A stretch of 64,000 bases of DNA from Bacteroidota bacterium (lineage in GTDB: Bacteria; Bacteroidota; Bacteroidia; Chitinophagales; Saprospiraceae), in the NCBI GenBank assembly GCA_029557915.1, contig JAKQHS010000002.1, positions 1 through 64,000 on the forward strand, read 5' to 3'. The first letter of the stretch is position 1, and the number at the start of each line of letters is the position of its first letter. Below, one piece after another: positions 1-64,000 of this stretch. Under the pieces are notes generated by a model, which did not search any database, was not told where the DNA came from, and saw only the letters and a program-made list of their open reading frames with translations. Made by a program: the position numbers and the translations under genes.

Positions 1-213
1 AAAGGTATAATAATAGCCGGTTAAATATAATGCGTCAAAGTAGTGTCCTAAAGGATTATTGGCTGGCAATCCTTCGGCAAAACGCTGACCCATAACCTTG
101 ACTACACCAGCCGGGAAAAAACTCGCGGCCAATGCAATACGACAAAATGCGGCAAACCCCTGAAACCATTTGTCTGACTTTGCTTCATAATATACTTCCT
201 CAATCCGATTCAT
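1..213 (-). CDS. DoxX-like membrane protein, N-terminal part (cut by window edge)
   Basis: An open frame starts at the ATG complementary to 211-213 and runs off the left edge, giving 71 residues. The visible part has a hydrophilic start (MNRIEEVYYEAK), a first hydrophobic segment (FAAFCRIALAASFFPAGVVKV) and the pattern MGQRF...NPLGHYFDALYLTGYYY. This matches the N-terminus of small four-helix DoxX-family inner-membrane proteins of Bacteroidota. The family is loosely linked to redox or quinone-related membrane functions; no specific reaction can be given. It lies 57 bp downstream of the next minus-strand gene and is probably cotranscribed with it. The C-terminal helices are outside the window. 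Confidence 0.7.
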   Translation of the reverse strand, partial: MNRIEEVYYEAKSDKWFQGFAAFCRIALAASFFPAGVVKVMGQRFAEGLPANNPLGHYFDALYLTGYYYTF

Positions 214-270
214 TTATTTGATGTTTAACCAAAACTTTAATTGACTTTCGGCTACTATTGAAGATTGCAC

Positions 271-612
271 TTAAACTCCTGTTTTTTTACGCCTGAACAG
301 CAAGCTGAGTAGAAAATGAAGGAATAAAGCAATGGCACTCCAGTACATAGCAAATGCAAATATCAATACGGGGGGTGGAGCATCTGGATCTTTTCCTAAA
401 AAAGACAGCGGCTTAATCAAAATATATTTGACGGGGTATAATATGGTTGCAAGCTTGTTTTTCCAGTTCATTGGTGATTCAGTTCCAGGAAACCATTCTC
501 CATTTGCAGGAAAGAGTCGAACCTCAGGCCCTAAAACTGAATTGGTGATGAATTGAAAAGCAAACGCCAAAATGAGGAAACCCAGGACAAACTTTTTTCT
601 CGAAATCTTCAT
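271..612 (-). CDS. small membrane protein of unknown function (113 aa)
   Basis: I do not recognise this protein. It begins MKISRKKFVLGFLILAFAFQF, an uncleaved anchor or signal sequence, and has a second hydrophobic segment near residues 84-106 (IFAFAMYWSAIALFLHFLLSLLF) followed by a basic tail (RRKKTGV), so two membrane passes with a short external loop are likely. The loop (VRLFPANGEWFPGTESPMN) has no known motif. It is the first gene of a probable two-gene minus-strand unit with the DoxX-like gene, which hints at a shared membrane role. The start at 612 is the only reasonable ATG. Confidence 0.6.
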   Translation of the reverse strand: MKISRKKFVLGFLILAFAFQFITNSVLGPEVRLFPANGEWFPGTESPMNWKNKLATILYPVKYILIKPLSFLGKDPDAPPPVLIFAFAMYWSAIALFLHFLLSLLFRRKKTGV

Positions 613-958
613 AGGATTAACTTTAAAAGAAAAAAGAACTTTGAATTACAAAGTAAATTAATTATTTTTATTTTTCAAAGTAGTTAAAGGAAAAATTTTG
701 GCTGTGGAATGGTGCCCTGAAAATGGCATGGTTTCAGGAAGTTCGAACGTACAACATCAGGATTGCCGCAACGCTGGCGGACAATTGGTAGTGGTACGAT
801 TAAATGCTATCCCGGGTTTGAGCGATTTTTTTGCTTTTTAGTTGTTAACTGGAACATCAGTTTTTCAAATCGGCATAAGTTGCCGGGCGGATTGTAATAA
901 AATACAAGCCATGCGGAAAGCTTCGGACTGTTGGCGGTCAGTGGACAAATTACTTCTC
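613..958. other. 346-bp intergenic region without recognised gene
   Basis: The region lies between the 3' end of the trehalose gene and the 5' end of the small membrane protein gene, both on minus. The first 70 bp are AT-rich and would hold the minus-strand promoter: TTACTTTG (complement of 649-656) is a one-mismatch version of the Bacteroidota -7 box TAnnTTTG. No coding sequence, strong hairpin or repeat is apparent in the rest. Confidence 0.4.
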
Positions 959-3136
959 CTAAACCATCAGCCTTTTCAAAAACTCCCGCACATCCCCCAC
1001 CGTATCCAGGTGGAATTTTGCTTTGGAAGCGGCATGTCCCACTTTGATTGTGATGGCCTCGTCGGGCATCACTGAAAAAGTGTCCTCGTCGGTCCAGTCG
1101 TCGCCGATGGCCAGGTGTAAGTCTTCCGGGTTTTTGCTGATAAAGCGGAAAGCGGCAATGCCTTTGTTCACTTCAATATTCTTGACTTCCACCACCTTGT
1201 CCCCTTCCAGGACTTGCAGGCCCCGGGAGGAAGCCAGGTAACGGAGGTGGGACATTAGCTCGCGGGACCTCAGTTCCCCGAGCCCCACTTCCACCCCGCG
1301 GTAATGCCAGACCAGGCCGAAGTTTTTTTCTTCGATAAAGGACCCTGGGGTCCGGTCCACATGGGCGTCCATGATCTTTTTGATCTCGACCTTCCAATCC
1401 TTGCGCAGGTTTTCCTTGATGGACCATTCCCCGTTTTCCTTTTTGGTCCAGACTCCGTGTTCCGCGATGAGGGTGAATGGAAATTTTCCCATCCAGGCGT
1501 CCAGGGTCTGATGGGGACGGCCGCTGATGATGATTACATGGTTCCGGGAGTCTTTGGCCAGTCCTTCAAAGATCGACAGGAGTTCCTCATCAGGCTGGCA
1601 GGCGGCCGGATTGACGTTGAACCCCACAAGGGTACCGTCGTAATCGAGAAAAATAAACCTCCGGGGAGCTTTTTCGAACCGGGACAGGATCTCCGGGAGA
1701 TCGGTCTCATCGATTTGTTTGGTGAGATAAGCCTGCTGTTCCTGCTTGATCTCGGCAAGGCCATCCATAAAAATCCGGACCCAGTGATGGATATTGTATT
1801 TTTTGAGGGAAACCTGCATTTTTTCAATCCGGCTTCTTTGTTCAGGCAAGGGCATGGTCAGGGCCTGGTACATGGCCTGGACAAATTCATTCTTGTTGAA
1901 AGGATTGATCAGGATGGCGTCCGACAATTCTTTGGCCGCGCCGGCCATCTCGGACAGGATCAATACTCCTTTTTTATCCAGTTTAGAAGCGATGAATTCC
2001 TTGGCCACCAGGTTCATTCCGTCCCTGAGCGGGGTGACCAATCCCACATCGGCGATCCGGTAATAAGCGGAAAGTTTTTGCATGGGGATCGAGCGGTAGA
2101 AATAATGCACCGGCGTCCATTTCATATTGCCGTGAGTCCCGTTGATCTTTCCTACCAGTTCGTCCACCGTCTCCTTAAGGTCTTTATACATGCCGACCTG
2201 GTCCCTCGAAGGCACTACGACCATGACCAGCGAGACCTTTTCCTTGAACTCGGGGTATCGGATCAAAAATTCATTAAAAGCCCTGAGCCGTTGAGGGATC
2301 CCCTTGGTATAATCGAGGCGGTCGATGCTCAGGATCAGCCTTTTCCCTCCCAGGGCGGTCCGGTACTCCACTTCCTGGCTGATGGTCTCCGGAGCTGCGG
2401 CGGAGTCGGCATAGCGTTCGTAATCGATGCCCATGGGGAAGGATTCCACTTTAATCCTCCGCTCCCCCCTTTGCACAAACTGTTCCTTGACACTGAAAGG
2501 CGTAAGACGGCTCACTGAACTTAAAAAATGCCTCATGTCGTCATAGGTGTGGAAGCCGATCAGGTCGGCCCCCAGCAAACCCATCAGCAGGGACTTGCGC
2601 CAGGGCAGCATCCGGAACATCTCAAAGGAGGGAAAAGGGATGTGGTTGAAATAACCGATCGCTATCCTGGGCAGTTTTTCTCTCAGCATTTGGGGAAGCA
2701 GGAGCAACTGGTAATCGTGGACCCAGATCGTATCCCCTTCTTCGGTATATTGGAGCACCGCATCGCAGAACTTCTGGTTTACCTTTTCATAGGACTCCCA
2801 GTAACTGTCCTCGTAGACGACCAATTGCGGGAAATAATGAAAATTGGGCCAGAGAACCTCATTGGAAAAACCCTCATAAAACAACCTGATTTCGTCGGCG
2901 GTGAGGAAAACCGGCCTCATGTTTTCTTTCGTCAATTCCCGGATTACATGATCCTGTTCGTCCACACTGTTCAGGAAATGACCGGGCCAGCCTATCCAGA
3001 TATTATCGCCCTGTTTATACACCGATCCGAGGCCGGTGGCCAGTCCGCCTTCGCTGGCTTTAAACCTGATTTCACCACCCGGTAGGATTTCCATTTTGAC
3101 AGGCAGCCTGTTGCTGATGATGATGGTTTTAGCCAT
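959..3136 (-). CDS. bifunctional trehalose-6-phosphate synthase / trehalose-6-phosphatase
   Basis: The 725-residue protein makes trehalose in two cytoplasmic steps: UDP-glucose plus glucose-6-phosphate to trehalose-6-phosphate, then dephosphorylation. Residues 1 to about 470 are a GT20 synthase (MAKTIIISNRLPVK start, WIGWPG, HDYQLLLLPQMLR, GIDYERY, RLDYTKGIPQRL, PLRDGMNLVAKE). From about residue 490 there is a HAD phosphatase of OtsB type, with catalytic DYDGT near 497 and GDDWTDEDTF near 675. The frame is open further upstream to 3241, but that part overlaps corA and is not family-like; the ATG at 3136 starts exactly at the conserved N-terminus. It follows corA by 43 bp on the same strand. 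Role: osmoprotectant or stress sugar synthesis. Confidence 0.95.
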   Translation of the reverse strand: MAKTIIISNRLPVKMEILPGGEIRFKASEGGLATGLGSVYKQGDNIWIGWPGHFLNSVDEQDHVIRELTKENMRPVFLTADEIRLFYEGFSNEVLWPNFHYFPQLVVYEDSYWESYEKVNQKFCDAVLQYTEEGDTIWVHDYQLLLLPQMLREKLPRIAIGYFNHIPFPSFEMFRMLPWRKSLLMGLLGADLIGFHTYDDMRHFLSSVSRLTPFSVKEQFVQRGERRIKVESFPMGIDYERYADSAAAPETISQEVEYRTALGGKRLILSIDRLDYTKGIPQRLRAFNEFLIRYPEFKEKVSLVMVVVPSRDQVGMYKDLKETVDELVGKINGTHGNMKWTPVHYFYRSIPMQKLSAYYRIADVGLVTPLRDGMNLVAKEFIASKLDKKGVLILSEMAGAAKELSDAILINPFNKNEFVQAMYQALTMPLPEQRSRIEKMQVSLKKYNIHHWVRIFMDGLAEIKQEQQAYLTKQIDETDLPEILSRFEKAPRRFIFLDYDGTLVGFNVNPAACQPDEELLSIFEGLAKDSRNHVIIISGRPHQTLDAWMGKFPFTLIAEHGVWTKKENGEWSIKENLRKDWKVEIKKIMDAHVDRTPGSFIEEKNFGLVWHYRGVEVGLGELRSRELMSHLRYLASSRGLQVLEGDKVVEVKNIEVNKGIAAFRFISKNPEDLHLAIGDDWTDEDTFSVMPDEAITIKVGHAASKAKFHLDTVGDVREFLKRLMV

Positions 3137-3179
3137 AGAAAAAGATGCGTTTGAATTTGGATTTATTGGTTCGTGCCGG

Positions 3180-4232
3180 TCACAACCATTTCTTTCGCCT
3201 AAAATACAGCAAAAATAAAATAGCCACGGCCGCCATGACACCCAAGATCAAAAAATAACCCAGGCGCCAGCTCAGTTCTGGCATAAAATGGAAATTCATG
3301 CCATAGATGCCGGCGATAAACGTCAGCGGAATGAAGATGGTGGAGATGATGGTCAGGATCTTCATCACGTTGTTGAGGCGGTTGCTGGTCTCCGCCTGGT
3401 AAAGGTCATGGAGGGAATTGGCCATATCCTGGTAGGTTTCCGACATTTCCGCGATCTGGATGCTGTGGTCGGCCAGGTCCCGGAGGTAGATGTCGGTCTC
3501 CGGGAAAATCAGGGGGTTTTCCGAACGGATAAACCGGTTGATGACCTCCCGCATGGGATAGATGGATTTGCGGATCCGGATGACCTGGATCTTGATGTCG
3601 TGCAATTCCTTCTGGGAAATGATGGAATTTTCTTCGTGCAGCAATTCGTCCATGTCGGAAAGTTTTTTCTCGATCCGATCCAGGGCGTCGTAATAGTGGT
3701 CGATGGTGAAGTCGAGGATGCTGTAGGCGAGGTAATCGGTTTTCCGCTGCCTCAGCCTCCCCCTTTTCTGATGGATCCGGTCGCGGATGACTTTTAAAAA
3801 ATCATCGGCATCTTCCTGGAAGGAGATCAGGAAATTTTTTCCAAAATAGAGAGTGATCTGTTCCTTGCTGAGCTCCCCGCTCTGGGCATCCATTTTCAGG
3901 GCGATCGCGGTGATGAAAATGGCATTCTGGTATTCATCCATTTTCGGCCTTTGTTCGATTTCCAGGATGTCCTCCAGGGCCAGGGCATGGATTTGAAATT
4001 TATGGCCTACCGCCTCGATGTATTTTGAATCGTGGACGCCGCGGATGTCGATCCAGTAATTAAAATCGTCTTCCGCGTCCAGGCGGACGAGGTTAAAATC
4101 GTCAAGCTCTTCATAAGACGAATCGTTGTATTTGATGCAGGTGGTGAAGGTCTTCACCGGAAATTTATCCCCCGTAAATACCGGGGTTCCGGGCGGCATA
4201 CCGGTTTTTCGTTTATGGCGCGGCATGAGCAA
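3180..4232 (-). CDS. corA: CorA-type magnesium/cobalt transporter
   Basis: A 350-residue inner-membrane divalent cation channel of the CorA family. The large N-terminal cytoplasmic domain includes the family pattern HALALEDILEIEQRPKMDEY near residues 82-101, then the long helical region, then two C-terminal transmembrane helices. The selectivity signature GMN is at residues 311-313 (FIAGIYGMNFHFMPEL), with the second helix and a basic tail (FRRKKWL) behind it. Length and architecture are normal. The start may be the first ATG or the ATG two codons later (MPRHKRK). It precedes the trehalose gene on the same strand; joint transcription is plausible, and a functional link is not shown. Confidence 0.95.
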   Translation of the reverse strand: MLMPRHKRKTGMPPGTPVFTGDKFPVKTFTTCIKYNDSSYEELDDFNLVRLDAEDDFNYWIDIRGVHDSKYIEAVGHKFQIHALALEDILEIEQRPKMDEYQNAIFITAIALKMDAQSGELSKEQITLYFGKNFLISFQEDADDFLKVIRDRIHQKRGRLRQRKTDYLAYSILDFTIDHYYDALDRIEKKLSDMDELLHEENSIISQKELHDIKIQVIRIRKSIYPMREVINRFIRSENPLIFPETDIYLRDLADHSIQIAEMSETYQDMANSLHDLYQAETSNRLNNVMKILTIISTIFIPLTFIAGIYGMNFHFMPELSWRLGYFLILGVMAAVAILFLLYFRRKKWL

Positions 4233-4340
4233 TGATAAGGAATTAAATCATAGCCCGGTTCACGGTCGTTAAAAAAAACAAAAACCCGTTAAACTCCATT
4301 AAAACCGCCCGGGGATCGGGATTGTCCCCTGCCCTGCCTG

Positions 4341-4348
4341 TACTTTTG
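4341..4348 (+). promoter_or_regulatory. -7 box TACTTTTG before htrA
   Basis: It is an exact match to the Bacteroidota -7 consensus TAnnTTTG, 40 bp upstream of the htrA ATG. A weak ATTG at 4321-4324 may be the -33 element, but the spacing is short. Confidence 0.5.
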
Positions 4349-4388
4349 AGGGGTAAACCTATTGATGTCCAAAATTGTTCTTTAATCC

Positions 4389-5843
4389 ATGAAACCTACT
4401 GTTTTTAGCCAGTTCTTAATAGCCGTTTTGGCTGCGGCACTTGTATTTGGCGCCTTCCAGATGATCAAGGGGCCGTCCAAAAATGTGATCATTGAGCACG
4501 TGGACGGCACTCCCGCCAAAAACACCGTGTTTACCCTCAACGAAAACGGTGAGGCCGTTCCGCTCGATTTTACCGGGGTGGCCGAAAAATCACTCGGGGC
4601 GGTCGTGCACATTCTTTCGGTCAGCGGTACCTCAGGCAGGCCCAGCCAGGAAGACCTTCTCCGCGAATTCTTTGGCCAAAGGAGATCCCCCAGGGTCGGG
4701 AGCGGAAGCGGCGTCATCATCAATCCCGACGGGTATATCGTAACCAATAACCATGTGATCCAGGGAGCGGATGACCTGGAAGTCACCCTGCACGATAAAA
4801 GAACTTACAAAGCCACCCTGGTGGGCACGGATCCCCAAACCGATATTGCCGTGATCAAAATCGAAGAAAAGGGTTTACAATCCCTCCATTTCACCAATTC
4901 CGACCAGGTGAGGATCGGGCAATGGGTACTGGCCATAGGCAATCCTTTTAACCTGAACTCGACGGTGACGGCCGGTATTGTCAGCGCAAAAGGACGGAGC
5001 ATCGAGATCTTTGACCGAAGCGTCGGGGGCATCGAATCCTTTATCCAGACAGATGCCGCCATCAACCCGGGAAACAGCGGCGGCGCCCTGATCGATCTCA
5101 ATGGCAGCCTGATCGGCATCAATACGGCGATCGCCAGCCAAACCGGGACTTATTCCGGTTACGGTTTTGCCGTTCCCGCGAACCTGGCAAGCCGGGTGGT
5201 TTCCGACCTGATCCAGTATGGAAGCCCGCAGCGCGGTTATCTCGGGGTGCAGATCCAGAATGTCGATGGCAACCTGGCCAGACAACAAAATCTGAAGATC
5301 ACGGAAGGCGCTTTCATCGCTTCGGTGATGGAAAACGGCGCGGCCCAGAAAGCAGGCCTCAAAGCCAACGACGTGGTGGTTTCCATCAATGATAAAAAGG
5401 TGACCAGCAGTTCCGACCTGATGGAAATCGTGGGCAGCCACCGGATTGGGGATAAACTCAAACTTAAAGTGAACCGGGACGGCAACCTCAAAGACTTTGA
5501 AGTGGAATTAAAAAACCAGGCAGGGACCACCGCGGCCGTGACGGCGCCAAAAGGCAACGGCTCCTTTGAGGAAGAGCTTGGCGCCTCCCTCTCCCCCATC
5601 GATGCGGCTACCGCCCAGCGCATGGGCATCCGGGGCGGCGTTCAGGTAAATAATATTGGCGACGGTTTGATTCGGGACAGCAATATCGAAGAAGGTTTTA
5701 TCATCACCCGGGTCAACCGCCAGCCGGTCAGCCAGCCGGAGGAAGTCATCGCCTTCCTCCAAAACAATACTGACGGGGTCCTGATCGAGGGTTATTATCC
5801 CGGCCAGCCCGAAAAACAGTATTATGCCATAAGGCCAAAATGA
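4389..5843 (+). CDS. htrA: HtrA/DegQ-type periplasmic serine protease with two PDZ-like domains
   Basis: A 484-residue envelope quality-control protease. An N-terminal hydrophobic segment (residues 7-25) anchors or exports it. The trypsin-like domain carries the full triad: His122 in IVTNNHVIQG, Asp152 in TDIAVIKIE and Ser230 in INPGNSGGALID. PDZ1 begins near 283 (RGYLGVQIQNV). A second, weaker PDZ-like region lies at about 395-480 (GASLSPIDAATAQRMGIRGGVQV). The length is usual for the family. Its own promoter box and a strong terminator at 5874-5905 make it a probable single-gene unit divergent from corA. Confidence 0.95.
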   Translation: MKPTVFSQFLIAVLAAALVFGAFQMIKGPSKNVIIEHVDGTPAKNTVFTLNENGEAVPLDFTGVAEKSLGAVVHILSVSGTSGRPSQEDLLREFFGQRRSPRVGSGSGVIINPDGYIVTNNHVIQGADDLEVTLHDKRTYKATLVGTDPQTDIAVIKIEEKGLQSLHFTNSDQVRIGQWVLAIGNPFNLNSTVTAGIVSAKGRSIEIFDRSVGGIESFIQTDAAINPGNSGGALIDLNGSLIGINTAIASQTGTYSGYGFAVPANLASRVVSDLIQYGSPQRGYLGVQIQNVDGNLARQQNLKITEGAFIASVMENGAAQKAGLKANDVVVSINDKKVTSSSDLMEIVGSHRIGDKLKLKVNRDGNLKDFEVELKNQAGTTAAVTAPKGNGSFEEELGASLSPIDAATAQRMGIRGGVQVNNIGDGLIRDSNIEEGFIITRVNRQPVSQPEEVIAFLQNNTDGVLIEGYYPGQPEKQYYAIRPK

Positions 5844-5873
5844 GTTTTTAGATTTGAGTAAATATTTTTCTGG

Positions 5874-5905
5874 AATGGGTCGGCGTCCGCTGGCCCATTT
5901 TTTTT
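5874..5905 (+). terminator. rho-independent terminator after htrA
   Basis: An 11-bp stem (arms 5874-5884 and 5889-5899, two G-U pairs, loop GTCC) is followed by an eight-T run ending at 5905. It starts 30 bp after the htrA stop. Confidence 0.8.
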
Positions 5906-5952
5906 GGTGGATGGTCAGAGGTGGATGGTCAGAGGTGGATGGTGTTGGGTGG
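5906..5952 (+). repeat. 7-bp period array (GGTGGAT/GGTCAGA)
   Basis: The units GGTGGAT and GGTCAGA alternate, giving an apparent 14-bp repeat of about three copies that begins right after the htrA terminator. It is the first of several period-7 arrays at gene 3' ends in this window. Confidence 0.8.
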
Positions 5953-5954
5953 TT

Positions 5955-6009
5955 GCTCCTGGCGTCCTCGCCTGGAGCTATACAAGTTTCAGGCGGGGAC
6001 GCCTGAAAC
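5955..6009 (+). repeat. pair of inverted REP-like hairpins
   Basis: Hairpin 1 has arms 5955-5964 and 5969-5978 (9 of 10 paired, loop TCCT). Hairpin 2 has perfect 10-bp arms at 5986-5995 and 6000-6009 (loop GGGA). The core of hairpin 1 (CTGGCGTCCTCGCCTGG) resembles the reverse complement of hairpin 2's core, so the two look like inverted copies of one element, as in paired REP structures. Confidence 0.7.
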
Positions 6010-6010
6010 A

Positions 6011-6047
6011 ACAATTCCACAATTCCACAATTCCACAATTCTACAAT
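6011..6047 (+). repeat. 8-bp period array ACAATTCN
   Basis: There are four and a half copies of ACAATTCC/ACAATTCT just upstream of the RidA-like gene. The same octamer family recurs near 20036 and 31644, each time close to a 7-bp period array. Confidence 0.85.
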
Positions 6048-6075
6048 ACGCTATCTTGGTACCAAATCCAAAACC

Positions 6076-6627
6076 ATGCAAACCCGATTGTCCCGCTTCT
6101 CCATCCTGGCCCTTCTCCTTACCTTGTGGGCCTGTAATCCTAAAACCAGCCAGATGCTGTATACCGTCAGTCCAGAAAGCAAACTCAAAGAATTGGGCAT
6201 CGAATTGCCGGTGCCGGAGGCTCCTGTCGCCAATTATGTCAATGCCGTACGCACGGGCAACCTGCTGTACACCGCCGGAAAGGGGCCCAACCGGCCGGAC
6301 GGCAGCCAGGTAAAAGGCAAGGTGGGCAAAGACCTCAGTATTGAAGAAGGATATGAAGCCGCCCGGCTCACTGCCATTCAACTGATCGCGGTGCTGAAAC
6401 AAGAACTGGGCGACCTGTCGAAGGTAAAACGGGTGGTTAAAGTCCTCGGAATGGTCAATGCCGAAGGGGATTTTACCCAACAACCCGCCGTGATCAACGG
6501 CTGTTCCGACCTCCTAGTAAAGGTCTTTGGCGACCGGGGCAAACACGCCCGGAGCGCGGTAGGCATGGGGTCCCTGCCCGGCAATATCGCCGTAGAGATC
6601 GAACTCATCGTGGAAGTCCAGGACTAA
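6076..6627 (+). CDS. RidA/YjgF-family protein with lipoprotein signal
   Basis: A 183-residue protein. Residues 1-20 form a signal sequence ending LLTLWAC, a plausible though not ideal lipobox (Trp at -2), so it would be acylated at Cys20 and exported. From about 38 onwards it is a RidA/YER057c/UK114-type fold with the subfamily pattern VRTGNLLYTAGKGP, a central GKVGKDLSIEEGYEAA and the C-terminal ARSAVGMGSLPGNIAVEIE, which carries the usual substrate-binding Arg. Cytosolic RidA proteins hydrolyse reactive enamine/imine intermediates; the substrate of an exported form is unknown. It is preceded by the hairpin/octamer repeats and followed after 86 bp by the M19-like gene. Confidence 0.85.
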   Translation: MQTRLSRFSILALLLTLWACNPKTSQMLYTVSPESKLKELGIELPVPEAPVANYVNAVRTGNLLYTAGKGPNRPDGSQVKGKVGKDLSIEEGYEAARLTAIQLIAVLKQELGDLSKVKRVVKVLGMVNAEGDFTQQPAVINGCSDLLVKVFGDRGKHARSAVGMGSLPGNIAVEIELIVEVQD

Positions 6628-6713
6628 ACCTTTGCCTATATTTAAGGCAGGGAGGCTGACCAAATGCACTCCTTTTACACTTTATGGTATTGATAACCTT
6701 TTAAAGTGCTGCC

Positions 6714-8210
6714 ATGAGGCCTTTTCTGATCGATATCCATGTCCACCCGGGTTTGAATCCCTATGGAAAAAGTTTTTCAACACTGCGAGGGTCCAACAGT
6801 ATGGATCCCACCCAGGAAAACAGCATCTGGCGAAAGGACCACCCCAATGACCTCGAGCGGCTCCTGGAGCGCAGCCTGGGCCTGGTCAAATTTACTCAGA
6901 GCGACTTTCAAAGCCTCACCAACGGCCATGTTCATTGCATCTGCGCCTCCCTGTACTCCATCGAACAGGGACTGGTGAGGTTAAAAACCGGTTCGGGGTG
7001 GTTGACCGATACCCTCACCAATTTTATCTCGGGACTGGGTAAAGACCGGATCAATTTTCTGCAGTCCAACAAGGATTATTTCAGCGACCTGGAAGGGGAA
7101 TACCGTTTTTACAATGAGCTCCACAACCGGACGGTGTGGATCAACGGCACCGCGAGGAAATATATCCTCCTTAAAAACTTTACCGAGCTGGAGACGGCCA
7201 TAGCCTCTGAAGGCCATGCTGATGGTTTGCACACCATTTTCGTCATCCTTACCGTAGAGGGCATGCACAACCTGGATTCCAGGCTGGACCAGGCGGAAGG
7301 CGATGAAAATCTCTTCCTTGCCAATGTGGACAAACTCAAATCCTGGACCCATCCTCCCTTTTTTGTGACTTTCGCCCATCATTTTTACAATAAACTTTGC
7401 GGGCATGCCGAAAGCCTGGTCGATATGATCCAGGACCAGCTGACCCGGCAGGAATACCAGATGAACACCGGCTTCACACCACTTGGCTGGAAGGTCCTTG
7501 ATAAACTGCTCGACACTGCCAATGGCCGGCGCATTTATATTGATATCAAACACATGAGCCGCCTGTCCCGCCGGCAATATTTCGAATACCTGCAAAATAC
7601 CCGCAACGCGGAATGGGCAGCCGGAAAATTGCCGGTCATCGTAAGTCACGGCGCCTGCAATGGATTCAAAAGCGAATCGGAGAAGATACACAGCCCAGGT
7701 CTGGAGGACACCGGCCGCCACATGTATGTCAAAGACATCAACTTTTACGATGACGAAATCCTCCTGGTGGCCCGCAGCGGCGGCATTTTCGGACTGCAGC
7801 TGGATGAAAGAAGGATTGCCAACCGGAACTACAAACGCGGTTCCCGTCTCCGGAGCCTTTTTGCATCGAAGTTCAAAAGGCAACTGGCCAACAGCCGGAT
7901 GGTATGGAACAATATCCAGCATATAGGCATGCTTCTTGACCAACACGACCTTCCCGCCTGGGACTGCATGACCATAGGCAGCGATTACGACGGCCTGATC
8001 GATTCGGTGAATTTATTCTGGTCCGCGGAAGACCTTCCCGCCCTGGCGAAATGCCTGGAGATCAAAGCGGAGGAATGGCTGTCCGGAGGGGGTTATGCTT
8101 TTAGAAATCCCTCCAACCGGATAGGGGCACAGGAGATCGTCGACAAGATTTTTTATTCCAATGCCATGGAATTTTTCAGGAAGTATTTTGATGGGACGGT
8201 GGAGATATAG
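6714..8210 (+). CDS. M19-like (membrane dipeptidase family) amidohydrolase
   Basis: A 498-residue protein with no signal sequence. The pattern of metal-binding motifs is that of peptidase M19/renal dipeptidase in divergent form: DIHVHPG at residues 7-13, VEGMHN, FVTFAHH, IDIKHMS, VSHGAC and finally IGSDYDG. In the family these bind two zinc ions in a TIM barrel that hydrolyses dipeptides. Insertions make it longer than the usual 320-400 residues, so the substrate may differ. It stands alone on the plus strand and meets the next minus-strand gene head-on at a 35-bp palindrome. Confidence 0.75.
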   Translation: MRPFLIDIHVHPGLNPYGKSFSTLRGSNSMDPTQENSIWRKDHPNDLERLLERSLGLVKFTQSDFQSLTNGHVHCICASLYSIEQGLVRLKTGSGWLTDTLTNFISGLGKDRINFLQSNKDYFSDLEGEYRFYNELHNRTVWINGTARKYILLKNFTELETAIASEGHADGLHTIFVILTVEGMHNLDSRLDQAEGDENLFLANVDKLKSWTHPPFFVTFAHHFYNKLCGHAESLVDMIQDQLTRQEYQMNTGFTPLGWKVLDKLLDTANGRRIYIDIKHMSRLSRRQYFEYLQNTRNAEWAAGKLPVIVSHGACNGFKSESEKIHSPGLEDTGRHMYVKDINFYDDEILLVARSGGIFGLQLDERRIANRNYKRGSRLRSLFASKFKRQLANSRMVWNNIQHIGMLLDQHDLPAWDCMTIGSDYDGLIDSVNLFWSAEDLPALAKCLEIKAEEWLSGGGYAFRNPSNRIGAQEIVDKIFYSNAMEFFRKYFDGTVEI

Positions 8211-8215
8211 ATCAG

Positions 8216-8250
8216 CAGATATGCCAAATTTTGAAAATTTGGCATATCTG
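8216..8250. repeat. 35-bp perfect palindrome (copy 1 of an AGATATGCC repeat)
   Basis: Arms of 17 bp (CAGATATGCCAAATTTT and its exact complement) flank a single G at 8233. It lies between convergent genes and could stop transcription both ways, but it lacks a T-run after a GC stem. A diverged second copy is at 13474-13506. Confidence 0.9.
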
Positions 8251-8297
8251 AATAATGCCTAATCCTGCTGGATATTTTGCGGCAGCATTGCCAGTAG

Positions 8298-9776
8298 CTA
8301 CTCTACCAACCTATTCACCGTATAACAAATCAATTTATTCTCTAGACCCGTCCCTGCATCAGAAACCAAACCGGGGAGGGTGAGTTCATAAATATAACCG
8401 GCCTTGATTTCAGGCAATACTAAAACCAGTTTCTTCCGGTCGGAGGAAATATCGATCCGGTTCACCGGCACCGGTTGCACATCGAACTGGTCTGAACCAT
8501 ATTTCAAATGATATTCATAATAATAATGCCTCAGGCGGAACAGCGCCGAATTCAGAGAAACCGTATCGTGTATGGCTTGGGTAAAAGTTAATTCAAATCC
8601 ATCCTTTTGCAAGCGCATCGCGTGGACTTCCATTGGAGCCCTCCCCGTGTACACCATGCGCTGGATCCCCAGGTCGCCCGCAAAACCATGCTGGGCATGG
8701 CCTACCCAAAGGCTGCCGTCCGGTGCAAAGGCCATGCGGTTGCTGCCCTTGATCAGCCCTTGTCCGTCCAGGAAAGGAATACAGGCACCCTGCAACTGGC
8801 CATCTATTTCTTCAAGCATCACCCTTAAAATGCGTTCCTGGTTCATCTCCCCTATAAAAAACTGGCCGGCGAAGGGGCCGAATTTCCCGGAGGTCCGGTC
8901 TATCACCGGCTGAGTGGGCGAAGCGGCCATGATCCCATGCGGAAACAGCACCGAACCCGGGGTCTTCATGGCCTCCAGTTCTCTGACAGGCAATTTGGAA
9001 GGGTCTCCCCGGCCCCACCCTTCTTTCCATAAAAGGCTGGCGGGATGACCGTAAAAATGCCCCTCTTTGACCTCGTATAAGACGCTGGTGCCCACCCAGT
9101 CCCCCTGGTTGTCCGTGGCAAACAAACGGTTGAGATCATCGATCACCAGGCCATTCGGCGAACGGAAGCCGCTGGCAAAAGGATGTATGGAGCCATCCGG
9201 TTTCAATTGCATGATCCATCCCCGGTATGGCACGGCGGCAAATTTCTGAAGCGGTTTTCCGGGCACCAAGGTCGTATCCAGCGTCCCCCTCACTTCAGGC
9301 ATGACAATGCCATACTCGGAGGCCGTGTTCAGCCCGATGTATAGATTTCCGGCCGTATCGCGAACCGGCCCGTAATTCCATTCGTGGTAATTGCCCGTCA
9401 TGCCAAAGTCATCGGTCACGGTTTCGAAGAGGTCCGCCTTTCCATCCCTATCCGTATCCACCAACCGGGTGAGTTCCGGACGTTGCATGACGAGCATCTC
9501 GCTTTCACTGAGGGCCAGGAGCCCCAGGGGCTCGTGCAATCCGGATGCAAAAACCTTCCAGTCTTCTTTTTTGGGATCGTAGATCATCACTTCTCCCCTT
9601 AGAAAACAAGCCACCAAACGGCCGTCCGGCAAAAATTCAATGGCCCCCGTCTCACCGGTAAGGCCCTCAGGCAGGCGGATCGTTTCGACCCGGTAGGAAA
9701 CATCGGTTGGCTCGGATTCAGGCGCCCTGCGACAGGAGCAAAAGGAAAGTAGCAGTATAAATAACCCAAACCTCAT
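8298..9776 (-). CDS. lipoprotein beta-propeller of glucose/sorbosone dehydrogenase type
   Basis: A 492-residue exported lipoprotein: signal MRFGLFILLLSFCSC with an acylatable Cys, then a propeller with repeated blade motifs (GAIEFLPDGRLVACF, PLGLLALSESEMLVM, TDRDGKADLFETV, ASGFRSPNGLVIDDLNRLFATDNQGDWVG, SNRMAFAPDGSLWVG). This resembles soluble PQQ-dependent sugar dehydrogenase-like and membrane-bound dehydrogenase proteins; I cannot confirm a PQQ site. The C-terminal part (from about residue 390) looks like a beta-sandwich. The frame is open upstream to 9851, but the ATG at 9776 begins the signal sequence and overlaps the previous gene by 4 bp. It is the last gene of the UxuA-like/cupredoxin operon. 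Confidence 0.8.
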   Translation of the reverse strand: MRFGLFILLLSFCSCRRAPESEPTDVSYRVETIRLPEGLTGETGAIEFLPDGRLVACFLRGEVMIYDPKKEDWKVFASGLHEPLGLLALSESEMLVMQRPELTRLVDTDRDGKADLFETVTDDFGMTGNYHEWNYGPVRDTAGNLYIGLNTASEYGIVMPEVRGTLDTTLVPGKPLQKFAAVPYRGWIMQLKPDGSIHPFASGFRSPNGLVIDDLNRLFATDNQGDWVGTSVLYEVKEGHFYGHPASLLWKEGWGRGDPSKLPVRELEAMKTPGSVLFPHGIMAASPTQPVIDRTSGKFGPFAGQFFIGEMNQERILRVMLEEIDGQLQGACIPFLDGQGLIKGSNRMAFAPDGSLWVGHAQHGFAGDLGIQRMVYTGRAPMEVHAMRLQKDGFELTFTQAIHDTVSLNSALFRLRHYYYEYHLKYGSDQFDVQPVPVNRIDISSDRKKLVLVLPEIKAGYIYELTLPGLVSDAGTGLENKLICYTVNRLVE

Positions 9777-10885
9777 TGTCCGGTTTTTATCATGGTGAGG
9801 GTAAATTGGGCAGCCTCTTTTGGATCGAGCTTTAATTGGTTTTCGGCCCATTGTCCTTTATCGCTCTGGTAAACCACTCCATCCCCGGATCCGTGGACAA
9901 ACCAAACCGGCCGCCCTGCTTCCCTGATACGAAATTGCCGGACCAGGCCTACCCCCTTTTCCACTGGGGTGATCCATTCATAAATTTCGGTCCCATTAAG
10001 CAGATAATTAAATTCGGGATAACCCCTTATGAGGCGATAACCCTTAAATTTTACGGCCGGGATGGAATCGGGATGTCCCAGCCGCAAAGGAAAGGGGCTT
10101 TGGTCCCTGTAAAATACCGTGCCGAGAATTTTTGCATGCAGTTCACCTTTGATGGTCCAGTAGTCCGTGAGGTCCAGAAACTCACCCTCCCAGGCATATC
10201 GCAGCCTGCAAGCGCCGGCATCCCAACAATAGGCCAGGTCCTTCGATAAACAAACAGCAATGGCAGCGGGGCCCGCATCCGGCATCAGCACCCGGTAATG
10301 ATAAGGGGGGACCAGGGTATAGGGATGCCCGGAAGGCCTTTGTTTTAGATGGTGGTACTCTTCGCTTTTTCTCCGGTGCTCCGGCACATGAAGATCCGCC
10401 GCCAAACGCGGCATCACTCCATTGGTCACATGCATGGCCCCGTACATGATGTTTCCATGGCCGGGGAAAGTGCATACATAAGGATAAACGCCCGTGGACC
10501 GGGGCGCCCGGAAAACCATGGAATCGGCCTCGCCCGGTTTTAGGACCTGAATGGAATGGAGCACTTCCTCCACTATTGGGATATAGGCCGCTGCCGGACC
10601 GTCTTTGCCCAAAGCGAGGGCGGCAGCTACAATCTTTTCACGGCTGCCTTTCCGTCCGATCACGAGATTGTGCTCCATATCGTCGGTATTGGCCAGCACC
10701 AGTTTGACCCAGCTTCCCGGGTTAACTGCAAAACGCACCAGGTCGTATTGCATCCCGGATACGGCATGGATCTGGATGCGCAGGGTATCCGCCGGGACCT
10801 GACCGGATAGGGGTATGAAACGAATGATAAGGAAGGCAGGCAATAAAACCGCCGAAAAGTAACCCCCTTTGAAATAATTATTCAT
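9773..10885 (-). CDS. exported cupredoxin (azurin-like) with unknown C-terminal domain
   Basis: A 370-residue protein with a signal sequence (about residues 1-29). Residues 30-155 are an azurin/plastocyanin-like domain with type 1 copper ligands in the right order: His72 (DMEHNLVIG), Cys138, His143 and Met147 (YVCTFPGHGNIMYGAM). Residues 170-370 form a second domain I do not recognise (DLAYCWDAGACRLRYAWEGEFLD, GVGLVRQFRI), also seen beside propeller dehydrogenases. The start follows the upstream UxuA-like stop with no gap, and the 3' end overlaps the propeller gene by 4 bp. A periplasmic electron carrier for the propeller enzyme is a reasonable inference. Confidence 0.85.
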   Translation of the reverse strand: MNNYFKGGYFSAVLLPAFLIIRFIPLSGQVPADTLRIQIHAVSGMQYDLVRFAVNPGSWVKLVLANTDDMEHNLVIGRKGSREKIVAAALALGKDGPAAAYIPIVEEVLHSIQVLKPGEADSMVFRAPRSTGVYPYVCTFPGHGNIMYGAMHVTNGVMPRLAADLHVPEHRRKSEEYHHLKQRPSGHPYTLVPPYHYRVLMPDAGPAAIAVCLSKDLAYCWDAGACRLRYAWEGEFLDLTDYWTIKGELHAKILGTVFYRDQSPFPLRLGHPDSIPAVKFKGYRLIRGYPEFNYLLNGTEIYEWITPVEKGVGLVRQFRIREAGRPVWFVHGSGDGVVYQSDKGQWAENQLKLDPKEAAQFTLTMIKTGQ

Positions 10886-12082
10886 CTACCGGACTTCCGT
10901 ATTCGCTGAATCAATCATCCCCTGGATGTAACCGAAAGCCTGGGAAAAGGCCTGGTATCCTCCCGGGTCATCCGGATGGCTGGGTACATGGTCCGGGCAG
11001 ATCGACCAGGTATAGCCGGAATCCCGGAGGATCCGGATCACTTCAATAAAATCCGCCTCGCCTTCATCGATATACACTTCCTGAAAATCGTGCAAACCGC
11101 CTTTGATATTGCGCATGTGGATCTGGCAGATCTTTCCCTTATCGGCGAAATATTTGACGATGGGCAGAAGTTCCTCTTTGGGATTCTTCAGTCCTTCCAT
11201 GATCGTTCCCAGGCAAAGTTGAAAACCGTTGTAGGGACTGTCGACAATGGATTCGTATTTTTTAAGGGAATCGAAGACCGTGCCTGGACCTGCATTCCAA
11301 TTGTCCACGCCCTGGTATCCCCTGGGCAGGCCGGGCGGATCGTAGGGGTGAACCCCAAGACGGAGCTGATGTTCCGCGCAGACCGGAATGATGTTTTGGA
11401 GAAAATAAGTGATCCTTTCCCAGTACTCCTCGTAACCGATGATCCCCCGGCTGCCGGCAGGGAGTTCACGCCAGTTGTCCTCAAGTTTAAACGAATGATA
11501 GCTCGAGCCTCCCCTGCCGTCGACATGCCCGTTTCGGCGAATGGGGATCATGGTCCAGTGCATGGTAACTACTTGGACGCCGACCAGGGAGGCTTTCCTG
11601 ATATTTTCCGTTACTTCCTGCAATTTTTTCTCCCGGTCCCCTCCGGGTTTGGCATAGATGAACCCGGAGTCCATGCGAATGGCTTCCCAAACCATATTTC
11701 CCCGGTCACAATCGTCTTTCCATTTTTTCATCTGGTCCAGGTCCCAGGCTCCTTCCATGATATTGGTCAGGTGGCGAACCCCATGTCTCTGGTGATACTG
11801 GAAATTGCGGGGATTGGTCCAGTTCTTTTGTTTATCATTCCAATTCCAGCCGGGCTCCCCCATCACCGCATGGTAATCACCCCCAACATGATGGAAATGA
11901 TTGATCTTACTTTCTGCCTTTGCCGGTTTATCCGTCAGAGCAGTCAATGGACCCAATAGTCCCGGACCTATCAGTCCCGGACTTATCAGTCCCGGACCTA
12001 GCAGTCCTGCGGCAATGGATTTATGGAAGGAACGACGGTTGAGTTTTTGTGTGGTGGACTTATCTTTCATGGACCGCTTCAT
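10886..12082 (-). CDS. Tat-exported mannonate dehydratase (UxuA)-like TIM-barrel protein
   Basis: A 398-residue protein. The N-terminus has a twin-arginine motif (RRSFHKSIAAG) followed by an odd Pro/Gly-rich stretch (residues 23-43) encoded by a 15-bp minisatellite. The body has UxuA family motifs: VWEAIRMDSG, VHPYDPPG, CQIHMRNIKGG, DEGEADFIEVIRILRDSG and CPDHVP. UxuA converts D-mannonate to 2-keto-3-deoxygluconate in the cytoplasm, so an exported relative probably has a different substrate or is a binding protein. It is first in an operon with the cupredoxin (0-bp gap) and the propeller. A frameshifted remnant of a similar N-terminus lies just upstream. Confidence 0.8.
   Translation of the reverse strand: MKRSMKDKSTTQKLNRRSFHKSIAAGLLGPGLISPGLIGPGLLGPLTALTDKPAKAESKINHFHHVGGDYHAVMGEPGWNWNDKQKNWTNPRNFQYHQRHGVRHLTNIMEGAWDLDQMKKWKDDCDRGNMVWEAIRMDSGFIYAKPGGDREKKLQEVTENIRKASLVGVQVVTMHWTMIPIRRNGHVDGRGGSSYHSFKLEDNWRELPAGSRGIIGYEEYWERITYFLQNIIPVCAEHQLRLGVHPYDPPGLPRGYQGVDNWNAGPGTVFDSLKKYESIVDSPYNGFQLCLGTIMEGLKNPKEELLPIVKYFADKGKICQIHMRNIKGGLHDFQEVYIDEGEADFIEVIRILRDSGYTWSICPDHVPSHPDDPGGYQAFSQAFGYIQGMIDSANTEVR
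11955..12014 (+). repeat. 15-bp in-frame minisatellite in a Tat signal sequence
   Basis: Four successive 15-bp units (for example ATCAGTCCCGGACCT) cover residues 23-43 of the UxuA-like protein and encode a repeated (L/I)(G/S)PGL pentapeptide. The last unit is degenerate. Confidence 0.85.
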
Positions 12083-12228
12083 TTGATTGTTTAAAGCAAA
12101 ATAGGCAGAAAATGGCCAAGCTACGAATCGATATTTTGCGCAGGGCGTCTCGAATTACACGGAATATTTTTTAGTTCAAAAAAAATCCTACCTCTCCGTG
12201 CTCCCCGTGCTCTCCGTGCGCAAAAGCC
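12013..12228. repeat. tandem duplication, unit 1 (5' end and upstream of UxuA-like gene)
   Basis: Unit 1 comprises the first codons of the UxuA-like gene, its leader with a CTATTTTG promoter-like box (minus strand), and CTCCGTG-rich 9-bp repeats near 12193-12219. The same order of segments recurs, diverged, at 12256-12520. Confidence 0.75.
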
Positions 12229-12235
12229 CGTGAGC

Positions 12236-12317
12236 ATATTCACCGATCAGGCCGGTGGCCAGATGTTTATGGAAGGAGCGGCGGGTTTAGTTTTTGAGTG
12301 TTGGCCTTTTCTTTCAT
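12236..12317 (-). pseudogene. remnant of a Tat-signal N-terminus, paralogue of the UxuA-like gene
   Basis: Reading minus from the ATG at 12317 gives MKEKANTQKLN, against MKDKSTTQKLN in the intact gene. A one-base shift then restores RRSFHKHLATGLIG against RRSFHKSIAAGLLG. The frame then ends in the CTCCGTG-rich spacer, and no catalytic part is present. It is the 5' relic left by a tandem duplication followed by loss or replacement of the body. Confidence 0.75.
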
Positions 12318-12520
12318 GGACCCGTTTCAATTGATTGCATTGAACAAAATAGGGAGAAAACAGCTCAAGCTAATATGGATACTTTGCTCAGAGGGTATAA
12401 CCATCCCGCGCCAAGTCGGAGGGTATCGAATGACACGGAATCTTTATGATATTAAAAAGTATCCCAAATCTCCGTGCTCTCCGCGCCCTCCGTGTGCAAA
12501 ACCCCCGTGTGCAAAATCCC
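12256..12520. repeat. tandem duplication, unit 2 (diverged)
   Basis: It contains the frameshifted signal-sequence remnant, a leader matching unit 1 (including the CTATTTTG box, seen as CAAAATAG near 12343, and a stretch matching the ACACGGAAT region) and CTCCGTG/CTCCGCG/CTCCGTGTGCAAAA repeats near 12471-12520 matching those of unit 1. Confidence 0.75.
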
Positions 12521-12528
12521 GCGCACCA

Positions 12529-13473
12529 TCACCACAATCCTTTCAATTTATCATACATCGCCCTGATCGACCGGTGATTCGACACCGTATTCCCTCCCCG
12601 TACCGGATGCTTGCTGAGGTCAATCTCTTTCACGAGGTCCTCCTTTGACTTGCCTGTTTCAATCCCTTTACGCACCTGGGCGAGCATATCCGCGAGGTAA
12701 TCCCTCTGCTGTTTCAGGATCCCAGAACCACCAGGGTCTCCATGCCCGGGAATGACCGTCGAGGCTCCCCAGGAGGCCAGGCTATCCAAAACCCGGAGCC
12801 AGCGATCATAATCCGCGTTTTTATCCGCTACATTATTGCCCCATGGATTTCCGTTTACACAAAGATCCCCCGTGGCCAGGATCTTTTCTTTGGGCAGCCA
12901 GGCCACCGCGTCCCCCGCGGTATGCGCCGGTCCCATAAGGATCAATTCCACCCGGTGCGTACCATCATCAAAAACCATTCGCCTGTCAAAGGTCAGAGAA
13001 GGAAACTCCCTCCGGTAGGGACCCATATCCCCACCGCTGTATGCGGATCGCCGGTCCCATTCCACTTGCCCAAGGGTCCTCATCTCCCCGTCGGTCACCC
13101 TGGAAGCAACCACCACCGCCCCGGAATCTACAAACACGCTGTTGCCCCAGGTATGGTCGTGATGGTAGTGGGTGTTGAACACAAAACGGACCGGTTTATC
13201 CGTGGTTTTCCGGATCTCCCGGAGGATTTCTTCCGCTCCCCAGGGGTAATTGGCATCCACGGCCAGGACATAATCTTTAAAGACCACCCAAAGGCAATTG
13301 GCGGACTTTTTCTGAAGTTCATCACCGAAGTAATAGAATACCCCGGGAGCCAGCGCCTGAACGGGACGGGATTGGGCGTTTAAATAGAAATTGTTCACCA
13401 AGAACAGGAACAACAGCACACCCTTTACTTTGAAAAAAGGAATCGTTATTCTATCCGCTTGTTCCATATTCAT
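12529..13473 (-). CDS. secreted metallo-beta-lactamase-fold hydrolase
   Basis: About 314 residues. A hydrophobic segment near residues 10-33 (VKGVLLFLFLVNNFYLNAQ) acts as a signal sequence. Zinc-site motifs of the MBL fold are all present: NTHYHHDHTWGN, MGPAHTAGDAV, ILATGDLCVNG and VIPGHGDPGG. These resemble class B beta-lactamase/quinoprotein-relay-type hydrolases; the substrate is unknown. The frame is open to 13509, but those extra codons are translated palindromic repeat, so the start is taken at 13473 (MNMEQ) or 13467. It is the third gene behind the 2H phosphoesterase and CadD-like genes. Confidence 0.85.
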   Translation of the reverse strand: MNMEQADRITIPFFKVKGVLLFLFLVNNFYLNAQSRPVQALAPGVFYYFGDELQKKSANCLWVVFKDYVLAVDANYPWGAEEILREIRKTTDKPVRFVFNTHYHHDHTWGNSVFVDSGAVVVASRVTDGEMRTLGQVEWDRRSAYSGGDMGPYRREFPSLTFDRRMVFDDGTHRVELILMGPAHTAGDAVAWLPKEKILATGDLCVNGNPWGNNVADKNADYDRWLRVLDSLASWGASTVIPGHGDPGGSGILKQQRDYLADMLAQVRKGIETGKSKEDLVKEIDLSKHPVRGGNTVSNHRSIRAMYDKLKGLW

Positions 13474-13506
13474 AGATATGCCAAATTTTCGAAATGGGGC
13501 ATATCT
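13474..13506. repeat. palindromic AGATATGCC repeat, copy 2
   Basis: A 33-bp imperfect palindrome (left arm AGATATGCCAAATTT, two mismatches in the right arm) nearly identical to the left half of 8216-8250. It exactly fills the gap between the CadD-like stop and the MBL start. Confidence 0.85.
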
Positions 13507-14102
13507 CAATTTAAAATCCCGAAAGCCCCGCTCTCTGCAAGAATGTAAAGTCCCAAAACAATCAGGATCAATGGGGCGAGGATATGCCCATATTTATCAG
13601 CAGCTTTGGATATAATGGGGTGCCCCGCCAGGTATTTGGCAGCCAGGCACCACAGGAAGGTCATGATGATAAAGACGCCCACCGTCATCCCCTTTCCCTC
13701 CCAGCCCATCGCGGCGAACAGGGGGACGTAGACCCCGGTATTGTCGCCCCCGTTGGCGATCGTGACCCCTGCAACGGCAAGGACATTGCCCATATTATTT
13801 TGCATTGGCTCTGCAAAGTCGATTTTTACCTCCTGCTCTTTCTTCCTGAACAGGCGCCATAAGCTTTTTAAACCCAAATAAATAGGGAAAAGACCAAGGA
13901 GTCCAAGGTATGCCGGATCCATCCAGAGACCCACGAGGGAAAGGGCTAGGCTCAGTCCCGTAAGGGCAAGAATCCCCAGATACTGACCAACTATGATTTC
14001 CAGGGGCATGTACCTTTTATTTCCAAACCACATACTGAGGATGAACAGATCGTCGATGTTGGTGGATGCGAAGGTGAGGATGCCGGTGAGGATCAGGTCC
14101 AT
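13506..14102 (-). CDS. CadD-family (cadmium resistance) membrane transporter
   Basis: A 198-residue polytopic membrane protein with five to six hydrophobic segments. The opening MDLILTGILTFASTNIDDLFILSMWF and the repeat-like AGVTIANGGDNTGVYVPLFA are the family signature (N-D-D in helix 1, N-GGDN in the second half). The family is named for cadmium resistance in Gram-positives and belongs to the LysE-like exporters; the ion here is not known. The frame extends upstream to 14147, but the ATG at 14102 gives the conserved start and overlaps the upstream gene by 10 bp. Confidence 0.85.
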   Translation of the reverse strand: MDLILTGILTFASTNIDDLFILSMWFGNKRYMPLEIIVGQYLGILALTGLSLALSLVGLWMDPAYLGLLGLFPIYLGLKSLWRLFRKKEQEVKIDFAEPMQNNMGNVLAVAGVTIANGGDNTGVYVPLFAAMGWEGKGMTVGVFIIMTFLWCLAAKYLAGHPIISKAADKYGHILAPLILIVLGLYILAESGAFGILN

Positions 14103-14605
14103 GGGCGGCAGATTGGAAAATGTTCGACAACCTTCCAGGGGCCCCATTGCTCCTGTTCAATCAGGCTGACGGTGTCAAAGTTCAAAACAATGGGCAATGC
14201 GACAACCCTGATCTGCCGGAAAATTTCATCCGTACAGCATGAATTCCTGGGATGCATCAGGGTGATATGGGGTCTGTGATTGCGGGGGATGTCAATGATT
14301 CCGGTCAATACGGCTTTTCGTAAATCATCAAACCCCGGATTCCCTATAAGGCCGGGAAGGAGTACCCCCTTACCATCCTCAAACCGCTCCACAGGCCCGA
14401 ATTCAATCCGGAGCGGCCCGGGGAGAATGATGGATCCCAGGTTTTTTAAGACCTTTTCAAGGGGTTCAATCTCGTCTTCCCGGCATAAGGTTATATGAGC
14501 GGGGATAAGATTGAATTGTTCGGGATTAAAAGCAGCCCGGATTTTTTCGATCATTCCATTCTGGTCAGAAATAAAGAGGGTCAATTGCCGGCGGCTCTCT
14601 CGCAT
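14093..14605 (-). CDS. 2H phosphoesterase / 2'-5' RNA ligase-like protein
   Basis: A 170-residue protein with the two HxT motifs of the 2H superfamily: HITL in LIPAHITLCRE (near residue 37) and HITL in RPHITLMHPR (near residue 112). These proteins act on 2'-5' or cyclic phosphodiester bonds in RNA or nucleotides; the substrate here is not evident. It is the first gene of the unit with the CadD-like transporter (10-bp overlap) and the MBL hydrolase. There is no signal sequence, so it is cytoplasmic. Confidence 0.8.
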   Translation of the reverse strand: MRESRRQLTLFISDQNGMIEKIRAAFNPEQFNLIPAHITLCREDEIEPLEKVLKNLGSIILPGPLRIEFGPVERFEDGKGVLLPGLIGNPGFDDLRKAVLTGIIDIPRNHRPHITLMHPRNSCCTDEIFRQIRVVALPIVLNFDTVSLIEQEQWGPWKVVEHFPICRPWT

Positions 14606-14692
14606 TTTACAACATTACAACAATCGATTCGGAATCAGAAAGGCTAAGGGTAGCCAAAATATAGAAATCCGGCTAATCTCAGATGGTCTATT

Positions 14693-16393
14693 TTACTTTA
14701 TATCAGACCTTTTTAAAAACGACCTGGCTTTTTCCAGCTCCGGTCGTTCAGATCGGTTTGGATTGGCTACCGAAGTCAGCAGGTCATAGAATGATTGTGC
14801 TTTTTCCGGGTTATTGGATTTTGCTGCGGCCAGGCCAGCCCCATAAAGGCTGTTGAACCGGTTTGGATGCCTTTTTAAATTGATTTCATAAGCCTCAAGC
14901 GCTTTGCCGGGTTGATTTACTTGAAGCAACATGTCCCCTAGTAATTCCCTTGCCGGGATCACCTCCCCGGGCGTGACCGGGTGTTTTTCAGTATTATCCT
15001 CCATTTGGGCGGCCATATCCATCAGTCTCAGGGCTTCGGAGTTTTTGCCTTCTTGCAGCTGTATCCAGGCTTTGGCGCTGTTTATCTGGATCAGTACCTG
15101 GTTGGCATTATATGTTTCTTTTTTAGCCATGAGGGCATCGTAAATTTTTTCTAAAGCAGCCAGTTCCAACCGGGCAGAATCCAGGTGGCCAAGGTGGACA
15201 TTACCAAGGAGCCGCGTAAAATGGACGATCGCGGTTTGCCAGGGGTAATCCTGCCATAAAAAATTGATCTTCGGGAGCTGCAAGGTGGCGGCTTCGTTCC
15301 AGAGCCTGTTTTCAAGCACAAAGCGAGAAGGAATGGCTGCGAAGGCATAAGCAACCTTAAAGTTCGTTGGGCTCACCTCGTGGATGGTGTTCAGGTATTC
15401 CAATTGCTGCCGGGCCAGGTCATTTTCCCCTTTTTGCAGGTAGGCATACACGAGGTAGTCCATGGCATGAAGTTCCTCATCCCAATGGCCTTTTAATCCG
15501 GCGTTCTCTGCATAACATTTTGCAGAAGCTGCAGACACGAGATTGGATTGGATACATTCGTCCCAAAGCCCCAGCCTCGTGAAAATATGCGACGGCATGT
15601 GCAAGGCATGGGCGGAGGAGGGTGCTATGGACATATATTTCCTCGCCGCAGGCAGGGCCAGTTCGGCCAGCTCAGGATAATCGCAACTGTGAATGATATA
15701 ATGCACAATGCCGGGATGATCCGGTTCATTGGGATAAAGGGAGGTTAAAATGGAGTGGGCTTTCTTTTGCCTGGTAAAGGTTTTGTCTGCAGGATCCGCC
15801 GCGGCCACGAGGGCCAGGGAATAATAAATGGCCGCCTCTATATCGTCGGGCCAGGTGTAATAGAGTTTTTCCATTGCCTTCTCAAAACGCATACTCCTGG
15901 TACGATGATCCGTATTTTGCCAATCTTCATAAAACAAGGAAAGCGCTTCGAGGTAATCCGATTCCCGCCTGGGAATTCGCTCCAAGCCCCTTGCAACGGC
16001 AAGAGCCCTGGAGCCTTTTTCCAACTCCGCTTCGGAGGGCGGGGCCCAGAGGGGATGGTAATTGCTCATGGCCACTCCCCAATAGGCCATGGCGCAATCC
16101 GGGGATTGATCAATTATTTTGGCAAAGACCTTTTCTGCTTCATCGTATTCAAAGGAATGCAATAAAGCCATAGCCAGGTTAAAATCTTTACCTCCACCAA
16201 CGGAACAGGAGGTTTCAAACTCAACGGTACCAAACCGGCCATCCGGCGGGCCGCACCACGTGACCTCCCCTCTCTTTAAATTGATTAAACCGATGGACTC
16301 AAGCGATGGAATTTTATTCTTCTCTTTGCAGGAAAAGAACAGGATAAAACTTAAACAAAACCAAAAAGGATGGATTTGCACGCAGCGTTTCAT
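14693..16393 (-). CDS. TPR-repeat lipoprotein
   Basis: A 566-residue protein: signal MKRCVQIHPFWFCLSFILFFSC with acylatable Cys22, followed by a helical protein with tetratricopeptide repeats (FNLAMALLHSFEYDEAEKVFAKIIDQSPDCAMAY near 70-105 and GKALEAYEINLKRHPNRFNSLYGAGLAAAKSNN near 500). Conserved-looking motifs in between (DHPGIVHYIIHSCDYPELA, SSAHALHMPSHIFTRLG) resemble uncharacterised TPR proteins of environmental bacteria. Role unknown, probably a protein-interaction scaffold in the envelope. A separate gene, divergent from the GH88 locus. Confidence 0.8.
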   Translation of the reverse strand: MKRCVQIHPFWFCLSFILFFSCKEKNKIPSLESIGLINLKRGEVTWCGPPDGRFGTVEFETSCSVGGGKDFNLAMALLHSFEYDEAEKVFAKIIDQSPDCAMAYWGVAMSNYHPLWAPPSEAELEKGSRALAVARGLERIPRRESDYLEALSLFYEDWQNTDHRTRSMRFEKAMEKLYYTWPDDIEAAIYYSLALVAAADPADKTFTRQKKAHSILTSLYPNEPDHPGIVHYIIHSCDYPELAELALPAARKYMSIAPSSAHALHMPSHIFTRLGLWDECIQSNLVSAASAKCYAENAGLKGHWDEELHAMDYLVYAYLQKGENDLARQQLEYLNTIHEVSPTNFKVAYAFAAIPSRFVLENRLWNEAATLQLPKINFLWQDYPWQTAIVHFTRLLGNVHLGHLDSARLELAALEKIYDALMAKKETYNANQVLIQINSAKAWIQLQEGKNSEALRLMDMAAQMEDNTEKHPVTPGEVIPARELLGDMLLQVNQPGKALEAYEINLKRHPNRFNSLYGAGLAAAKSNNPEKAQSFYDLLTSVANPNRSERPELEKARSFLKRSDIK

Positions 16394-16582
16394 CCATTTC
16401 TAACGAATAGCCTGGTCTGAGAATTGTTTTAATCTCTAATTGAGCACAAACCATCCTTAGGTCAGTTTTTGAAATTTTGCCTTTCCGGTAACCTTACCGT
16501 TTTTTGACTCGCCGGGATATTACCTTCACTCCTGTATTTTATTTTAGTTTTAACTGCTTTTTTAATAACCAGGATTCTTTGT

Positions 16583-17971
16583 ATGCTAAGAATAAATCAG
16601 GAACTCACCTTAAACGACCTCAAGGCCAAAATATCCGCTTTCTGGGACCTTTCCGGTGGAAAAATCAGGGCCCTTGAAAAGGAATACGACCCCTCCAAAG
16701 GGTCTCCCGTGTTCACCGCGGCCGGAAAATATACCACCCGGGGATGGACCGAGTGGACCCAAGGCTTCCAGTTTGGGTCGGCACTTCTCCAATACGATGC
16801 CACGGGAGAAGATTGGTTTCACAACATCGGCAGGGACCGTACGCTCGGATTCATGGCCCCGCATATCAGCCATGTAGGCGTGCATGATCACGGATTCAAC
16901 AATGTAAGCACCTACGGCAACCTCCTCCGCCTGATGCAGGAAGGCAAAACGCCGTACAATGAATGGGAAAAAAATTTTTATGAACTGGCCCTTAAAATAT
17001 CCGGGGCGGTCCAGGCCAGCCGGTGGACTAAGATCAAAAACGGCGGATTCATACACTCTTTCAACGGGCCCCATTCCCTTTTTGTGGATACCCTTCGTTC
17101 CTGCCGGGCCCTGATCCTCAGCCACCTGTTGGGGCATGAACTCCAGGCTGAAAACGATATCCGGATCAGTTTACTGGACCGGGCTTTCCAGCATATCCGG
17201 GCAACGGCGGACTATTCCGTGTTTTATGGCCAGGGACGTGACAGTTACGACACCTGGGGTCGCACCGCCCATGAATGTATTTTTAATACGCGGGACGGGA
17301 ATTACCGCTGTCCCAACTCACAACAGGGGTTTTCGGGATTCACTACCTGGACCCGCGGACTGGCCTGGGCGATGTGCGGTTTCTCCGAACAGCTTGAATT
17401 GCTCAAAGAATTATCCTCCGATGAAATTTTGATTGCAGGGGAGAGAGAACTGATTGAAGCCATGATCCTGAAAGCCGCCCGCGCCACCTGTGATTTTTAT
17501 ATCCAGAATACCACGACCGACGGTATACCCTACTGGGACACCGGAGCGCCGGGGCTTGTAAAAATGGGTGATTATCTCTCCCGGCCGGCCGAGCCGTATA
17601 ACGATCATGAACCGGTGGACAGTTCTGCTGCCGCTATTGGATGTCAGGGGCTCCTGCGTTTTGGCCTCTACCTCACCGGTAAAGGCGATGAGGAGCTGGG
17701 TACCCATTATTGGCAGGCCGGCCTGACCGTATTGAATACCCTGCTGGACCAGCCTTATCTGAGCTTAGATGCCGGACACCAGGGCTTGCTCCTGCATTCC
17801 ATCTATCACCGTCCGAACGGTTGGGACTATGTCCCGGCGGGAAGTAAAATACCTTGCGGAGAATCGAGCATGTGGGGCGATTACCATATCCGCGAAGTCG
17901 CCTTATACGTTCAAAAACTTCTCCGCCAGGAACCTTATTACGCCTTTTTCAAGGCCGTTAAAAAAGACTGA
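16583..17971 (+). CDS. GH88-family unsaturated glucuronyl hydrolase
   Basis: A 462-residue cytoplasmic enzyme (no signal sequence) of the (alpha/alpha)6-barrel family GH88, which hydrates and splits terminal unsaturated uronic acid from oligosaccharides made by polysaccharide lyases. Motifs: TTRGWTEWTQGF, GVHDHGFNNVSTYG with candidate catalytic Asp102, SLFVDTLRS with candidate Asp169, FSGFTTWTRGLAWAMCGF, EPVDSSAAAIG and GESSMWGDYHIREV. It is first in a plus-strand run; the next gene begins 2 bp after its stop. No lyase or SusC/D pair is nearby, so the oligosaccharide must be made elsewhere. Confidence 0.9.
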   Translation: MLRINQELTLNDLKAKISAFWDLSGGKIRALEKEYDPSKGSPVFTAAGKYTTRGWTEWTQGFQFGSALLQYDATGEDWFHNIGRDRTLGFMAPHISHVGVHDHGFNNVSTYGNLLRLMQEGKTPYNEWEKNFYELALKISGAVQASRWTKIKNGGFIHSFNGPHSLFVDTLRSCRALILSHLLGHELQAENDIRISLLDRAFQHIRATADYSVFYGQGRDSYDTWGRTAHECIFNTRDGNYRCPNSQQGFSGFTTWTRGLAWAMCGFSEQLELLKELSSDEILIAGERELIEAMILKAARATCDFYIQNTTTDGIPYWDTGAPGLVKMGDYLSRPAEPYNDHEPVDSSAAAIGCQGLLRFGLYLTGKGDEELGTHYWQAGLTVLNTLLDQPYLSLDAGHQGLLLHSIYHRPNGWDYVPAGSKIPCGESSMWGDYHIREVALYVQKLLRQEPYYAFFKAVKKD

Positions 17972-17972
17972 G

Positions 17973-18797
17973 ATGAGCAGGCTGACGGATTATTCAAGGC
18001 TTTGCATCCATACCATCACGACTAAACCCTGGAGTATTGAAGAAGCCTGTGGAAATTTTTCAGATGCCGGCGTCAAAGGCATCACGGTATGGAGAAATGC
18101 ACTGGAGGGAAAGGCCCTCATGGCTACCGGCCGGATGATCCGGGACCGTGGGCTGCAGATCGTCTCCCTTTGCCGGGGAGGTTTTTTCCCATCCATTGAT
18201 GCGGTAAAGAGAAGCCTGGCCCTCGAGGATAACCGAAAGGCGATTGATGAAGCCCATGCCCTCGGAGCCCCTATGATCGTGCTGGTCTGCGGAGCCGATC
18301 CGGGACAACCACTGCAAGAGTCCCGGAAACAAATCCGGGATGGAATACAGGAAATCCTTCCCTATGCGCGGGAGGCTGGCGTAAAACTGGCCATCGAACC
18401 GCTTCACCCGATGTACGCGGCCGACCGTTCCGCCATAAATACCCTGGCCCAGGCTAATGAAATGGCAGCAGCCATTGATTCGCCCTGGGTGGGAGTGGCT
18501 GTGGATGTGTATCACCTTTGGTGGGATCCCGATCTGGAAACGGAAATAAAAAAATGCGGGCGGATGAATAAGTTGTTCGCTTTCCACATCTGCGACTGGA
18601 AAACAAATCCGGAGGACCTGCTCAACGACCGGGGACTGATGGGGGAAGGCTGCATCGACCTGCCCTTGATCCGCACCTGGATTGAAGCTGCAGGTTTTAA
18701 TGGTTTTATCGAAGTGGAGATCTTTTCAAACCGGTATTGGGCCATGGACCAGCACCGCTTTCTTTCAGAGATAAAAGAAGCTTATTTGAACTGTTAA
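17973..18797 (+). CDS. sugar phosphate isomerase/epimerase-type TIM barrel
   Basis: A 274-residue cytoplasmic protein of the xylose isomerase-like/AP endonuclease 2 family. Typical elements: GVKGITVWRNALEG, AHALGAPMIVLVCG, AREAGVKLAIEPLHPMYAADR (metal-ligand Glu region), VGVAVDVYHLWWDPDL, LFAFHICDW and GFIEVEIFS. These correspond to the divalent-metal site of hydroxypyruvate isomerase/IolE-like enzymes. An upstream extension of the frame to 17769 lies inside the GH88 gene and is not real; the ATG at 17973 sits 2 bp after the GH88 stop, indicating tight coupling. Confidence 0.85.
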   Translation: MSRLTDYSRLCIHTITTKPWSIEEACGNFSDAGVKGITVWRNALEGKALMATGRMIRDRGLQIVSLCRGGFFPSIDAVKRSLALEDNRKAIDEAHALGAPMIVLVCGADPGQPLQESRKQIRDGIQEILPYAREAGVKLAIEPLHPMYAADRSAINTLAQANEMAAAIDSPWVGVAVDVYHLWWDPDLETEIKKCGRMNKLFAFHICDWKTNPEDLLNDRGLMGEGCIDLPLIRTWIEAAGFNGFIEVEIFSNRYWAMDQHRFLSEIKEAYLNC

Positions 18798-18816
18798 CCT
18801 AACAAGCAAACAGAAT

Positions 18817-19977
18817 ATGAAACAACATAAGATAGGGATCATCATGAACGGCGTAACCGGAAGGATGGGCACCAATCAGCATCTGATGCGTTCGATTGCC
18901 GAAATCATCAAACAGGGGGGGGTGAAAACGGGTGCGGATGAAGTGATCATCCCCGACCCCATCCTGGTTGGGAGGGACGAAAATAAACTCGGCCAGCTCT
19001 GCAACCGTTCGGGGGTGGACCGTTTTACCACCGACCTGGACCTGGCTTTGTCGGATGAACACAACATCATCTATTTCGATGCCCAGACGACGGGCCGGCG
19101 GGCGGCAGCGGTGCGTAAAGCGGTCCGTGCCGGCAAACACATATACTGTGAAAAGCCTTGCGCGGTGAGTACGCAGGAAGCCATGGAACTTTACAGGTTA
19201 TGTACCGATGCCGGCTTAAAAAACGGCGTAGTCCAGGATAAACTCTGGCTGCCGGGCCTTACTAAACTGAAAAGACTGATTCAGAATGATTTTTTTGGAA
19301 GAATATTATCGGTCAAGGGAGAATTCGGCTACTGGGTGTTTGAAGGCCATACCATACCGGCACAGCGACCCTCCTGGAATTACCGCAAAGAAGACGACGG
19401 AGGCATCATCGTCGACATGCTCTGCCACTGGAGGTATGTCCTGGACAATCTTTTCGGCAAGGTCCAATCCGTCTCCTGCCTGGGCGCCACCCATATCCCC
19501 GAGCGGATCGATGAAAACGGCAAGGCTTATGCCTGCACCGCGGACGATGCCGCCTATGCCACCTTCCTCCTGGAAGGGGGGATTGTGGCGCATTTTAATT
19601 CCTCCTGGGCTACCCGCGTGCGGCGGGATGACCTCCTGACCATCCAGGTCGACGGCTCAAAAGGCTCCGCCGTGGCAGGCCTTCGGGAATGTTATACCCA
19701 ACACTATGGCAATACCCCAAAACCCGTATGGAACCCCGATATTGAACAACCCATCCGCTTTTTCGAGGGATGGAGCCGGGTACCGGACCAGGAAAATTAT
19801 GACAATGCTTTTAAAATCCAATGGGAACTCTTCCTGAAGCACGTCGTAAAAGATGAACCTTTCCCCTGGACCCTTCTCGAAGGGGCAAAGGGGGTCCAGT
19901 TGGCAGAGAAGGGCCTGGAAAGCTGGGAAAAAAGAAGGTGGGTGGAGGTGGAAGATTTGGAGGTGGGTGGTGGGTAG
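18817..19977 (+). CDS. Gfo/Idh/MocA-family oxidoreductase (cytoplasmic)
   Basis: A 386-residue NAD(P)-dependent sugar oxidoreductase. N-terminal Rossmann start IGIIMNGVTGRMGTNQ (a variant of the usual GxGxxG), the family CEKPCA motif near residue 111, then the C-terminal alpha/beta domain (GGIIVDMLCHWRYVLDNLFG, FEGWSRVPDQENYDNAFKIQWELFLKHV). Probably oxidises or reduces a keto-sugar or uronate in the GH88 locus. The last ten residues (EVEDLEVGGG) are encoded by a low-complexity GGTGG-rich stretch that runs into the 7-bp array, so the C-terminus may have been extended by repeat growth. Confidence 0.85.
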   Translation: MKQHKIGIIMNGVTGRMGTNQHLMRSIAEIIKQGGVKTGADEVIIPDPILVGRDENKLGQLCNRSGVDRFTTDLDLALSDEHNIIYFDAQTTGRRAAAVRKAVRAGKHIYCEKPCAVSTQEAMELYRLCTDAGLKNGVVQDKLWLPGLTKLKRLIQNDFFGRILSVKGEFGYWVFEGHTIPAQRPSWNYRKEDDGGIIVDMLCHWRYVLDNLFGKVQSVSCLGATHIPERIDENGKAYACTADDAAYATFLLEGGIVAHFNSSWATRVRRDDLLTIQVDGSKGSAVAGLRECYTQHYGNTPKPVWNPDIEQPIRFFEGWSRVPDQENYDNAFKIQWELFLKHVVKDEPFPWTLLEGAKGVQLAEKGLESWEKRRWVEVEDLEVGGG

Positions 19978-20025
19978 TGATTGGTGGTCAGTGGTCAGTG
20001 GTCAGTAGTCAGTAGTGAATAAAAC
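19978..20025 (+). repeat. 7-bp period array (CAGTGGT/CAGTAGT)
   Basis: At least four heptamers starting immediately after the Gfo/Idh/MocA stop codon. Confidence 0.85.
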
Positions 20026-20035
20026 TGTAATCACA

Positions 20036-20080
20036 AAACAATTTTACAATTCGACAATTCAGCAATTCAACAATCACAAA
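20036..20080 (+). repeat. 8-bp period array ACAATTCN
   Basis: Five degenerate octamers (ACAATTTT, ACAATTCG, ACAATTCA, GCAATTCA, ACAATCAC) end 3 bp before the SDR start codon. Confidence 0.85.
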
Positions 20081-20082
20081 TC

Positions 20083-20853
20083 ATGTCTAAAACAGCACTG
20101 ATCACCGGAGGTAGCCGCGGTATAGGTTTGGGGATCGCAGTCGCGCTTTCCAGGCAGGGTTTTAACCTGGCCATCAATGGCGTCAGGCCTGAACCGGAAG
20201 TACAGGAAGTCCTGGAGCAGCTCCGGGCCAACGGTAAAGAAGTGATCTACTGTCAGGGTGATATCGCCTCGGAGGAAGACCGCAAGTCCATCCTCGCCAG
20301 GATCAAAGAGCATTTCGGGCGTTTACACATCCTGGTCAATAATGCCGGGGTAGCGCCCAGGGAAAGAAATGACCTACTGAAAACAAGCCGGGAAAGCTAT
20401 GACCACGTGATGGACACCAATCTCAAAGGCCCCTATTTCCTGACCCAGGCTGTGGCCAACTGGATGGTGGAACAAAAAAGCCTGGACCCAACTTATGAAG
20501 CACAGATTATTATAGTAGGCTCCATCTCCGCAACCGTGGCTTCCGTGAACCGGGGAGAATATTGCCTTTCAAAAGCCGGCCTCGCGATGCTGGCCCAGTT
20601 GTTTGCCGTCCGGATGAGTGAATACAATATCCCGGTTTATGAAGTCCGGCCGGGTATCATCAAATCCGATATGACCGCCGGGGTGACCGAAAAGTATGAT
20701 AAACTGATTGCTGGCGGACTGACCTTGCAGCCCAGGTGGGGTACCCCCGAAGATGTGGGCAAGGCGGTGGCGGCCATCACTTCCGGGCATTTCCCCTACT
20801 CCACCGGCCAAATATTTATGGTGGACGGTGGACTGACCCTGTTAAGATTGTAA
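20083..20853 (+). CDS. short-chain dehydrogenase/reductase
   Basis: A 256-residue classical SDR: cofactor motif TGGSRGIG at residues 8-15, NNAG, Ser in VGSISAT and YCLSK catalytic Tyr/Lys, VRPGIIKSDM, and the C-terminal VDGG. It is often labelled 3-ketoacyl-ACP reductase, but its place between two Gfo/Idh/MocA genes in a uronate locus favours a sugar-acid or keto-sugar reductase (KduD-like role). The gap to the previous gene is 105 bp and filled by repeats, so it may be in the same transcript. Confidence 0.9.
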   Translation: MSKTALITGGSRGIGLGIAVALSRQGFNLAINGVRPEPEVQEVLEQLRANGKEVIYCQGDIASEEDRKSILARIKEHFGRLHILVNNAGVAPRERNDLLKTSRESYDHVMDTNLKGPYFLTQAVANWMVEQKSLDPTYEAQIIIVGSISATVASVNRGEYCLSKAGLAMLAQLFAVRMSEYNIPVYEVRPGIIKSDMTAGVTEKYDKLIAGGLTLQPRWGTPEDVGKAVAAITSGHFPYSTGQIFMVDGGLTLLRL

Positions 20854-20884
20854 ATTCGGTTTTTATTAAATAAATCCAACTGCC

Positions 20885-22180
20885 ATGAAAAAAATCAAGC
20901 GACGCGAGGTCCTTAAGTCGGTCCTCCCCGGAGCCCTTGCTTTGACTATGCCCACCATTATACCGGCCCGTGCTTTCGGAGCCAACGAACGCGTCCGGGT
21001 GGCGGTGATCGGTTTCAACAGCCGCGGCAAGGACCATATCAGCAATTTCATGAAACTGGCCAATGTGGAGGTGGCCGGGCTCTGTGATGTGGACAAAAAG
21101 GTCCTCCAGTCCACAGCAGCCGATTTTGAAAAAAAATACGGCAAAAAACCAAAGATCGCCCAGGACATGAGGACCCTCTTTGACGATAAGGACATCGACG
21201 CGGTCAGTATCGCGACGCCCAATCACTGGCATGCCCTGGCTACGGTTTGGGCCTGCCAGGCCGGCAAAGACGTCTATGTGGAGAAACCCGCTTCCCATGA
21301 TTTTAATGAGGGCAGGATCATGATCCGGGCGGCCGAGAAATATCAGCGGATCGTCCAGAACGGCATTCAACTCAGGAGTTCCGCCGCCATCCAGGAAGCC
21401 ATCCAACATTTGCGCAACGGGCTCATCGGCAATGTTTACATGGCCAGGGGAGTCGTCTTTAAATGGCGGCCGGATATCGGTGACAAGGGCAACAGTCCCG
21501 TCCCCGAAGGCCTGGATTGGAACTTATGGCAGGGGCCCGCGGCGGAGCGCCCTTTCAGTGAAAACTATGTGCATTACAACTGGCACTGGTTTTGGGATTA
21601 TGGCAACGGCGACATCGGCAACCAGGGAGCCCATGAAATCGACCTGTGCACCTGGGGACTGGATGTAGGTTTCCCTGATGAGGTTTCCTGCACCGGGGGC
21701 AAGTTTCTTTGGAAGGATTGTAAGGAAACCCCTGAAGTCCTGTCCGCCACCTTTAAGTATCCCAAAGCGGGCAAACTCATCCAGTTTGAAGTCAGGCCCT
21801 GGATGACCAACCGCGAAGATGAACTGGAAGTAGGCAATATATTTTATGGCGATAAAGGCTATATGACCGTCAACTGGTACGATGACTATAAAACCTTCTT
21901 AGGGCAGAAGCGGGAACCCGGGCCCAGCCGCAAAGCCGGGGGCGACCATTATTTAAACTTTATCGAGGCCGTTCGAAGCCGGGATAAATCCAAACTCAAC
22001 GGCCCTATTGAAACCGGGCATGTCTCGGCCGGCATTTCCCACCTGGCCAATATTTCATACCGCCTGGACCGGTCGTTAAAATTTGATCCTAAGAATGAAA
22101 AATTTATCGATGATGCCGAAGCCAATCAAATGTTGTCCCGGAAATACCGTGCCCCTTTTGAGCTCAGCGAAAAAATCTGA
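20885..22180 (+). CDS. exported Gfo/Idh/MocA-family oxidoreductase with Tat signal
   Basis: A 431-residue protein. The N-terminus KRREVLKSVLPGALALTMPTIIPARAFG is a twin-arginine signal, so it would be exported folded with its cofactor. The Rossmann part (VRVAVIGFNSRGKDHISNF), IATPNHWHALATVWAC and VEKPASHDFNEG are family motifs; the C-terminal part has WHWFWDYGNGDIGNQGAHEIDLCTWGL, typical of the large secreted subgroup of Bacteroidota. Related secreted members act on glycosides with tightly bound NAD(H). The next gene (MFS) starts 5 bp after its stop. Confidence 0.9.
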   Translation: MKKIKRREVLKSVLPGALALTMPTIIPARAFGANERVRVAVIGFNSRGKDHISNFMKLANVEVAGLCDVDKKVLQSTAADFEKKYGKKPKIAQDMRTLFDDKDIDAVSIATPNHWHALATVWACQAGKDVYVEKPASHDFNEGRIMIRAAEKYQRIVQNGIQLRSSAAIQEAIQHLRNGLIGNVYMARGVVFKWRPDIGDKGNSPVPEGLDWNLWQGPAAERPFSENYVHYNWHWFWDYGNGDIGNQGAHEIDLCTWGLDVGFPDEVSCTGGKFLWKDCKETPEVLSATFKYPKAGKLIQFEVRPWMTNREDELEVGNIFYGDKGYMTVNWYDDYKTFLGQKREPGPSRKAGGDHYLNFIEAVRSRDKSKLNGPIETGHVSAGISHLANISYRLDRSLKFDPKNEKFIDDAEANQMLSRKYRAPFELSEKI

Positions 22181-22185
22181 GGCTC

Positions 22186-23409
22186 ATGCAGCATAACCAT
22201 TCGACCTGGAGGAATCTCCTGCGCATGCCGGTCCTCGTTGCGGCCCTGGGTTATCTCGTGGACATGTACGATCTCTTTTTATTCAGTGTAGTGCGGGTAC
22301 CCAGCCTCACCGACCTGGGGGTAAGCCAGGATCAGCTGCTTCCCATCGGGGTCAGCATCCTCAACTGGCAGCTTATCGGCTTGCTCATTGGAGGCATCCT
22401 CTGGGGCATCATGGGGGATAAAAAAGGCCGGCTTTCTGTATTGTTCGGATCCATCCTGATGTATTCCATAGCCAATCTGGTCAACGGCCTGGTACAGACG
22501 GTGCCCCAATACCAGGCCCTGCGGTTTATCGCAGGCATCGGACTGGCCGGGGAACTGGGCGCCGGAATTACCCTGGTGGCGGAATTGCTGCCTCAGCGCT
22601 TGAGGAGTTACGGGGCCGTGATCGTTTCCACCATGGGAGTGCTGGGCGGCATCCTCGCTTTCCTGGTCGCGGACCTGTTTGAATGGCGCACCTCCTATTT
22701 TGTCGGGGGCGGCATGGGGCTGGTCCTGCTGGTCCTCCGGATCCGGGTTTTTGAGTCCGGGCTGTTTATCAAGCTTAAAGAAAAAAAAGTGGCCCGGGGA
22801 GACCTGCTGATGATTTTGACCAATGGCAAAAGGTTGCTTAAATATGTAATGGGCATCCTGGTGGGTATCCCAATGTGGTTTGTAGTCGGCGTGCTGATGA
22901 CTTTTTCACCTGAATTCGGAAACGCCCATGGGCTCAGCGGGATCAATGCGGGCAAGGCCGTCATGCTCCTCTTCGGGGGCCAGGCCTTCGGAAATATGGT
23001 GAGCGGGCTGGTGAGCCAGTATTTTCAAAGCCGGAAAATCGGCATAGGGATCTTTATGATCGGATCTTTCCTGACCATGCTGGCTTATATGTTGCTCCCG
23101 GTCAAGACTGAATTTCAGTTTTACGGACTCATCCTGGTGCTGGGCTTCTTCAACGGTTACTGGACTTTATTTATCATTCAGGCCGCCGAATTATTCGGGA
23201 CCAATATCCGCGCTACGGTGGCCACCACCATTCCCAATTTTGTCCGGGGTACCGCGGTCATCCTCACCACCGCCTTTGCGGCTTTGAGGCCCGGCATGGG
23301 GATCATTTCCGGAGGAGTCCTGTTGGCTTCGGCCTCCGTCTTCATTGCCCTGATCGCCCTCTTTTTATTGCAGGAGACCTATCACAAGGATATGAATTAC
23401 GAAGAGTGA
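22186..23409 (+). CDS. MFS sugar/organic acid transporter
   Basis: A 407-residue, twelve-helix major facilitator protein of the inner membrane. The signature loop between helices 2 and 3 is GDKKGRLSVL; helices 4-5 contain RFIAGIGLAGELGAGITLVAELLPQRLR, typical of the sialate/metabolite:H+ symporter-like groups. The helix 6/7 cytoplasmic loop is short. It is the last gene of the GH88 locus and translationally close to the exported oxidoreductase (5-bp gap), so it probably imports the oxidised sugar or the unsaturated oligosaccharide product. Confidence 0.9.
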   Translation: MQHNHSTWRNLLRMPVLVAALGYLVDMYDLFLFSVVRVPSLTDLGVSQDQLLPIGVSILNWQLIGLLIGGILWGIMGDKKGRLSVLFGSILMYSIANLVNGLVQTVPQYQALRFIAGIGLAGELGAGITLVAELLPQRLRSYGAVIVSTMGVLGGILAFLVADLFEWRTSYFVGGGMGLVLLVLRIRVFESGLFIKLKEKKVARGDLLMILTNGKRLLKYVMGILVGIPMWFVVGVLMTFSPEFGNAHGLSGINAGKAVMLLFGGQAFGNMVSGLVSQYFQSRKIGIGIFMIGSFLTMLAYMLLPVKTEFQFYGLILVLGFFNGYWTLFIIQAAELFGTNIRATVATTIPNFVRGTAVILTTAFAALRPGMGIISGGVLLASASVFIALIALFLLQETYHKDMNYEE

Positions 23410-23437
23410 TCCGGGGAACACTCAGGCAATACCTTTA

Positions 23438-23621
23438 GGGTACCTCTAAAAACCCCTCATGGTTTAATCGGTTTTTTATATTAAAAAACCTAAATTGCTC
23501 TTTTGAATTTATACTGCGTTGAATCTCAGTCACAGAGAGCCCCGCTATGCTCCTTCGATTCGCCTTGTCTAAATTCAAAATAGCTAATTTTCAAACTCAT
23601 TCAGGGTATTTAGAGGTACCC
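23438..23621. mobile_element. MITE-like element, 184 bp
   Basis: The ends are inverted repeats: GGGTACCTCTAAA at 23438-23450 and its exact complement at 23609-23621, with similarity continuing inward for about 10 more bases. TTTA at 23434-23437 and 23622-23625 may be a target duplication. An inner inverted pair (TTTTGAATTTA at 23501-23511 and its complement at 23570-23580) makes the whole able to fold. No coding capacity. Confidence 0.65.
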
Positions 23622-23623
23622 TT

Positions 23624-23631
23624 TAGTTTTG
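23624..23631 (+). promoter_or_regulatory. -7 box TAGTTTTG before the M1 peptidase
   Basis: An exact TAnnTTTG match with only 7 bp between the box and the ATG, overlapping the right flank of the MITE-like element. The transcript would be leaderless or nearly so. Confidence 0.45.
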
Positions 23632-23638
23632 TAGCAAT

Positions 23639-25471
23639 ATGAATAAATCCCTCTGTTTCCTGATTTTCCTTTTTGCGGCCCAGGCCTGTAAAACCGTACA
23701 GGACGATAAATCCACTCCCATGATCAGAAAAGACATTCACAGTTATGCCGAAGACGCGGTGATCAAACAACTCATACTGGACCTGGAAGCCGATTTTGAA
23801 AACCGGGTCCTGAAGGGCAGTGGGACCTATCAGATTGAAACCAATGGAGCGGATTATATTGTGCTCGACCTGCGGGGCCCGGAAATATTCACGGTCCTGG
23901 TCGACGGAGAAAAGGCGGATTTCAAATTGGGAACCGAAGACCCCATCCTGGGACAGGCATTGGTGATTCCGGTAAAACCAGGCTCCAAAACGGTATCCAT
24001 TTTCTATCAAACCAGGCCCGATGCCGATGCCCTGCAGTGGCTCAGCCCGCAGCAGACCTCCGGCCACCAATATCCCTTCCTGTTTTCCCAGGGCCAGGCT
24101 ATCCTGACCCGGACCTGGATCCCCATTCAGGACAGCCCCGGCATTCGCTTCACTTACCAGGCGACCATCCGGGTTCCCAAAGAACTGATGGCCGTGATGA
24201 GTGCAAGAAATGTACAGGTCAAAAATCCGGACGGCATATACCGGTTCACCATGTTGCAGCCGGTTCCTGCCTATCTCATGGCCCTCGCAGTGGGTGACCT
24301 TGCTTTCAAAGCCACCGGAGCCCGCAGCGGAGTGTACGCCGAGCCATCCGTCCTGGAGAAAGCCGCCTGGGAGTTTGGGGACACGGAGGCCATGATCGCC
24401 GCCGCCGAACAACTGTACGGACCCTATGCCTGGGAGCGATATGATCTCCTGGTGCTCCCCCCCAGTTTCCCCTTCGGAGGAATGGAGAATCCGCGGCTAA
24501 CCTTTGCCACACCTACGGTGATCGCAGGGGACAGATCCCTGGTTTCACTGGTGGCCCATGAACTTGCCCACAGCTGGAGCGGCAACCTGGTGACCAATGC
24601 AGACTGGAATGATTTCTGGATCAACGAGGGGTTCACCACTTATTTCGAAAGAAGGATCATGGAAGCGCTGTATGGAAGGGAATATTCGGAAATGCTGGCT
24701 TCCCTCGCTTTGGCTGAATTGCACAGGCTGGTCCTGGAAATCGGGCCTCAAAGCAAAGACAGCCACCTGCACCTTGACCTGAAGGGCAGGAATCCCGATG
24801 ACGGAATGAACAGCATCGCTTACGAAAAGGGTTATTTTTTCATTCGCCTGCTTGAAGAAAAAATCGGAAGATCCAGGTTTGACGAATTTCTAAAAAAGTA
24901 TTTCAGTGAACATGCCTTTCAAACCATGAATTCGGAAAGGCTGCTGGAATATATGAAACGCCATCTGCCTTTGGACAGCCTCCAGATCAATGCGGAGGAA
25001 TGGATTTACCACCCCGGCATCCCTGCAAATTGCCCGGCCCCGGTATCTGACCGTTTTGACAAAGTGGAACAGGCCTACCGCCAGATGGCTGCCAGCCAGC
25101 ATTGGGATACCCTCCTCACCTCCGGCTGGTCCAGCCATGAATGGGTCCATTTCATTGCTCAGGTCCCGGATACGGTCCATCCTGCCCAGCTCAAAAAAAT
25201 GGATCAGGCCTACCGTTTTTCAGAAAGCGGGAATGGAGAGATCCTGGACATCTGGTTTGAAAAGGCCATCCGGGGTGGCTATTCCCCCGAAATTCTGGAG
25301 CGCATCGAGGACTTTTTGGTCCATATCGGGCGCAGAAAGTATCTCATGCCTCTTTACAAGGCTTTTAAAGCTACAGGCCAGATTGAAACCGCGCGAAGGA
25401 TCTTCAACCGGGCGAGGCCCAATTACCATTCGGTTTCGGCCAACAGCGTTGAGCAGTTGTTGAAGGAATAA
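23639..25471 (+). CDS. M1-family metallo-aminopeptidase (leukotriene A4 hydrolase-like)
   Basis: A 610-residue exported zinc aminopeptidase. The signal sequence ends FLFAAQAC, a probable lipobox, so it is likely a lipoprotein. Motifs: exopeptidase loop GGMENPRL, zinc site His307-Glu308-x-x-His311 (HELAHSW) with the third ligand Glu330 (WINEGFTTYF), the expected 18-residue spacing, and the substrate Tyr region SIAYEKGYFFI. The C-terminal helical domain (about 450-610) is like that of leukotriene A4 hydrolase. Role: trimming peptides in the envelope. Confidence 0.92.
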   Translation: MNKSLCFLIFLFAAQACKTVQDDKSTPMIRKDIHSYAEDAVIKQLILDLEADFENRVLKGSGTYQIETNGADYIVLDLRGPEIFTVLVDGEKADFKLGTEDPILGQALVIPVKPGSKTVSIFYQTRPDADALQWLSPQQTSGHQYPFLFSQGQAILTRTWIPIQDSPGIRFTYQATIRVPKELMAVMSARNVQVKNPDGIYRFTMLQPVPAYLMALAVGDLAFKATGARSGVYAEPSVLEKAAWEFGDTEAMIAAAEQLYGPYAWERYDLLVLPPSFPFGGMENPRLTFATPTVIAGDRSLVSLVAHELAHSWSGNLVTNADWNDFWINEGFTTYFERRIMEALYGREYSEMLASLALAELHRLVLEIGPQSKDSHLHLDLKGRNPDDGMNSIAYEKGYFFIRLLEEKIGRSRFDEFLKKYFSEHAFQTMNSERLLEYMKRHLPLDSLQINAEEWIYHPGIPANCPAPVSDRFDKVEQAYRQMAASQHWDTLLTSGWSSHEWVHFIAQVPDTVHPAQLKKMDQAYRFSESGNGEILDIWFEKAIRGGYSPEILERIEDFLVHIGRRKYLMPLYKAFKATGQIETARRIFNRARPNYHSVSANSVEQLLKE

Positions 25472-25475
25472 TTTA

Positions 25476-25560
25476 GTTAGCTAGTTGACAGTTAGCAAGT
25501 TAGTAAGTCAGGAATTACAACTTGCTAACTTACTAACTTACTAACTTGCCAACTAACCTA
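25476..25560. repeat. GTTAG-type repeat array folding into a long hairpin between convergent genes
   Basis: The 7-8-bp units of the left half (AGTTAGC, AAGTTAG) are answered by complementary units on the right (ACTTACTAACTTG), giving an imperfect stem of about 18 bp centred near 25515. It lies between the M1 peptidase and cytochrome c 3' ends and could act as a two-way terminator. Confidence 0.7.
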
Positions 25561-25890
25561 CTTCTTCAGTTTTACAAGCCAATCCGCAATCTTCTCTACA
25601 TCCTTTTTGGGCACCTGCGGCATCGGCATCATCGGTGGATAGCCGGGCCAGCGGGACTGGTCGGGAGCGTAGACCGCCTGGACTAATTCCGCCTTTTTAA
25701 GCCCTTTGGAGGCGATCTCCATCCAGGATGGGCCGATGAGTTTGACGTCGGCCTTATGACAGGTGAAACAGGTATGTTTGACGAGCAATTCATTGACGGC
25801 CTTGGGTATCTCCGTCTGAGCCTGGCTTTCAAGGATCCCTCCGAAAATGAAGGTCACGGCCAGGAGGATCATCGGTTTAATTTTTTTCAT
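25558..25890 (-). CDS. small periplasmic class I cytochrome c
   Basis: A 110-residue protein. The signal sequence MKKIKPMILLAVTFIFGGILESQAQ is followed by a monohaem domain with CFTCH at residues 41-45 and, near the C-terminus, a Met-rich loop (PPMMPMPQVP) supplying the axial Met. Such short c551/c552-like proteins carry electrons in the periplasm. An upstream in-frame ATG (25905, MSDIP) exists; the chosen start fits a normal signal sequence. It is a single minus-strand gene. Confidence 0.9.
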   Translation of the reverse strand: MKKIKPMILLAVTFIFGGILESQAQTEIPKAVNELLVKHTCFTCHKADVKLIGPSWMEIASKGLKKAELVQAVYAPDQSRWPGYPPMMPMPQVPKKDVEKIADWLVKLKK

Positions 25891-25960
25891 TGGAATATCG
25901 GACATCTTCTTTCAAATCTCATTTAAAACGGATGGCAAAGATAAAAGGTTACAGGGATAT

Positions 25961-26005
25961 CAATAGTCAATAGTCAATAGTCAATAGTCAATGGTCAATG
26001 GTCAA
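25961..26005 (+). repeat. 7-bp period array (CAATAGT/CAATGGT)
   Basis: Six consecutive, nearly perfect heptamers lie between cytochrome c and the 3' end of the UPF0173 gene. Confidence 0.9.
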
Positions 26006-26057
26006 ATCGGTTGCCAGTAATCGGTAGTGAGGAAAGGTTTTTTACTCTGTTCACAGC

Positions 26058-26738
26058 TCAAAGCTCAATACTCTCCCCTATCCCCGGCAGCAACAGATCA
26101 ATGCCTTCCTTTTGGAAAGCGGCCACCGCGGCCCCTTTGTCGATTTTGATATAACCGAAGGTATCGTAATGGACCCCGACCACCTTTTCAGCGCCCAACC
26201 ATTTTGCGGCCTGAACAGCATCTTCCACACCCATAGTAAAATTATCGCCGATGGGAAGGATGACAAACCGGAAAGGCCCGGAGGACCTGAACCATTGCAT
26301 GTCGAGGCAAAGGGCGGTGTCGCCGCTGTAATAAAAGGTTCCCTCCTCTGCGGTTATAATAAAACCCATCGGGCTGCCCCCATAAGAGCCATCCGGCATG
26401 GAAGAGGAGTGGACCGCGTGGGTGCATTTGACGGTTCCGAAATCAAAGGTCCACTTGCCCCCGGTATTCATGGGGTGAAATTGGGTCACTCCCTGGTCGC
26501 GCATCCACATGGCCACCTCAAAGGCCCCGACCACGGTGGCAAGGGTGGCCTGCGCAATGGCCACCGCATCGGCCGTGTGATCACTGTGCCCGTGGCTGAG
26601 CAGGATATAGTCCGCGGTTATCTTTGAAATATCGATATGCCCGGCAAGTTCGTTGCCGGTTATAAAAGGGTCGAAGAGCAGGATTTTTTGTTTGATCTTC
26701 ACGCTGAAGCAGGAATGTCCGTAATAGGTCAGTTTCAT
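26058..26738 (-). CDS. UPF0173 metal-dependent hydrolase (MBL fold)
   Basis: A 226-residue cytoplasmic protein of the YtkL/UPF0173 type: start MKLTYYGHSCFSV, LLFDPFITGN, metal site LLSHGHSDHTADA, THAVHSSSMPDG, YYSGDTALCLDM, LPIGDNFTMGVEDA and VGVHYDTFGYI. All usual metal ligands are present and the length is standard. The physiological substrate of the family is not established. It is divergent from the YfiT-like gene. Confidence 0.92.
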   Translation of the reverse strand: MKLTYYGHSCFSVKIKQKILLFDPFITGNELAGHIDISKITADYILLSHGHSDHTADAVAIAQATLATVVGAFEVAMWMRDQGVTQFHPMNTGGKWTFDFGTVKCTHAVHSSSMPDGSYGGSPMGFIITAEEGTFYYSGDTALCLDMQWFRSSGPFRFVILPIGDNFTMGVEDAVQAAKWLGAEKVVGVHYDTFGYIKIDKGAAVAAFQKEGIDLLLPGIGESIEL

Positions 26739-26788
26739 CGGTAAATGCTTATCTGCCTAAATGTAATGCTGTCCGTCGAAAAGAAATT

Positions 26789-26796
26789 TATATTTG
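26789..26796 (+). promoter_or_regulatory. -7 box TATATTTG before the YfiT-like gene
   Basis: An exact TAnnTTTG match, 19 bp before the ATG at 26816. Confidence 0.5.
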
Positions 26797-26815
26797 TGTT
26801 TTAATAATATATCGG

Positions 26816-27349
26816 ATGACCGACCTCGAAGCATTAAAATTTCCGGTGGGCAAGTTTCATAAACCGGATTTTGTATCCCCGCATCACCTCAAAGCCTGGA
26901 TACAGGATATTCGCGATTTTCCCGGCCTGCTCGCCAAAGAATTGGAGGGGCTCTCCCCCGCTGACCTGCTCAGGACCTACCGGCCAGGGGGATGGACCAT
27001 CAGCCAGGTGGTCCACCATGTGGCGGACAGCCATATGAACAGTTTTATCCGGTTTAAGCTTTCCCTCACCGAGGAACACCCAACCATCAAACCATACCTG
27101 GAAGGATTGTGGGCCGAATTGCCCGATGGCAAGGATCTCCCCCCCGTTATTTCCCTCAACCTGCTGACAGCCCTTCATGACCGCTGGTGCCACCTGCTCG
27201 ACCGCATGACCCCCAAGGATTTTCACAAAGGCTATTTCCATCCTGAAAAAAACAGGGTGGTCAACCTGGATGAAGCCACTTGCCTTTATGCCTGGCATTG
27301 CAGACACCACCTTGCACATATCCGACTTGCCAAACAAAAGGCTTCCTGA
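26816..27349 (+). CDS. YfiT/DinB-like putative metal-dependent hydrolase (bacillithiol transferase type)
   Basis: A 177-residue cytoplasmic four-helix protein. The N-terminal KFPVGKF and IRDFPGLLAKELEGLS...TYRPGGWTISQVVHHVADSH are typical of YfiT/BstA, as is the C-terminal YAWHCRHHLAHI, which supplies the metal-binding histidines (near 67-68 and 164-168). Relatives transfer bacillithiol or hydrolyse its conjugates; bacillithiol is made by some Bacteroidota. Its stop overlaps the rhodanese start by 1 bp (TGATG), so the two are translationally coupled. Confidence 0.9.
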   Translation: MTDLEALKFPVGKFHKPDFVSPHHLKAWIQDIRDFPGLLAKELEGLSPADLLRTYRPGGWTISQVVHHVADSHMNSFIRFKLSLTEEHPTIKPYLEGLWAELPDGKDLPPVISLNLLTALHDRWCHLLDRMTPKDFHKGYFHPEKNRVVNLDEATCLYAWHCRHHLAHIRLAKQKAS

Positions 27350-27756
27350 TGGCATGGAGGTTGCTTTTTCTGATTTTTTTCACCTGGTCCGCCGCATGCA
27401 AACCGTCTGTTTCCGGGTCTGCGCCGCCAGGTAAAAAGGATTCCAGGACATTGAATGTTCAGGACTTCCTGGAGGCCTACCGCAAAGAACCCGCCGGCCA
27501 GGCCATGCTTATTGACCTTCGTACACCTCCCGAATTTGAGGATGGTTTTATCCCCGGTGCAGTGATGATCAATTACCTGGAAGACGACATCGATCTGCAA
27601 TTGGGGCGGCTGGATAAATCGAAAACCTACTATATCTATTGCCAGCAGGAGGGACGCAGCGTCCTTTGTATACAAAAGATGGAGAATATGGGGTTCAAAA
27701 AAGTGTATCTCATGAAAGGCGGCTATGACGCTTTCCTCCTTTCCGGCCCCAATTAA
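27349..27756 (+). CDS. rhodanese-domain lipoprotein
   Basis: A 135-residue exported protein: signal MAWRLLFLIFFTWSAAC with acylatable Cys17, then a single rhodanese domain (residues 33-133) with LIDLRTPPEFEDGFIPGAVMINY and an active-site loop YCQQEGRS containing Cys98. Probable sulfur-transfer or redox role in the envelope. The frame is open further upstream inside the YfiT gene, but the signal sequence and TGATG coupling fix the start at 27349. Confidence 0.9.
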   Translation: MAWRLLFLIFFTWSAACKPSVSGSAPPGKKDSRTLNVQDFLEAYRKEPAGQAMLIDLRTPPEFEDGFIPGAVMINYLEDDIDLQLGRLDKSKTYYIYCQQEGRSVLCIQKMENMGFKKVYLMKGGYDAFLLSGPN

Positions 27757-27828
27757 AACGGCTGATTTAATTGAATTGATTTTTTCCCCTTTGAGGATAC
27801 TGCTTAACTTAGTTGTACATACCGGCCC

Positions 27829-28587
27829 ATGAAATCACTTTTAACCTGGATGGCTTTCCTGCTTGTGTCCCCTGCCTTTGGCCAGGGCAACCAAGGCCTT
27901 ATAACCTTTGAACAAAAAATAAACCTGCACCGGAGGATCCCAGCGGAGAACGAAGATTTGAAGAGCAGGATGCCCGAATTCCAGACCACACTTCATGAAT
28001 TGCTTTTTAAAGAAAATGAATCCCTGTTTCGGCCCCTGGAGGAAGAAGAGGATGCCCCGATGAGCGGCCCGGGAAACGGAGGGATGATCATGCGGTTCCG
28101 CCGGCCTGAAACCATTATTTACCGAAACCACGATGCCGAATATCAACTTGCCCAGCGCAGCCTTTTTGAGAAAAAATATTTGGTCGAAGACACCCTCAGG
28201 ATTGCACCCTGGAAACTCGGAATGGAGTCAAAAGAAATCCTGGGATACCCCTGCCTGAAAGCCACCCTGGAAACGGAAACAAAACGCGATACCCAGTGGA
28301 TTCGCACCCGCGTCACCGCCTGGTTTACCCAGGATATCTTCAGTCCTTTCGGCCCGGATACTTATGGGGGCTTGCCTGGCATGATCCTTCTCCTCGATAT
28401 CAATGAAGGCGAAACGGTCTATTCAGCCACCCGTATCGATCCGTCGGCCGACCTTGGTGACCTTAAAGCGCCGGTGAAGGGGGAAAAAATCAGCGGAACC
28501 CAATTCAAGGCCCTGATGGAGGAACGAATGAAGGAATTTCAGCGGAACGGCAGGGGGCCGGGCCAGCGCATGATCCGGATGAATTAA
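27829..28587 (+). CDS. GLPGLI-family secreted protein
   Basis: A 252-residue exported protein with signal MKSLLTWMAFLLVSPAFGQ. The family motif appears as YGGLPGMILLLD near residues 182-193, after WFTQDIFSPFGPDTY, a conserved layout. The start GLITFEQKINLHRR is also usual. The family is restricted to Bacteroidota and has no known activity; members often sit in envelope or metal-related loci. A 7-bp array lies just after the stop. Confidence 0.88.
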   Translation: MKSLLTWMAFLLVSPAFGQGNQGLITFEQKINLHRRIPAENEDLKSRMPEFQTTLHELLFKENESLFRPLEEEEDAPMSGPGNGGMIMRFRRPETIIYRNHDAEYQLAQRSLFEKKYLVEDTLRIAPWKLGMESKEILGYPCLKATLETETKRDTQWIRTRVTAWFTQDIFSPFGPDTYGGLPGMILLLDINEGETVYSATRIDPSADLGDLKAPVKGEKISGTQFKALMEERMKEFQRNGRGPGQRMIRMN

Positions 28588-28591
28588 AAAT

Positions 28592-28640
28592 TAGTAGTCA
28601 ATAGTCAAGAGTCAGTAGTCAAGAGTCAGTAGTCAGGGTG
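28592..28640 (+). repeat. 7-bp period array (CAATAGT/CAAGAGT/CAGTAGT)
   Basis: Six to seven heptamers occupy almost the whole gap between the convergent GLPGLI and thioesterase genes. Confidence 0.88.
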
Positions 28641-28649
28641 AGGGAACAG

Positions 28650-29183
28650 TTAAAAGAAGATTTTCTTTCCTTCAATGACTTCTTTCAGTACCCTCGCGTT
28701 TTTGCCATCGAGTCTTCCGCTGAGCAGCAATCGCATTTCACGGCGCAACATCGCTCCTTCGTACAATTGTTTTTCCAGTTCGGTCTCGGGGATGAGTTCC
28801 GGAGCCTGCACCGGCACATGGGTATCCGCATCGAGGGCCACAAAGGTAAAAAAGGCGTGCGTGGACAATTCGGCATCCCTGCGGCGGGAATCGCTGGTGA
28901 AAACCTGCACATAAATTTCCATGGAAGTGTTGAAAGCCCGGGTAATGCAGGCCTCAAGGGTGATGACATGGCCCAGGGGAATCGGTTTCCGGAAGGAAAG
29001 ATGATCCACGGACAAGGTTACGCAATAGGTCTCTGCATGCCGGTTGGCGCAGATGGCGGCCGCGATATCCATCCACCGCATGAGATTACCGCCCATCGCA
29101 TTGCCCAGGGCATTGGTATCGTTGGGCATGATCATTTCGGTCATGACCGATTTTGATTCCGAGACTTTTTTTGACTTATTCAT
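28650..29183 (-). CDS. hotdog-fold acyl-CoA thioesterase
   Basis: About 177 residues. A hotdog domain of the cytosolic acyl-CoA thioesterase group: SKSVMTEMIMPNDTNALGNAMGGNLMRWMDIAAAICANRH (the catalytic N-x-x-G-x-x-x-G-G pattern), VDHLSFRKPIPLGHVI and THAFFTFVALD. It hydrolyses acyl-CoA in the cytoplasm; chain length is unknown. An alternative ATG is at 29210 (MAPSILKLS). It follows lipB on the same strand with a gap of 31 bp, suggesting a small acyl-metabolism operon. Confidence 0.9.
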   Translation of the reverse strand: MNKSKKVSESKSVMTEMIMPNDTNALGNAMGGNLMRWMDIAAAICANRHAETYCVTLSVDHLSFRKPIPLGHVITLEACITRAFNTSMEIYVQVFTSDSRRRDAELSTHAFFTFVALDADTHVPVQAPELIPETELEKQLYEGAMLRREMRLLLSGRLDGKNARVLKEVIEGKKIFF

Positions 29184-29214
29184 ACTGAGTTTTAAAATGG
29201 ATGGAGCCACCCGG

Positions 29215-29925
29215 TCATACCAAGGCGCATTGAAATTCCTGTTCGAAATGATAGCAGAGCCGGGCCTTGACCTGCGTGAGATCCGGGGGACGGTTGGTTT
29301 CGAGATGGAGGGAAGTCACTCCTTTGTCCGGATCGCGGATCCCGCAGGGCACTATGTAATCAAAGGGCGTCAGATCGGCAAGGATATTGAAGGCCAGGCC
29401 ATGCAGGGTCACCCAACGGCTCATGTGGACCCCGATAGCACATATTTTTTTAGGCAGGCCGCCATGCCTGGAGTTAAGCCAAACCCCGGTGTATTTTGGG
29501 TTTCGGAAAGCCTCAAGGCCATACTCAGCCAGTGTAAGCATCACGATGTTTTCGAGGCTGCGGACATAGCGGTGGACGTCGGTGTAAAACCATTCCATGT
29601 CGAGGATCGGGTAAACCACCCACTGACCCGGGCCATGATAGGTAATATCCCCTCCCCGGTTGATCCGGTAAAATTCAATGCCCTTATTCCCCAGGAGCTC
29701 TTCATTGATCAAAAGATTTTGTTCTTTTCCAGACCGTCCCAGGGTAAACACCGGCGGGTGCTGGCAAAAGATGAGGTAAAACGGCCCGGTCTCTTTCTGT
29801 TTCAGGGGCCCGGTTTTTTTTTGAATGATGGATTGATGCAGGGCCGTCTGCCTCTCCCAAGCTTCCCGGTAGGGCACGAGGCCCCAGTCCTCGAGAATGA
29901 CCTGTTTTTCTAAGGGCACAGCCAT
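29215..29925 (-). CDS. lipB: octanoyl-[acyl-carrier-protein]:protein octanoyltransferase LipB
   Basis: A 236-residue cytoplasmic enzyme that moves octanoate from ACP to lipoyl domains, the first step of lipoate assembly. Motifs: FTLGRSGK, INRGGDITYHGPGQWVVYPILD, the catalytic Lys region PKKICAIGVHMSRWVTLHGLAFN and the catalytic Cys in DYIVPCGI. Length and motif order are standard. It is the first gene of a pair with the thioesterase. Confidence 0.96.
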   Translation of the reverse strand: MAVPLEKQVILEDWGLVPYREAWERQTALHQSIIQKKTGPLKQKETGPFYLIFCQHPPVFTLGRSGKEQNLLINEELLGNKGIEFYRINRGGDITYHGPGQWVVYPILDMEWFYTDVHRYVRSLENIVMLTLAEYGLEAFRNPKYTGVWLNSRHGGLPKKICAIGVHMSRWVTLHGLAFNILADLTPFDYIVPCGIRDPDKGVTSLHLETNRPPDLTQVKARLCYHFEQEFQCALV

Positions 29926-30038
29926 GGTCCAATGATCTTCGTATCCATAATCGTCGTTTTTAGTATGTCGGCAGCCGATTTAACGCAAAATTAACCGCCT
30001 TTAAGATATCGTTCATACCTGCCTGAAGCCTTTGGTTA

Positions 30039-30046
30039 TATTTTTG
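30039..30046 (+). promoter_or_regulatory. -7 box TATTTTTG before the T9SS miniprotein
   Basis: An exact TAnnTTTG match, 19 bp before the ATG at 30066, in the gap divergent from lipB. Confidence 0.45.
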
Positions 30047-30065
30047 ATTCATCGATATTTTTCCC

Positions 30066-30431
30066 ATGAAGTGGAGTCTGACACTGGTTTTATTTTTAAT
30101 ATGCGGCCTGTCCCGGGCACAGTCCAAATCCGATTTAAACCAGCACAAGTCTTTTGAGGTGATTTACACCTCCCTAAAGGTCTATCCCAACCCGGTCGCG
30201 AGCCTGGCCACTCTGGAATTTAAATTGGCACAGCCGGCCCAGGTGCGGGTAAGCCTGCTCAATATCCTTGGTGCGGAAGTCAGGGAAATCTTGCGCGAAT
30301 CCCTCCCCCAGGGCAATCAGAATATCCGGTTCAGCGCAGACCAGTTGGAAAAAGGCACTTATTTTCTTCGGCTTTCGGTCAACGGGGATATTGTTAAAAC
30401 CATCCGGGTGGCCGTCAGCAACCGCACCTGA
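30066..30431 (+). CDS. T9SS sorting-domain-only miniprotein (121 aa)
   Basis: Signal sequence MKWSLTLVLFLICGLSRAQ, a linker of about 18 residues, then nothing but a type A T9SS C-terminal domain (SLKVYPNPVASLATLEFKLAQPAQVRVSLLNILGAEVREI, then YFLRLSVNGDIVKTIRVAV). There is no cargo domain and no upstream frame that could supply one. Type A CTDs normally direct large proteins across the outer membrane and are removed on attachment. It lies 62 bp upstream of a redoxin-dockerin gene that lacks any CTD. A decayed larger protein or a free CTD partner are both possible. Confidence 0.85.
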   Translation: MKWSLTLVLFLICGLSRAQSKSDLNQHKSFEVIYTSLKVYPNPVASLATLEFKLAQPAQVRVSLLNILGAEVREILRESLPQGNQNIRFSADQLEKGTYFLRLSVNGDIVKTIRVAVSNRT

Positions 30432-30493
30432 TCCCTTCCTCTTGACTTTTGGCACGATCTGTGTTAGCTTTAGTACTTGTGATTCAGGCAAGT

Positions 30494-31600
30494 ATGAAAA
30501 TCTGTTTGATTATTTGGTTTACAGCCATCTGCTTTCTGCCCTGCTTTGGCCAGAAGAAGGCAAAGGACTTTAAAGTCACCACCACGGACCTCAAAACCAT
30601 TGAGTTGTACAAGGACTACCTCAACAAGGGCAAGGTGGTGATGGTCCAGATCTTTTTTGTGGATTGCCCGCCCTGTAACGAGATCGCTCCCAATATTTCA
30701 GCGCTCTACAAAAAATACGGCAGCGGCAGCAAACGCGTTGAATTCATTGAACTCAGCAACAAATCCTGGGACAACAATGCCGCGGTCCAGGGTTATAAGA
30801 CAAGATATAACCTCAATTTTCCTTCCGTGAGCAGCGAAGGAGGCAGCGTTCAGGCGGCAGCCCTGTATTCGGACAATTCTTATGGCTCTTTCCTGGGCAC
30901 GCCCACTTTTATAATCATTGATCCTACGGGCGGCGTCACCTTTGATCCGAGGGGACAACACGCAGATGCAACGACAGTCAGGCTGGACACTGCCCTCGCC
31001 AGGGCCCTGAGGGTGCCCACCGTTCCCGGTTCGGGTTCCGGGGGAGAGGGAAACAATCCCTCTACCGGGATCAAAAGGGATACCCTCAACCTTCATGGAA
31101 AGCTAAGCCTGGGTAGTTCAACGCTCGGGCTGGTGACCCTGAAACTCAGCTGGAACAAAAAATCTTATACGTTCAGAACGGACATCCAGGGCAGTTTTAA
31201 GTTTCAGGCGATCGATACGGCAAGAACGACCAACGACATCCGCATGGAAGTGGAATACCCGCTCGATTACATTACTTCCGTCTCCACCATAGACCTGATC
31301 CTGATTCAAAAACATATCCTCGGAGTAAAACCTTTTGGCGATTACAAACAAGTGATCGCGGCCGATGCCGACCTCAACGGGGAAATCAATGTCGTCGACC
31401 TGGTGGAACTTCGAAAACTCATCCTTGGCCTCCAGGACAAACTCACCGCTCCATCCTCCCAGGTCACCTGGATCAACCACCGCAACCTGATCCGGAATCT
31501 TTCCCAAGCCATCCCGCTTGAAGATATTAAGTCCCTGGGCAGTAACGGCATACAGCTGGAAATCGTAAAAACGGGGGATGTGAGTTTGTATAATCAGTAG
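30494..31600 (+). CDS. exported thioredoxin-like protein with dockerin-like C-terminal module
   Basis: A 368-residue protein. Signal MKICLIIWFTAICFLPCFG; a thioredoxin-fold domain with CPPC at 58-61 (FFVDCPPCNEIAPNI) and cis-Pro loop FLGTPTFIIID; a linker with GSGSGGEGN; a beta-sandwich; then a dockerin-like double motif at about 262-315 (STIDLILIQKHILGV...IAADADLNGEINVVDLVELRKLILGL). It ends at VKTGDVSLYNQ, where the giant protein with the same module continues to cohesin-like and T9SS domains. The stop codon lies in a 7-bp array, so the gene may have been shortened there. The frame is open 15 codons upstream, but the signal sequence sets the start. Confidence 0.85.
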   Translation: MKICLIIWFTAICFLPCFGQKKAKDFKVTTTDLKTIELYKDYLNKGKVVMVQIFFVDCPPCNEIAPNISALYKKYGSGSKRVEFIELSNKSWDNNAAVQGYKTRYNLNFPSVSSEGGSVQAAALYSDNSYGSFLGTPTFIIIDPTGGVTFDPRGQHADATTVRLDTALARALRVPTVPGSGSGGEGNNPSTGIKRDTLNLHGKLSLGSSTLGLVTLKLSWNKKSYTFRTDIQGSFKFQAIDTARTTNDIRMEVEYPLDYITSVSTIDLILIQKHILGVKPFGDYKQVIAADADLNGEINVVDLVELRKLILGLQDKLTAPSSQVTWINHRNLIRNLSQAIPLEDIKSLGSNGIQLEIVKTGDVSLYNQ

Positions 31601-31630
31601 TCAATAGTTAGTAGTCAGTAGTCAGTTAAC
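31594..31630 (+). repeat. 7-bp period array over the redoxin-dockerin stop codon
   Basis: The heptamers (CAGTAGT, CAATAGT, TAGTAGT, CAGTAGT) begin inside the last codons; the final Gln codon and TAG stop are part of the first unit. Confidence 0.85.
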
Positions 31631-31643
31631 AGTTTATCAGCCT

Positions 31644-31680
31644 GACAATTCAGCAATTCAACAATTCTACAATTCAACAA
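31644..31680 (+). repeat. 8-bp period array ACAATTCN
   Basis: Four octamers (ACAATTCA, GCAATTCA, ACAATTCT, ACAATTCA) follow the 7-bp array, the same order as at 19978-20080. Confidence 0.85.
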
Positions 31681-31707
31681 AAAAGGGCCTCCCCGACCAG
31701 GAGACCC
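31679..31707 (-). terminator. rho-independent terminator of the surface lipoprotein gene
   Basis: On the minus strand an 8-bp stem (31700-31707 with 31685-31692, one G-U pair, 7-base loop) is followed by six Ts (31679-31684). It lies about 70 bp past the stop of the lipoprotein gene. Confidence 0.8.
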
Positions 31708-31750
31708 TCCACTATATAAGTGTGAAACAAACAGTTCAGATAATAGTATT

Positions 31751-31778
31751 CAGCAGTCAGCCATCAGCAGGCAGGCCT
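31751..31778 (+). repeat. short 7-bp period array (CAGCAGT/CAGCCAT/CAGCAGG)
   Basis: Four degenerate heptamers reach the stop codon of the minus-strand lipoprotein gene. Confidence 0.6.
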
Positions 31779-33534
31779 ATTTCATATAATCCTTGGCACT
31801 GGGATTAAATTCAGACCAGCCATTGGTCCAGTTGGTGGATTTTAAAGCGCCTATATAATCGACATTCTCAAAAAAGGCGGGCAGACCCGTATTGCTTCCT
31901 CCCTTCTCCAGTCCGTCGCTCAGGCCGGTGGTGAGCACCAAAGTAGGCTTGGCGGTGAAAATATCCGCCTGGAGGCCGGTCTGGCTCCTTTTCAACAGGA
32001 TCTTATTCCCTTCAATCCCCGCAAACCATTCCGATGGTTTTTTATCGCCGATCTTGATATCCGCAGGAGGATTGGCGGTATTCAGGTCACGGATGGCATA
32101 ACCACGGGGGTTATGGTTGGTCCCGTTTCCAAATCCGTTATCACCCCATCCATCCAGTCCGGCAACCACCACATTCTTCAATTGGAGTTCCCCGTTGGCA
32201 GCGTTGGCCTGGGTGGTGGAACCATCAATGTATATCCCATTCGGGTACCCGGTGACGACCGTGTTATATATTTTGATTTTGGTATTTCTGCGCAGGTGCA
32301 TTCCGTTCTGGAATTGAGGGCTGATGGAAGTCGCCACCTCGGCTTTGGGGCCAATAATGCTGACGTTGGAAAAATAGGGCGCGGTGAAAGGCATCGCGGC
32401 GCTGCCGCTTCCATCATTGTCCACTTCAAATCCATTGGAGCCGGATTGATCGGCCTGGGTGGCTCCTCTCAGGCCAATGGCAAATTGTACATTCCCGGAA
32501 TACCCGTTGTCGACGTCGAAATCATCATCCAGGCCCCGATAGGCAACCAGGTATTTGGCGTTCACCGTGCCGCCAAACCATTCGAAGGCGTCATCCAACC
32601 CATAGGAGCATTGCACGTATTCTATTTTGGTGCCCCGGCCGACCGATCCCATCGTCAGTGAATTCACCTCCTGGTTGGGATTGATGGGAATGCCGGCATA
32701 TTCAATCCGGACATATTTCAGGACACCGGAATTGTCCTCATCGTCATTGCCGCCATGGAAAGCTCCATATTGGCCTTCCAGTTCACCGGTACCCCCTGGC
32801 AAATTGTTCTTGGCTTTCCCGCAAAGGACCAGTCCTCCCCAGTCTCCGGGTTCACGTTCGCCGATCGCCCGTTCTGAAGTGAAGATGATTGGTTCGGCTG
32901 CAGTGCCTTCAGCAATAATCCTGCTCCCGCGGTGCACGATCATCGTGCCTTTGGTGGCCCGTTCACCAATGATCACGGTACCGGCCTGGATGGTGAGTAC
33001 GCCGGTTTTAGTGGGATTTCCGTCTTTGGTCAGATCTTCCCCTACCCGGACAAAACCTTTGAGCCGGTAAACCTTGTCCTTGGTCCAGCTGACGTTACCT
33101 TCCAGGATCCCGCTGACATCCACGATGGGTTTTACAGGAAGTGCCGATACGGTAATGACCTGGGGCCCGCCGACTGTGACCTGGTCGTCGTAGTCCGACA
33201 CCACGAAGGTGAAGTTGATGTTCGTACCCGAAGGCAGGGCTTCGATCGTATAGGTTTTGCTGTACTGATCGGTTTTGGTCCCTTCGGAATAGGTTTTATA
33301 GTCAAAGTCTGCTCCGTTTTTCAGCACCTGAAGGGTTTTTAAGCCCCTTTCAGATTGCAGGCTCACGGTTATGTTTACAACGGTTCCGGCTAATCCGGAA
33401 GCAGCGGTTCCGGGGGTCACAACGGGTGCCGGAAATACTTCATCCTCCTTTTTACAGGAGGTCTGGATCAACATCCAGGCCCCCAGCAGCAAGAGGGATG
33501 AAAGGGTAAGCAGTGGTTTAGTTTGGATCTTCAT
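31777..33534 (-). CDS. cell-surface beta-helix lipoprotein paired with a TonB receptor
   Basis: A 585-residue lipoprotein: signal ending MLIQTSC with acylatable Cys27, an Ig-like region (about 35-130), then a right-handed beta-helix (VLTIQAGTVIIGERATKGTMIVHRGSRIIAEGTAAEPIIFTS; DWGGLVLCGKAKNN; LDDAFEWFGGTVNAKYLVAYRGLDDDFDVDNGYSG). This type is common in Bacteroidota right behind a TonB-dependent receptor and is thought to bind ligand at the cell surface; the ligand is unknown. It begins 26 bp after the receptor stop and has its own terminator, so the pair forms one operon. Confidence 0.85.
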   Translation of the reverse strand: MKIQTKPLLTLSSLLLLGAWMLIQTSCKKEDEVFPAPVVTPGTAASGLAGTVVNITVSLQSERGLKTLQVLKNGADFDYKTYSEGTKTDQYSKTYTIEALPSGTNINFTFVVSDYDDQVTVGGPQVITVSALPVKPIVDVSGILEGNVSWTKDKVYRLKGFVRVGEDLTKDGNPTKTGVLTIQAGTVIIGERATKGTMIVHRGSRIIAEGTAAEPIIFTSERAIGEREPGDWGGLVLCGKAKNNLPGGTGELEGQYGAFHGGNDDEDNSGVLKYVRIEYAGIPINPNQEVNSLTMGSVGRGTKIEYVQCSYGLDDAFEWFGGTVNAKYLVAYRGLDDDFDVDNGYSGNVQFAIGLRGATQADQSGSNGFEVDNDGSGSAAMPFTAPYFSNVSIIGPKAEVATSISPQFQNGMHLRRNTKIKIYNTVVTGYPNGIYIDGSTTQANAANGELQLKNVVVAGLDGWGDNGFGNGTNHNPRGYAIRDLNTANPPADIKIGDKKPSEWFAGIEGNKILLKRSQTGLQADIFTAKPTLVLTTGLSDGLEKGGSNTGLPAFFENVDYIGALKSTNWTNGWSEFNPSAKDYMK

Positions 33535-33559
33535 AATAATTACATTTATACCTTTTGGT

Positions 33560-36346
33560 TTAATAAATCTGATAAGTCAGGCCGGCCTGTACCAGACGGC
33601 CGGGAGCATATTGTTGAATAATCTGGTCCCTGGACGGATCCCATTTTTTGTCCTGGTTGCCATCCTGGAGGATGCGCGCCGGTTGATTCAAGAGGTCCGA
33701 TACGCCGGCTTTTAATATTATCCTGGAGCCCAGTTCCTTGGAAATCATCAAGTCCAGCACATTCCGGGGCATTTCGTAGAGGTCGGGATAACCCTGGAAT
33801 CCAACGGCAAAAATCCTCTTGCCGATCACGTTGTAGAGGACATTTACCTGCAGTCCTTGATCGGCGTCAAGGTAGTTCAAGGCGGCATTCACGATAAAGG
33901 GAGACTGGCCCTGAAGAGGACGCTGGTCGGACTGGCCTTCGCTGATGCCATCACCCAGGCGGACCGCTGAATGGATCAGGGTTGCGTTAAACACGGTGCT
34001 GAATCGCCCCAGGAACCGGGATGGCGTTAGGTTCGATAAGGACTTCTTTAATTCCACCTCGACGCCATAATTCACGCTGCTTTCGGCATTGGCAAAGGTG
34101 AAGGTCTTTGCCCCCCCCGAGCCCGAACCCGGGACCACCAGGGATTCGATCGGGTCTTTGAACTTCTTGTAAAACAGGGCCACATTGAAAACCTCAAAGG
34201 GAGTCGGATAATATTCAAAACGGGTGTCGAAATTCTGGACCACCGCGGTTTTTAACGGGGAACCCTTGTACACGTAATTGTAGTCAAAATCATAATAGGC
34301 AAAAGGCGCCAGTTCCCTGAATTCCGGGCGGTTAAGGCTCATCCCATACGATGCTTTCAGAATGGATTTTTGGCTGAAATAATAGGACATGGTCGCGGAG
34401 GGAAGCCATTTGGTTATTGGATAATGGAGTGCCACCGGGGTCCCCCCGATCAGGGCGCTCTCCAGGTTTTGGGTATTGTGCTCAAGGCGGAGCCCACCGG
34501 AAAAGGAAAGCTTTTTGCCAAGTGGAGTCAGGACATGGACAAAACCGGCATATAATTTATTTGAGGAACGGTAGGAATCGCTGGGATTGGTCTGCTCGTC
34601 GATTTTGACGCCGGTCCGGTTATTGATATTGTTGAACAGTTCGGTGATATCCCCATTGATCAGATCATTGTTGAAGTCAAAAGCGCTTCCCCGGACATAT
34701 CCCAGGTTCCGGGCGTCGAAAGTCCGGTTTTTATCCTCCAGGGCGCCCCCGGCTTTGATTTCCAGATCGTTTATTTTTTTCGAAACGGCCAGGTTTCCGG
34801 AATAAGTTTTTTCAAGCATCTCCGAGGAAAACCGGCCGAGGAAAAAGGCCTGAGCCGCGCCAAACGGAACGTATAAGCTTGAGGTGCCCGATGATTCGTC
34901 AAAATCGGACCGGTATCTCCGGTAATCGGGTTGATTCCGGGTGGCCCGGTTATACCCAAAGGTCCATTCCAAGTTCAGGGATTCGTCCTGCAGGAATTGA
35001 TGGGTTCCCACCAGTTGACTGGAAAGGATGTTCTTATAGACCTGGTCAAAGGAATGGTTATTGGGAATGTAGTTGGATTCAAAGTTTTTCCCTGAACGGT
35101 AAACATAACTTCCGGTGCTGTTCTGATTGAAAAGGTTTTTCCATTCGATCTGATGGTTGTCCCATTTTGCGGCCCAGTTGTGAAGTACCCCGATCCGGAT
35201 ATTCCGGTTGTACTGGGCATCATCATAGGAGAAGATCCGGGATTCAATGCCATTGGCCTGTTCATTGTAATCCCCGCGGTTTATCCCGAATTGGGTTTTG
35301 GAATCCTGGTAGGTAACGGAAGTGATGTTTCCGACCTGGACCCCGCCGAACACCGTCCTCAGGTTATTGGTCAGGTTGATTTTTTGGTCAGGCACCGCGA
35401 CAGTCGGGGTGGCCACCCAGTTGTTTTTGAGGGACTTTCCGGCGAGTTCCAGCTGGATGGGGTTATTGATGACCTCATTGACCGAGGCGGGGAAATTTTT
35501 CGGAAGGTCAAAAGTCCCGGAATTGAAACCGGTCCAATAGTTTTTTCCAAGCTGGGGTTGATAAAAATCGTTGAAAGTGGTTCCCTGCCTGAAGCCGGCC
35601 GCATATTCGACACTGAGGCCGGATTTGCTGGGAATTCCTTTGGTAAAAATTTTGACCAAACCTCCGGCAAATTCACCCGGAAGATCGGCGGAAGGGCTTT
35701 TAAACACCAGCATGCGCTCGATCTGCCCGGCCGGGATGATATCAAACGAAAACGATTTGATATCCGTTTCCATGGAAGGGGTGAAGGCATTGTGCAGCAT
35801 CACGTTGTTGTACCTTGAATTCAGACCGCGGATATTGATAAACCGGTCCCCGACAATGGTGATGCCCGGCACCCTCCGCACAATTTGGGCTGCATTACCG
35901 TCCATGGATTTTTTGATCTGCTGTTCGGAGATTCCACTGACTACCTGCATGGAGGCTTTAATCTCGGAGAGGATGGCCACTTCACTGTTCCGCACTTTAT
36001 CCCCGGTGACCACCACTTCCTGCAAGGTTTCGGTTTCCTCCACCAGGTCCAGATTAATCTGTGTGATCCTGCCGGCTTCCACCTTTACCCCCGCAAGATT
36101 TTCCGTACGGAATGAAACGTAGGATATCTGAAGGGTGTACTCTCCTGCAGGTACATGGTCTATCGAAAAGAATCCTTCGATATCCGTCGCCGATCCCAAT
36201 TCGGTCCCGATCACCTTGACCGTGGCTCCAATCAGGGGCTCGGATAATTTCTGGTCGGTAATAATTCCCTGGATGGTCCCGTTTTGTGCATTCAACCGGA
36301 TAAAACCCGAAACGAGAATCAACAGGGTAAAAAACGTTTGTTTCAT
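33560..36346 (-). CDS. TonB-dependent outer-membrane receptor
   Basis: A 928-residue beta-barrel receptor. Signal MKQTFFTLLILVSGFIRLNAQ; a carboxypeptidase-regulatory-like domain at about 24-105 (GTIQGIITDQKLSEPLIGATVKVIG...GFFSIDHVPAGEYTLQISYV); plug domain at about 110-230 (LQEVVVTGDKV, QIVRRVPGITIVGDRFINIRGLNSRYNNVMLH); then the barrel, ending in a Tyr-containing terminal strand (GLTYQIY). Energised uptake of an unknown substrate together with the downstream lipoprotein. The ATG at 36346 is preferred to 36370 because it begins the signal sequence. Confidence 0.93.
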   Translation of the reverse strand: MKQTFFTLLILVSGFIRLNAQNGTIQGIITDQKLSEPLIGATVKVIGTELGSATDIEGFFSIDHVPAGEYTLQISYVSFRTENLAGVKVEAGRITQINLDLVEETETLQEVVVTGDKVRNSEVAILSEIKASMQVVSGISEQQIKKSMDGNAAQIVRRVPGITIVGDRFINIRGLNSRYNNVMLHNAFTPSMETDIKSFSFDIIPAGQIERMLVFKSPSADLPGEFAGGLVKIFTKGIPSKSGLSVEYAAGFRQGTTFNDFYQPQLGKNYWTGFNSGTFDLPKNFPASVNEVINNPIQLELAGKSLKNNWVATPTVAVPDQKINLTNNLRTVFGGVQVGNITSVTYQDSKTQFGINRGDYNEQANGIESRIFSYDDAQYNRNIRIGVLHNWAAKWDNHQIEWKNLFNQNSTGSYVYRSGKNFESNYIPNNHSFDQVYKNILSSQLVGTHQFLQDESLNLEWTFGYNRATRNQPDYRRYRSDFDESSGTSSLYVPFGAAQAFFLGRFSSEMLEKTYSGNLAVSKKINDLEIKAGGALEDKNRTFDARNLGYVRGSAFDFNNDLINGDITELFNNINNRTGVKIDEQTNPSDSYRSSNKLYAGFVHVLTPLGKKLSFSGGLRLEHNTQNLESALIGGTPVALHYPITKWLPSATMSYYFSQKSILKASYGMSLNRPEFRELAPFAYYDFDYNYVYKGSPLKTAVVQNFDTRFEYYPTPFEVFNVALFYKKFKDPIESLVVPGSGSGGAKTFTFANAESSVNYGVEVELKKSLSNLTPSRFLGRFSTVFNATLIHSAVRLGDGISEGQSDQRPLQGQSPFIVNAALNYLDADQGLQVNVLYNVIGKRIFAVGFQGYPDLYEMPRNVLDLMISKELGSRIILKAGVSDLLNQPARILQDGNQDKKWDPSRDQIIQQYAPGRLVQAGLTYQIY

Positions 36347-36367
36347 GTCTACTCTTTGTTTGTGCAG

Positions 36368-36375
36368 CAAAAGTA
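36368..36375 (-). promoter_or_regulatory. promoter of the TonB receptor operon
   Basis: TACTTTTG (minus strand) is an exact -7 box 21 bp before the start. ATTG at 36393-36396 lies 17 bp further upstream and may be the -33 element. Confidence 0.55.
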
Positions 36376-36515
36376 GACGGGCTGTATTAAGCCAATGTTA
36401 ATACCGGATTAAGGCTATATTACGTTTTATCATATTGCAATTCAGCATTTTATGTAATAAATGCAATAATATATGTGGATTTAGTCTGGAAGGTGAGGAG
36501 TTTGAATACTCAAAC

Positions 36516-36618
36516 AGAGATCTGATCGCTGATGTCTGATAACTGATCACTGACAACCGAAATCTGATTGCTTATCGCTGATCGCTGATTGCTGATCGCT
36601 GGTCGCTGATAGCTGTCT
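36516..36618 (+). repeat. long 7-bp period array (CTGATCG family)
   Basis: About 14 heptamers, mostly CTGATNN, end 1-2 bp before the 3' end of the minus-strand gene at 36620. It is the longest of the 7-bp arrays in the window. Confidence 0.9.
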
Positions 36619-36619
36619 G

Positions 36620-37513
36620 TTAATTTTTCTTTGATCTTAAAGCCCTTTGGTTTTCCGCATTCCCGGAAGGAAAGACCTCCTCGACGTATTTCCAAATCCC
36701 CTTATCCAGCCGGAAACCTTCGTAAGATCCTTCGGGGACCCTGGTCCTGCCCTGCCCTGGCAAGTTTCCCGGCTGTTCCATAAGATGGTCGCAAATGATC
36801 ATTTTTTCATTTTCATCGTAATTGACCCGGACGGCGGCGTCGGCGCTGTACTGATAGATGATGCGGTGGCGGATTTCGTTTTTACCCATCCGGAACACCG
36901 GGGCCCCGAAGACGGGTTTGCCTTCCCTGAAATGAAGGACATCGATGACTTTTCTACGCTCATAGACCGAATGGCCGTCATAACCAAAAAGCAGCCAGGC
37001 CCTGGATTTATCGGCCATTTCGAAGGGAACCATATTGTAATAGACCAGTCCATACCATCTGTCCGCGGGCAGCGACACCGATTCCGGATCAGCAAGTTCA
37101 TGGGAGCGGTCGGCAAAGGAAGTGAGTTTGAGGGAGGGACTGTTCCACTGGAGAGCGCCGAAATAACGGTAATCTGCCTCGTTCACTTTCAATTGCCAGC
37201 TGAAAATGCGAAAACTGCTGTCACTCGGATAAGTGATGGCTACATTTTCCAATCGGGGAAATTTGTATTGGAAGGAATGGTCGACCTTGAGCGCCTTCGC
37301 CAGGGTGGGTATCATCTGGTGGCAGGCATAGATCCGCTCGTCCTCGATTTCGGCATTCAGGACTCCCCTCGCCCAGACGGCAATGGTGTCTTCATAATTC
37401 TGGATCCGGAGTAAATCGGTTCCTGAAAGGTTTCCCGACTGGGCATGGCCGTTTAACCCAATGAATGAGCATAAAGCTACAAACAAGATCGAGCAGGTCC
37501 CTTTCAGCCGCAT
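36620..37513 (-). CDS. secreted protein of unknown function (297 aa)
   Basis: I do not recognise a domain. The signal sequence MRLKGTCSILFVALCSFIGLNGHAQ is clear. The mature part has alternating beta-type segments (NVAITYPSDSSFRIFSWQLKV, DYRYFGALQW, WYGLVYYNMVPFEMADKSRAWLLFGYDG, GKPVFGAPVFRM, RIIYQYSADAAVRVNYDENEKMIICDHL), with wording common in uncharacterised Bacteroidota envelope proteins. The frame is open to 37555; the ATG at 37513 gives a proper signal. It ends at a long 7-bp array and follows mdh by 52 bp on the same strand. Confidence 0.75.
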   Translation of the reverse strand: MRLKGTCSILFVALCSFIGLNGHAQSGNLSGTDLLRIQNYEDTIAVWARGVLNAEIEDERIYACHQMIPTLAKALKVDHSFQYKFPRLENVAITYPSDSSFRIFSWQLKVNEADYRYFGALQWNSPSLKLTSFADRSHELADPESVSLPADRWYGLVYYNMVPFEMADKSRAWLLFGYDGHSVYERRKVIDVLHFREGKPVFGAPVFRMGKNEIRHRIIYQYSADAAVRVNYDENEKMIICDHLMEQPGNLPGQGRTRVPEGSYEGFRLDKGIWKYVEEVFPSGNAENQRALRSKKN

Positions 37514-37565
37514 GCTGAAGATAACGCTGATTAAAGAAGGGGGTTTGCTAACCAAAAGTTAAAAA

Positions 37566-38498
37566 TCAGAGCCCGAGGGCGTCATAAGCGTCCATCACGG
37601 ACTTCACGGCTTGGGCGGAAGCATTGAGCAAGGCCATTTCATCTTCGTTCAATTTGAGTTCGATGACCTGTTTCACGCCGCCCGCGCCCAGTTTTACCGG
37701 TACTCCCACATACACGTCCCGGAGGCCGTGCTGGCCCTCCATTTTAATACAACAGGGGAAAATCCGGTTTTCATCCTTGAGGATCGCGGTGGCCATTTGC
37801 GCGGCGGCGGCACCCGGAGCATACCATGCGGAGGTGCCCATGAGTTTTACCAGTTCTCCACCCCCGACTTTTGTCCTTTCCATGATTTTATTAAGGGTCT
37901 CGGTGTCGATCAGCTCGGTGACCGGTATTCCGCTGACGGTCGTATACCTGGGAAGCGGAACCATGGTATCCCCGTGCCCCCCGAGCAATACGGCCTGGAT
38001 GTCTTTCGGGGACACCTGGAGCGCATCCGCCAGGAAAGCCCTGTACCTGGCCGTGTCCAGAATGCCGGCCATGCCAATCACTTTGGCAGTGGGCAGGCCT
38101 GAGGTTTTCTGGGCTGCATAAGTCATGACATCGAGGGGGTTTGAAACCACGATCAGGATGGGGTCTTTGGAATGTTCAAGGATGGATTTGGTCACCCCGC
38201 TTACGATCTTGGCATTGATGGTGATCAGGTCATCCCTGCTCATGCCCGGTTTCCGGGGCACGCCGGCGGTAAGGATCACGATGTCTGAACCTGCGGTATC
38301 GGCATAGTCGGAGGTCCCGATAACCCGAGTGCTGTAATCATCGATCGGGGCCTGCTGCCAGGTATCCAGGGCCTTCCCCTTGGCCAGGTCTCCGGCGATA
38401 TCCAGCATGACGATTTCATTGACGATATCCTGGTGGGCGAGGACATTGGCACAGGTAGCACCCACATTTCCGGCGCCGATAACGGTCACTTTACTCAT
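37566..38498 (-). CDS. mdh: malate dehydrogenase
   Basis: A 310-residue NAD-dependent TCA enzyme of the LDH-like malate dehydrogenase group. Motifs: GAGNVGATCANVLA at residues 7-20, ILTAGVPRKPGMSRDDL (substrate Arg), VVSNPLDVMTY, GMAGILDTARYRAFLA and the catalytic His in LLGGHGDTMVPLPRY. Length is standard. A near-consensus promoter precedes it. It is transcribed away from the M43-type protease gene. Confidence 0.96.
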   Translation of the reverse strand: MSKVTVIGAGNVGATCANVLAHQDIVNEIVMLDIAGDLAKGKALDTWQQAPIDDYSTRVIGTSDYADTAGSDIVILTAGVPRKPGMSRDDLITINAKIVSGVTKSILEHSKDPILIVVSNPLDVMTYAAQKTSGLPTAKVIGMAGILDTARYRAFLADALQVSPKDIQAVLLGGHGDTMVPLPRYTTVSGIPVTELIDTETLNKIMERTKVGGGELVKLMGTSAWYAPGAAAAQMATAILKDENRIFPCCIKMEGQHGLRDVYVGVPVKLGAGGVKQVIELKLNEDEMALLNASAQAVKSVMDAYDALGL

Positions 38499-38532
38499 AT
38501 TATACTTTTATTTAATATTTATTTATGGAGAT

Positions 38533-38563
38533 CAAAGGTAAGCGGATGCGGCCAATCGGCAAA
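38533..38563 (-). promoter_or_regulatory. mdh promoter (TTTG-N19-TACCTTTG)
   Basis: On the minus strand the -33 element TTTG (38560-38563), a 19-bp spacer and the -7 box TACCTTTG (38533-38540) all match the Bacteroidota consensus. The -7 box ends 34 bp before the mdh ATG. Confidence 0.75.
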
Positions 38564-38607
38564 AGATATCCCTCATCTTTGTACACCGGGGGATGAATAT
38601 TTTCTGT

Positions 38608-38615
38608 TAATTTTG
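38608..38615 (+). promoter_or_regulatory. -7 box TAATTTTG before the M43-type protease
   Basis: An exact TAnnTTTG match only 8 bp before the ATG at 38624, implying a leaderless or very short-leader mRNA. Confidence 0.5.
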
Positions 38616-38623
38616 TAGGCTAT

Positions 38624-40123
38624 ATGAGATGGTTTCTGATCGCAGGAAGTTTGTTGTTTTTTAGTGCAGTGAAAGCCCAGGAGGACAAACCTTTTTTATG
38701 CGGTACGGAAAATCTCGAGGAAATCAAGCAGGTGATGCTTAAAAACCGGGAAGAATTCAAAAACTTCCAGTTTCAGCGTGGGGCCATCAGCTATATTCCG
38801 GTCAAAATATTCCTGGTCGCCTACAACGACGGTTCCGGCCAGATGCCCGTCCTCAATGCCCTGCGCATGCTTTGCCAGTTGAATACCGCCTATGCGGACA
38901 TGGAATTGCAATTTTACATCAAGGAGATCAAGACGCTCAACAACAGCACCATTACCGAAACGCCAAGGTCTTCCGGGGGAACCCTGCAAATGCAGCTCAA
39001 CAAAGATCCCAAGGCCGTCAATATATTCATTACGCATAAAATCCTCGATGGCGTGGCGGGTTATTATATCGGACCGGCCGGATCCAATAACGACTTTATC
39101 GTGATCCAGAAAGACTACATGGGAGATGTCCGGGTGGCGGCACACGAAGTAGGCCATTACCTGAGCCTCCCGCATACCTTTCATGGCTGGGATTCCGAAG
39201 CCTGGGACCCGGTCAAACACGGCAATCCCGTCCAGAAATTTGCACCCGACGGCATCACCATCAATGAATATGCGGACAGCTCCAATTGTGGTCCGAAAAA
39301 TGTGGGTGATGGATTTTGTGATACCCCGGCAGACTATAATTTCGGGGCCAATACCTGTTCTTATTCTTTAAAAGCCATGGACCCCAACGGGAAGCTGGTC
39401 TCGCCCCAGACCAACAACATGATGAATTATTTTTTCGGCTGCAGCAAATACCTCTTCACCCCGCAACAAAAAGCAGCGATCCTGTCCAGCTACAACAGCA
39501 CCTCGCGCCGCGATATCCGGGGGACTTCGCCCTCCGAGGTCACTCCAATCAACCAGGCGGTAAAATTGCTCAAGCCGGCCGATAAATCAGCCACGGCCAG
39601 CGCGGACAGCGTCCTGCTGGAATGGGAAGCGGTGGCCGGAGCTGCTTCATACCTGGTTCAATACGATATCGTACCGACCTTCGAGGTTTTTGTCCAGACG
39701 TTTATCACCAAAGAGACCAAACAAAAAATTACCGGCCTCGTACTCAACCGCACCTATTATTGGAGGGTTATCCCTTTTAATGACTATTCGACCTGTTACC
39801 CTGACCCTCCCCGCTTTTCTTTTAAGGCGGGCGCCCTCACCAGCGTGCGGGATATCCCGGAGGTCAAGAGTTTATCCATTTATCCCAATCCAGTCGCCAA
39901 TCAACAACTGCTCAACGTCTATTTGGACAACCACACCGGATTTTCCGGCTCCATATCCATATTCGATCTGAATGGCCGCCTGGTCTTGCAGGTACCGGAT
40001 CAGAAATTCACGGCAGGCGCTTCCAGCAAAGGGCTGGATATTTCAGGTCTTCGCCCGGGGGTCTATGCTTTTGTATTAAGCAGCAGGGGCGGGCTGGCGA
40101 GCCGGCGGTTGACCGTTTTTTAA
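38624..40123 (+). CDS. secreted M43/pappalysin-type metalloprotease with T9SS sorting domain
   Basis: A 499-residue secreted zinc protease. Signal MRWFLIAGSLLFFSAVKAQ; catalytic domain with His174-Glu175-x-x-His178...His184 (HEVGHYLSLPH) and a downstream Met-turn (NMMNYFFGCSKYLFTPQQ); a fibronectin III-like domain at about 315-400 (SVLLEWEAVAGAASYLVQYD); and a type A T9SS CTD at about 420-499 (SLSIYPNPVANQQLLNVYLDN...GVYAFVLSSRGGLASRRLTVF). It would be exported by Sec and the T9SS to the cell surface or medium. No propeptide of the usual long type is seen. Confidence 0.9.
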   Translation: MRWFLIAGSLLFFSAVKAQEDKPFLCGTENLEEIKQVMLKNREEFKNFQFQRGAISYIPVKIFLVAYNDGSGQMPVLNALRMLCQLNTAYADMELQFYIKEIKTLNNSTITETPRSSGGTLQMQLNKDPKAVNIFITHKILDGVAGYYIGPAGSNNDFIVIQKDYMGDVRVAAHEVGHYLSLPHTFHGWDSEAWDPVKHGNPVQKFAPDGITINEYADSSNCGPKNVGDGFCDTPADYNFGANTCSYSLKAMDPNGKLVSPQTNNMMNYFFGCSKYLFTPQQKAAILSSYNSTSRRDIRGTSPSEVTPINQAVKLLKPADKSATASADSVLLEWEAVAGAASYLVQYDIVPTFEVFVQTFITKETKQKITGLVLNRTYYWRVIPFNDYSTCYPDPPRFSFKAGALTSVRDIPEVKSLSIYPNPVANQQLLNVYLDNHTGFSGSISIFDLNGRLVLQVPDQKFTAGASSKGLDISGLRPGVYAFVLSSRGGLASRRLTVF

Positions 40124-40133
40124 GCGACCGGGT

Positions 40134-40610
40134 TCAACCAGCCTGTTTTTTCCGCAAGGACCATTCAAACGAGAAAATTGCGACCACCTCCCCCTCCCGG
40201 TTCCTCCCGGTGGAGTTCATAATAATTTTTACCCCGGCATCCTGTTCCAGGGCAATCGCTGCGGTTTTCCGCATATCCTGGACCTGGTTGCATTCAAATA
40301 AAACAGGGCCTTTTGCCTTTTTCAAAAACTGCCCCTCCACCCGCGTCACCAGCATGGATATCCGCGACGGATCCAGGGAGGTCAGTGCGATAATGCCGGT
40401 GGACAATTCCGCCGCGGCGGCCAGTGCCGCAAAATAGATGGATTTAAAAGGGTTTTTGGTGGACCACCTGTACGGGATATTCACCTGTGCCCGCTCTTCC
40501 GTAAGAGAGACCACCTTCAGTCCAAAGAAAAAGGCGCCCGGAAGATGGAGTAAAAAATACCAGAACATCATCCATTTGCTATGGACCATTTTTGTGGTTT
40601 GTACCTGCAT
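40134..40610 (-). CDS. DUF4442 hotdog-fold thioesterase-like protein
   Basis: A 158-residue protein: an N-terminal hydrophobic stretch (FWYFLLHLPGAFFFGLKV), then a hotdog domain with RWSTKNPFKSIYFAALAAAAELSTGI, the usual DUF4442 core, and a C-terminal strand VVAIFSFEWSLRKK. Probably a thioesterase; the substrate is unknown. It is convergent with the protease gene (10-bp gap) and divergent from sucC. A second in-frame ATG lies at 40589. Confidence 0.85.
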   Translation of the reverse strand: MQVQTTKMVHSKWMMFWYFLLHLPGAFFFGLKVVSLTEERAQVNIPYRWSTKNPFKSIYFAALAAAAELSTGIIALTSLDPSRISMLVTRVEGQFLKKAKGPVLFECNQVQDMRKTAAIALEQDAGVKIIMNSTGRNREGEVVAIFSFEWSLRKKQAG

Positions 40611-40666
40611 GGAATGTGATTAATCCTTCAATAATAAGTAATTTCGCGGCATCATTATCTGAACTT

Positions 40667-41875
40667 ATGAATCTGCACGAATATCAGGGAAAGGAATTAC
40701 TTAAAAAGTTTGGCATACCGGTCCAGGAGGGATTTCTTGCCACCACACCAGAAGAAGCCATAAAAGCTTATGACCAGGTGGTAGAATCTTCAAAGTCGCC
40801 GGTAGCGGTCATCAAAGCCCAGATTCATGCCGGTGGCCGGGGCAAAGGCGGTGGCGTCAAACTGGTCAAATCCCGGGAGCAGGCCGCCCAAACGGCACCC
40901 CAGATCCTTGGTATGATGCTCAAAACTCCCCAGACGCCGGGAGGGATGAACGGCCCTGGAAAACTGGTCCGTAAAATCCTGGTGACGGAAGATTCATTCA
41001 AACCGGATTTTGAATCCTGCAAGGAATATTACGTCTCCATCCTCACGGACCGGGAAAAAAAAGCCAATGTGATCATCTATTCCACGGAAGGGGGTATGGA
41101 TATTGAAGCCGTGGCTGAAAAAACACCCCACCTGGTCCACAAGGAATATGTGCATCCCCTGGCCGGATTCCAGGCTTTCCAGGCCCGGAACATCGCCTTC
41201 AAGCTTGGCCTGAGCGGGGAGAGTTTTAAAAACATGGTCCGTTTCGTGACCAATCTCTACAAGGCCTTTACCGAGTCCGATGCCACTTTGTTCGAAATCA
41301 ATCCCTGCCTGAAAGACGGATACGGCAATATCCTCGCGGTGGATTGCAAGGTTTCCCTGGATGACAACGCCCTGTTCCGCCACAGCGACCTGGAAGCCAT
41401 GCGCGATACGGATGAAGAAGATCCCGCAGAAGTCGAAGCAAAAGCCTATAACCTCAACTACGTGAGCCTCGATGGCAACGTGGGATGCATGGTCAATGGC
41501 GCCGGCCTGGCCATGGCCACCATGGACATCATCAAACTCTCCGGCGGCCAACCTGCCAATTTCCTGGATGTGGGGGGCACCGCCGACGCCGCCCGCGTGG
41601 AACAGGCGTTCCGGATTATCCTGAAAGACCCGGCTGTGAAAGCCATACTCATCAATATCTTCGGGGGCATCGTGCGCTGTGACCGGGTGGCCCAAGGGGT
41701 GGTAGACGCTTACAAAAACATTGGAGAGATCAAGGTGCCGATCATCGTCCGGCTCCAGGGCACCAACGCAGAGCTGGCCAAGGATATCATCGACCAGTCT
41801 GGCCTGCGGGTGAGGTCCGCCATCCTGCTGAAAGACGCGGCAGAACTGGTCAGGGAAGCATTGTTGGAAAAATAA
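40667..41875 (+). CDS. sucC: succinyl-CoA ligase (ADP-forming) beta subunit
   Basis: A 402-residue TCA-cycle subunit that binds nucleotide and works with SucD. It starts with [19 protein letters not shown], has an ATP-grasp domain ([14 protein letters not shown]), [14 protein letters not shown], then the ligase domain with [15 protein letters not shown] and [17 protein letters not shown]. Length is standard. The frame is open 25 codons upstream, but the family start is the ATG at 40667. sucD is not adjacent; the following genes are xseA and xseB. Confidence 0.97.
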
Positions 41876-41890
41876 TTTATACCCACCGGC

Positions 41891-43117
41891 TTGACCAGGA
41901 TCTCTTTATTCGAATTAAATGAATACGTCAGGCAGGTCATCGCCCTTAATTTTACCGAACCACTCTGGATCCGGGCAGAAATCAACCAGGTAAGTTTTTC
42001 CAGGGGCCATTGTTATCTCGAACTCATCGAAAAAAAGGGGGATACGGATGAAATCATCGCCCAGGCCAGCGCGGCGATCTGGTATCGAAACCTGCGCTTT
42101 ATAGAACAAAAAACAGGTCCTAATCTTAACCAGCTCTTACAGAAGGGAATACAAACATTGCTTAAAGTAAGAGTCGAATTCAATGAACGTTATGGACTGA
42201 AATTAAGTGTTGAAGACATAGACACCACCTTTACGATTGGGCAGCTTGAATTGAAAAGAAGGGAAATTCTTCAACAATTGGGAGCCCTGGGACTGATGGA
42301 TAAAAACAAAGGCCATGCCCTGCCGCCGGTACTTCAAAGGCTGGCGGTCATTTCATCGGAAAAGGCTGCGGGCTTTCAAGATTTTATCCAGCACCTCCAG
42401 GCCAATGACTACGGTTTTGCCTTCGAATGTGAACTCTATTCCGCGGCCATGCAGGGAAGGAATGTGGAAAAGGAGATCCTGGCTGCTTTCCAGGAAATCA
42501 GGCAGGCGCGACAGCCTTATGACGCGGTCATCATCATCCGGGGCGGCGGATCCCGGCTGGACCTGGCCGCTTTCGACAGCCTGCAGCTCTGTGTGGCTAT
42601 CGCAAATCTCGAATACCCGGTGATTACAGGCATTGGCCATGAAACCGATCAGGCCGTGGCAGACCTGGTGGCGCATACCAGCCTCAAGACCCCCACTGCG
42701 GTCGCTCATTTTGTCCTGGAGCACAACTTCAAATTCGAAACCCAGCTGTATGCCGGATACCGGATCCTTCAAAAATCCGCCCTGGATATCATCGAATCGT
42801 TTCAGTCCAGGCTGAGGCGGCAAAGCCAGATGATTAAGGATATCAGCCTGCGCCGGGTGGGCAATGAAAACTACTTTATGGCAGCGGCCAAAAAGGATTT
42901 AAAAATGTATACCCTGCAACTCCTCCGGGAAAAGCAGGCCGAACTCCACAACCTGCAGCAGAGAACAGCATTGATGGATCCTGAACTCCTGCTGAAGCGG
43001 GGATACAGTATGACCTTCAAGGACGGAGTGCTGTTGAAAAGTCCGGACCAGGCGGAAAGCGGGGACCTCATCGAAACCAGGCTTTCCGGAGGCAGCATCC
43101 GGAGCACGGTTAAATAA
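41891..43117 (+). CDS. xseA: exodeoxyribonuclease VII large subunit
   Basis: A 408-residue subunit of the single-strand exonuclease ExoVII. N-terminal OB-fold (ISLFELNEYVRQVIALNFTEPLWIRAEINQVSFSRGHCYLEL) and catalytic core with VISSEKAAGFQDF, the IIRGGGSRLDLAAFD motif and ITGIGHETDQAVADLVAHTSLKTPTAVA. The C-terminal coiled coil is shorter than in Escherichia coli. There is no ATG in the right place; a TTG at 41891, 15 bp after the sucC stop, fits the family N-terminus. It is likely cotranscribed with sucC and xseB. Confidence 0.95.
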   Translation: MTRISLFELNEYVRQVIALNFTEPLWIRAEINQVSFSRGHCYLELIEKKGDTDEIIAQASAAIWYRNLRFIEQKTGPNLNQLLQKGIQTLLKVRVEFNERYGLKLSVEDIDTTFTIGQLELKRREILQQLGALGLMDKNKGHALPPVLQRLAVISSEKAAGFQDFIQHLQANDYGFAFECELYSAAMQGRNVEKEILAAFQEIRQARQPYDAVIIIRGGGSRLDLAAFDSLQLCVAIANLEYPVITGIGHETDQAVADLVAHTSLKTPTAVAHFVLEHNFKFETQLYAGYRILQKSALDIIESFQSRLRRQSQMIKDISLRRVGNENYFMAAAKKDLKMYTLQLLREKQAELHNLQQRTALMDPELLLKRGYSMTFKDGVLLKSPDQAESGDLIETRLSGGSIRSTVK

Positions 43118-43138
43118 TAAGTTTTACATTTACCGGGT

Positions 43139-43345
43139 ATGTCGAAAACCAGGAAGGACAAAGGGAGTTTTGAAGAAGCCAAAAGAGCGCTGGACGAGAT
43201 CATTGCAGAACTTCAGAACGAGAACACCTCCATCGACAAACTGGCCTCCCAGGTAAAAAGGGCCCAGGAACTGATCCAATATTGCCAGTCCAGGCTGAGG
43301 ACCATTGAAAAGGAGGTTCACTCCCTCCTGGATGAAGAAGAATAG
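43139..43345 (+). CDS. xseB: exodeoxyribonuclease VII small subunit
   Basis: A 68-residue helical protein with the XseB core FEEAKRALDEIIAELQNENTSIDKLASQVKRAQELIQYCQSRL. It binds the XseA coiled coil to form ExoVII. It begins 21 bp after xseA. Its 3' end overlaps the 3' end of the convergent glycerate kinase gene by 28 bp, so both C-termini are read from the same DNA. Confidence 0.95.
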   Translation: MSKTRKDKGSFEEAKRALDEIIAELQNENTSIDKLASQVKRAQELIQYCQSRLRTIEKEVHSLLDEEE

Positions 43346-44466
43346 ACCACCCGGATCAAGGCAGCCAGGTTGGCACCAAAAGCCTCCAGATTTTCTTTGC
43401 CCATTTTAATAGCCGTTTCCAGATCTTCTGGACCCCTTACAATTGAAAATGCGGCACTAAAACCCATTTTGCGATTTTGCGCCGTGTTCATTTGAAGACT
43501 TCCGCAAAGCCCGATCACCGGTTTTCCGCATTTTCCCGCGGTTTTCAGTACCCCATGCACCAGTTTACCGAACCGGGACTGGAAATCCAGCGCTCCTTCC
43601 CCGGTAATCACCAGGTCATGCGCCTGCACTTTTTCCCGGAACCGGAGCAGTTCAAATATCCGTGAAGTTCCATGGTGTATGGTGCAGCCCATGATCCCGT
43701 GCATGCCGCCCCCGATCCCGCCTGCCGCCCCACTCCCTTTTACCTTTTGAAGGTCAGTACCGAACTGATTGTGTATTACCCGGGCAAAATGAATCATCCC
43801 CTTTTCCAGCTTTTTCCGAATGGGAGGTCCGGCACCTTTTTGCGGCCCGTAAACCTCAACCGCCCCTTCCGGGCCATAAAAAGGATTGGTCACATCGGTC
43901 CAGATCTCAATGGTGCGGCTGCCTTCCATCTCCATCCGGGTATCCACGGCATGGATCTGGATGAGGTTGGCAGGTACCGGGTCCAACACCCTCCCCTTTT
44001 TATCCAGGAACCGGATGCCGAGGCGGTGCATGATCCCCAGGCCTGCGTCATTGGTTGCGCTCCCCCCAACCATGAGTATGACCCTCCTGGCTTTTCGTTT
44101 TAAGGCATGCTGAACCAGTTCGCCGGTTCCCATCGTGTTGGAGATCCAGATGTTTTTTTCCCGTCCGTTGAGCACGGCCAGGCCTGAAGCGGCCGCCATT
44201 TCGATGTAGGCTGTAGAGGATTCCTGTTCAAACAAATAGGGTGCTTTAAGTTCATGGCCCAGGGCATCCGATGCGGTGATCCAAACCGGCTTCAGATGCA
44301 GATGGTGGGCCAGTGCCAGGACCGAGCCGTCCCCTCCGTCACACAGGGGGAAGGTGGTCAGGGAATCGGGGTTCAGAGTACCGGCAAGGCCTTTCCGGAG
44401 GGCGTTATTTGCTTCAAGGGAAGAGCAGGAACCTTTGAAACTGTTCAGGGCGAGCAGGATTTTCAT
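43318..44466 (-). CDS. glycerate kinase (type I, GlxK/GarK family)
   Basis: A 382-residue cytoplasmic kinase: start MKILLALNSFKGSCSSLEAN, PLCDGGDGSVLAL, VLMVGGSATNDAGLGIMHRLG (here VILMVGGSATNDAG), GAAGGIGGGMHGIMG and DLVITGEGALDFQSRFGK. It phosphorylates D-glycerate, linking glycolate/glyoxylate or tartronate semialdehyde metabolism to glycolysis. The frame extends upstream to 44589 inside the neighbour, but the ATG at 44466 is the family start and overlaps the Gfo/Idh/MocA stop by 4 bp. Confidence 0.95.
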   Translation of the reverse strand: MKILLALNSFKGSCSSLEANNALRKGLAGTLNPDSLTTFPLCDGGDGSVLALAHHLHLKPVWITASDALGHELKAPYLFEQESSTAYIEMAAASGLAVLNGREKNIWISNTMGTGELVQHALKRKARRVILMVGGSATNDAGLGIMHRLGIRFLDKKGRVLDPVPANLIQIHAVDTRMEMEGSRTIEIWTDVTNPFYGPEGAVEVYGPQKGAGPPIRKKLEKGMIHFARVIHNQFGTDLQKVKGSGAAGGIGGGMHGIMGCTIHHGTSRIFELLRFREKVQAHDLVITGEGALDFQSRFGKLVHGVLKTAGKCGKPVIGLCGSLQMNTAQNRKMGFSAAFSIVRGPEDLETAIKMGKENLEAFGANLAALIRVVYSSSSRRE

Positions 44467-45455
44467 TTCATCAGGTCTGCGGGGTATTTCAAACCGATGA
44501 GTGTCCGGATACGGTCCAGGGTATCCATGATTTGCAGCGAAAAATGCAGCGGCATGAGGTCGCTTTCCAATTTTCCGGCTTGCACACAATCCTGGACTTC
44601 TTTTATCTGATAGTAGAAACCACGGTTTGGGTAGTCCCAGTTTTTAATTTCCGCTTCGCCGTTTTCGGGTTTGATGATCATTTCTCCTCTTTCATGCCAT
44701 CGCCTGGGCAAAAGCACCGATCCTTTTTCATAAAATAGCTGAGCCGAAGTGTCCGACTCCCAGAGAATGCTGGATTCCAGGTAGGCGGTGATGCCTTCCG
44801 CGTCCTTGAGGATGACCTGGCAGGTCTCATCGATCTCATTCAATATGGTAGCTTCCGCCTGGATCACCGCAGGCACCCCTAATAAAAGCTGCGCCAGAAA
44901 GACCGGATACACTCCGATATCAAGCAGGGATCCGCCTCCAAGTTCATTTACCACCAGACGGCTGACCCCTTGCGCCGAGGCTCTTTCCTTCCCTTTAAAG
45001 GCAAAATCGGCCCTGAGGTGGAGGAGCCTCCCCAACCTGCCGGAATCGTGCAATGACTTCAGGTAAAGGATATGGGGAAGAAAGCGGGTCCACATCGCCT
45101 CCATCAGAAAAACCTGATGGACCCTTGCCTGATGGATCAGCCCGGTCAATTCATGTTTGTTGATGGTAAAGGGTTTTTCGCATAATACGGGCAGACCGGC
45201 CTCCAGGCATTTTGAAGTGCAATAAGCGTGCAAATGATGCGGGGTCGCAACGTATACGGCATCCAGGCCTCCGTGACCAACCAGTTCCTCATAACTGCCA
45301 AAGGCTCTCGCCGCCCCGTATTCTTTGGCGAAAGCCTCCGCCTTAGTGATATCTCTGGAGCCCACCGCGGCCAGTTCCCCCACCCCGGTTTCTTTCAATT
45401 CTTTGGCGAATTTGTTGGCGATCCTGCCCAGTCCAATTATACCCCACTTAAACAT
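44463..45455 (-). CDS. Gfo/Idh/MocA-family oxidoreductase (dihydrodiol dehydrogenase-like)
   Basis: A 330-residue cytoplasmic NAD(P) oxidoreductase: Rossmann motif WGIIGLGRIANKFAKEL, VYVATPHHLHAYCT, VLCEKPFTINKHEL and the subgroup-typical FLMEAMWTRFLP followed by GGGSLLDIGVYPVFLAQLLLG. Closest in pattern to trans-1,2-dihydrobenzene-1,2-diol/D-xylose dehydrogenase-type members. Translationally coupled to glycerate kinase, so it may feed a hydroxy-acid or sugar oxidation route ending in glycerate. Confidence 0.9.
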   Translation of the reverse strand: MFKWGIIGLGRIANKFAKELKETGVGELAAVGSRDITKAEAFAKEYGAARAFGSYEELVGHGGLDAVYVATPHHLHAYCTSKCLEAGLPVLCEKPFTINKHELTGLIHQARVHQVFLMEAMWTRFLPHILYLKSLHDSGRLGRLLHLRADFAFKGKERASAQGVSRLVVNELGGGSLLDIGVYPVFLAQLLLGVPAVIQAEATILNEIDETCQVILKDAEGITAYLESSILWESDTSAQLFYEKGSVLLPRRWHERGEMIIKPENGEAEIKNWDYPNRGFYYQIKEVQDCVQAGKLESDLMPLHFSLQIMDTLDRIRTLIGLKYPADLMK

Positions 45456-45479
45456 GTATTAAAATTTACAATTTGTTCA

Positions 45480-45487
45480 CAAAATTA
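45480..45487 (-). promoter_or_regulatory. -7 box TAATTTTG before the Gfo/Idh/MocA-glycerate kinase operon
   Basis: An exact TAnnTTTG match on the minus strand, 24 bp before the start at 45455. Confidence 0.5.
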
Positions 45488-45512
45488 AATCCTTCAAGGA
45501 CATTCGCGGTGC

Positions 45513-45520
45513 TATCTTTG
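45513..45520 (+). promoter_or_regulatory. -7 box TATCTTTG before the DUF937-OmpA gene
   Basis: An exact TAnnTTTG match, leaving a leader of about 90 nt before the ATG at 45615. It is back to back with the minus-strand box at 45480-45487. Confidence 0.5.
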
Positions 45521-45614
45521 TAAGACGTTTTACAAGAACCCCTTGTACCCGATTCCGGCAAGATTTTTACCCATATTAATAATATTTACTTAAACCTATT
45601 TAAACAAATGATCT

Positions 45615-46847
45615 ATGGCTATTAATCTATTGGAGTTGTTGCAAAGCCAGGTGGGGGGAGAATTGGTCGGCCAGGCCAGCAAATTCCTGGGCGAAACCGA
45701 AGTCAACACCGGGAAAGCGGTGGGTTCGATTTTCCCAACTCTTCTTGGCAGCCTTGTAGGCAAAGCATCCACGGAATCCGGTTCAAGGGGGATCCTTGAT
45801 TTTATTAAAACTAACAATATAGACGGCAGCGTACTGAATTCACTGGGAGGTTTGTTTTCAGGAGGCCAGGCCACCGATTCCCTCCTGGGTTCCGGGGGAG
45901 GGATCCTCAAGTTTTTAGTGGGCGATAAACTCGGTTCGATCGTGGACGTCATATCGAATGTTTCCGGGGTAAAAACAGGGACTTCATCCTCCCTGCTCAA
46001 AATGGCAGCTCCGCTCCTCATGGGGTTTGTGGGCAAATTTGTAAAAGAAAAAGCCCTGGATGCCATGGGTTTGAAAAACCTGCTGGGCGGCCAGCGTGAA
46101 TTCATTTCCAAGGGGATCCCCGGAGCCCTGACCGGTCTGCTGGGCCTGGCAACCAATGCCGGTGGCGGAGCTCCAAAAATGCCCGCAGGCCCATCCTCAA
46201 CAACCGGAAGCAGTAACTTGCTCAAATGGGCCTTGCCCATCCTGCTGTTGCTCGCGGTCATTTATTTCTTCGGACGCAAAGGCTGCGACCGTCAAATGGA
46301 GACCACGCCCACCGAAATGGTTGACAGCGCCAAACTCGCCGCCGAGGCCGCCGCAGCCGAACAAAAACGGATTGCGGACAGCATTGCCGCTTCCAGATCT
46401 GTTTATACGCTGCCCGGAGGCATATCCCTGAATACCAAAAAAGGTAGTTTCACGGACAAATTCGTATCCTTCTTTGCGGACAGCCTTGCAAAGGTCGATC
46501 CCAAAATGGCCTTTACTTTCGACGGGGTCCATTTTAAAACCGGTTCCGATTCCCTCACCATGGAGTCCGGTACCCAATTGGATGAACTGGCCAGTGTAAT
46601 GACGGCTTATTCCGGGGTAAACATCCGGGTGGTCGGGCATACCGATAATGTGGGGGATGCGGCTATGAATAAAAAATTGTCCGACGCCCGGGCCAAATCC
46701 GTCAAGGCCTATCTGGTTGGCAAAGGCATTGCCGGCAGGCGCATTGAAACCCTCGGGATGGGACAAGCCAGCCCAATCGGGGACAACAATACGGAAGAAG
46801 GGAAAGCGATGAACCGCCGCGTGGAGGTTTTCGTCACCCGCAAATAA
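45615..46847 (+). CDS. DUF937-OmpA fusion protein
   Basis: A 410-residue protein. Residues 1 to about 170 are a DUF937-type Gly/Leu-rich helical repeat domain (LLELLQSQVGGELVGQASKFLG, GSIFPTLLGSLVGKAS, LLKMAAPLLMGFVGKFV). A single membrane helix at about 203-222 (WALPILLLLAVIYFFG) follows, then an Ala-rich linker and an OmpA-type peptidoglycan-binding domain at about 300-410 (VHFKTGSDSLTMESGTQLDELA, VVGHTDNVGDAAMNKKLSDARAKSVKAYL, NRRVEVFVTRK). It probably spans the inner membrane and holds the cell wall. It has its own promoter and a strong terminator. Confidence 0.92.
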   Translation: MAINLLELLQSQVGGELVGQASKFLGETEVNTGKAVGSIFPTLLGSLVGKASTESGSRGILDFIKTNNIDGSVLNSLGGLFSGGQATDSLLGSGGGILKFLVGDKLGSIVDVISNVSGVKTGTSSSLLKMAAPLLMGFVGKFVKEKALDAMGLKNLLGGQREFISKGIPGALTGLLGLATNAGGGAPKMPAGPSSTTGSSNLLKWALPILLLLAVIYFFGRKGCDRQMETTPTEMVDSAKLAAEAAAAEQKRIADSIAASRSVYTLPGGISLNTKKGSFTDKFVSFFADSLAKVDPKMAFTFDGVHFKTGSDSLTMESGTQLDELASVMTAYSGVNIRVVGHTDNVGDAAMNKKLSDARAKSVKAYLVGKGIAGRRIETLGMGQASPIGDNNTEEGKAMNRRVEVFVTRK

Positions 46848-46866
46848 ATGTTGGATTTATTCAATG

Positions 46867-46897
46867 AAAGCCAGTCTCCCCCCGGACTGGCTTTTTT
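46867..46897 (+). terminator. rho-independent terminator after DUF937-OmpA
   Basis: A perfect 10-bp stem (AAAGCCAGTC at 46867-46876 with 46885-46894), 8-base loop, then a T-tract through 46897. Confidence 0.9.
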
Positions 46898-46995
46898 GTT
46901 TCAACGGACAAGCCCTGGCAGGGTTACTTGTCCAGGATCCCGATCACAAGAAATCCCGGCCGGACGTTCAGATAATACCATAAATTTGAACGTAT

Positions 46996-48255
46996 ATGCT
47001 ACTGCGCGTGAAATTGCCAGGAATGCTGGCAATTGTTTTTTTGGTGTTTTTAAACTCCAGCATTGAGGCTCAATCTGTTTTAAACCGCTTCCAGGTCATC
47101 GGGAGGCCAAAACAAATCGACATCCCCTTCCAGTTTGAGAATAATTTTATCCTGGTCAAGTCTTTGTTCAACCGCTCCTTCCCCCTCAATTTTATTTTCG
47201 ATACAGGAGCTGAGCATGCCCTGCTTTTTAAACGGGAGTATGCGGATATCCTCGGACTCAAATACGACCGCAGGATCCGGCTGATCGGGGCGGATCAGTC
47301 GGAAGAAATGTATGCCCTGATTGCCCGGGGGGTTTCCTTCGGTCTGAGTCCGACGGTTTCCTATTCCCAGGACATCCTGGTCCTGGAACAGGATTTTTTC
47401 CATCTGGATGAGGTGACGGGATTGTATGTGGACGGCATCATGAGCTCTTCCTTTTTTAAGGGGTATATACAGCACATCGATTACCGTAAGCGGATCCTGT
47501 CCTTTATTCAACCCAGCGTTTTCCGCTATAATTCACGGAAATACACCAAGGTTCCCGTGGAGATCATCAACGGAAAACTCTATGTAACCGGCCAGGTCGA
47601 AATACAAAACAAAAAGATACCTGTTAAATTGCTGGTGGACTCCGGCGCCGGCCTCCCCCTGTTGCTATACACCAATGCCAATCCCGATTTTGCCCCCCCT
47701 GAGAAAGCCATACCCGGACGCCTGGGCAAGGGCCTGGGTGGTTACCTTGAGGGTCATATCGGCAAGATCACGGAACTCCAATTAGAAAAGTTTAAATTCC
47801 CCAACATCGTAACCAGTTTTCAGCAACTGGATTCGACCCTGATCCCCGCGGGAGCCGAGGAAACCCGGTTTACTCGCGACGGATTGCTGGGGAATCAGCT
47901 GCTCAGCCGATTTGACATTTATATCGATTACAACAAAAACCTCATGTACCTGAGCCCGATCAAAGACCTCAGCAAAGAATTTCTGGTCGACCGCAGCGGA
48001 ATGGAAATCCTGGCTACCGGGCATGAACTGAAACAATACATCGTGAATTCGGTGATCCCCGGAAGCCCGGCCGACGAAGCAGGCCTCAAAAAAGGGGACA
48101 TCATCAAACGTATCGGATTCCTTTCCACCAACATACTTTCCCTGGAACAGATCATCCATTCCCTGGCTCGGAAACCCGGCAAAAAAGTCAGGATCCAGTA
48201 TTTCAGAAATGCCACCGAATACAAAACCACGGTAACCCTCCGGTCCTTGATTTGA
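46996..48255 (+). CDS. secreted tandem retropepsin-like aspartyl protease with PDZ domain
   Basis: A 419-residue exported protein. Signal MLLRVKLPGMLAIVFLVFLNSSIEAQ; first aspartyl-protease-like unit with catalytic-type Asp69-Thr-Gly (NFIFDTGAEHALLF); second unit with Asp215-Ser-Gly (KLLVDSGAGLPLLL) and DGLLGNQLLSRFDIYIDY; C-terminal PDZ at about 335-415 (YIVNSVIPGSPADEAGLKKGDIIKRIG). The two half-sites could form one pepsin-like active site within a single chain. Substrate unknown. The upstream terminator separates it from DUF937-OmpA. Confidence 0.88.
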   Translation: MLLRVKLPGMLAIVFLVFLNSSIEAQSVLNRFQVIGRPKQIDIPFQFENNFILVKSLFNRSFPLNFIFDTGAEHALLFKREYADILGLKYDRRIRLIGADQSEEMYALIARGVSFGLSPTVSYSQDILVLEQDFFHLDEVTGLYVDGIMSSSFFKGYIQHIDYRKRILSFIQPSVFRYNSRKYTKVPVEIINGKLYVTGQVEIQNKKIPVKLLVDSGAGLPLLLYTNANPDFAPPEKAIPGRLGKGLGGYLEGHIGKITELQLEKFKFPNIVTSFQQLDSTLIPAGAEETRFTRDGLLGNQLLSRFDIYIDYNKNLMYLSPIKDLSKEFLVDRSGMEILATGHELKQYIVNSVIPGSPADEAGLKKGDIIKRIGFLSTNILSLEQIIHSLARKPGKKVRIQYFRNATEYKTTVTLRSLI

Positions 48256-48308
48256 TGCCATGCGTGGATAAAATATCGGCCTCCCTTTTTTCTCCACATC
48301 CCGCATGA

Positions 48309-48316
48309 TACCTTTG
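48309..48316 (+). promoter_or_regulatory. -7 box TACCTTTG at the start of the UbiD-type gene
   Basis: An exact TAnnTTTG match 1 bp before a TTG and 4 bp before a GTG start. Transcription would begin at or near the GTG, suggesting a leaderless mRNA. Confidence 0.45.
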
Positions 48317-48317
48317 T

Positions 48318-50153
48318 TTGGTGTACTCCAGTTTAAAAGCCTGTGTGGAAGACCTTGAACGACAAGGGCAATTGTTCAGGGTGAAAGAGGAAGTGGACCC
48401 CGACCTGGAAATGGCGGAGATCCATCGCCGTGTATTTGATTCCGGGGGCCCCGCCCTTTTATTCGAAAAAATAAAAGGTTGCCGGTTTCCCGCCGTTTCA
48501 AATCTTTATGGCACCAGGGACCGGGTCCTCTATTTATTTAGAAACAGCCTGGAAGACCTCAAGGCGTTGGGCAGGCTTAAAAACGACCCGGGACTGATCC
48601 TAAAAAAACCATTTTCCTACCTGCCGGCCGTTTTGAAAGCCCGCTTTGCCTTGCCCAGGAAAATCAGGTTCAGCCGGAGTATGGTGAATACCTGTAGCAT
48701 CTCAGACTTGCCTCAGATCCGATGCTGGCCCATGGACGGAGGGCCTTTTGTCCTGCTTCCCCAGGTACTGAGCCTGCCGCCGGGCTCCCGCGACCTGCTC
48801 CAGTCCAACCTCGGGATGTACCGGATCCAGCTTGGTGGAAACGCCTATCTCCCCGACCAGGAAATCGGTTTGCATTATCAGCTGCACCGGGGCATAGGGA
48901 TCCATCATAAAATGTACCTGGAGAGCGACGAACCATTCCGGGTAAGCGTGTTTATAGGCGGCCCGCCTTCCCACAGCCTCTCCGCTATCTTTCCTTTGCC
49001 CGAGGACATGTCAGAACTCACTTTCGCCGGCTTGCTCAACCGTAAACGGTTTTCCTGGTTCCTGAAAGACGGTTATGTGCTTTCAGACCAGGCGGACTTT
49101 GTCATTACGGGCACCATCGACAAAAGCCTGAAAAAACCGGAAGGCCCGTTTGGGGACCACCTGGGATATTATTCCCTGACCCATGATTTTCCGGTGATGA
49201 AGGTGGACAAAGTTTACCACCGTAAGGATGCCCTCTGGCATTTTACGGTCGTTGGACGCCCTCCCCAGGAAGATTCCTTTTTTGGATTCCTCATCCATGA
49301 AATTGTTAAAGAACTGATTCCCCGAGAGTTTCCGGGCCTCACCGGGCTTCACGCAGTGGATGTAGCCGGGGTCCATCCCCTCCTGCTGGCCACCGGAAAA
49401 GAGCGCTACATGCCCTTCCGTGAACCCAGGCCGGAAGAAATCCTGACCATCGGGTCACGCATCCTCGGCTCGGGGCAAACCTCACTGGCTAAATATCTGT
49501 TCATCGCGGCGCCGGTGGAACGGGAAAAGCTTGACCTCTATGACCTGCCCGGTTTTTTTGATTATATTCTTCGCCGGATTCGCTTTGATCGCGACCTTCA
49601 TTTTATCACCAACACCACGATCGACACCCTCGATTATTCAGGAGAAGGCTGGAATGCGGGATCTAAGGTCATGGTCGCCTGTTGCGGCCCGGTGATCCGG
49701 GACCTGTCGGAACGCTTGCCGGAGCACCTGGTTTTCCCACCCGGGTTTATGCGTCCGGTCTTGATCCAGGCCGGTATTGTCTGTGTTGAAGGTACCCGCT
49801 TCACGGACCATTCAAAGGAAAGCCAGGCCCTGGATCAATGGACCGCCAGCCAGGAACCCGACAATTGGAGGGGAATCGCCCTGATCGTACTTTGTGATGA
49901 CTCCGCTTTTACTGCGTCCAATTGGGATAATTTCACGTGGGTGACCTTTACCCGGTCCAATCCCTCCCACGACATGTACGGAATCGGCTCATTCACTTCG
50001 TTTAAGCATTGGGGTTGCCGGGGACCGCTCATTATTGACGCCCGGATCAAACCCCACCATGCCCCGGTCCTCGAAGCCGATCCGGCTACCACCGCAAAGG
50101 TGGATCGTAAATTCAGTAAAGGAGGATCTCTGTATGCGCTCCACCGGAAGTAA
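48318..50153 (+). CDS. UbiD-family (prenylated-FMN) decarboxylase
   Basis: About 611 residues. It starts VYSSLKACVEDLERQGQLFRVKEEVDPDLEMAEIHRRV, the conserved UbiD opening. Further motifs: FPAVSNLYGT, HRGIGIHHKMYLE, FVITGTIDKSLKKPEGPFGDHLGYYSLTHDFPVM and, near the C-terminus, FKHWGCRGPLIIDARIKPHH. The Bacteroidota members of this length are usually placed in menaquinone synthesis. There is no ATG; TTG at 48318 or GTG at 48321 both fit, and the promoter position favours GTG. It is followed after 6 bp by the rRNA methyltransferase. Confidence 0.92.
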   Translation: MVYSSLKACVEDLERQGQLFRVKEEVDPDLEMAEIHRRVFDSGGPALLFEKIKGCRFPAVSNLYGTRDRVLYLFRNSLEDLKALGRLKNDPGLILKKPFSYLPAVLKARFALPRKIRFSRSMVNTCSISDLPQIRCWPMDGGPFVLLPQVLSLPPGSRDLLQSNLGMYRIQLGGNAYLPDQEIGLHYQLHRGIGIHHKMYLESDEPFRVSVFIGGPPSHSLSAIFPLPEDMSELTFAGLLNRKRFSWFLKDGYVLSDQADFVITGTIDKSLKKPEGPFGDHLGYYSLTHDFPVMKVDKVYHRKDALWHFTVVGRPPQEDSFFGFLIHEIVKELIPREFPGLTGLHAVDVAGVHPLLLATGKERYMPFREPRPEEILTIGSRILGSGQTSLAKYLFIAAPVEREKLDLYDLPGFFDYILRRIRFDRDLHFITNTTIDTLDYSGEGWNAGSKVMVACCGPVIRDLSERLPEHLVFPPGFMRPVLIQAGIVCVEGTRFTDHSKESQALDQWTASQEPDNWRGIALIVLCDDSAFTASNWDNFTWVTFTRSNPSHDMYGIGSFTSFKHWGCRGPLIIDARIKPHHAPVLEADPATTAKVDRKFSKGGSLYALHRK

Positions 50154-50159
50154 ATTTGG

Positions 50160-51527
50160 ATGAAGCCCAGCACCCCTTATCCCCTGCCCGATGCATTTCT
50201 CAAAAGGATGCAAGATCAGCTGGGTACCTCATATTCTTCTTTCCTGGATGCCGTTGAAAAAATCTCACCCCCGGCGGTCCGGCTCCATCCTCTGAAGTTG
50301 GCCGGCCATTATGAGTTTCCCCTGGATCTAAATATTCCCTGGGAAGATCACGGGTATTATCTCCGGGAGAGGATCAAATTCACTTTGGATCCCTCGTTTC
50401 ATGGAGGAGCCTATTATGTCCAGGAGCCCAGTTCCATGTTGGTCGGCCCATTGGTAAAAAGACTCCTGGAGAGCTACGATCAGCCTCTGGTCCTCGACCT
50501 TTGCGCATCGCCCGGTGGTAAAAGCACGGCGATCCTCAGCGCCTTGAACGGGCGCGGCTTGCTCCTGGCGAACGAAACTATTGCCGGCAGGATCAGCGGC
50601 CTTCAGCACAACCTCATCAAGTGGGGATATGCCAATGCCCTGATCAGCCAATCCGATCCCATTCAATTTCAGGCTTTTCCCGGCATGTTCGATCTCATTC
50701 TCGTGGATGCGCCCTGTTCAGGAGAAGGTTTGTTCAGAAAAGACCATTCCAGCCGAAAGGAATGGACACCGGACCTGGCCCTCCAATGCAGCCTTAGGCA
50801 GAAAAGGATCCTAAGGGATATTCTTCCCGCACTTAAACCGGGCGGAATACTCCTCTATTCCACCTGCACGTTTAATCCGGCTGAAAACATGGAACAACTC
50901 CACATGCTTGGAGGCCTGGGATTTGAATCCATCCCTCTGAAGGAATGGGATGATTTCCCATTAGTCCGCCTGGAAGAAAACGGGGTCACCGGTTACCAGG
51001 CCTACCCGCATTTAATGAACGGCGAAGGATTTTTTGTCGGTGCACTGAGAAAAGGGACCGGCAGCCAGGGACCGGTTCCCACAACTGCTCCAACCGGAGT
51101 GGAATGGGTAAATCCTCCGCGGGAATCACAAAGGTTTATTCCATCCGGTTCCGGATTGAAATGTTTTCTTCACCGGGACCAATATTTTGTTTTTCCCTCC
51201 GCGATGGCGGATGCCCTGGATCAATTCATTGGCCGGCTTCGTTTGGTCCAGGCGGGTACGGCCCTGGGCCAATTGAAGAACAAGGATTTTGTGCCTGCCC
51301 ACGGCTGGGCTCAGAGCCTGGATTGCCCCGGGACGGTAATCTCCTTAAATGTGGAAAAAGCGGAAGCGCTCCAGTACCTGAGAAAGGATCCTTTACCCAG
51401 GCAGGGCCTGGACCCCGGTTACCATCTCATCCGTTACGAAGGAATTAGCCTGGGTTGGATAAAAAGTCTCCCGGGCCGCATCAATAATCTTTACCCCATG
51501 GCCTACCGGATTATGCAGGCCGGGTGA
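50160..51527 (+). CDS. RsmF/RsmB-type rRNA cytosine-C5 methyltransferase
   Basis: A 455-residue cytoplasmic SAM-dependent enzyme. SAM motif LVLDLCASPGGKSTAILSAL, motif IV LILVDAPCSGEGLFRKD with a candidate Cys, motif VI LLYSTCTFNPAENMEQL with the catalytic-type Cys, and a C-terminal RNA-binding-like domain (about 300-455) of RsmF type. It methylates cytosine in 16S rRNA; the exact base is not inferable. It is probably cotranscribed with the decarboxylase. Confidence 0.93.
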   Translation: MKPSTPYPLPDAFLKRMQDQLGTSYSSFLDAVEKISPPAVRLHPLKLAGHYEFPLDLNIPWEDHGYYLRERIKFTLDPSFHGGAYYVQEPSSMLVGPLVKRLLESYDQPLVLDLCASPGGKSTAILSALNGRGLLLANETIAGRISGLQHNLIKWGYANALISQSDPIQFQAFPGMFDLILVDAPCSGEGLFRKDHSSRKEWTPDLALQCSLRQKRILRDILPALKPGGILLYSTCTFNPAENMEQLHMLGGLGFESIPLKEWDDFPLVRLEENGVTGYQAYPHLMNGEGFFVGALRKGTGSQGPVPTTAPTGVEWVNPPRESQRFIPSGSGLKCFLHRDQYFVFPSAMADALDQFIGRLRLVQAGTALGQLKNKDFVPAHGWAQSLDCPGTVISLNVEKAEALQYLRKDPLPRQGLDPGYHLIRYEGISLGWIKSLPGRINNLYPMAYRIMQAG

Positions 51528-51592
51528 TAATAATCCTGTTGCGGGCAGGATTAGTCCGGTAACTTTATTATTTTGGATCAAACCGGCATCAC

Positions 51593-53095
51593 ATGAAATT
51601 ATTTTCAGGCGCCCAGATCAGGGAATGGGACAAAACGACGCTCGAGGAGGAAGGCATCCCTTCCATCGAACTTATGGAAAGAGCCTCCTCCGCCTTCACA
51701 AAGAAGTTTATGGAACATTACGACCGGTCAAGGCCTATCGCGGTCTTCTGCGGTCCGGGCAATAACGGGGGGGATGGTTTGGCTATCGCACGCATGCTCA
51801 ATACCCAGGGTTATGAAGTCAAGGTCTGGCTGGCCGACTGGGGCCTGCCCAAAAGTCCGGATTACGAAATAATGCTCAAGCGGCTGCCTGGCTTTGGCCA
51901 GGTTCCGGTCTATTCTGTGGATATGAAGGAACCCCCTATCCTTGGAGAAGACGACCTCATCATCGATGCGCTTCTTGGCACGGGGCTGAACCGGCCACTG
52001 GATGGAAATTTTGAGGACCTGATTTACTGGCTGAACAGCCTCCATAAGACCGTCGTTTCCGTCGACCTTCCTTCAGGCATGTTTACGGATCAACATACGG
52101 AGCTGGCGATCCGCGCAAGCCATACCATTACTTTCCAGACTCCCAAAATGGCTATGTTGCTACCAGAGTATGAGGAATACACCGGCAGCTGGGAGATCGT
52201 GGATATCGGGCTCAGTCACAGCTATTATCTGAAGACCACGGTAAAACATTACCTCGTTGAGAAAAAAATGTTGAAAGGTTTCCTGACCACCCGGAAAAAG
52301 TTTTCCCATAAAGGATTGTTTGGACATGCCCTCCTGATCAACGGTTCACATGGAAAAGGGGGAGCGGCGATCCTCGCGGCCAAAGCCTGCCTCCGGAGCG
52401 GCGTGGGATTGGTCACCAATCATATTCCGGGGGCCCTCTATGCCATCATCCAGATGGCCGTACCTGAAGCCATGGCTTCGGTGGATGAACACAATTATTA
52501 TTGGTCAACCCTGCCTAAAGACCTGGATAAATATGCGGCGATCGGCCTGGGCTGCGGACTTGATCAGAAGGATTCCACAGCGCGGGTCCTCAGCCAGTTG
52601 TTCGATGAATACGACGGCCGCATGGTCATCGATGCCGACGCACTCAACCTGATCAGCAAATCAAAGGACTTGCTCGGAAAACTGAATCCGGGATCCATCC
52701 TTACCCCGCATCTCAAAGAATTTGAGCGGCTCTTTGGAAAAAGCATAAACTGTTTTGAGCGTTTATCCTTATTGTCCGAAAAAGCAAAACAATACCAGGT
52801 GACCATCATTCTGAAAGGAGCCTTCAGTTCTGTTGCCAATCCGGAAGGGACCATTTTTTTCAACCCTTCAGGTAATCCGGGGATGGCTACCGCCGGAAGC
52901 GGCGATGTGCTCACCGGCCTGCTGACGGGCCTGGTGGCACAGGGTTATGATTCCACCCAGGCGGCGATCCTTGGCACTTATATTCATGGTGCAGCCGGGG
53001 ACCTGGCCCTGAAAAAACAGGGAGGAGAATCCCTGGTGGCCTCAGACATCATCAAACGGTTGGGAGAAGCTTTCAAGGACTTGCGGGCAGCATGA
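51593..53095 (+). CDS. nnrD: bifunctional NAD(P)HX epimerase / ADP-dependent dehydratase
   Basis: A 500-residue repair enzyme. Residues 1 to about 215 are the YjeF_N epimerase (FCGPGNNGGDGLAIARML, DALLGTGLNRPL, VSVDLPSGMF); about 225-500 are the dehydratase of ribokinase-like fold (KFSHKGLFGHALLINGSHGKGGAAILAAKACLRSGVGLV, MVIDADALNLIS, ILTPHLKEFERL, NPSGNPGMATAGSGDVLTGLLTGL). It restores hydrated NADH/NADPH. Its 3' end overlaps the sirtuin gene by 4 bp, an NAD-related pairing. Confidence 0.96.
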   Translation: MKLFSGAQIREWDKTTLEEEGIPSIELMERASSAFTKKFMEHYDRSRPIAVFCGPGNNGGDGLAIARMLNTQGYEVKVWLADWGLPKSPDYEIMLKRLPGFGQVPVYSVDMKEPPILGEDDLIIDALLGTGLNRPLDGNFEDLIYWLNSLHKTVVSVDLPSGMFTDQHTELAIRASHTITFQTPKMAMLLPEYEEYTGSWEIVDIGLSHSYYLKTTVKHYLVEKKMLKGFLTTRKKFSHKGLFGHALLINGSHGKGGAAILAAKACLRSGVGLVTNHIPGALYAIIQMAVPEAMASVDEHNYYWSTLPKDLDKYAAIGLGCGLDQKDSTARVLSQLFDEYDGRMVIDADALNLISKSKDLLGKLNPGSILTPHLKEFERLFGKSINCFERLSLLSEKAKQYQVTIILKGAFSSVANPEGTIFFNPSGNPGMATAGSGDVLTGLLTGLVAQGYDSTQAAILGTYIHGAAGDLALKKQGGESLVASDIIKRLGEAFKDLRAA

Positions 53096-53781
53096 AAAAA
53101 CTGGTGGTACTGACCGGGGCAGGCGTGTCTGCTGAAAGTGGCCTCAAGACCTTCCGCGATGCCGATGGTTTATGGGAAGGTCATCGCGTGGAAGAAGTCG
53201 CTACACCGGATGCCTGGGAGCGAAACCCCTCCCTGGTCCTTCAATTTTATAATGAAAGAAGGCAACAACTTTCAAAAGCCTTGCCCAACCTGGCCCACCG
53301 CCTGCTGGCAGAATTGGAAAAACATTTTAAAGTAAGCATCGTCACGCAAAACGTGGACGATCTTCATGAAAGGGCCGGCAGTTCCCAGGTCATCCACCTC
53401 CACGGAGAATTAAAGAAAATGAGGAGCGAACGATATTCCCATCTGGTCTACGATTGCCCGGGGGACATCCTGCTGGGAGACCTTTGCGAAAAAGGATTTC
53501 AATTGAGGCCCCACATCGTCTGGTTTGGGGAGTCCGTACCCCTGCTGGCGCTCGCTGTACCGGAATTCGAATCCGCGGATATCTGCATCATTGTAGGGAC
53601 TTCGCTACAGGTTTATCCGGCCGCGGGCCTGATCGGCTACCTTCCCACTTCATGCCGTACCTATTATATTGACCCGCGCCCCCATCCTTCCTACGAAATC
53701 GGCTTATTGAATAACATCAGCCTGATCTCAAAAAAGGCTCAGGAAGGCATGAAGGAGGTGTTTGACCGGATTACGTCTTAA
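53092..53781 (+). CDS. cobB: sirtuin NAD-dependent protein deacylase (CobB-type) lacking zinc cysteines
   Basis: A 229-residue sirtuin: GAGVSAESGLKTFRDADGLWEGHRVEEVATPDAW, TQNVDDLHERAGS, catalytic His in VIHLHGEL, LRPHIVWFGESVP, IIVGTSLQVYPAAGL. Tyr and Arg in FYNERRQQL fit the class III desuccinylase-type pocket. Between HGEL and RPHIVWFGE only two Cys occur and not as two CxxC pairs, so the structural zinc site is missing, as in other Bacteroidota sirtuins. It is coupled to NnrD by a 4-bp overlap. Confidence 0.93.
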   Translation: MKKLVVLTGAGVSAESGLKTFRDADGLWEGHRVEEVATPDAWERNPSLVLQFYNERRQQLSKALPNLAHRLLAELEKHFKVSIVTQNVDDLHERAGSSQVIHLHGELKKMRSERYSHLVYDCPGDILLGDLCEKGFQLRPHIVWFGESVPLLALAVPEFESADICIIVGTSLQVYPAAGLIGYLPTSCRTYYIDPRPHPSYEIGLLNNISLISKKAQEGMKEVFDRITS

Positions 53782-53787
53782 ATAAGA

Positions 53788-53888
53788 CAGTTAAAACTGG
53801 CTGATACGGAGTACTTATCTTGTACACACCGGCCAGTTGAAACTGGCCGCAACGGGGGCCTGTACAGACAGGCCAGTTAAAACTGGCC
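53788..53888. repeat. REP-like hairpin array, three units
   Basis: Palindromes of the type GGCCAGTTNAAACTGGCC are centred near 53793, 53839 and 53879 (spacing 46 and 40 bp); an extra hairpin (GGCCTGT-ACAG-ACAGGCC) overlaps the third. The array ends 7 bp from the 3' end of the giant T9SS gene and fills its gap with cobB. Confidence 0.85.
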
Positions 53889-53895
53889 GCTACAA

Positions 53896-56800
53896 TTACT
53901 CAACAATCACCATTTTCTTGCTGTCCGTAAAGAATCCCGATTCAAAACGGTAGTACAGGACTCCCGTCGCCCCGATCTCCTTACGGTCAAACCAGACCTC
54001 GTGATATCCTTTGGTCCAGTCTCTTTCTATAGAACGGATGATCCTTCCGGTCACATCGTAAATACTCAGCGTACCCTTCCCCTCTTTCGCCAGCCGCAGG
54101 CCGATCACCGTTCGCTGGTCAAAAGGATTGGGATAATTCTGGTATAATTCGCTCCTTGCATTTACTTCATTCCCTTCAGGCGTTACAAACCGGATGCCGA
54201 GGTTACTCACTTCACCCTTGCCTTCGTAAGACTCTGCGATAGTGACTTGTGATCCCATCCGCAGCGCTTCGCTCAGCCGCCCGTTCTGTCCGGCTTTGAA
54301 GGTCAGGGTGAATAATACCTCCTGGTCCGGGATATCCACACCCGTATTTGAATTCCAGCTCATTGTGATCAAGCCTTCGGCAGCTTTTCGGTTTCCAAAG
54401 TTTTGATCGCTCATGGGCAATGCACCAGTCTTTGGGGTGCGGCTGCCATCCACCACCCACCGACCACCTTCCACCTCCACCGTACCCTGGAATCCACTGA
54501 TCCCTCGGAAATTAGGGGAGCGGAATTCTACAATTACCAGTTCACCGGCAATAAATTGCTGGTCTACCACATCAAAGATCAAACCTGGGTTATTTCCCCT
54601 CACTTCAGTACCCATAAGGCTATGGGGGGCCGCGCTTGCATTAACATCACCCGTCTTGATCCCGATCCAGTCTTCCTGCATATAATCTTTCTCCACCTCC
54701 TTCATTTCCATCCAGGTCTTGAAGTCCCAGGGATTCTTTGGATCGCTGAACTGCTGGGTCTTCGGCACAAACTTCCAGCTATCGGCATTCGGCAACTCTT
54801 CGTAGGTAGATAATATCAGTTTTCTCAGTTCCACCAGGTCGATGGCCGTCACCTGCTTGTCATCGTCCGCATCCGCGGCGATGATCTTGTAGGGTGAATC
54901 CAGGGGTTCCGTGCCCAGGATGTGTTTCTGGATCAGAATCAGGTCCAGGGTGCTCACCCCGTTCATCGGCCGATCTTTCCTCTTTGCCCGTATCGTATAA
55001 TCCGATTTGGACGGTAAAGCTTCAAAGTGGTAGGTCCCTTGCACCCCGGTTTCATAATTCAATTGCAGGCCTCCCCCATTGATATTCATCGTGACAAATT
55101 CCACCGGCTCCTTCCCTTCCGTTTGAACACTTCCGGCGATCTGAACATTTAGGCCCGCTACATCCGGGCAGACGTTGCCGGTATTGTCCTGCAACAGGAT
55201 ATAAGTACTGCAATGATCCTGGTTTCCGGCTTCGTCCGTCACCCAGATCTCCACCGGGACCGTCCGCGATCTGCCGTCCGGCAGATCAGCACAGGTGAAT
55301 ACCCGGCTGGTTTGTGTAATATCCGATGAAAAACTGAATACCAGATTGTCATACTCCGTACAATTGTCCCCGCTACCCGCATCCAGGTCCTTCGCCCACA
55401 CCGTCACCGTACCCGTACTGGGCATGATCACCGTGGCTAGACCCCGATAACAGTATGGCGTCGGCCGCTTGCAATCCCTCAGTTCAAAACGGAAGGTCGA
55501 AGTATCGGCATTGCCGCAATTGTCTATACCGATAATATGCACCAGGTGTTTGCCCGGCGTGCCCGACAGGAATATAAATTCGGTTTCATACCGGGTGCCC
55601 CCCTGATCAATACTGTTTGCATCATACAGCCGCCCATTATAGGCATCCTCGCTTGCATCGATATCGATTTGAACTCGGAAACGGATGTTGGAGGGGTCAG
55701 CGCAATTGTCCGATGCACTTAAGGGAATGATCACATCAGCTGAACAATCTTCATTATAAACGCATACGATTGTATCCCGCGTATTCACGATCGGGGCCAC
55801 CTTGTCCACCACCTTGATGATCTGGATGTATTGCATATACCCGTCGTTATTGTCTTTCAGGTTCCGGTACACGCATTCCCGGTTACCCGTATCGGCCCGA
55901 AGTCTATCGTCTACGATCACCTCAGGATACCTTTCTTGCCTTCCCGGATCATAAATGCACCAGTCGATCAGGGTCCAGGTCCGTACAATCTTATAACAAG
56001 CGTCCCCTTCTATGGTAAAGATTTCATCCTTATACCGTATACCGACCTGTTCACATTCATCATCCGTCACCTCAGGCTCACCCGTATCCTCCGGTTCCGT
56101 GGAATTCAGGAAATCACATTCCACCACCTTGTCTTCCGGGAAGACCACTTCAAAATCACTGCGGTGTTTTACCAATACTTTTTGTTTGGCTACCACTACA
56201 TTATCACACTTATCCCGGATGGTCCAGGTCCGCTGGATCCATCCTTCCCCGCAGGAATTGATGTCCCCTTCGTCCGTCCAGGTCAGCGTGGCGTCATTCA
56301 GCGTGCAATTTTCCGTAATCGAAAACTCGTTTTTCTTCAATTCCCGCTGAGGTCGGTTCTTATCAAAAAGCACGTAAGTGTCAAAATAAGATTTAGGATC
56401 TATTTGACCTGAAGTGTCAAATGAATCCAGGTACAGCCATTCCCGACAATATTTCGGAGCCCAGTTGTTCTGGTGGTCATAATGCCCGCAGTCCGATCCA
56501 TGCTCCTCCTCATCATAGTATCCCAAGCCTCCATAATAGCCGTGGATCGTGCCCTCACTGTCCTTCAGATAGCCCGGCCAGATCCCGTTTTTCTTGCCCG
56601 TGGAGCAGTCTTTGGGATAACCCGCGTAGTAGGGAGCATCGTCGCAATAGACCGTAATGTCCTCCAGATGGTGTACTTCAGGAGCCTGTTTGTCGTCCAC
56701 CAGCACCTGCACCATGCAGTCGCTGTATAATCTGTGGGAACAATAACTTCCGGGGGGATTCGCCGTCCCGCCGGTCAGCATCACCGTTTCTTCAAAATAA

Positions 56801-59800
56801 AAGTCACTTTCGCAGAATGCATTCAGGTTCTCCACCGCTCCTTCGTATTGAGCGTAACATAAACCGCCCTCTTTGGGGTATGTGTTATTTCCAAATTCAC
56901 AGATCTCCCGCCCTCTTTGCTGATGCTCCTTCTGACATTCAATTTTATACCGGTAGTTGCAGTCCTTTTTGCCGTCCTTGTGGAAAAAATTCCAGTTGTG
57001 CTCGATCCGGTAGCGCTGGTCGGTATTGTACCAGAACCACTGATGTTCCGTGCAGGGCCATACATGCGGATCGTATATTGGTACTCCGCAGGCTTCATAC
57101 ACCCTCAATACCACCTGGTTGGGACCGCAATCATCAAATTTGATCTCATCCTTAAACACGTAGGCGTTGATCCATCTTTCGATCTGGAATTCATAAAATT
57201 CCTTGTCTTTCTCATATTTGTAGCTGCCGCAGCGGGCTTCCAGGGAATCCCTCCAGTAATTTCTCCAATAGGTCACGCTGTCCATGTGGGCCACTGCAAA
57301 ATGCAGGACTTCACAACAATTGTCCCGGCTTCCGTTGTCCAGGTCTTTGGCTTTCACCTTCGCCCAGCAGCCTTCCGGGTCCACGGTTACCTGGGTCACC
57401 TCGTCGCATACCGGGGTCGGAGGCGTGATGTCTTTAATCACGATCAACCTACTGGTTTCCGTCCGGTTATAACAGTCATCCACCAGGAAGATCTGAACCA
57501 TATGTTCCCCCTGCGGTAAGTACAGGGTCTTGGACGGGAGGTCACCCGCCAATACAATGACTTTACCCGGGTGGCTCTTATCCTCGTAAGTGATTCTATA
57601 GGATTGTTTCACCCCGCTGCAGTCTTTATAATCGGTACCTGCTACCAGGGCCGGAACCACTACACCTGCCACACATTCGTGGGCATTGGTATTTTTATAG
57701 ATCGTCGCCAGGCTCTTTAGCATCCTGGGGCCGGTCGTATCGATGACCTTGATGTATTGTTCGCATTCTTCCTCTTCCAGCGTGCACCAGTCCGTCACGA
57801 TCCAATTGCGGTACACCTTGAAGCCCGCTCCGCAGACATCCAGATCGGTATCCTTGTATATCGCCGTGATCTTGCAGCTGCCTCCCGCTGCCGGATATAT
57901 ATTCTTCCCTTCGATCTGGGGCACCACTATGATCGCAGGATCAAGGATAGCTCCTCTACCCCCTGCTTTTAATTCCCAGTTGGCTTTCTGCAATGAAAGC
58001 AGGTATTCCGGAGATACTTTGGACTTGTCGACCGTGAAGGGGGTCTTGAGTTCGGATTTGGATCCATACAATTGATGGGTGATCTCGCAGGGCAGTTCGA
58101 TCAGTTCCGGGCAGACCAGGCTGTCCAGGCTCGTCTTGCGGATAAAGATCGTATCCGTGCAACGTGCGAAATTGCCCCATTTGTCCGAACCCTGGATCGT
58201 CCGCACCACATAACCCGACAAGACCGGGTCTTCGTCGCAACCATATTCTGTCCAATGGTCCGAAACGATTTTTACTTCCACCCCGGAGCAGCTGTCTTCT
58301 CCCTCCGCCAACAAGGGGAGGTCAGGCAGTTCGTAACAGGTAATCGTATCCACCGAACAATTCAGCTGGGGCGGCTGCTTGTCCTCCACATGGATATAGC
58401 CCCAGCATTTGTTGCCGGTAGATACTTCATATGCATTGTAGACCAGGGTATAACCGATATGGCTCAGGTCTACTTTATCGGCCTCCGGATATCTTGCCGT
58501 ACCAAAAGGATAAATCAACTGGATATCCCAATAATTGCGGCAACCCAGCACATCTTCCAGGACGTCATCCGGGTCGATCACTTTCATGCAACTGGTACCC
58601 AGCGAAACATTCACCAGGTCATTGCAGACCAGGTCCTTGGTAAAGGTATCGAGCACCCATACCATTTTGGTACAACTGTCCACCAGACAATTGCGCACAA
58701 TTTCCAGCAGGAGATTGTTTTTACCGAGCTGTTCGCAGTCCAAAACGATGTCGCCTGTGGTCTCAATTCCATTGACTAAAAACGTTGTGCCATCCGGCAG
58801 TTCACCCAGGAGTACGGAATCCAGCGGCAGCACCGGTACCGTCCCATCCGCATTGACATATATGGTATCATTGAGGCAATTTAAATAAGCTTCATAGGGG
58901 CCGATATCGATGGTTCCCTGGGCGATCCGGGGCAGCCAGGCAATGTCAGTAGGATACGGGTTATCAGCATTATTCCCCATATTCACTAATGGAGAATTAT
59001 ATGGAAAACGGAAATTTCCTACCGGGGTTGGTGCTGTATTTCCGAGAGGTGCATTAAAGAACAAAGGATCAAAGCCTTCGCTTCCAAATTTAAGATTCGG
59101 TCCAGTCATAATGGTAAAGGTATTACCCCCATTATCACGCGTGATAGAGGAATGGGTAAGGTCCCCCGGAGGGCCGCCTCCACCCTGAATCAGGCTGTAA
59201 TCGATATCCAAGGTTCCGTCCTGAATCCAAAATACCGGACCCCGATTGGGCTGGGTGGCAATATTATTCCAGAAAGCAGAATTCCGGATGAAAAGATTGA
59301 GATCCCCACCGCTGGCTCCATTATTGAATGTGGCTCCCCCTTGTCTTGCCTGGTTGCCGTTGAAAGTGCTGTTGATGACCATAGGGTGGGATGTCGCTGT
59401 ATTATCATCACCATTTCCTTCCGCGTCATTATACATTGCACCTCCGAAATCGGTCGCCAGGTTACCGCTCAGAATACAGTTGATCAGGGTAGGACTGCTT
59501 TCATAATTTAGCCCATAATTAAACATACCCCCTCCGCGGGAGGCTTCATTATCACTGATTATACAGTTGATTAAAGTGGGTAAAGTTGGTCCCATATCAC
59601 CGAAATTAGCCATTCCCCCTCCCCTCAAAGCAGCATTTCCTGTGATCGTACAATTCAGAATGGTTGGATTGGACGAATCCGGAGCCGTGGCAAAATTAAA
59701 CCAGCCTCCCCCATACCGGTTGTATTCATTCGGCGGTGCCGATGCATATCCATCCTGAATGCAAAATCCGTCCACTACCGTTGCATCGCTCACATTATGC

Positions 59801-61443
59801 GTCGTGACGACATGATAACTGTTGTTCGTCGAATCATCATCCTGCTGGATCTCTCCGCTTAAAATGGTTTTATAGCACCAGGGATCACGTTCCCCATTCC
59901 CGCCGGCAGGGAATCCCCCCATGACTACCGCTGAATCCGGAATGTTGAAAGAGGTATCCCTTCCTGTGACAGCAGGATAATAAGTGCCGGCAGCCACACA
60001 GATGGTGTCCACAAAGCAGGCATTGAGCGCAACTTGCAGGTCGGTAAAAGCATCCTCCCAGGATAAGCCGGTATTTGCCCCGGTAGCCGTCTGATCAACA
60101 TATATTTTCCTCGGGAAGGAGCAATGAATTTTTACCAGGACCTCATCAATACGAGCTGAAGCCAAGGGCGGGAGAATGGGTGCATTATCCGCCAGCCTTA
60201 CCTGTATGCGGACCCCGAAACCAGGGTCATTGATCATGGCCGGGGTCCAGTTGACTCCCCAGTTGTCCCCTCCATAAGAAACCCGTTGATCACCCGTAAA
60301 ATAGGTTATCAAGTTAACTACGCTTGCCGTCGAGCCGGGCCAGTTGGTGGCGGTATTTGCCTTATTGGCTGACTCCGCTCCGCCAGGTTGTAATAAAGCA
60401 ATTTTAACATCGGTGACCGTATCTTGACCAACAACCTGCTGTAAAATATCAAATCCCCTTGCCCGGTCAACCTCAACGGTAATACTGTCAATAATGGCGT
60501 TGGGACAAATGCAAAAACCAAAATCCGTGAGGTCCAGGCAGGCTGAGGTATCGACTGCATCTCCAATATTATTAGTAACCGTGGCATATCCTGTATAAAT
60601 ACTGGGGACTAAAACGATCAAACCATCATCGGATGCCAGATTAGCAGCGGTGGCTCCCGTCCAGCTGGCTGAACCATCGCTCGAAGGGCATCCGAACCCC
60701 ACCGTGGAGGCAACACTACTTTTTTTCGGAGTGACATAGGTCACTGCAATCGATACATAGTCAACCCTTGCTGTGATAGTGCCAGAAGCCCTGTTCCGGT
60801 TATTTTGAATGCGGACACCAAATAAGGGCGAATTAATATCCGCCGGGGTCCAGGACGGGTATGCCCAAGAATCAGAGCTGCTTCCATAGGTAATGGTGGA
60901 ATCGGTGGTTGACCAGGTAATGGATAAGGCCTTATTTTGAGCTTCGGTGTTGCTTGCACCCCGGATCAGGGTAATTTTATTGTCCGTGACATTGTTGGTA
61001 GCCGTCCTGACGTTTGCACTTCTTTCTACCGTGACAGTGATCCCTAATATTTCAGCTCCGGAAGGAATGGAAAATCCAAGGAATTGAAGATCCAGGCAGT
61101 TGGAAACGGCCGACCCTATCGCCAATACACGAGAATTTGTAGCATAAGCATCATCACTGGCCGTCGTGTTGCCAGCCATCAGCCATGGGGCCGCTAGGTT
61201 ACAAGCTCCTTGTTCAATGTCATCTCCTTCCACTCTGACATCCGTGATGGTATCTCCTCCCATCCCTGCATTCAGGAGGGTCGGGGCTTCTTCAAAGGAA
61301 TATGGAGAAAGTTGAAGTGGAGGATTGGAAATCAAGTCCGGTTTTGAAAGGACTTTAAAAGTGAAATAACCGGTCAAAATCAAACTCAGAAGGCGGACAG
61401 AAATAAAAGGCCTCCTGACAAAGTTGGTCAGGCGAATGATCAT
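53896..61443 (-). CDS. giant T9SS-secreted surface protein with dockerin-like, cohesin-like and sorting domains (2515 aa)
   Basis: N-terminal hydrophobic signal (about 10-33). About 60-235 and 245-440 are two copies of a beta domain (SGAEILGITVTVERS / NAIIDSITVEVDRA; WTPADINSPLFGVRIQ / WTPAMINDPGFGVRIQ). About 446-840 is a parallel beta-helix with DUF1565-like start (KIYVDQTATGANTGLSWEDAFTDLQVAL) and repeated TLINCIISDN units. About 850-2110 holds many HYR/Ig-like, Cys-rich repeats (DKQPPQLNCSVDTITC, DNCADPSNIRF). About 2161-2212 is a dockerin-like double motif (STLDLILIQKHILG...IAADADDDKQVTAIDLVELRKLILS), about 2285-2415 a cohesin-like domain, and 2430-2515 a type A T9SS CTD (YQNYPNPFDQRTVIGLRL). 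It would be exposed on the cell surface as an adhesin or scaffold. Confidence 0.88.
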   Translation of the reverse strand: MIIRLTNFVRRPFISVRLLSLILTGYFTFKVLSKPDLISNPPLQLSPYSFEEAPTLLNAGMGGDTITDVRVEGDDIEQGACNLAAPWLMAGNTTASDDAYATNSRVLAIGSAVSNCLDLQFLGFSIPSGAEILGITVTVERSANVRTATNNVTDNKITLIRGASNTEAQNKALSITWSTTDSTITYGSSSDSWAYPSWTPADINSPLFGVRIQNNRNRASGTITARVDYVSIAVTYVTPKKSSVASTVGFGCPSSDGSASWTGATAANLASDDGLIVLVPSIYTGYATVTNNIGDAVDTSACLDLTDFGFCICPNAIIDSITVEVDRARGFDILQQVVGQDTVTDVKIALLQPGGAESANKANTATNWPGSTASVVNLITYFTGDQRVSYGGDNWGVNWTPAMINDPGFGVRIQVRLADNAPILPPLASARIDEVLVKIHCSFPRKIYVDQTATGANTGLSWEDAFTDLQVALNACFVDTICVAAGTYYPAVTGRDTSFNIPDSAVVMGGFPAGGNGERDPWCYKTILSGEIQQDDDSTNNSYHVVTTHNVSDATVVDGFCIQDGYASAPPNEYNRYGGGWFNFATAPDSSNPTILNCTITGNAALRGGGMANFGDMGPTLPTLINCIISDNEASRGGGMFNYGLNYESSPTLINCILSGNLATDFGGAMYNDAEGNGDDNTATSHPMVINSTFNGNQARQGGATFNNGASGGDLNLFIRNSAFWNNIATQPNRGPVFWIQDGTLDIDYSLIQGGGGPPGDLTHSSITRDNGGNTFTIMTGPNLKFGSEGFDPLFFNAPLGNTAPTPVGNFRFPYNSPLVNMGNNADNPYPTDIAWLPRIAQGTIDIGPYEAYLNCLNDTIYVNADGTVPVLPLDSVLLGELPDGTTFLVNGIETTGDIVLDCEQLGKNNLLLEIVRNCLVDSCTKMVWVLDTFTKDLVCNDLVNVSLGTSCMKVIDPDDVLEDVLGCRNYWDIQLIYPFGTARYPEADKVDLSHIGYTLVYNAYEVSTGNKCWGYIHVEDKQPPQLNCSVDTITCYELPDLPLLAEGEDSCSGVEVKIVSDHWTEYGCDEDPVLSGYVVRTIQGSDKWGNFARCTDTIFIRKTSLDSLVCPELIELPCEITHQLYGSKSELKTPFTVDKSKVSPEYLLSLQKANWELKAGGRGAILDPAIIVVPQIEGKNIYPAAGGSCKITAIYKDTDLDVCGAGFKVYRNWIVTDWCTLEEEECEQYIKVIDTTGPRMLKSLATIYKNTNAHECVAGVVVPALVAGTDYKDCSGVKQSYRITYEDKSHPGKVIVLAGDLPSKTLYLPQGEHMVQIFLVDDCYNRTETSRLIVIKDITPPTPVCDEVTQVTVDPEGCWAKVKAKDLDNGSRDNCCEVLHFAVAHMDSVTYWRNYWRDSLEARCGSYKYEKDKEFYEFQIERWINAYVFKDEIKFDDCGPNQVVLRVYEACGVPIYDPHVWPCTEHQWFWYNTDQRYRIEHNWNFFHKDGKKDCNYRYKIECQKEHQQRGREICEFGNNTYPKEGGLCYAQYEGAVENLNAFCESDFYFEETVMLTGGTANPPGSYCSHRLYSDCMVQVLVDDKQAPEVHHLEDITVYCDDAPYYAGYPKDCSTGKKNGIWPGYLKDSEGTIHGYYGGLGYYDEEEHGSDCGHYDHQNNWAPKYCREWLYLDSFDTSGQIDPKSYFDTYVLFDKNRPQRELKKNEFSITENCTLNDATLTWTDEGDINSCGEGWIQRTWTIRDKCDNVVVAKQKVLVKHRSDFEVVFPEDKVVECDFLNSTEPEDTGEPEVTDDECEQVGIRYKDEIFTIEGDACYKIVRTWTLIDWCIYDPGRQERYPEVIVDDRLRADTGNRECVYRNLKDNNDGYMQYIQIIKVVDKVAPIVNTRDTIVCVYNEDCSADVIIPLSASDNCADPSNIRFRVQIDIDASEDAYNGRLYDANSIDQGGTRYETEFIFLSGTPGKHLVHIIGIDNCGNADTSTFRFELRDCKRPTPYCYRGLATVIMPSTGTVTVWAKDLDAGSGDNCTEYDNLVFSFSSDITQTSRVFTCADLPDGRSRTVPVEIWVTDEAGNQDHCSTYILLQDNTGNVCPDVAGLNVQIAGSVQTEGKEPVEFVTMNINGGGLQLNYETGVQGTYHFEALPSKSDYTIRAKRKDRPMNGVSTLDLILIQKHILGTEPLDSPYKIIAADADDDKQVTAIDLVELRKLILSTYEELPNADSWKFVPKTQQFSDPKNPWDFKTWMEMKEVEKDYMQEDWIGIKTGDVNASAAPHSLMGTEVRGNNPGLIFDVVDQQFIAGELVIVEFRSPNFRGISGFQGTVEVEGGRWVVDGSRTPKTGALPMSDQNFGNRKAAEGLITMSWNSNTGVDIPDQEVLFTLTFKAGQNGRLSEALRMGSQVTIAESYEGKGEVSNLGIRFVTPEGNEVNARSELYQNYPNPFDQRTVIGLRLAKEGKGTLSIYDVTGRIIRSIERDWTKGYHEVWFDRKEIGATGVLYYRFESGFFTDSKKMVIVE

Positions 61444-61614
61444 GTGTAAAGGTTTGGTAAGTTGAAGATAACAAGCCCCCTTGAAATAAAAAAATTAAGT
61501 TAAAAATATTATATCAGCTAATTCTCAACGACTTTGACTATGTATCGCGTAATTCTCCGCTATTATGAAGAACGACTGTGCGCTAAGTCCATATTTATGA
61601 AATACCACTCTGTA

Positions 61615-61800
61615 TGGGTGACTGAATGCGACGTTCCGGGGTATTTCTGCTCCACAGGGGCCACTGAATTCGCCACTATGTAGAATGCTCAACATGGCGA
61701 CTGAAGACGCAGATACGGAGAATAACTCTGTGGTAGCGACTGAGGTCGCCGCTACCGGAAAGTACTCAAATATGGCGACTGAATTCGCCGCTACTGGGAT
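61615..61800. repeat. REP-like hairpin array, five units of about 39 bp
   Basis: Five units share GNGACTGANNTCGCC cores (GACTGA or CACTGA at 61620, 61662, 61699, 61738 and 61777) that fold into 5-6-bp hairpins and are followed by GCTACYGG-like text. On the minus strand each reads roughly GTAGCGGCGANNTCAGTCGCC. It abuts the 3' end of the orphan T9SS domain; the rest of the gap, 61444-61614, shows nothing recognisable. Confidence 0.85.
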
Positions 61801-62108
61801 CTACTCCAGGACTACCATTTTCTTACTATCCGTAAAGAAGCCTGATTCAAAACGATAGTACAGGACTCCCGTCGCCCCGATCTCCTTACGGTCAAACCGG
61901 ACCTCATGATATCCTTTGGTCCAATCCTTTTCTATGGAGCGGAGGGTCCTGCCGGTCACGTCATGGATGCTCAGGGTACCCCTGCCCTCTTTGGCCAGCC
62001 GGAAACCGATCAACGTACGCTGGTCAAAAGGATTGGGATAATTCTGGAATAACTCGCTCTTTGCGTTTACTTCAGTTCCTTCAGGCGTTACAAACCCGGA
62101 ACCGAAAA
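61801..62108 (-). pseudogene. orphan T9SS C-terminal sorting domain fragment
   Basis: About 100 codons from FVTPEGTEVNAKSELFQNYPNPFDQ to SKKMVVLE, closely matching the last 100 residues of the giant protein at both protein and DNA level. There is no start codon, signal sequence or passenger: 20 bp upstream is the stop of the alpha-2-macroglobulin gene, in another frame (+1). It is the 3' remnant of a second T9SS gene, or a duplicated CTD cassette. A frameshifted fusion to the upstream gene is possible but unlikely, since that gene ends naturally. Confidence 0.8.
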
Positions 62109-62128
62109 GCCGTCCCCAAATCCTCTCT

Positions 62129-64000
62129 TTACTTTGGAAGAACTTCCACGGTCCTCCCAGGGACCTGTGCATACACCGAAGCGTCGTACATTTCCTCGCA
62201 GACGATGGCCGGAAGATGGAAACGGCCTTCATAGGTGGCCCTGGCCTCCAGGGTAAAGGTCTTGGACTTGCCGGGCTCAAGTTGGAAAAAAGTAAACACG
62301 CGGTCATCCCGGATGTCCTGGTAATCGAATTCCTGTCCACCGGCCGTCATTCCGCTAAGTCTTTGATTGATGATCTCCCAGCCGGAGGGCAGGATATGAT
62401 TCAGAGCCAGATGGGCAAATGGTCTTGGCCTGGAACCGGTATGGGTCACGGTAAGTTCCACCAGGATGAGATCCCCCTTCTTCAGTTGGCCGGGATCGAT
62501 GGCTTGCCTCTCGGGCGACCGGTAACGTACATTCATCGTCAGGTTATTGGAGATCGGGCGTTCGGGGGCCTGCTCCGGCTGACCCACCTGGACCGACTGC
62601 AGATAGATCGGCTGCGTAGAGGTATTTTCGATCGTTACGGAACCTGGCATTTTGCCATCGCGGATTGGGTCGATCAGGATGGAAGCATTCCTTGAGTGTA
62701 TATTCGACTTGGCTCCTCCATCATAGCTGTATTTGAAACTCCAGGTGGTTCCGTCCGAAGCAGCCCCCGTATGAAATTTACCCAGGGCCTGAAGGGCATA
62801 GGCCAGGGATTGGGTATTCCAGGGTTTTTCCAGGTTGAGTTGTTTGTTCAGGTCCAGGGCCATGGAGGCGGCTTTGGTACGGTCTCCGATTTCCAGCCAG
62901 GTCTCGAGGGCCATGGCCAGGTCGCGGAGGGCACTGCCGTAGGTAAATCCGGATTCCGAATACTCTTCTGCTACGAAGGGAATCTGCACAAGGGTCCTGG
63001 CCGCTTCGGTTTGCCCGGCCACCGCATAAGCTGCGGCCAGCCTCCACCGGGCGTTATTGCCCAGTTCTTTGTATTCCTTGAGCCGGTTCATCGCTCCGAG
63101 ATCCGGGGTGCCGGAAAGGGCCAGGGTATACAAACGGTACGCCTGGTCCAGGCCATGATTGGCCTTATAAAAGGCTTTCTGGGCAGGATCCCATAGCCCG
63201 GCCAGTTTTTTCTGGTGTGCTTTCCAGTTGCTCATCAAATATTGGGGAACCGCATAGCCTTTTTTCTCCGCTTCAGTGAGGAAATGACCGGCATAACTGG
63301 TTACCCAGGGATCACTGGCATAAGCCTGCCCGGGCCACAGGCTGAATGAACCATCCTGGAGACTGAATCTTGAAAGGGAAGTGATCGCGCTTTCAATATT
63401 TATTTTCAGTTCCCGGCTTTGATTTTCATTCAGGGTGACATATTGATCCAGGTATAATTGGGGGAAGGCGGCAGAAATGATTTGTTCCGCGCAACCGTAA
63501 GGGTAGCGGACCAGGTAGTCCAGATGTTTGCCCAGGGATACCGGTTGGAGGGTGGCTATTTCAAGGCTCGCCTTTTGAGTAGTGACCGCATCCTGCGCCT
63601 GGAAGGCAAGAGTCTTCGATTGTCCGGGTTCAATCACTTCATTCATCACCGTTGAAACCATGGGATTGGGATTACGGATTTCAATTTCGATGTCCTGTTT
63701 GGCGGATTCTTTTCCGGATTTTGCCTCGATCCGGATCGTGGTCTCACCGGTTCGGCCATCCGTGTTGAATGAAAAGTATTCCAGGCGCTCCCCTTCCCCT
63801 CCGGCAGGCAGGGTCTTCGAGGGATCGTCCCATTTGAGCCGTTTGTTTTTGTCTTGAGCCGTAAGGGTGATGGGCTGGGTAATGTCTTTCGAGGTAAACA
63901 GGTTGACGGGCAGGGTCACCTGTTCTCCCGTACTTAAAATCCTGGGTAAGGTGGGGAGAATCATAAGCGGACTGATCACCGGCAAGGTTTTCTCTGCCTT
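62129..64000 (-). CDS. alpha-2-macroglobulin family protein, C-terminal part (5' end outside window)
   Basis: The frame is open to the window edge and gives 623 residues. The thioester motif CAEQ occurs in LVRYPYGCAEQIISAAFP (codons near 63492), followed by the helical thioester domain (SRFSLQDGSFSLWPGQAYASDPWVTSYAGHFLTEA, RWRLAAAYAVAGQTEAARTLV) and a C-terminal receptor-binding-like domain (FAHLALNHILPSGWEIINQRL, DYQDIRDDRVFTFFQLEPGKSKTFTLEARATYEGRFHLPAIVCEEMYDASVYAQVPGRTVEVLPK). This is a normal ending for bacterial members, which trap foreign proteases in the envelope. Full length is expected to be near 1800 residues. Confidence 0.93.
   Translation of the reverse strand, partial: KAEKTLPVISPLMILPTLPRILSTGEQVTLPVNLFTSKDITQPITLTAQDKNKRLKWDDPSKTLPAGGEGERLEYFSFNTDGRTGETTIRIEAKSGKESAKQDIEIEIRNPNPMVSTVMNEVIEPGQSKTLAFQAQDAVTTQKASLEIATLQPVSLGKHLDYLVRYPYGCAEQIISAAFPQLYLDQYVTLNENQSRELKINIESAITSLSRFSLQDGSFSLWPGQAYASDPWVTSYAGHFLTEAEKKGYAVPQYLMSNWKAHQKKLAGLWDPAQKAFYKANHGLDQAYRLYTLALSGTPDLGAMNRLKEYKELGNNARWRLAAAYAVAGQTEAARTLVQIPFVAEEYSESGFTYGSALRDLAMALETWLEIGDRTKAASMALDLNKQLNLEKPWNTQSLAYALQALGKFHTGAASDGTTWSFKYSYDGGAKSNIHSRNASILIDPIRDGKMPGSVTIENTSTQPIYLQSVQVGQPEQAPERPISNNLTMNVRYRSPERQAIDPGQLKKGDLILVELTVTHTGSRPRPFAHLALNHILPSGWEIINQRLSGMTAGGQEFDYQDIRDDRVFTFFQLEPGKSKTFTLEARATYEGRFHLPAIVCEEMYDASVYAQVPGRTVEVLPK

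Follow-up and report, generated by a model that had tools for sequence, protein, structure and literature searches.

An exported UxuA-like barrel, a cupredoxin and a dehydrogenase-like propeller encoded side by side in a Saprospiraceae bacterium

What might a bacterium do with a UxuA-like TIM barrel, a copper protein and a propeller whose genes are tightly joined, and whose products all appear to leave the cytoplasm? The question arises from the first 64,000 nucleotides of contig JAKQHS010000002.1 (‘the window’), where three genes, called here U, C and P, lie together. Our tentative answer, to which we give a little less than an even chance, is that the operon specifies an exported module for the redox chemistry of sugars or sugar acids, in which P would oxidise, the cupredoxin would accept the electrons, and U would epimerise or eliminate. 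Our literature search found no description of a module of the U-C-P type.

The operon and its flanks

The features discussed below are as follows:
12242..12479, minus strand: second, diverged copy of the upstream/leader region of U, in pieces 72–87% identical to 11996–12203
11958..12007, minus strand: GPGLI-type 15-bp tandem repeat of 3.3 copies, within the hydrophobic stretch of the leader of U
10886..12082, minus strand: U, Tat-type exported TIM barrel of the UxuA/AP_endonuc_2 clan, 398 aa
9773..10885, minus strand: C, exported cupredoxin-DUF6797-like protein, 370 aa
10421..10798, minus strand: cupredoxin domain of C, about residues 30–155, aligned to auracyanin A (2aan) and azurins
9788..10408, minus strand: DUF6797-like domain of C, about residues 160–366
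8298..9776, minus strand: P, lipoprotein-type propeller, DUF7133/TIGR02604/GSDH-like, 492 aa

A check of the open reading frames placed all three genes on the minus strand, each where it had first been located, and bore out the 0-bp and 4-bp junctions of the original prediction, which had not mentioned the strand. The TAG of U abuts the ATG of C (10885), and the TGA of C and the ATG of P overlap in the four bases ATGA (9776–9773). The program-called frame of P begins at 9851; the alternative ATG at 9776, which opens a lipoprotein-like leader (LLSFCSC), is the likelier start. U begins with a Tat-type leader (NRRSFHK) and C with a hydrophobic one. These signals were assigned by eye, without a predictor, and agree with the earlier claim that all three proteins are exported.

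The diverged copy upstream is probably the remnant of a duplicated U 5′ end. The GC content of U (51.9%) is close to that of the window (51.3%), and composition gave no signal of horizontal transfer. Promoter-like sites occur at chance level (4 against 4.5 by chance); terminator-like sites number 10, against 5.7 by chance. No transporter gene adjoins the operon in the window.

Barrel, cupredoxin and propeller

U matches the Pfam models PF03786 (UxuA; E 1.3e-31, 110.1 bits against a gathering threshold of 23.7, residues 215–393) and PF01261 (E 7.2e-9). Its best PDB match by sequence and by fold is UxuA, D-mannonate dehydratase (3ban, 1tz9, 4eac), whose TIM barrel it shares; a fold search with the model of U returned mannonate dehydratases at the top, then 3-epimerases, with the 3-keto-glycoside lyase DgpB-C at rank 43. 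Alignment identifies H245, C290, H322 and D364, with the adjacent H365, as candidate metal residues, the first four at the UxuA metal-ligand positions; the cysteine is replaced in one relative (L009). The original prediction had hung in part on the barrel not lacking these residues, and H, C, H, D and the DH pair are all retained. On this count the prediction stands; U differs from UxuA in other respects: it is exported, its homology lies chiefly in the C-terminal half, it scores far below the cut-off of the UxuA equivalog model TIGR00695 (54.2 bits against 199.55), and the HPDDPP motif of UxuA reads HPYDPP. U does have a tyrosine near the position of the catalytic tyrosine of UxuA, in a column that varies among relatives. 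A UxuA reaction on mannonate is hypothetical.

C matches Copper-bind (Pfam, E 1.9e-7), and resembles the auracyanins and azurins both in fold and in a complete set of type-1 copper ligands (H72, C138, H143 and M147 in the alignment). It departs from them in being fused to a DUF6797-like domain, a match that falls under the gathering threshold of 24.9 bits whether the whole protein (E 0.013, 16.7 bits) or the C-terminal part alone (E 0.0037, 18.5 bits) is compared. Elsewhere this domain is common to ThuA-, 3-keto-disaccharide-hydrolase- and PA14-headed proteins. Pfam finds no DUF1080/3-keto-disaccharide hydrolase domain in U, C or P themselves.

P is a bare propeller, with no electron-carrier domain of its own. 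It matches DUF7133 (Pfam, E 7.5e-7) and, below cut-off, TIGR02604 (E 1.9e-11; 44 bits, far under 122.2) and GSDH (Pfam PF07995; 22.8 bits, just under 25), the family of the PQQ-dependent soluble glucose/aldose dehydrogenases. Profile comparison by hhalign extends the GSDH homology over 276 columns (97.9%, E 3.6e-13) and sets Arg205 of P on an invariant GSDH arginine. His131, however, falls one column from the invariant histidine, and the acidic pair of GSDH (D342, E343) has no counterpart in P. Of the original ‘PQQ-type’ label, then, the remote GSDH homology stands; the PQQ residues are matched only in part in the sequence, and use of PQQ by P is putative. Folded alone, P gave a model too poor for inspection of the pocket (pLDDT 34, pTM 0.23), and most of the 60 best PDB matches to a profile of the propeller alignment were cupredoxins. 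A pqqC model found no match in the organism's own genome, nor in any of 14 control genomes; the own genome does carry other PQQ-type genes.

Relatives and their gene neighbours

The exact trio occurs nowhere else among the genomes searched. Within 150 genomes of the family, the C-P pair is present in one other besides the own genome (G086; 47% and 53% identity), and U-like proteins in four, the three other than the own at 38–39% identity. The nearest relatives of U come from Verrucomicrobia MAGs (57% identity) and Gammaproteobacteria MAGs, and have no C or P beside them. Conservation of the three-gene order, proposed originally as a check, is thus lacking. What surrounds the relatives of U is nonetheless suggestive: the closest (L007) is followed two genes downstream, on the same strand, by a cytochrome c-GSDH gene that the contig end interrupts; another (L008) lies near an oligogalacturonate-lyase-like gene, and a third (L009) near a galactonate-type MFS gene that points away from it. 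Among the Tat-type UxuA relatives of the 38% class, GntP permease genes adjoin or lie near three (L076, L077 and L095; not L078), and enolase-superfamily or galactarate/altronate dehydratase genes are also near those three.

The propeller is far more widespread. Propellers of P's kind occur in 87 of the 150 family genomes (E < 1e-20), and yet a full-text search of the papers available to us for the names of their models turned up a single paper. Twenty loci (L099–L118) were picked by hand, mostly from high-scoring propeller matches, and in 17 of them, a rate biased by that choice, a propeller-cupredoxin fusion has a DUF6797-like-type gene immediately before it; that gene is absent at L103, L113 and L115, and L105, where the start overlaps, was included by reading. 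All of these 17 but L114 show signs of a 3-keto-disaccharide-hydrolase head, 16 in total: L099, L116 and L118 by Pfam, and the rest by BLAST to the L081 protein, with the match in the N-terminal part of the subject. Among the 20 rows longer than 600 aa in the A1 alignment, 18 have type-1 copper ligands, and the other two (L081 and L092) have cytochrome c in place of the cupredoxin.

In G086, an enolase-superfamily gene lies 3 bp in front of C, with no leader visible in the gene as called. This protein has 15 homologues: eight are encoded directly after a propeller gene, one before C-P, and one with a barrel gene between it and the propeller; five (G000:C3, G086:C11, G045:C390, G112:C158 and G101:C118) have no matching propeller adjoining, although a DUF7133-HEAT protein is encoded two genes from G000:C3. 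The order exported AP_endonuc_2 TIM barrel, cytochrome c-propeller, enolase-like protein recurs at seven loci of the 15 homologues; the contig start truncates one locus (L143). NCBIfam matches of the enolase-like partner were all weak and under cut-off (L-Ala-D/L-Glu epimerase, o-succinylbenzoate synthase, a racemase), and a PDB search with the G086 protein gave no match. A search of viral contigs found no relatives of U or P. Taken with the neighbours of U's relatives, this wider pattern backs an exported sugar or sugar-acid redox module as originally proposed, but not as a co-conserved trio.

Readings of the operon

In the redox module that we tentatively prefer, P, lipid-anchored outside the cytoplasm, would oxidise a hydroxyl group on a sugar, a glycoside or a sugar acid; the electrons would pass to the cupredoxin of C, kept beside P by the DUF6797-like domain; and U, with a divalent metal, would polarise a carbonyl or carboxylate, remove the neighbouring proton, and so epimerise or eliminate. 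The tight junctions, the copper ligands, the GSDH homology, the recurrent grouping of propeller, DUF6797-like domain, carrier and partner, the enolase-superfamily gene ahead of C-P in G086, the neighbours of L007, L008 and L009, the structural matches of U, and the published 3-keto pathways described below support this reading. It is weakened by the lack of co-conservation of U with C-P, by the weak match to the PQQ pocket, by the absence of an adjoining transporter, and by the enolase-like partner, whose action on sugars is conjectural. A study of lactose (PMC5342196) bears on it in both directions: a purified TIGR02604-HEAT-cytochrome protein freed glucose from lactose, and its gene may share an operon with one for an enolase-superfamily protein, which favours the reading; the study's view of this protein as a hydrolase goes against it. 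That protein, Lac161_ORF7, belongs to the N-terminal family of P and is described there as a β-galactosidase, with no cofactor mentioned in the parts consulted. Together with the partial match to the PQQ residues it lends something to the notion of P as a glycosidase-like propeller without redox activity, with the cupredoxin serving some other end, for example copper delivery. We consider this improbable: two unrelated carriers, copper and heme, are repeatedly attached to such propellers, which fits electron transfer better.

A more specific version of the original prediction makes P a PQQ aldose dehydrogenase that produces aldonate outside the cytoplasm, with copper taking the electrons and U dehydrating the aldonate as UxuA does mannonate. 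The retained metal residues and the top structural matches are in keeping with it, as are the permease, enolase-superfamily and acid-dehydratase-type genes beside or near L076, L077 and L095, and the neighbours of L007, L008 and L009 make it somewhat likelier than before. Even so we judge it unlikely, given the altered motif, the variable tyrosine column and the partial, sub-cut-off homology to UxuA; the product of an exported dehydratase would, moreover, have to be taken up, with no transporter gene next to the operon. Less likely again is a passenger role for U, whose barrel would have been gained horizontally and would share only a transcript with an independent C-P pair. Its sporadic distribution, the Verrucomicrobia relatives and the duplicated leader region would suit such an origin, but U abuts C without a gap, its GC content is unexceptional, an enolase-superfamily gene holds its position in G086, and the barrel-propeller-enolase order recurs. 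The redox sugar dehydrogenase gene near U in L007 lowers the probability further.

A broader form of the redox module is an exported plug-in system, in which one propeller family, a DUF6797-like adaptor and a heme or copper carrier are combined with various unrelated partner enzymes. U would fill the partner slot, which at other loci goes to ThuA, an enolase-superfamily protein, a different AP_endonuc_2 barrel or a 3-keto-disaccharide hydrolase domain. Here it would serve, in the periplasm or at the surface, as an eliminase acting on what the propeller has oxidised. This version is possible, if on balance doubtful. The novelty of U-C-P is in the combination, not in the fold, and the operon looks like an uncommon version of a module, widespread but little studied, in which sugars are oxidised and then broken outside the cytoplasm. 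A Nature paper of 2024 reportedly deals with a broad 3-keto-glycan pathway. Published 3-keto pathways (LacABC with DUF1080; AtOGE/PuCGE) include DUF1080 proteins that are exported and eliminases built as Mn TIM barrels (PMC9007349, PMC10628242). They resemble the module in oxidising before cleavage, in the DUF1080-type partner found in its relatives, and in the Mn TIM-barrel lyase; here, by contrast, a propeller served by a copper carrier would act as the oxidant, the barrel is UxuA-like, and chemistry at C3 is hypothetical. The PVC-type TIGR02604/DUF7133 proteins, such as Lac161_ORF7, share with P the N-terminal propeller family, export, a carrier attached or nearby and, in relatives, an enolase-superfamily neighbour, whereas P is bare, lacks HEAT repeats, scores under the TIGR02604 cut-off, and has its cupredoxin on a separate gene. 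Were the plug-in reading true, DUF7133/TIGR02604 propellers and DUF6797-like domains would acquire a testable function, and oxidative sugar breakage outside the cytoplasm would gain a copper-linked route, with enzymes that are missed by ordinary glycoside-hydrolase annotation.

Anatomy of the operon and its three proteins

The U-C-P operon represents an uncommon form of an exported sugar module that is widespread but has hardly been studied, and its novelty lies in the combination. All three genes are real, and the original prediction described their reading frames, coordinates, domains and junctions (one of 0 bp and one overlap of 4 bp) correctly; its general direction, an exported sugar module, we also judge to be right. 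Export signals were judged by eye. The operon and its surroundings are as follows.

8298-9776 (-): P, lipoprotein-type propeller, 492 aa
9773-10885 (-): C, cupredoxin-DUF6797-like protein, 370 aa
10886-12082 (-): U, UxuA-like barrel, 398 aa
11958-12007: tandem repeat of a 15-bp unit, by which the Tat-type leader of U gains a longer hydrophobic core
12242-12479: second, diverged copy of the stretch upstream of U together with its leader
12529-13509 (-): metallo-beta-lactamase-fold protein, leader by eye; the best-matching NCBIfam model, scored far under its cut-off, is for a quinoprotein-relay hydrolase
13506-14147 (-): Cad-family transporter gene, overlapping the preceding gene by 4 bp
16583-23409 (+): sugar cluster on the opposite strand, 4.5 kb from the operon, with an AP_endonuc_2 barrel, two Gfo/Idh/MocA oxidoreductases, an SDR, an MFS transporter and a weak GH88-like protein, below cut-off

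U matches UxuA over residues 215-393 (E 1.3e-31) and AP_endonuc_2 (E 7.2e-9). A PDB sequence search with U returned the mannonate dehydratases 1tz9 (E 3.3e-19), 3ban (E 3.1e-17) and 4eac (E 1.1e-6), and no other match below E 0.04. The AlphaFold model, built from four sequences (mean pLDDT 59, pTM 0.64), places U nearest 3ban, 1tz9 and 4eac; 3-epimerases follow, and DgpB-C, a C-glycoside enzyme, ranks 43rd. The original prediction was to fall if the barrel lacked the UxuA metal and catalytic residues. The UxuA pattern aligns with H245, C290, H322, D364 and H365; in the HPDDPP motif tyrosine replaces the first aspartate, and the column near the catalytic tyrosine of UxuA is variable. Because of this alignment, and of the two changes, we read the metal site as kept and the pocket as probably different from that of UxuA. 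The genome has a second, more canonical UxuA, exported by a Tat-type leader and with HPDDPP intact (L080:6429-7577, E 3e-77), and a plain UxuA lacking a leader on another contig (L003).

C matches Copper-bind (E 1.9e-7), and auracyanin A (E 2.3e-8) and azurins align with its residues 44-152; the copper ligands are H72, C138, H143 and M147. Over its second half C is DUF6797-like, at a score under the Pfam cut-off.

P matches DUF7133 (E 7.5e-7) and, both below cut-off, GSDH and TIGR02604; structure prediction of P alone gave no usable model. When the propeller alignment A1 (23 rows) was compared with A4, a GSDH alignment from related genomes (97.9% probability, E 3.6e-13), Arg205 of P fell on an invariant GSDH arginine and His131 one column off the invariant histidine; the acidic pair of GSDH was unmatched. 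Elsewhere the window's genome has GSDH matches at five separate places and encodes a cytochrome c protein with a PQQ domain (L082:1405-3648, PF01011 E 4.9e-154), so enzymes of PQQ type are not foreign to it. The gene next to the latter (the two together span L082:1405-7306) encodes a protein of 1201 aa that matches the propeller weakly and ends in a cupredoxin sharing 45% identity with the one in C.

A recurring two-gene module

Loci of propeller relatives repeat a pair: gene A, a changeable head with a C-terminal DUF6797-like domain, then gene B, a propeller with or without a carrier. The head is a cupredoxin in the window and at G086:C29, a locus of a related genome; ThuA in genome G441, at L092 and L093; a 3-keto-disaccharide hydrolase, by Pfam, at L081, L099, L116 and L118; and PA14 at L079. 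Gene B carries cytochrome c (by Pfam) at L081 and L092, and a cupredoxin in 18 of the 20 rows of A1 that exceed 600 aa. Gene A directly precedes the propeller-cupredoxin gene at 17 of 20 loci, chosen by hand from propeller matches in 150 family genomes. The window and G086:C29 have the carrier on gene A, and no hydrolase head. At L115:5167-8166 cytochrome c, PA14 and propeller belong to a single protein of 999 aa, which may be a fusion of the module's two genes; a penicillin-amidase-type gene lies downstream.

In a 36-row tree, P groups with its G086:C29 counterpart (support 100/97), joined next by a bare G441 propeller (99/93); long branches leave the places of this row and of L136 uncertain. 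Three groups appear: that of P with other G441 propellers (90/74), one of mostly propeller-cupredoxin proteins (100/100) that includes L081 with its cytochrome c, and a cytochrome c group (94/97).

At G086:C29 an enolase-superfamily gene (MR_MLE_C E 4e-11) stands 3 bp before C. Its product, leaderless as called, weakly matches the NCBIfam models for L-Ala-D/L-Glu epimerase, o-succinylbenzoate synthase and racemase, all below cut-off. It has 15 matches in 12 of the 150 genomes: eight directly after a propeller gene, one before C-P, one parted from the propeller by a barrel gene and five with no propeller. Seven loci (L113, L140, L141, L142, L144, L145 and L146) have a common gene order on one strand: an AP_endonuc_2 barrel of Tat type comes first, then a cytochrome c-propeller, then an enolase-like protein, also of Tat type. 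Barrel and cytochrome were assigned by Pfam at L113 and by BLAST at the other six; the enolase-like proteins at L113 and L144, neither of which has a Pfam match, are so named because they are 46% and 44% identical to that of G086. The order of barrel, carrier and propeller in the window thus has a recurring analogue, built from genes that are not its orthologues. A 58% relative of the enolase-like protein lies on another contig of the window's genome (L134), near a DUF7133-HEAT protein.

Proposed chemistry

From the observed anatomy and gene neighbourhood we infer each catalytic step. P would oxidise the substrate, the copper site of C would receive the electrons, and U would abstract a proton with metal help, giving epimerisation or elimination. 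This is the likeliest mechanism, and we hold it tentatively.

In the literature searched, a single paper uses TIGR02604, DUF6797, DUF7133 or related model names. In one report a purified TIGR02604-HEAT-cytochrome c protein, which its authors named a beta-galactosidase, liberated glucose from lactose with a Km of 1.8 mM, and its gene may form an operon with an enolase-superfamily gene (PMC5342196). A second proposes that an exported DUF1080 protein is a 3'-ketolactose hydrolase acting after oxidation by LacABC (PMC9007349), and a third describes cleavage of 3-keto-glycosides by Mn TIM-barrel beta-eliminases (PMC10628242).

Distribution and neighbours of U

Among 150 genomes of the family, the window's own included, propeller matches (E < 1e-20) occur in 87, cupredoxin matches (E < 1e-20) in 29 and U-like proteins (E < 1e-40) in four, the other three at 38-39% identity. 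U has matches in 2/296 genomes of its phylum, its own included, and in 2/337 of the phylum of G441, that genome included. A scan of a named genome collection gave three loci, all in MAGs, labelled Verrucomicrobia (57% in the best segment), Opitutae (57%) and Gammaproteobacteria (39%). Conservation of the three-gene order, which the original prediction proposed to survey, did not hold for these relatives: neither C nor P adjoins U at L007, L008 or L009.

The neighbours of these relatives are telling despite that absence. At L007 the nearest relative is followed by a DUF2911 gene and then, second downstream and on the relative's strand, by a cytochrome c-GSDH gene that the end of the contig truncates (L007:4294-5034); G441, the genome concerned, encodes P relatives of 40-45% identity elsewhere. 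Oriented away from U's relative are an oligogalacturonate-lyase-like gene at L008 (PF14583 E 1.4e-15) and an MFS gene at L009, whose best NCBIfam match, below cut-off, is a D-galactonate transporter model. Tat-type UxuA relatives of the 38% class (L076, L077, L095) have GntP permease genes next to them or a little farther off, and genes for enolase-superfamily proteins or altronate/galactarate dehydratases close by, neighbourhoods that hint at exported sugar-acid enzymes.
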